DNA of 13,625 nucleotides from Bacteriovoracaceae bacterium (GTDB lineage: Bacteria > Bdellovibrionota > UBA1018): the NCBI GenBank assembly GCA_023250795.1, contig JAHFAB010000008.1:1-13625 (forward strand), in the 5' to 3' direction. The stretch's first letter is position 1. Each line of letters opens with the position of its first letter. The position numbers were made by a program, and so were the translations under genes. A model generated the notes under the pieces. That model made no database searches, was not told where the DNA came from, and worked only from the letters and a program-made list of their open reading frames with translations. This document shows, in pieces, positions 1 to 13,625 of the stretch.

Positions 1-1626
1 ATATATGGAGATGAGGAAAATCTATTCCAGTTCACTTCACTTTTGAAAATAACAGATCGCCAATTGGGTGATTCGATATGGCGCTTAACAGCCCCAGACG
101 TCACTCAGCCCATCCAAACTCCGTCTTATATTTTCAAAGATCAAAACCATTATTACAGCAGTGTTTACTATAAAATGGCTATATTTATCAGACATTTTGA
201 ATCTATTGTTGGAAAAGAAAAATTAGATTATCTTTTCAAAGAATACTTTAAGCAATATAAATATAAAAACACAAATCCAGAGATATTTTATTCTTTAGTA
301 AAAAAAATATTCGACCAAAAAGCCGAAAGCTGGTGGAGAAACTGGATTACACTCAATCATAGAAGTGATTATTCAGTAGAAATTATTTCTCAAGACGAAA
401 TTTCTCCAAATAGGTTTCATGTCGAATTTCAGGTGAAACAAGAAGGAGATTATTTTTTACCAGTAGATGTTGAAATCAAAGATCAAGACCTAAATAAACA
501 AACCCTCCGAGCGCAAATTTCTGAGACAGAACACGCAGTGAAAATGGAAGCCTGGTTAGACCATCCACTCAAAACCATCACAGTGGACCCAGATCGAATG
601 GCCCCGGACATAGATCGCTTTAATAATAATCCTGGTATTTTTCCAAAATTAAAAATCTGGCCAATCACCACTCAAAAGATCAGAGATGATGCGATCGTCC
701 TTTTTCCTTTTCCCTATTTCGCGAAAAAACCAGCCATCGGATTCGAGTCAGGTATTTTTGTCGGAGGCATGCACTATTTTGATTGGACTGGATATTCTTT
801 TATAGGACATGATTTCAGACATAACTCACTTACAATAGATGCAAATATTGACACCCTCCAACCCGATCTCAATTGGGGATGGACTTTTGATTACGCAAAA
901 AACGTTTTAGAAAATCACGGTAGTCTTTTAGCAAAGAAATCTTTTGGTCCAGAAGTCGGTCACGATCCTCAGTATGAACTTCGAATTGGACCAGAACGCT
1001 ACGGAGACCTAGGTGATCAAATCAGCTCCGTTGGTTTAGGCACCGAACTTTCTTATTTCAATTTGGACAATGGGCAACCGCTGCGTTATTCTTTGACCAT
1101 CCACAATACAGTTGCAAAAAATTTTGGAGCTCCCGGTGCGCTTGCGCGCATCTATGCGAAAGCCCATCTTTTTCTTCCCTTGGGCTATCGAACTTTTTTT
1201 GACGTACAGGTTTTTTGGGGGGGAGCTTTTAATACTGCAAGCTCCTCGGCACTCTTTGACCTCCAAAATGAAAACGAAGGGGGAATGAGATTTGATAACG
1301 TCAATGTAGGCGTTTTTAAACTCAAGACCATCAAAGCTCTTGGATTAGAACTCCAACTTCCAGTCCCCTACACAGGTTGGACAGATAGATTTGGTTTTTT
1401 GCGCGGAAGAACTTGGGAGTGGCATGTATTTTCAGATTTGAGTAACTCACCCGCTGGAGACAAAATGTTTGTTGATTTTGGGATTGGAACCCGCTTTGAT
1501 CTGGCAACCGGATCCTTAGGACATATCAGCTTTAATTTAGACTTAGTTGCTTATCAAAATGTTGTTGAACCACAGGGCTGGAATTTTCCGACCATTCTTT
1601 TTTCCTTTGCCAATCGGCTTTACTAA
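1..1626 (+). CDS. M1-type metallopeptidase with C-terminal barrel-like domain (5' partial)
   Basis: The reading frame is open from the first base of the window, so the gene starts upstream; the TTG at 43 is an internal codon, not a convincing start. Near codons 50-70 the sequence YYSSVYYKMAIFIRHFESIVG resembles the helix after the zinc site of M1 (gluzincin) aminopeptidases, which carries the catalytic Tyr. The HExxH zinc motif must lie outside the window. After about 200 residues the protein changes to alternating aromatic/glycine-rich strands (VGGMHYFDWTGYSF, LNWGWTFDYAK) and ends in FSFANRLY, with a C-terminal aromatic residue as in outer-membrane beta-barrels. I infer a surface or periplasm-facing peptidase anchored by a barrel. 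The family call rests on a partial domain, and the missing N-terminus prevents a check of the active site. A probable terminator follows directly. Confidence 0.6.
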   Translation: MYGDEENLFQFTSLLKITDRQLGDSIWRLTAPDVTQPIQTPSYIFKDQNHYYSSVYYKMAIFIRHFESIVGKEKLDYLFKEYFKQYKYKNTNPEIFYSLVKKIFDQKAESWWRNWITLNHRSDYSVEIISQDEISPNRFHVEFQVKQEGDYFLPVDVEIKDQDLNKQTLRAQISETEHAVKMEAWLDHPLKTITVDPDRMAPDIDRFNNNPGIFPKLKIWPITTQKIRDDAIVLFPFPYFAKKPAIGFESGIFVGGMHYFDWTGYSFIGHDFRHNSLTIDANIDTLQPDLNWGWTFDYAKNVLENHGSLLAKKSFGPEVGHDPQYELRIGPERYGDLGDQISSVGLGTELSYFNLDNGQPLRYSLTIHNTVAKNFGAPGALARIYAKAHLFLPLGYRTFFDVQVFWGGAFNTASSSALFDLQNENEGGMRFDNVNVGVFKLKTIKALGLELQLPVPYTGWTDRFGFLRGRTWEWHVFSDLSNSPAGDKMFVDFGIGTRFDLATGSLGHISFNLDLVAYQNVVEPQGWNFPTILFSFANRLY

Positions 1627-1627
1627 A

Positions 1628-1656
1628 ACAAAGCGGCCAAGGCCCCTTGTTTTTTT
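1628..1656 (+). terminator. Probable Rho-independent terminator after the peptidase gene
   Basis: Two bases after the peptidase stop codon, ACAA...GCGGCC pairs imperfectly with GGCC...TTGT (1628-1650), with one bulge and one mismatch, followed by a run of seven T (1650-1656). Position and shape fit an intrinsic terminator separating the peptidase from the oxidoreductase. Confidence 0.6.
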
Positions 1657-1683
1657 GAGTAAAATAAAGCTAAATGACTCTTG

Positions 1684-3113
1684 ATGGAAACAGATGCAAA
1701 ACAAACTGGGCAGAAATTTGATAACGCAGTGGTCATGGGAGCAGGGATTGCAGGACTATTTACTGCACGAATATTTTCAGACTTTTTTAAAAAAGTAACT
1801 CTCATTGATAAGGATGATCTCCCCAATGAAGCTCTTTCCAGAAAGGGGGCGGCACAAGGAGACCATGTTCATATTCTTTTAAAACAGGGCCAAATGATTC
1901 TAAGCCGGCTATTTCCTGGAATCGATGCAGAGCTAGAAAAATTTAACATTCCTCGAGTCAATTGGGCCTCAGAATCGGTCTGGTACAATCGCTTTGGAGC
2001 TTCCTCTCCCTATTTGTCTCAGATTGAAACGCACTCTTGCTCAAGAATTCTTCTGGAATTCATCATGCGCCGGTTTGTCACTCGGATTCCTAATTTGCAG
2101 ATTTTATCGAAAACAGAGGCTGTTGGGCTTTATTCAATCAATATGGGTAAAACAATCACTGGAGTCCAGGTTAAAACATCCGAGGGAAAAGAATTCACAC
2201 TCGAATCTGATTTGCTAGTTGACGCCTGTGGCAGAAACAGCCCGCTCCCCCACTTTCTCAAAAGCCTAGGTTTTGGCTCTCCTGAAACTATTTCTGTCGA
2301 ATCCAATTTAGGATATGCCGGAAGACTTCTCAAGAAACCTAAAAATAATCCATTTGCTTGGAAACAAGTCTATGTCCAGCTGGCCCCTCCAGAAAACCAA
2401 AGGGGCGGGATTCTCATCCCAATCGAAAATGATCTTTGGCTGGTCAATTTGATTGGAGCAGGTTCAGATCGTCCCCCCGTCGAAGAAAAAGCATATCTAG
2501 AATTTGCTAAAAGTCTACGAAAGCCTGATATTTATCAGGCTTTCGTAGACTTTTAGCCGCCGAGCCGGCAGGACCCATTCGGGTCTTTCGCCGCACCAGC
2601 AATGTCTTAAGAAGATATGATCGGCTCTCTCGTTGGCCGAAGGGTTTAGTGACGCTAGGGGATTCGGTTTGCGCTTTTAACCCTGTCTATGGCCAAGGGA
2701 TGACGGTCTCTGCGCTTGAGGCAATGTTATTGCAAAAGTACCTCCTAAAGGCGGGGGTAAGCGCGAGGGCGCATATTTCAGCCACAAACTGGGAAAACTC
2801 CTTTCAGAAGAAACTATATCGACTTCTACAAAATCCATGGACCCTTGCGACTTCTGAGGATATGCGAATCTATTCTTGTGTCTGCACCGGCACAAAAAAA
2901 ACCGTAAAAAACCGCTTCCTCCATTGGTTTCTCGATCAAATCCTCAAAGCCTCCGTTTCAAACACTCATGTACATGAGACTTTTCTGAGCGTGGTACACA
3001 TGCTCAAAGAGCCAAGCGCTCTATTTTCTCCAAGGATCTTAAGTAAAATCCGTCCCTATTCGGAAGGAGGGCGGGCTGCTTGTTCACATGATGTGATGAA
3101 TAGTAGAATATGA
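1684..3113 (+). pseudogene. FAD-dependent monooxygenase/oxidoreductase, frameshifted
   Basis: Two consecutive frames together encode one protein of about 470 residues, the usual length for this type of FAD-dependent aromatic hydroxylase/epoxidase-like enzyme. The first part (1684-2556, ATG at 1684) has the Rossmann dinucleotide motif MGAGIAGL near the N-terminus, then RKGAAQGDHVHILLKQG, and ends early with ...DIYQAFVDF and a TAG at 2554. Homology resumes in the -1/+2 frame from about 2556 (AAEPAGPIRVFRR...) and includes the second FAD motif GDSVCAFNPVYGQGM (about 2660-2703). The break coincides with the right arm of a perfect inverted repeat (2506-2557). Two start-like codons (TTG 1681, ATG 1684) are adjacent; neither has a clear Shine-Dalgarno. 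The gene is more GC-rich than the SBP genes nearby. It is probably inactive, unless the frameshift is a sequencing or assembly error at the hairpin. Confidence 0.8.
2506..2557. repeat. Perfect 25-bp inverted repeat with a 2-nt centre
   Basis: The left arm 2506-2530 (GCTAAAAGTCTACGAAAG...) is the exact reverse complement of the right arm 2533-2557 (...CTTTCGTAGACTTTTAGC); only TT (2531-2532) separates them. The palindrome lies inside the monooxygenase reading frame. The left arm encodes the family-like AKSLRKPDI. The outer part of the right arm holds the premature TAG and the frame change. Confidence 0.97.
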
Positions 3114-4639
3114 ATCTATACGCTTCTGCAGATGAAACGCGTCGTTTATTGATTACAGAAACGAGCGAGCCTACGTCTTTTGATCCTCTGGATGCGGACG
3201 CATGGCAAAACATGTCTGTTGCGCGGATGCGTTATCTTACTCCAATTGAAGCTTCACGCACTTCTGGGCTGATGAGTACTGTTCTAAAATCATACACATA
3301 TGATGAAAAAAAACTCACTATGAGTTGGGAACTGCGTACAGGCTTACATTTTAGTGATGGCTCTCCAATCACTGTCATAGATGTAGCCTTCAGTGTGGTT
3401 CGTTTTGCATCGGCTCATCCTGATTTTCCAGTCATAAGGGAGTTAGTGGGCGTAGAAAAATGGGTAAAAGAAAGTAAAAAAAACAAAAAATCACCTTTGG
3501 AGAGCCTTCCCGAAGGAATTAGAATTGAGAATAATCAGATCATTTTTAAATTTATTAATCCCGTTGAGCACCCACTATTTCGATTCTCTTTGGAAATTTT
3601 TTCCATCATACCCAAGTCAAGTGTAGATCTAAAAACCAATCAATTAAAGCAGCCTATACCACCCGCGAGCGGTTATTATGATATTACCGAAAAAACACCA
3701 GAAATGATTACTTTTGAACGTAGAAAAGAGCTCAAAGAATTTAGAACTTATGCACCAAATCGAATACAGTTTATATATATAAATCCAGATTCAGTGGCAT
3801 CCCATTTGAAAACGCTTGACCAACACACCGTTATTTCAGGAAACGAGCACAATTATATTCCATCAGATATATCTCAATTTGCTCAAAACAGTGAGATACG
3901 ATATCTACAAAGTTCATGGTTTACAGCTTTTATGCTTAATCCTAGACAGAAACCATTTCAATCAAAGGGATGTAGAGTTGTTTTTGCCAATCTATTTCGA
4001 GATGTTTTTTCGAGAATTTTTTCAAACCAATTACAAGTAGAAGCCAGTGTTTTTACTTCAATTCTGCCTGGATATTTATCATATGCTGCGCTCAAAAAAA
4101 ACACATCCCCACTTTCAAAAGCTGAAGAAAAAAAATGCCTAGATGCAATACGAAAATCTCCAATTACTTGGGGTGTTACGGAAGGAAGCACTCCCATTTT
4201 GTATCAAACAACTATGAAGGAAATGTACAAGGAACTGGGGACAAAGCTTGCCGAGCCCATTCACTTTACATCTCGTGTCGAACAAGGAAAGGCCTTCGCA
4301 GAAAATAAAGTCTCAATCTATGATGCGTTTACAGGCTTTTGGCCTAGTGATCCTATAGGGGACATTCAAATGTTATTTACTCCAAATTTCCATTTAGTTT
4401 TAAAATTTGCGGCTTCGGACAACAAACTACAAATTCTTCTTAAGGAGCTTCAGACAAGTCAAAAACGAGCAAAGAACCCATTTAAGACGGTCAACCAGCA
4501 TATTTTTGAGTCTGCATATTTTAATGTTTACATGCATGTTCGTAAGTTTTTTATAGCTAGAAAAGATGATCAACGTTTACGTAATATTCCTTTAGCGATA
4601 GCCTCGGTTTCGCCTTGGGATCTTTTCGCAGCGGAGTGA
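3110..4639 (+). CDS. Family-5 solute-binding protein (OppA/DppA-like), no signal peptide
   Basis: This 509-aa protein matches the extracellular solute-binding protein family 5 pattern: an early strand followed by SEPTSFDPLDAD, then LTMSWELRTGLHFSDGSPITVIDVAFSV (the 'L+.G+.FsDG.p+tA.DV' segment), and a late SDPIGDIQMLF segment similar to DPFADIRFMF in the two paralogues to the right. Family members usually bind peptides in the periplasm. This one begins MNLYASADETRRLL with no hydrophobic stretch, and an in-frame TAG at 3104 rules out a longer N-terminus. Its ATG overlaps the TGA of the monooxygenase (ATGA at 3110-3113), which suggests translational coupling. It may be a cytosolic derivative or a gene that lost its signal-peptide exon by rearrangement. 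No transporter genes adjoin it. Confidence 0.8.
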   Translation: MNLYASADETRRLLITETSEPTSFDPLDADAWQNMSVARMRYLTPIEASRTSGLMSTVLKSYTYDEKKLTMSWELRTGLHFSDGSPITVIDVAFSVVRFASAHPDFPVIRELVGVEKWVKESKKNKKSPLESLPEGIRIENNQIIFKFINPVEHPLFRFSLEIFSIIPKSSVDLKTNQLKQPIPPASGYYDITEKTPEMITFERRKELKEFRTYAPNRIQFIYINPDSVASHLKTLDQHTVISGNEHNYIPSDISQFAQNSEIRYLQSSWFTAFMLNPRQKPFQSKGCRVVFANLFRDVFSRIFSNQLQVEASVFTSILPGYLSYAALKKNTSPLSKAEEKKCLDAIRKSPITWGVTEGSTPILYQTTMKEMYKELGTKLAEPIHFTSRVEQGKAFAENKVSIYDAFTGFWPSDPIGDIQMLFTPNFHLVLKFAASDNKLQILLKELQTSQKRAKNPFKTVNQHIFESAYFNVYMHVRKFFIARKDDQRLRNIPLAIASVSPWDLFAAE

Positions 4640-4687
4640 ACTTGCTGTTTAACCATTTTCGTGTTCAGCATCAAACAAAAAAAATGA

Positions 4688-4825
4688 AACATATTAGATA
4701 AACTACCTCTTCATTTCTATCAATTCCACGTCCAAGAAAGAAAACACCTTACAATTGTATTTCAACTTGATAATCATAAAAACCAGGAAGCCATTTTTAT
4801 ACCCATGCAATTCGATGATGGATAG
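4688..4825 (+). other. Gap between convergent SBP genes with a short open frame lacking a start
   Basis: The 195-nt gap between the two convergent SBP genes has no clear terminator. One frame is open for 45 codons (reads ...HLTIVFQLDNHKNQEAIF...DDG, stop TAG at 4823), but its only ATG lies six codons before the stop. It could be a gene remnant or chance; I do not recognise it. Confidence 0.15.
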
Positions 4826-4834
4826 CCCAATCTT

Positions 4835-6307
4835 TTATTCGCGATTTAACCGCCATATTGCATCACTTGCTTGTACTTTTGATAAATCAAAGCTCCAGGG
4901 TTTTCTCACTAGTGCCGTATAGGGTGAAACTGCCATCGGTATACTGACACCCTCGGCGATCGTATTAAAATGCAAAACTCTAGTCAAATTCATACGCTTT
5001 TTTTTATCTTCTACAGACATATACTTTCGAAGCCAGTCGTCAGCATCTTTTTTATACAAATGGAAATATCCAGCCCCCAAGTAATAAGAGAGTAAACCTA
5101 TGTCTTCTAAAAAACCCATGTCAGGACCACTGACAATAAAGTCAGGCTCGTCTTCTTTATTTTTGAAAAAATCAAGCAACCCCGGCACTTTATTGACAGC
5201 CAAGAAAACTGTTTTTGGAAAATTAGTCTTCAATGCTGGGGTGTCAGGTTTAAAAAACTCCATCCTTACAATCCAGGCTAACATTTTCTTGTTTGGATTC
5301 AGAATGTTTTGTACGGAGGAAAATTTGTAGCGTATGGCGTCGAGTTGTTTCTTCGTAAGTGCAGCCTCGCCAAACACTGAAAATAATTGTTCTGATGGTT
5401 CATATTCATCGTGATTTTCAAAGGTAGTTAAGAATATTTCTTTTAATTTTGCACCAATAGAAAGACGCTCGGTAATCGAGAATCGTTTTTGCCCCTTTTG
5501 TGTGAAGGTCACGGCAAATGTTCTCAATGGAAGGGTTTTGTGAAGATGTATATTACTATTTTTTTGTGCATACCGAATCATGCGATCATGAGACACTTGA
5601 TCAACAGTTGTGATTAGATCAATCTTATTTTGAGACAATAATGCAAGTGATTCTTCTGGATTTTTAATTCCAACAGGAACTAAAAAAATGTGCTGAGGCA
5701 TTGTCTTTTTGAAATGAAAATGATTTGGATTGGCCGCTAACTCTATGTTTCCATTTTTGTCTTCATTTAAAACGAAGTAAGGACCAGAGGTATTTCGATA
5801 CCCTGTTATATCAAGATTTTTTTTGTCAATCGACCCTCGTGGTATAATGCCGAAATCTATGGCTGCAAGCATAGGGAAAAGAAATATTTTTTTCTGATTA
5901 AACTTTAATACTAGGGTTGTATCATTATCTCGTATTTCTATACCAGGACAGTCGTCATCCAGAGAAGACATTTTTGTATTTGGGCAAAGCATATCTTTTA
6001 GATCGCCATGTGTATTTGTGCCCACAATCATTATTCTTTTAAAAGTCAACTCTACGTCTTTAGCGTCAATAATTTGATCGTCTATAGTTCTGAGATTTTT
6101 TCGAATTTTAAAATGCGCTTCATTACCAACCCAGTAAAATTGCACAGCAACTGCAGATACTAGCTCCCCACTAGGAGTATATTCAACAAGCGGGCTGATC
6201 GTATTCTCAAGAAAAGTATACTCCGGAGAAAGCTGTATTTTGATTGGATCATAAAAAGAGACGGGTTTATTGTACGGGAAAGCCACTCTAAGCTCACGAG
6301 CACCCAC
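4835..6307 (-). CDS. Family-5 solute-binding protein, no signal peptide, coupled to yccF
   Basis: This 490-aa protein is a divergent family-5 solute-binding protein. It starts directly with the first strand of the mature fold (ELRVAFPYNKPVSFYDP), continues with the 'LVEYTPSGELV...' and 'HFKIRKNLRTIDDQIIDAKDVELTFKRI' segments, and has a degenerate FLEDIGLLSYYLGAG segment where relatives have DPxxDI. No signal peptide or membrane anchor precedes this. The start is GTG (6305-6307), immediately after the TAA (6308-6310) of yccF; AAAAAAGG about 8 nt upstream may serve as ribosome binding site. With the in-frame stop adjacent, no longer start is possible. It is likely translated by coupling with yccF. 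Either it works in the cytoplasm, or the yccF junction removed its export signal. It is much less similar to the other three SBPs than the two 504-aa copies are to each other. Confidence 0.75.
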   Translation of the reverse strand: MGARELRVAFPYNKPVSFYDPIKIQLSPEYTFLENTISPLVEYTPSGELVSAVAVQFYWVGNEAHFKIRKNLRTIDDQIIDAKDVELTFKRIMIVGTNTHGDLKDMLCPNTKMSSLDDDCPGIEIRDNDTTLVLKFNQKKIFLFPMLAAIDFGIIPRGSIDKKNLDITGYRNTSGPYFVLNEDKNGNIELAANPNHFHFKKTMPQHIFLVPVGIKNPEESLALLSQNKIDLITTVDQVSHDRMIRYAQKNSNIHLHKTLPLRTFAVTFTQKGQKRFSITERLSIGAKLKEIFLTTFENHDEYEPSEQLFSVFGEAALTKKQLDAIRYKFSSVQNILNPNKKMLAWIVRMEFFKPDTPALKTNFPKTVFLAVNKVPGLLDFFKNKEDEPDFIVSGPDMGFLEDIGLLSYYLGAGYFHLYKKDADDWLRKYMSVEDKKKRMNLTRVLHFNTIAEGVSIPMAVSPYTALVRKPWSFDLSKVQASDAIWRLNRE

Positions 6308-6697
6308 TTAAACGACCTTTTTTCCCACTGGAAAAAAACTAAGTTTTGCCAATTTCCAGTGCTGTAAAGCAAATGGAATACCGATGATCGTGACCCCGAA
6401 GATAATGACATAGAAAAAATGAATGAGAAATAACCACCAGCCGGCCAGTACAGCCCAAAGAATATTTCCAATCAGACCCAAGCCTCCAGTGCCAATGTCC
6501 GACTTCCCGGTGACGTCTTCCCTAGAAACAACAAATGAGCCAAAGGGTAAAAAACTGAGAACACCAATATTAAATGCAGCACGTGCCCAGGGGAGCCCAA
6601 CAATAGTAACTGCCAAGATCAAGCTGGCCAGGAACCAGTTAATCGCTACGTGGAGTCCACCAAAAATAAACCAAAGCAAATTCAGAACATGTTTCAT
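6308..6697 (-). CDS. yccF: YccF-domain inner membrane protein
   Basis: This 129-aa hydrophobic protein has the YccF (DUF307) pattern of two internal repeats. Residues 6-53 (NLLWFIFGG ... TIVGLPWARAAF ... SFLPFG) are mirrored by residues 78-125 (NILWAVLAGWW ... TIIGIPFALQHW ... SFFPVG). Each repeat holds long membrane segments, so it is an inner-membrane protein. The molecular role of the family is unknown. I chose ATG 6697 rather than the longer frame from 6763 because GGTGGA (6704-6709) sits 6 nt upstream and because the upstream codons belong to the remnant of a YcaO gene. The next gene starts on the nucleotide after its stop, so the two form an operon. Confidence 0.85.
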   Translation of the reverse strand: MKHVLNLLWFIFGGLHVAINWFLASLILAVTIVGLPWARAAFNIGVLSFLPFGSFVVSREDVTGKSDIGTGGLGLIGNILWAVLAGWWLFLIHFFYVIIFGVTIIGIPFALQHWKLAKLSFFPVGKKVV

Positions 6698-6728
6698 ATG
6701 TAATCCACCCTCTACTTGCTGGGGTTTA

Positions 6729-6788
6729 GCAATAAAGAATATTTCTATATTTCTAAACTGCAAGATTCAATTTTTTAACCCTATCCAT
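6729..6788 (-). pseudogene. Remnant of the 5' end of a YcaO gene (copy 1)
   Basis: The 60 nt from ATG 6788 match the first 60 nt of the intact YcaO gene (11312-11253) at all but five positions. They read MDRVKKLNLAV, then TAG, KYRNILYC, whereas the intact gene reads MDRVKELNLAAWKYRNILDC. Homology stops abruptly at 6729, about 20 nt before the yccF ribosome binding site. The ATG overlaps the SBP copy 1 end by 22 nt, exactly as in copy 2. The rest of the gene was deleted or never duplicated. Confidence 0.9.
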
Positions 6789-8281
6789 TGAAAATCTGTT
6801 GGAGGTAAAACAGTGTCTAACATGGAAAAATCGATATGTTTTTTTGCCCATAACCCCATGGAGAAATGTCCTATTGGCCAAATTACTGCTTGATCCCACA
6901 GTAATTCATTAATTTTTTGAGGATCAAAATTTTCATTTGCAAGTTCTTTAAGGATTCTACCATCCGTATCAGGAAGTCTAATACCCTCCTTAGAGAGAAA
7001 CATAAAACGAATATCGGCAAAAGGATCTTCGATGAGGATACCAGTTGCAAGCAATGCAAAATCAAACGAGTGAATTTTTAAGAGAGGATTTTTCTCTTGT
7101 CTAACTTTTTTTAAAGGAATTTTTTGACCTTGGATTTTTAGATTTAATTTTTTTGCTATTTTTTCCATGGCTCCGTCAAAAGGATCAAAAAATGGATTTT
7201 TAGACCAGGTATGCACATATTTTAAGCTTTGACCTTTTTTAGAGGGGGGTGAGGATTTTGGGTTATTTTTAAAATCAGTAGATGCTTCTTTTATATTGGC
7301 CATAGTTAGAGGGAAAAAAGAATAAGTAGGTTTAACTCCAGCCTGAATCATTGCTCTATAAAATTCATTTCTTAAAAATCTTCTTTTTTCCTTACTGTTA
7401 CAGATGCTGTTTTTATCTGGCCAGGAAACGCAAATGACATATGCAATGTCAGAAGCAAATGGTCCGTAGAAAATTCGTTCCTTATTTAAAGTTAAGTCGT
7501 TTGATCCTCCTGAGATGATATCAGAATTGAATTTTATTTCTGGGTTCCAAGTGATTAAAATATTTTTTGGGGCATTTGGATGCCGAATTTCTGGTAAAAA
7601 ATCTTCGCGTCTTTTCAGCTCTAAACTTTCTTTTCTCCAGGATTCTATTTTATATCCTCCTGACGAGATGATTTTCGTTGGATTTTTCCACTCTCCAGTT
7701 TTTAAGTTATAGTCATTTGGATGGACTACAGAATAAAGTCCAAAGCTGATTGTTTCTAATAATTTTTTAAAAGGTTTTACAAGTCGAACTATTATGACTT
7801 GGTCTTTTATTTCAAGACCAGGTATAGATGACTCAGGGCTTGTAATTTTTTCAAATCCTTTTAATAATTCTAGGAAACCACTTTGAGAATTTTTCTTTTT
7901 TTGAAAATAAGCCATCCTCATCCAAGAATAGACAATATGTTTTGGAGTGATTTCGTCTCCATTTTCAAATTGCAATCCATTTCTAATTTTGAACTTCCAT
8001 TCTTTGTAGTCATTAGAAGGGTCCCAACTCTCAGCTAAAATTCCTTCATATTTTCCAAGGCGATATTGAGTGAGAACAGAGCTTAAAACAGAGCGAAAGC
8101 AAATATGATGAATTAAGGCGCCATATTCAATGGGATCTGTTGAATACGGGGGGGTAGATGACCAGAGAGTAACTAAATTAGTTTTTGACTCATATTTTTT
8201 CATGTATTGAAATAGAAAAACAAATGACACTAAGAATAATATTAAACCAACACTCACCCAGCTGTTTTGAATATGCTTCAT
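6767..8281 (-). CDS. Membrane-anchored family-5 solute-binding protein, cassette copy 1
   Basis: This 504-aa protein has an N-terminal hydrophobic segment (about residues 9-26, VSVGLILFLVSFVFLFQYM) followed by KKYESK. It has no lipobox and no clear AxA cleavage site, so it probably remains anchored in the inner membrane with the binding domain in the periplasm. The body has family-5 features: LAESWDP near residue 80, 'WKFKIRNGLQFENGDEITPKHIVYSW' and EDPFADIRFMF in the C-terminal third. It is collinear with the SBP at 11291-12805, with the same length, roughly 70-75% identity by eye and an almost identical end (VLPPTDFQWIGLKN). It starts 34 nt after the stop of peptide gene 1 without a visible Shine-Dalgarno, which suggests coupled translation. 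No ABC transporter partner is in the window, so capture or sensing of the neighbouring secreted peptide is a reasonable inference. Confidence 0.85.
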   Translation of the reverse strand: MKHIQNSWVSVGLILFLVSFVFLFQYMKKYESKTNLVTLWSSTPPYSTDPIEYGALIHHICFRSVLSSVLTQYRLGKYEGILAESWDPSNDYKEWKFKIRNGLQFENGDEITPKHIVYSWMRMAYFQKKKNSQSGFLELLKGFEKITSPESSIPGLEIKDQVIIVRLVKPFKKLLETISFGLYSVVHPNDYNLKTGEWKNPTKIISSGGYKIESWRKESLELKRREDFLPEIRHPNAPKNILITWNPEIKFNSDIISGGSNDLTLNKERIFYGPFASDIAYVICVSWPDKNSICNSKEKRRFLRNEFYRAMIQAGVKPTYSFFPLTMANIKEASTDFKNNPKSSPPSKKGQSLKYVHTWSKNPFFDPFDGAMEKIAKKLNLKIQGQKIPLKKVRQEKNPLLKIHSFDFALLATGILIEDPFADIRFMFLSKEGIRLPDTDGRILKELANENFDPQKINELLWDQAVIWPIGHFSMGLWAKKHIDFSMLDTVLPPTDFQWIGLKN

Positions 8282-8315
8282 AGTAGCCAGTTAAAAACCA
8301 CAACTAAAGTATCTT

Positions 8316-8465
8316 CTAACCGATCTCCCGATTCCCACTGCCCATTTCGAATTCAGACCTGTCCTTCAGACTCTTGCTCTGATCTGTCTGCACCTGATCC
8401 GCTAGTGCATTGAGACCCAATAAAGACAATACAACAACTAATAATGCCTTGATCGAGTTTTCCAT
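8316..8465 (-). CDS. Small secreted peptide, cassette copy 1 (49 aa)
   Basis: ATG 8465 to TAG 8316 encodes 49 residues. The first 22 form a classical Sec signal sequence: MENSIK, a hydrophobic core ALLVVVLSLLGLN, and a signal peptidase I-type site ALA before D23. The predicted mature part is DQVQTDQSKSLKDRS followed by EFEMGSGNREIG, and it has no cysteine. GAGG (8474-8477) lies 8 nt before the ATG and a strong promoter lies just upstream. The gene has a collinear paralogue at 12834-12980. The first 15 mature residues are identical in both although several codons differ silently, evidence of selection on the peptide itself. It is the first gene before SBP copy 1. The family is not known to me; a pheromone-like or RiPP-like precursor is inferred from context. 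Confidence 0.85.
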   Translation of the reverse strand: MENSIKALLVVVLSLLGLNALADQVQTDQSKSLKDRSEFEMGSGNREIG

Positions 8466-8473
8466 TATAATTA

Positions 8474-8514
8474 CCTCAGTCACGGATATCGCATATGGTT
8501 GTATTTTTTGTCAA
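8474..8514 (-). promoter_or_regulatory. Promoter and RBS of peptide gene 1
   Basis: On the minus strand TTGACA (8509-8514) is followed after 18 nt by GATATC (8485-8490) preceded by TGC, an extended -10 element. A-tracts (GAAAAAATC) lie just upstream of the -35. GAGG at 8474-8477 is the ribosome binding site. The same layout is kept before peptide gene 2. The -10 is a weak match to consensus. Confidence 0.65.
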
Positions 8515-8649
8515 GATTTTTTCGCTTCGAACAATTCGTGTATGAATCACCTAAAATAGTTGTGGATCTAAATTTTTATTTTGGACAATCAAGGCTTAAC
8601 TTCGACCGCTCAACTCTTCATGACCATGTCATGAGCCTCGTTTGATTTT

Positions 8650-10230
8650 TTACGACTGTACTTTAATAGGAACAAACCCAGCCAAACCCTTGGGGATGAG
8701 TTTTACTCCGAGCTTCTGACAGCGCTCTCGGATTTTAGATTCTTCAAATCGACTGGTCACCAAGATACTTTGCTTCGTAATACCGAGCGTTTCGCTGAGA
8801 TCCAGTCCGTTGTCGGTTTGCCCCAGTAATTCGAAATCTAAAAGATAAAGTTCAGCGCTCGCTGCGACAGGTTTAGATATAAACCACTCTTGGACCGCTT
8901 CTGGAGTTGAAAAATGATGGACGGTGATGCCCTGTTTGTTTACATGAAGGGACTCAAAACGAGCTCGCCATATATGATGAATTGAGCTGTCGTCATCCAA
9001 GATAATAACAGTAGAATTGGGTAAAAGCTTAATTTCAGAAACAAACCATTCCGGTGGATGGACCGAAGGCAGAGTGATGATGACAGTCGTGCCGCGCTCA
9101 TTTGATTGTATACTCAGTTCCCCTCCCCAAGATTGTACCGAGGTGCGTGCGTGGTAAAGCCCCAGTCCGGATCCACCCACTTTTCCATGTGATTCTCCTC
9201 TTTTTCCTATCTTTTCTAAGATTTCAGGGGGAATCCCTTTTCCGTTGTCTTGTATTTGAATCTGGATTTTATGATCCCCGCCAGACAAACTGAGCGAAAT
9301 TTTCCCCACGTCTTCCAAAGCCTCCACGCTGTTATTAATGAGATTGGACAAAACTCTTTTGAACTCGGTCGGCTGTATATTTGCAAACAACCCATACGAA
9401 GTGGCGTCTATATTAGCTTCAATTTCGATCTCCATCTGCGAGCGATATTGCATACGCTTTTCTGTGATTAGGGGATCAATGAGGCTAGAGAGGAGATGCT
9501 CAGAGAGGGGTTCTGCGTGCGTTATTGCTGGGTCTTGAGTAGGATCATGGGCTGCGTCTTGTGTTGTTTTTGAGTCGTGGTTGGCTTTTTGATGAAACTC
9601 TCGATCTTTATCTAGCAAATTATTGGCAATATCTCGTATGCGACCAATAGCACTTCTCAGCAATACTCTGGCGTCTTCTGGCAATGTTTGCAGATCTGGC
9701 TCTATCACGTTGAGCGCTGCGAGCGGCGAGCGGATGTCGTGCGCGAGTTGGGCTGCAAGTTTACCTAACCTTATTTCAGCTTCCAATTTTTTTCGCTCAG
9801 CTGCTTTTGCACTCATATTGAGAGAAAACAAAAGTAATCCTTGAAAAAATACAAAAATTACAAATGAAAACTGAAGTGATTTTGGAAGCTCAAATGTAAA
9901 ACGTATTTCTATTGGCTCTTGAGTATGGCCTATAATAGTGGTTACTGTTTGAAAAAGACCTTCTCCACAGGCCCCAGTTGTCTTACGGTAGAACTCGTTT
10001 TCACCTCTATAGCCAACCGCACAAACCCAATGATAGGAGCTTGAAAGCTGATTCAATCGGGTGGCTAAAGAAAACACATCTGACGAATTTAATTCAGATA
10101 AATTTTGTTTCTCAAAATCCACAGCAAACTGGTGTGATGATTGAGTAAGGTAAAAACGAAATATAACTACACACGACAAAACTGATGTTAAGGCTATTAA
10201 AAGGGGGGAGTATTTTCTTATAATTATCAT
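8650..10230 (-). CDS. Hybrid sensor histidine kinase with C-terminal receiver domain
   Basis: The 526-aa protein has a membrane segment at about residues 8-27, a periplasmic loop of about 90 residues holding two cysteines (C70, C88) that could form a disulfide, and a second membrane segment at about 120-138. The dimerisation domain has the H-box LAHDIRSPLAAL (His164). A low-complexity Asp/His/Gln/Thr linker (about 205-240) precedes the ATPase domain: N-box NLINNSVEAL (about 296-305), G1 DNGKGIP (328-334), G2 GGSGLGL (352-358). The C-terminal receiver domain is complete: acidic pocket LDDDSS (411-416), phosphoacceptor Asp465, Thr492 and Lys514. Signal would pass from His164 to Asp465 and then to a phosphotransferase or regulator outside the window. 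It lies 107 nt after the YcaO gene and before peptide promoter 1, so it is a candidate receptor or regulator for the peptide cassettes. The ligand is unknown. Confidence 0.92.
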   Translation of the reverse strand: MIIIRKYSPLLIALTSVLSCVVIFRFYLTQSSHQFAVDFEKQNLSELNSSDVFSLATRLNQLSSSYHWVCAVGYRGENEFYRKTTGACGEGLFQTVTTIIGHTQEPIEIRFTFELPKSLQFSFVIFVFFQGLLLFSLNMSAKAAERKKLEAEIRLGKLAAQLAHDIRSPLAALNVIEPDLQTLPEDARVLLRSAIGRIRDIANNLLDKDREFHQKANHDSKTTQDAAHDPTQDPAITHAEPLSEHLLSSLIDPLITEKRMQYRSQMEIEIEANIDATSYGLFANIQPTEFKRVLSNLINNSVEALEDVGKISLSLSGGDHKIQIQIQDNGKGIPPEILEKIGKRGESHGKVGGSGLGLYHARTSVQSWGGELSIQSNERGTTVIITLPSVHPPEWFVSEIKLLPNSTVIILDDDSSIHHIWRARFESLHVNKQGITVHHFSTPEAVQEWFISKPVAASAELYLLDFELLGQTDNGLDLSETLGITKQSILVTSRFEESKIRERCQKLGVKLIPKGLAGFVPIKVQS

Positions 10231-10337
10231 ATTAAATAATTAATATAGACCATTTTTATATTACAAATACAAGCAAATAAAGAAGGTAAACTTAGTAATT
10301 TTGTTTTACCGGTCGATCTTTTACATATTGGTGGTCA

Positions 10338-11312
10338 TTAAAACATAAAATAATCTTCTCCTGATGCCGTATGATTAAGCAAACTTGGGTCAAACAGGCA
10401 GCGCCAGACAGTCGCATATTTACTCCATGCCCCCTTAATCTCAGTATCCAATAAAAGTGCCGGCTTAGACATGTTATTGTGAGATCTATTTATATAAGAA
10501 ATAAATTTTTTAAACCCATTATTGGAGGCAAAGTATAAGAGTCTTTTTTCTTGTGCTGTTTGGACTTTATTAAGGCTAGACGCTTCTTTTGTAAAAAAAA
10601 GATCCAATACATAGATGTTTCTCCATAGTTCAATGAGGGCTTTTTTGTAAGATTTTTCATAACTATTACAGGACGCAAACCCATAAGCGTAGGTGTTTGT
10701 AGTTTTTGATTTTGTGAATACAATGGTTATTGAATATTCTACCCATGGGGAATCAATTTCTAAAATACCGACATTATGGGGAGTAATGTTTTCTAAAATA
10801 TTTTTTGAATCTATGGAGTTTAATGCCAATGGTTTAGTAACCATCATGGTTGGATCTAAAACATGCAATGACTTGGTCTGTAGTTTTTCTTCCCACCATG
10901 CGCAAACGCTCCATCTTTCAATCGCTTCAGATAGAGCAATACCCCTAACAGAATGTTTAGTAAGTCCTGGAAAAGCAGCCATTCCTGATGTTGAGGGATC
11001 AACATCAAAAAAGTACTGTGAAGCATTTTGGCTTTTATAGGTATCAATAAAAGCCCATCTTTCTAACGCCTCTGAGATAGCGGTTTGACAAGCTTCGTAT
11101 CTGTATATGCTACTCCCAGTACCAGCAGCTGTTCCATAGATTATATTTTTTTCAAAAAATGGTACATTCAAATAGGCAAGGGCTTCGTAACCCATTTTGT
11201 TTGGAGCAATTTCTCTCTTGCTAATGCTTATCTTTTTTATAGGACTATCCTTGCAATCCAGAATATTTCTATATTTCCAAGCTGCAAGATTCAATTCTTT
11301 AACCCTATCCAT
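10338..11312 (-). CDS. YcaO-family ATP-dependent backbone-modifying enzyme
   Basis: This 324-aa protein shows the three YcaO nucleotide-binding segments in order: GTAAGTGSSIYRYEA...AISEALERW (residues 60-86), DPSTSGMAAFPGLTK...LSEAIERW (105-134), and YGFASCNSYEKSYKKALIELW (210-230). The middle segment has H-S where relatives usually have E-E before the helix. YcaO enzymes activate a peptide backbone amide with ATP to make azolines, thioamides or amidines. This one is short and lacks the C-terminal PxPxP of many azoline-forming members; it ends GEDYFMF. ATG 11312 overlaps the SBP copy 2 stop by 22 nt. The start is supported by the conserved N-terminus in the copy 1 remnant. No E1-like/ThiF partner, leader-binding protein or dehydrogenase is present, and the neighbouring peptides lack Cys. 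The substrate is therefore uncertain; the secreted peptide is the obvious candidate. Confidence 0.85.
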   Translation of the reverse strand: MDRVKELNLAAWKYRNILDCKDSPIKKISISKREIAPNKMGYEALAYLNVPFFEKNIIYGTAAGTGSSIYRYEACQTAISEALERWAFIDTYKSQNASQYFFDVDPSTSGMAAFPGLTKHSVRGIALSEAIERWSVCAWWEEKLQTKSLHVLDPTMMVTKPLALNSIDSKNILENITPHNVGILEIDSPWVEYSITIVFTKSKTTNTYAYGFASCNSYEKSYKKALIELWRNIYVLDLFFTKEASSLNKVQTAQEKRLLYFASNNGFKKFISYINRSHNNMSKPALLLDTEIKGAWSKYATVWRCLFDPSLLNHTASGEDYFMF

Positions 11313-12805
11313 TGGAAATCTATGGGAGGCAAAACGGTGTTAATCTCAGAAAAATCAATGTGTTTTTTTGCCCAAATACCAAAAGAAAAATGACCTACAG
11401 GCCACACTACAGCTTGATCCCAGATAAGTTCATTAATTTTTTGAGGATCGAAGTTTTCTTGTTCAAGTTCTTTATGAATACTGCCATCAATGTCTGAAAG
11501 CCTAATCCCTTCCTTTGATAGGAACATAAAGCGAATATCTGCCATAGGGTCATCGATAAGTATGCCTGTTCCCAACATGGCGACGTCAAAAGTCTGTGTT
11601 TTTAAAAGAGGATCTTTTTCTTTTTGAACCTGTTGTTGCGTAATATTTTTCTTTTTCGGTTTTAGGTTTAATTTTTTTGCAATCTTTTCCATAGCTATAT
11701 CAAATGGATCAAAAAAAGGGTTTTTGAACCAAGTATGAACATATCTTAATGTAAATTTTTTCTTGGAATTTGTAAAAAAATTTGTGTTGTTTTCAGTTTT
11801 GAATAGGGACTCCCTAACGTTAGCCATTGTCAAAGGGAAAAAAGAAAAGGTTGGTTTAATTCCATCTTGTATTAATGCTTTATAGAATTCATTTCTTAAA
11901 AGGACTCTGTTTTCAAGGTTGTGACAAATACTATTAGCATCTGTCCAAGAAGCACAAATCACATATGCGATATTTGAAATAACGGGCCCCTGAAAGACTC
12001 TGTTAGTCCCTAACTTTTTTTCATTAGAACCTCCAGAGATAAGATCAGAATCAAGTTTTTTTTCCGGATCCCACGTAATGAAAACATTTTCTGGAGCTTG
12101 AGGATGTCTTATTTCAGGTAAAAAATCTTCGCGTCTTTTAAGTTTTATACTTTCTTTTCCCCAAGAATCAATTTTATAGCCTCCTGATGAGATGACTTTT
12201 TTTGGATTTTTCCATTCTCCTGTATTTGCGTCATAATTTTTTGGATGAATTACTGAATAAAGCCCAAAACTAATTGTTTCTAATAGTTTTTTACATGGTT
12301 TTGTAAAATATAGCGTAATGGTCTGATCCTTTACTTGTATTCCTCGTATGGATGATTTGGGACTTGTGATTCTTTCAAATCCATCTAATAACTCCAAGAA
12401 TCCATTATGAGAGTTTTTCTTTTTTTGTAAATAAGCCATTCTCATCCAAGAGCGGACAATGTGGTCTGGAGTAATTTCATCCCCGTTTTCAAAATGTAAA
12501 TCTTTTCTGATAACAAATTTCCAACCTTTGTATTCGTCAAAGGGGTCCCAGCTTTCTGCTAAAATACCTTCGTACTTTCCGAGGTGGTATTGCGAAATAA
12601 CTGAGCTTAAAATAGACCGAAAGCAAATGTGATGAGAAATTACATCATATTCCAAAGGGTCTGTTGAAAAAGGGGCATGCGTAGACCAAAGCGTAATTAA
12701 AGATTTTTTAGATTGGTGGTTTTTCATTATCTGCAAAACTAAAATAAAGAAAACTACACACAAAAGAAAAGTAAAACACCACTTTCCTTTTAAGGAGAGT
12801 TTCAT
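11291..12805 (-). CDS. Membrane-anchored family-5 solute-binding protein, cassette copy 2
   Basis: This 504-aa protein is collinear with the copy 1 SBP (6767-8281). It has a basic N-terminus (MKLSLKGKW), a membrane segment (about residues 10-27, CFTFLLCVVFFILVLQIM) without lipobox or clear cleavage site, and then the family-5 binding fold with LAESWDP, 'FVIRKDLHFENGDEITPDHIVRSW' and DDPMADIRFMF. It ends VLPPIDFQWIGLKN. Differences from copy 1 concentrate in the middle and in a variable stretch near residues 340-355 and 390-400. It begins 28 nt after the stop of peptide gene 2 with no visible Shine-Dalgarno, and its last 22 nt overlap the YcaO start, so the three genes appear to be one translational unit. 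The inferred role is binding of the secreted peptide at the inner-membrane surface, either for sensing or for hand-over to an unlinked importer. Confidence 0.85.
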   Translation of the reverse strand: MKLSLKGKWCFTFLLCVVFFILVLQIMKNHQSKKSLITLWSTHAPFSTDPLEYDVISHHICFRSILSSVISQYHLGKYEGILAESWDPFDEYKGWKFVIRKDLHFENGDEITPDHIVRSWMRMAYLQKKKNSHNGFLELLDGFERITSPKSSIRGIQVKDQTITLYFTKPCKKLLETISFGLYSVIHPKNYDANTGEWKNPKKVISSGGYKIDSWGKESIKLKRREDFLPEIRHPQAPENVFITWDPEKKLDSDLISGGSNEKKLGTNRVFQGPVISNIAYVICASWTDANSICHNLENRVLLRNEFYKALIQDGIKPTFSFFPLTMANVRESLFKTENNTNFFTNSKKKFTLRYVHTWFKNPFFDPFDIAMEKIAKKLNLKPKKKNITQQQVQKEKDPLLKTQTFDVAMLGTGILIDDPMADIRFMFLSKEGIRLSDIDGSIHKELEQENFDPQKINELIWDQAVVWPVGHFSFGIWAKKHIDFSEINTVLPPIDFQWIGLKN

Positions 12806-12833
12806 GAAGAGTGATTTTCAACGCTATTTTTCT

Positions 12834-12980
12834 TTATATGCCAACGTTTCCACTACCCTTTTCTAGTATTGACCTGTCCTTTAGACTTTTACTCTGATCT
12901 GTCTGCACCTGATCGGCTAGTGCATTAAGACCCAATAACGACAAAACCATAACTAATAATGCCTTAATCGAGTTTTTCAT
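12834..12980 (-). CDS. Small secreted peptide, cassette copy 2 (48 aa)
   Basis: ATG 12980 to TAA 12834 encodes 48 residues: n-region MKNSIK, hydrophobic core ALLVMVLSLLGLN, cleavage site ALA before D23, then mature DQVQTDQSKSLKDRS followed by ILEKGSGNVGI. GAGG (12989-12992) is 8 nt before the ATG, identical in spacing to copy 1. Compared with copy 1, the signal sequence and first 15 mature residues are nearly or fully identical, while the tail keeps only E and GSGN plus a terminal Gly-Ile/Ile-Gly. The peptide has Ser and Thr but no Cys, so a YcaO enzyme could make oxazolines or thioamides but not thiazoles. It is the first gene of the complete peptide-SBP-YcaO unit. I do not recognise a named family. 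Confidence 0.85.
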   Translation of the reverse strand: MKNSIKALLVMVLSLLGLNALADQVQTDQSKSLKDRSILEKGSGNVGI

Positions 12981-12988
12981 TACAATTA

Positions 12989-13029
12989 CCTCTGCCAGGA
13001 ATATCGCATAAAGTTGTATTTTTAGTCAA
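12989..13029 (-). promoter_or_regulatory. Promoter and RBS of peptide gene 2
   Basis: On the minus strand TTGACT (13024-13029) is followed after 18 nt by GATATT (13000-13005) with an upstream TGC, and GAGG at 12989-12992. Upstream GAAAAAATC and the spacer AAAAATACAAC are the same as before peptide gene 1, so both copies are probably expressed and controlled alike. Confidence 0.65.
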
Positions 13030-13114
13030 GATTTTTTCGGTTCTGCGAAGTAATCCCGAATCGGTTTTTTGTTTACCCCCTTTTGCATTGGGAGTGTATA
13101 TTCATTTTACCAAA

Positions 13115-13625
13115 ATGCGAGAAATCGGTAGACTTGCTCTAAATGTTACCATTATTGGGCTCTTGGGTCGCACTTACTCCATAGTCGATCAAATATTTGC
13201 ATCCAAGATTTCTCCTGAGCATTTACATGCCCATGTATTGATCAGTTACATCCCGTTTTTTGCAACTACAACGGGGATAATCTTCGGTTACACACTGCTT
13301 GTTTTGTTTGCAAAATCCAAAAATGACCAGGAGATCAATCAGCTTCTAACTGGCTCACTAGCAGTTGCGATAAGTCTCATATTCCTTCCTTTCTCTTTAC
13401 TCCATCTATTTGCAAAGTCTATTATTGTATTTTTAAATCTAGAAACAGTGAGTGGTTCGGAACCTTATTTAAAATTGCAGGTATTAGTCTCGGTATTTTT
13501 GATTGTAACAACGATATTTAAATATGCTTTGATTTCATCGAAAAGTGGAAAAACTGTTATTATTGCAGATGTTTTTGGAAACATTTTCAATATGATGGGT
13601 AACTGGGTATCCATAACGTTCTTAC
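13115..13625 (+). CDS. MATE-family efflux transporter (3' partial)
   Basis: The frame runs open to the window edge, giving 170 codons from ATG 13115. The N-terminus MREIGRLALNVTIIGLLGRTYSIVDQIFASKIS resembles the first helix and loop of MATE exporters (which typically read 'LalP.+.g.ll...y.+vD...vg'). Further hydrophobic helices follow (FATTTGIIFGYTLLVLFAKS, LLTGSLAVAISLIFLPFSLL, VLVSVFLIVTTIFKYALISS). MATE proteins export drugs or metabolites by Na+ or H+ antiport. GTG 13094 is an alternative start in the same frame. A TATATT at 13097-13102 could be a -10 element, which would make the ATG almost leaderless. It is divergent from the peptide 2 promoter, about 85 bp from its -35, so shared regulation is possible but unproven. 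Confidence 0.7.
   Translation, partial: MREIGRLALNVTIIGLLGRTYSIVDQIFASKISPEHLHAHVLISYIPFFATTTGIIFGYTLLVLFAKSKNDQEINQLLTGSLAVAISLIFLPFSLLHLFAKSIIVFLNLETVSGSEPYLKLQVLVSVFLIVTTIFKYALISSKSGKTVIIADVFGNIFNMMGNWVSITFL

Follow-up and report, generated by a model that had tools for sequence, protein, structure and literature searches.

A conserved module of a small secreted-peptide gene, a YcaO enzyme and a membrane sensor system in Gram-negative bacteria looks like an undescribed chemical-signalling circuit

Relation to known peptide systems

Peptide pheromones with two-component receptors are mainly a Gram-positive theme, and there are few Gram-negative examples. Quorum sensing of the agr/fsr type relies on AgrD, AgrB, AgrC and AgrA, and the module described here resembles it in its small precursor, modifying protein, histidine kinase and variable signal tail, as well as in the regulator that one clade carries in the same operon. 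It departs from agr/fsr in occurring in Gram-negative phyla, in having a Sec-type signal peptide instead of AgrB, and in its YcaO enzyme, its sigma-54 regulator and a solute-binding protein (SBP) that is a likely co-receptor. We found no AgrB-type protease among five proteins of the L134 locus or among the scanned proteins of the window (a set without the ORF at 6308-6763), which is the whole 13,625-nucleotide stretch of Bacteriovoracaceae contig JAHFAB010000008.1 that was analysed. The agr-type linkage of precursor, kinase and regulator was found at 11 loci, which also carry the SBP and YcaO genes.

The other parts of the module have their own described counterparts. Compared with microcin B17 (McbA-D), the scanned window proteins include no McbB/McbC-like partner, and the module instead has a signal-peptide precursor, a kinase, an SBP and a compact YcaO with an aromatic C-terminus. 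A short precursor gene under selection does lie beside the modifying enzyme, as in RiPP systems, making its product a candidate RiPP. Set against PrgZ, the OppA of Bacillus (Phr peptides) and AapF, the window SBP is read as membrane anchored and kinase-paired, and no permease is present on its contig. The ItfA/ItfB amidine RiPP of Bacteroidales comes from a Gram-negative group and combines a YcaO and a precursor whose modification lies close to the C-terminus (PMC10352776). By description, not by sequence, our module is similar in having a YcaO and a precursor with a C-terminal core in Gram-negative bacteria, and the peptidase-containing transporters and GG leaders stressed in that paper were not seen in it. 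A literature search of titles and abstract openings, with preprints and most subscription papers outside its reach, returned no description of the module.

Gene content of the window

An earlier note on this DNA had drawn a complete cassette consisting of a promoter, a small peptide gene, an OppA-like SBP gene and a YcaO gene. The three ORFs are indeed intact and all on the minus strand, with the 28 nt gap between peptide and SBP genes and the 22 nt overlap of SBP and YcaO genes that it reported, and both family assignments hold by Pfam score. A kinase gene and a second peptide-SBP pair had been missed. The three genes are part of a conserved bacterial module that joins a small secreted-peptide gene and a peptide-modifying enzyme to a membrane sensor system. 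The features are as follows.

13000-13029, minus strand: candidate promoter of peptide copy 1, TTGACT-18-GATATT, a consensus match with upstream likeness to copy 2
12834-12980, minus strand: small secreted-peptide precursor copy 1, 48 aa, tail ...GSGNVGI
11291-12805, minus strand: family-5 solute-binding protein SBP4, 504 aa, PF00496 72.5 bits (cut-off 32.4)
10338-11312, minus strand: compact YcaO enzyme, 324 aa, PF02624 29.3 bits (cut-off 25.7)
8650-10230, minus strand: histidine kinase with two N-terminal membrane segments (by eye), HisKA and HATPase
8485-8514, minus strand: candidate promoter of peptide copy 2, TTGACA-18-GATATC, matching the copy 1 promoter
8316-8465, minus strand: small secreted-peptide precursor copy 2, 49 aa, tail ...GSGNREIG
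6767-8281, minus strand: SBP3, the second SBP, which closely follows peptide copy 2 and shares 68% identity with SBP4

The precursor gene and its copies

Copy 1 has a hydrophobic N-terminus and, by eye, a signal-peptidase-like site (ALA/D). A homology search with the peptide matched the window's two copies only, and copy 2 is the sole other match at E 1 in the genome, which is 76.9% complete. The dN/dS between the copies is 0.11, indicating purifying selection, and their tails nonetheless differ. At locus L013, an ORF 61% identical over 41 residues occupies the same place as copy 1, and together with the second copy and the dN/dS value this argues that the peptide ORF did not arise by chance. 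Across the module, dN/dS ranged from 0.08 to 0.51 in eight of nine precursor pairs, the ninth being saturated. Ten small peptides compared with Pfam and nine with NCBIfam gave nothing above the curated cut-offs; membership of a known precursor family was therefore rejected, and matches below cut-off, such as Phr_nterm (E 0.15), were ascribed to the signal-peptide-like start.

The promoter proposed in the earlier note gains nothing from a consensus scan alone, because positions 8000-13625 gave 13 matches compared with 16.7 in shuffles. It is supported by conservation between the two peptide copies: the first 63 nt upstream are identical at 54 sites, against 16 in the adjoining 63 nt, while 51% of synonymous sites differ between the two genes. 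Peptide and SBP move as a unit, as seen in the second pair of the window and in L195, where an SBP has a small signal-peptide ORF ahead of it. The window has the unit twice, with tails that have diverged, which would give two ligand-receptor pairs beside one kinase.

The SBP, YcaO and kinase

The SBP4 model (pLDDT 93) has an OppA-type fold and an N-terminal helix at residues 3-33, ahead of an SBP domain at residues 34-504, so that both fold and PF00496 place the protein in family 5, and from sequence and model we read it as membrane anchored. Among structures, the SBP model comes nearest to AapF, which was solved together with a signalling molecule; OppA, MppA and CntA tie with AapF, and NikA is also close. 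Metals and sugars are also bound by this type of fold, which counts against the peptide reading. An oligopeptide ABC importer would be expected to have permease genes beside its SBP, but none of the 12 permease matches in the genome lies on the window's contig. One alternative is a metal- or nutrient-scavenging peptide, for which YcaO would make a chelating group, the SBP would recognise the loaded peptide and the kinase would sense supply. The nickel and staphylopine binders in family 5, the tie with CntA and closeness to NikA, and the C-x2-4-C cores of 20 of 43 Verrucomicrobiota precursors all suit this idea, but the position of the permeases does not, nor does the presence of Cys in only one of seven window-clade precursors (L055), and we consider it improbable. 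The window holds four SBPs, and the one at 3110-4639 was tried, together with a flavoenzyme, as a second such module; relatives of the first flavoenzyme piece occur in 12 of 289 genomes, and the candidate was rejected when no SBP of this family appeared in the nine of these 12 neighbourhoods that were fetched.

The window YcaO belongs to the superfamily by both its Pfam score and its YcaO fold. Its score for SagD-type TOMM cyclodehydratases is below the cut-off (TIGR03604 in NCBIfam, 24.6 against 219.25 bits), no E1-like or TfuA partner was found in the same set of scanned window proteins, and a profile search of PDB sequences matched MusD alone, weakly. Azoline-forming YcaOs carry a proline-rich C-terminus; this is absent from the YcaOs of alignment A1, which counts against the circuit proposed below, and the C-terminus here is aromatic. 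The distant-clade YcaO of L134 falls below the Pfam cut-off (22.7 against 25.7 bits), and the widest circle of the family thus rests on an alignment-derived profile. A viral origin was also considered and rejected, as one scan of viral_contigs gave no YcaO relative.

The neighbouring kinase has H164 of its HisKA domain in the motif HDIRSP and a degenerate receiver-like C-terminus (PF00072 13.5 bits, under the cut-off of 30.2); no separate regulator gene is present in the window. A homologous kinase adjoins the cassette in relatives. This sensor kinase, which the earlier note had overlooked, strengthens the signalling reading.

Distribution and variation of the module

The co-occurrence in relatives on which the earlier note had staked its reading is present: the SBP adjoins YcaO at 37 of 41 Bdellovibrionota-type loci. 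A kinase is near at 32 of the 41, where distances of up to 1000 nt on the upstream side and 700 nt on the downstream side were counted. The nine loci without a counted kinase are L014, L029, L127, L130, L137, L158, L159, L161 and L163; one side reaches a contig end in L014, L029, L158 and L163, the SBP of L130 is a fragment, L127 has a divergent kinase 1.7 kb away, and in L159 the SBP comes after YcaO and is itself followed by kinases. A sigma-54 regulator lies upstream in 12 loci, 11 of which also have precursor, SBP, YcaO and kinase, with the regulator confirmed by Pfam in two. Among the 49 Verrucomicrobiota loci, the kinase is present at 46 and the SBP at none, which counts against the circuit proposed below; the cassette as first drawn is therefore one form of the module. 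The idea of a Gram-negative modified-peptide signal or RiPP system is supported at 21 of 41 Bdellovibrionota-type loci, where a small ORF with a signal peptide precedes the SBP-YcaO pair as a candidate precursor (including the looser candidates L127 and L160), and, with no SBP, at 44 of 46 assessable Verrucomicrobiota loci, where such a gene lies upstream of YcaO. Since SBPs are numerous, one might suspect a chance grouping in which the YcaO has nothing to do with an SBP for ordinary oligopeptide uptake and the small ORF is spurious, but adjacency persists across deep branches, the ORF is under selection, and control genes of the same loci rarely had a kinase (0/91 in Bdellovibrionota-type and 2/106 in Verrucomicrobiota loci) or an SBP (1/91 and 0/106) within 700 nt. 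We regard this explanation as refuted, with a negligible chance of being correct. Two of the loci are in Coraliomargarita sp. SDUM461004, a cultured host. Duplicate loci were dropped (L035 = L014, L039 = L013, L041 = L016, L063 = L057).

A generic hydrophobic-ORF criterion was satisfied at 45 of 81 modules and 24 of 376 control genes (L015 was left out of this control), and profiles were used because this criterion is blunt. When a profile built from five precursors was used to search 9513 small ORFs of 90 loci, matches (E <=0.5) came from 34 of 41 held-out assessable Verrucomicrobiota loci, all on the strand of YcaO and between an overlap of its start and 734 nt ahead; in L065, the matched precursor is fused to YcaO. 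Five precursors missed at E 0.5 (L057, L059, L060, L062 and L154) were counted by eye. Of the Verrucomicrobiota precursors examined, 41 of 43 have Cys in the short tail and five have tandemly repeated cores, in the manner of multi-copy pheromone precursors; the precursor of L153 has four repeats. In a distant Bdellovibrionota-type clade, all 13 precursors have (S/T)Q(D/E) in roughly their last 20 residues; a profile trained on four found eight further loci, L129 was added by eye, and a weak match (E 0.49) fell on L059, itself a Verrucomicrobiota precursor. Of the 38 assessable Bdellovibrionota-type loci, 17 yielded no nearby precursor, ten of these in one deep YcaO clade, which speaks against the circuit proposed below; three more loci are cut by contig ends. 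The YcaO tree was built without fragments and duplicates (L013, L015, L048, L049, L051, L052, L054, L061, L063, L065, L158 and L162), and all 42 Verrucomicrobiota rows in it are labelled by group, including L152, where no precursor is clear, and L154, which lacks Cys.

The module is patchily distributed, occurring in 13 of 286 and 33 of 289 genomes, centre genomes included. Such a pattern would also suit an antimicrobial RiPP whose production the adjacent two-component system controls and for which the SBP serves in sensing or immunity; two-component systems do control bacteriocin clusters. Against this, signal-peptide precursors are unusual for YcaO peptides, and no recurring transporter, dehydrogenase or immunity gene was seen by eye at seven loci and on the upstream sides of 16, and we think an antimicrobial role quite unlikely.

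A proposed signalling circuit

The conserved gene order, the coding selection, and the families and folds of the proteins are observed; we infer that the peptide undergoes modification and export, is a ligand of the SBP and serves as a signal, be it for density sensing or self-monitoring. We consider it probable that the module is a peptide-signalling circuit in which a two-component system, aided by the SBP as co-receptor, senses a peptide that YcaO has modified and Sec has exported. The short precursor with its Sec-type signal peptide would be made first, and the compact YcaO would use ATP to modify the core at its C-terminal end while it is still in the cytoplasm, ahead of export, for which we know of no precedent, a point that counts against the circuit. 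The modification may be an azoline, thioamide or amidine, and it may differ by clade because Cys is found in nearly all Verrucomicrobiota cores and is mostly absent from those of Bdellovibrionota. One chemistry for all is unlikely, as the Bdellovibrionota cores share little sequence and that of L013 has, after the signal peptide, no Cys or Ser and one Thr. Export through Sec and cutting by signal peptidase would then place the short tail of the precursor in the periplasm, from where it may cross the outer membrane. For Bdellovibrionota, this tail peptide would be bound by the OppA-type SBP in its membrane-anchored form, acting as co-receptor for the histidine kinase next to it, while in Opitutae the kinase carries a propeller-repeat sensor of its own. 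Phosphate would pass to a receiver, which may be the sigma-54 regulator of the same operon in one clade and an internal or unlinked receiver elsewhere.

No proteases, exporters or target genes were noticed by eye in the neighbour lists inspected, which also counts against the circuit. The lack of a visible exporter fits a cell-autonomous sensor of the envelope or life cycle, in which the modified peptide would stay in the periplasm as ligand or co-factor of an SBP-kinase complex and inform the cell about export or the condition of its envelope instead of about neighbours. Such a sensor would agree with the small tails and their signal peptides, an apparently anchored SBP and a kinase that is usually near, but the tandem cores and the divergent tails of the window copies are better suited to a diversifying signal, and we judge it unlikely, if less so than the scavenging and antimicrobial roles. 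Returning to the signalling circuit, we suggest tentatively, at a little below even chances, that it represents a so far undescribed class of pheromones in Gram-negative bacteria, namely peptides that are modified by YcaO, exported by Sec and read by dedicated two-component receptors, some of them made from tandem-repeat precursors. Bdellovibrionota and Verrucomicrobiota, and probably Elusimicrobiota too, would share this class, whose receptor part would swap between SBP and propeller-domain kinase. If the module does signal, it would offer precursor-enzyme-receptor sets for testing in groups about whose communication almost nothing is known, as well as a new job for YcaO enzymes, and the predicted core peptides, whose borders are marked by tandem repeats, could be synthesised and tried.

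The YcaO gene is in pieces in L013 and L015, which belong to one genus, and the module may therefore be lost there. In L016, a nitroreductase-like gene follows YcaO.

Gene organization and the peptide gene

The 13,625-base contig belongs to a draft genome of 2.43 Mb (473 contigs, 76.9% complete), and its source is a Bdellovibrionota-type bacterium. Six genes follow one another on the minus strand, listed here in transcription order:

Genes of the module in the window
12834-12980, minus strand, peptide gene copy 1 (48 aa)
11291-12805, minus strand, solute-binding protein (SBP; Pfam)
10338-11312, minus strand, YcaO (Pfam)
8650-10230, minus strand, histidine kinase (Pfam)
8316-8465, minus strand, peptide gene copy 2 (49 aa)
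6767-8281, minus strand, second SBP (Pfam)

The earlier note had described a gap of 28 nt after the first peptide gene and an overlap of 22 nt between the SBP and YcaO genes, and the ORF coordinates agree with both. The C-terminus of the kinase is receiver-like, with a Pfam score below the cut-off. On the plus strand, divergent from the peptide gene, lies the start of a MATE-like transporter (13088-13624; TIGR00797, 30.7 bits, below the cut-off of 147.4).

The two peptide copies are 87% identical across 46 residues and were the sole peptide matches in a search of the genome, which is 76.9% complete. Between them, 16 of 31.5 synonymous and 10 of 112.5 nonsynonymous sites are changed (dN/dS 0.11), and the amino-acid changes are unevenly placed, with two in codons 1-37 and five in codons 38-48; the GSGN residues are kept despite three silent changes. 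Upstream, 54 of 63 bases are identical, promoter included, while only 16 of 63 match in the next stretch. An ORF 61% identical to the window peptide also occupies the same position in the related locus L013. The dN/dS, the upstream identity, the distribution of codon changes, and the L013 ORF mark the small ORF as a gene under selection that has its own promoter and a faster-changing tail. A change in specificity would be expected to look like this, with tail divergence behind a nearly identical leader.

Distribution of the module in related genomes

With YcaO as the query, 8 of 58 related genomes, including that of the window, gave a match, and a YcaO profile found it in 13 of 286 genomes in the class of an Opitutus genome and in 33 of 289 genomes of the wider Bdellovibrionota-type group, the centre genome being counted in each. 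Forty-six loci were taken from named species genomes. Duplicate removal left 90 loci in all, in which YcaO, SBP, and kinase were identified by profile and then tallied. The tallies are not fully independent because the members of three near-identical pairs (L013/L015, L131/L134, and L132/L136) were each counted singly. Among the 41 Bdellovibrionota-type loci, an SBP adjoins YcaO upstream in 37 and a kinase is present in 32, while the 49 Verrucomicrobiota loci, mainly Opitutae, have a kinase in 46 and an SBP in none. Of control genes outside the module in the same loci, 2 of 106 in Verrucomicrobiota and none of 91 in the Bdellovibrionota type had a kinase at a distance of up to 700 nt, compared to the 1000 nt upstream permitted in the module tally; an SBP lay that close to none of the 106 and to one of the 91. 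A sigma-54 regulator lies upstream in 12 of the 41 Bdellovibrionota-type loci, 11 of which also have the precursor, SBP, YcaO, and kinase; the twelfth, L158, is truncated at the edge of its contig.

Of the four Bdellovibrionota-type loci without an upstream SBP, three (L159, L161, and L163) have one approximately 240-410 nt downstream. The genome of the fourth, L016, carries a same-family SBP elsewhere (L195, 3925-5463), with a small signal-peptide ORF (5420-5611) ahead of it. L016 also has an ORF that by eye is nitroreductase-like (10186-10767), 6 nt after YcaO. At L140, four same-family SBP ORFs surround a single YcaO and kinase. In the genus of L013 and L015, both genomes have a fragmented YcaO together with a broken or truncated SBP, which suggests either module decay or assembly error.

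Independently of these tallies, among hand-picked relatives in a protein database (56 of 120 listed YcaO and 74 of 96 SBP proteins), 12 longest-contig sizes were common to both lists versus 0.3 expected. In one such pair the contig measures 68,600 bases and the YcaO is named Elusimicrobiales, a putative third phylum assigned by common contig size and name alone.

Precursors differ by clade

In Verrucomicrobiota, an ORF with a signal-peptide-like start precedes YcaO in 44 of 46 assessable loci (39 found via a profile and five by eye), with no clear precursor in L051 and L152; three further loci (L048, L049, and L052) are cut by contig ends. In L065, the precursor ORF and YcaO form a single in-frame fusion. 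The profile, built from five precursors (L022, L027, L037, L046, and L061) and run against 9,513 small ORFs from the 90 loci, recovered 34 of 41 held-out loci at E ≤0.5, and all matches were on the strand of YcaO, mostly less than 100 nt and at most 734 nt ahead of it. Of 43 Verrucomicrobiota precursors examined, 41 have a tail cysteine, 20 have C-x2-4-C, and five have tandem core repeats (two in L036 and L058, three in L056 and L155, and four in L153).

Precursors of the window's clade (both window copies, L013, L020, L025, L055, and L126) are short, with tails that are Gly/Asn-rich or basic. A more distant clade yielded 13 precursors, most of them 113-134 aa long (L162 has 69 aa), and each has an (S/T)Q(D/E) motif in roughly its last 20 residues. 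Overall, 21 of the 41 Bdellovibrionota-type loci have a candidate precursor, L127 and L160 being looser ones, and three (L014, L029, and L138) are cut by contig ends. No precursor was found near the other 17, which are the chief evidence against a universal pairing of peptide and YcaO. None of the precursors scanned against Pfam and NCBIfam matched a curated family above its cut-off.

We placed these types on a maximum-likelihood tree of 79 YcaOs, in which the Verrucomicrobiota label was assigned by group and 20 unlabelled rows were left uncounted. The Verrucomicrobiota (42 rows) and the (S/T)Q(D/E) type (11 rows) each fall on one side of a branch with support of 100/99, as do the six short-tail rows at 97/67, below the usual second threshold. 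The three labels require two changes, the minimum possible, which none of 200 shuffles equalled. Another group (99/76) consists of eleven deep rows, several on long branches; only one of the eleven has a precursor.

Proposed function

All protein families in the module are already known, and full-text literature searches listed no description of the module itself. Its recurring arrangement is a precursor, a modifying enzyme, a receptor, a kinase, and sometimes a regulator. The peptide accompanies the SBP in the second pair of the window and in L195, and the SBP accompanies the kinase in L196 (3-2638), where the two genes overlap by 4 nt and no YcaO lies within the 8 kb fetched. Because of this recurrence, and because the peptide moves with the SBP and the SBP with the kinase, we propose that the peptide is most probably the ligand, YcaO its modifier, and the SBP and kinase its receptor; export, modification, binding, and signalling are inferred. 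In this reading the module is a new form of two-component signalling by peptides, with a fair chance of being a separate class. Less probably, the peptide may be a private periplasmic cue, a regulated antimicrobial, or a chelating peptide.

A flavoenzyme gene row

Elsewhere in the window, a flavoenzyme gene (1681-3113) is split in two frames (1681-2556 and 2649-3113) and has weak matches to QhpG and geranylgeranyl reductase below the cut-off. It shares 4 nt with another SBP gene, at 3110-4639. Relatives of the flavoenzyme lie in a recurring gene row that may encode a terpenoid pathway not yet described in Bdellovibrionota. By eye, the row (L197 and L200-L204; L205 is without the last gene) includes one gene each of P450 type, of prenyl-chain type with a DD(L/F)AD motif, and of thioredoxin-fold type.
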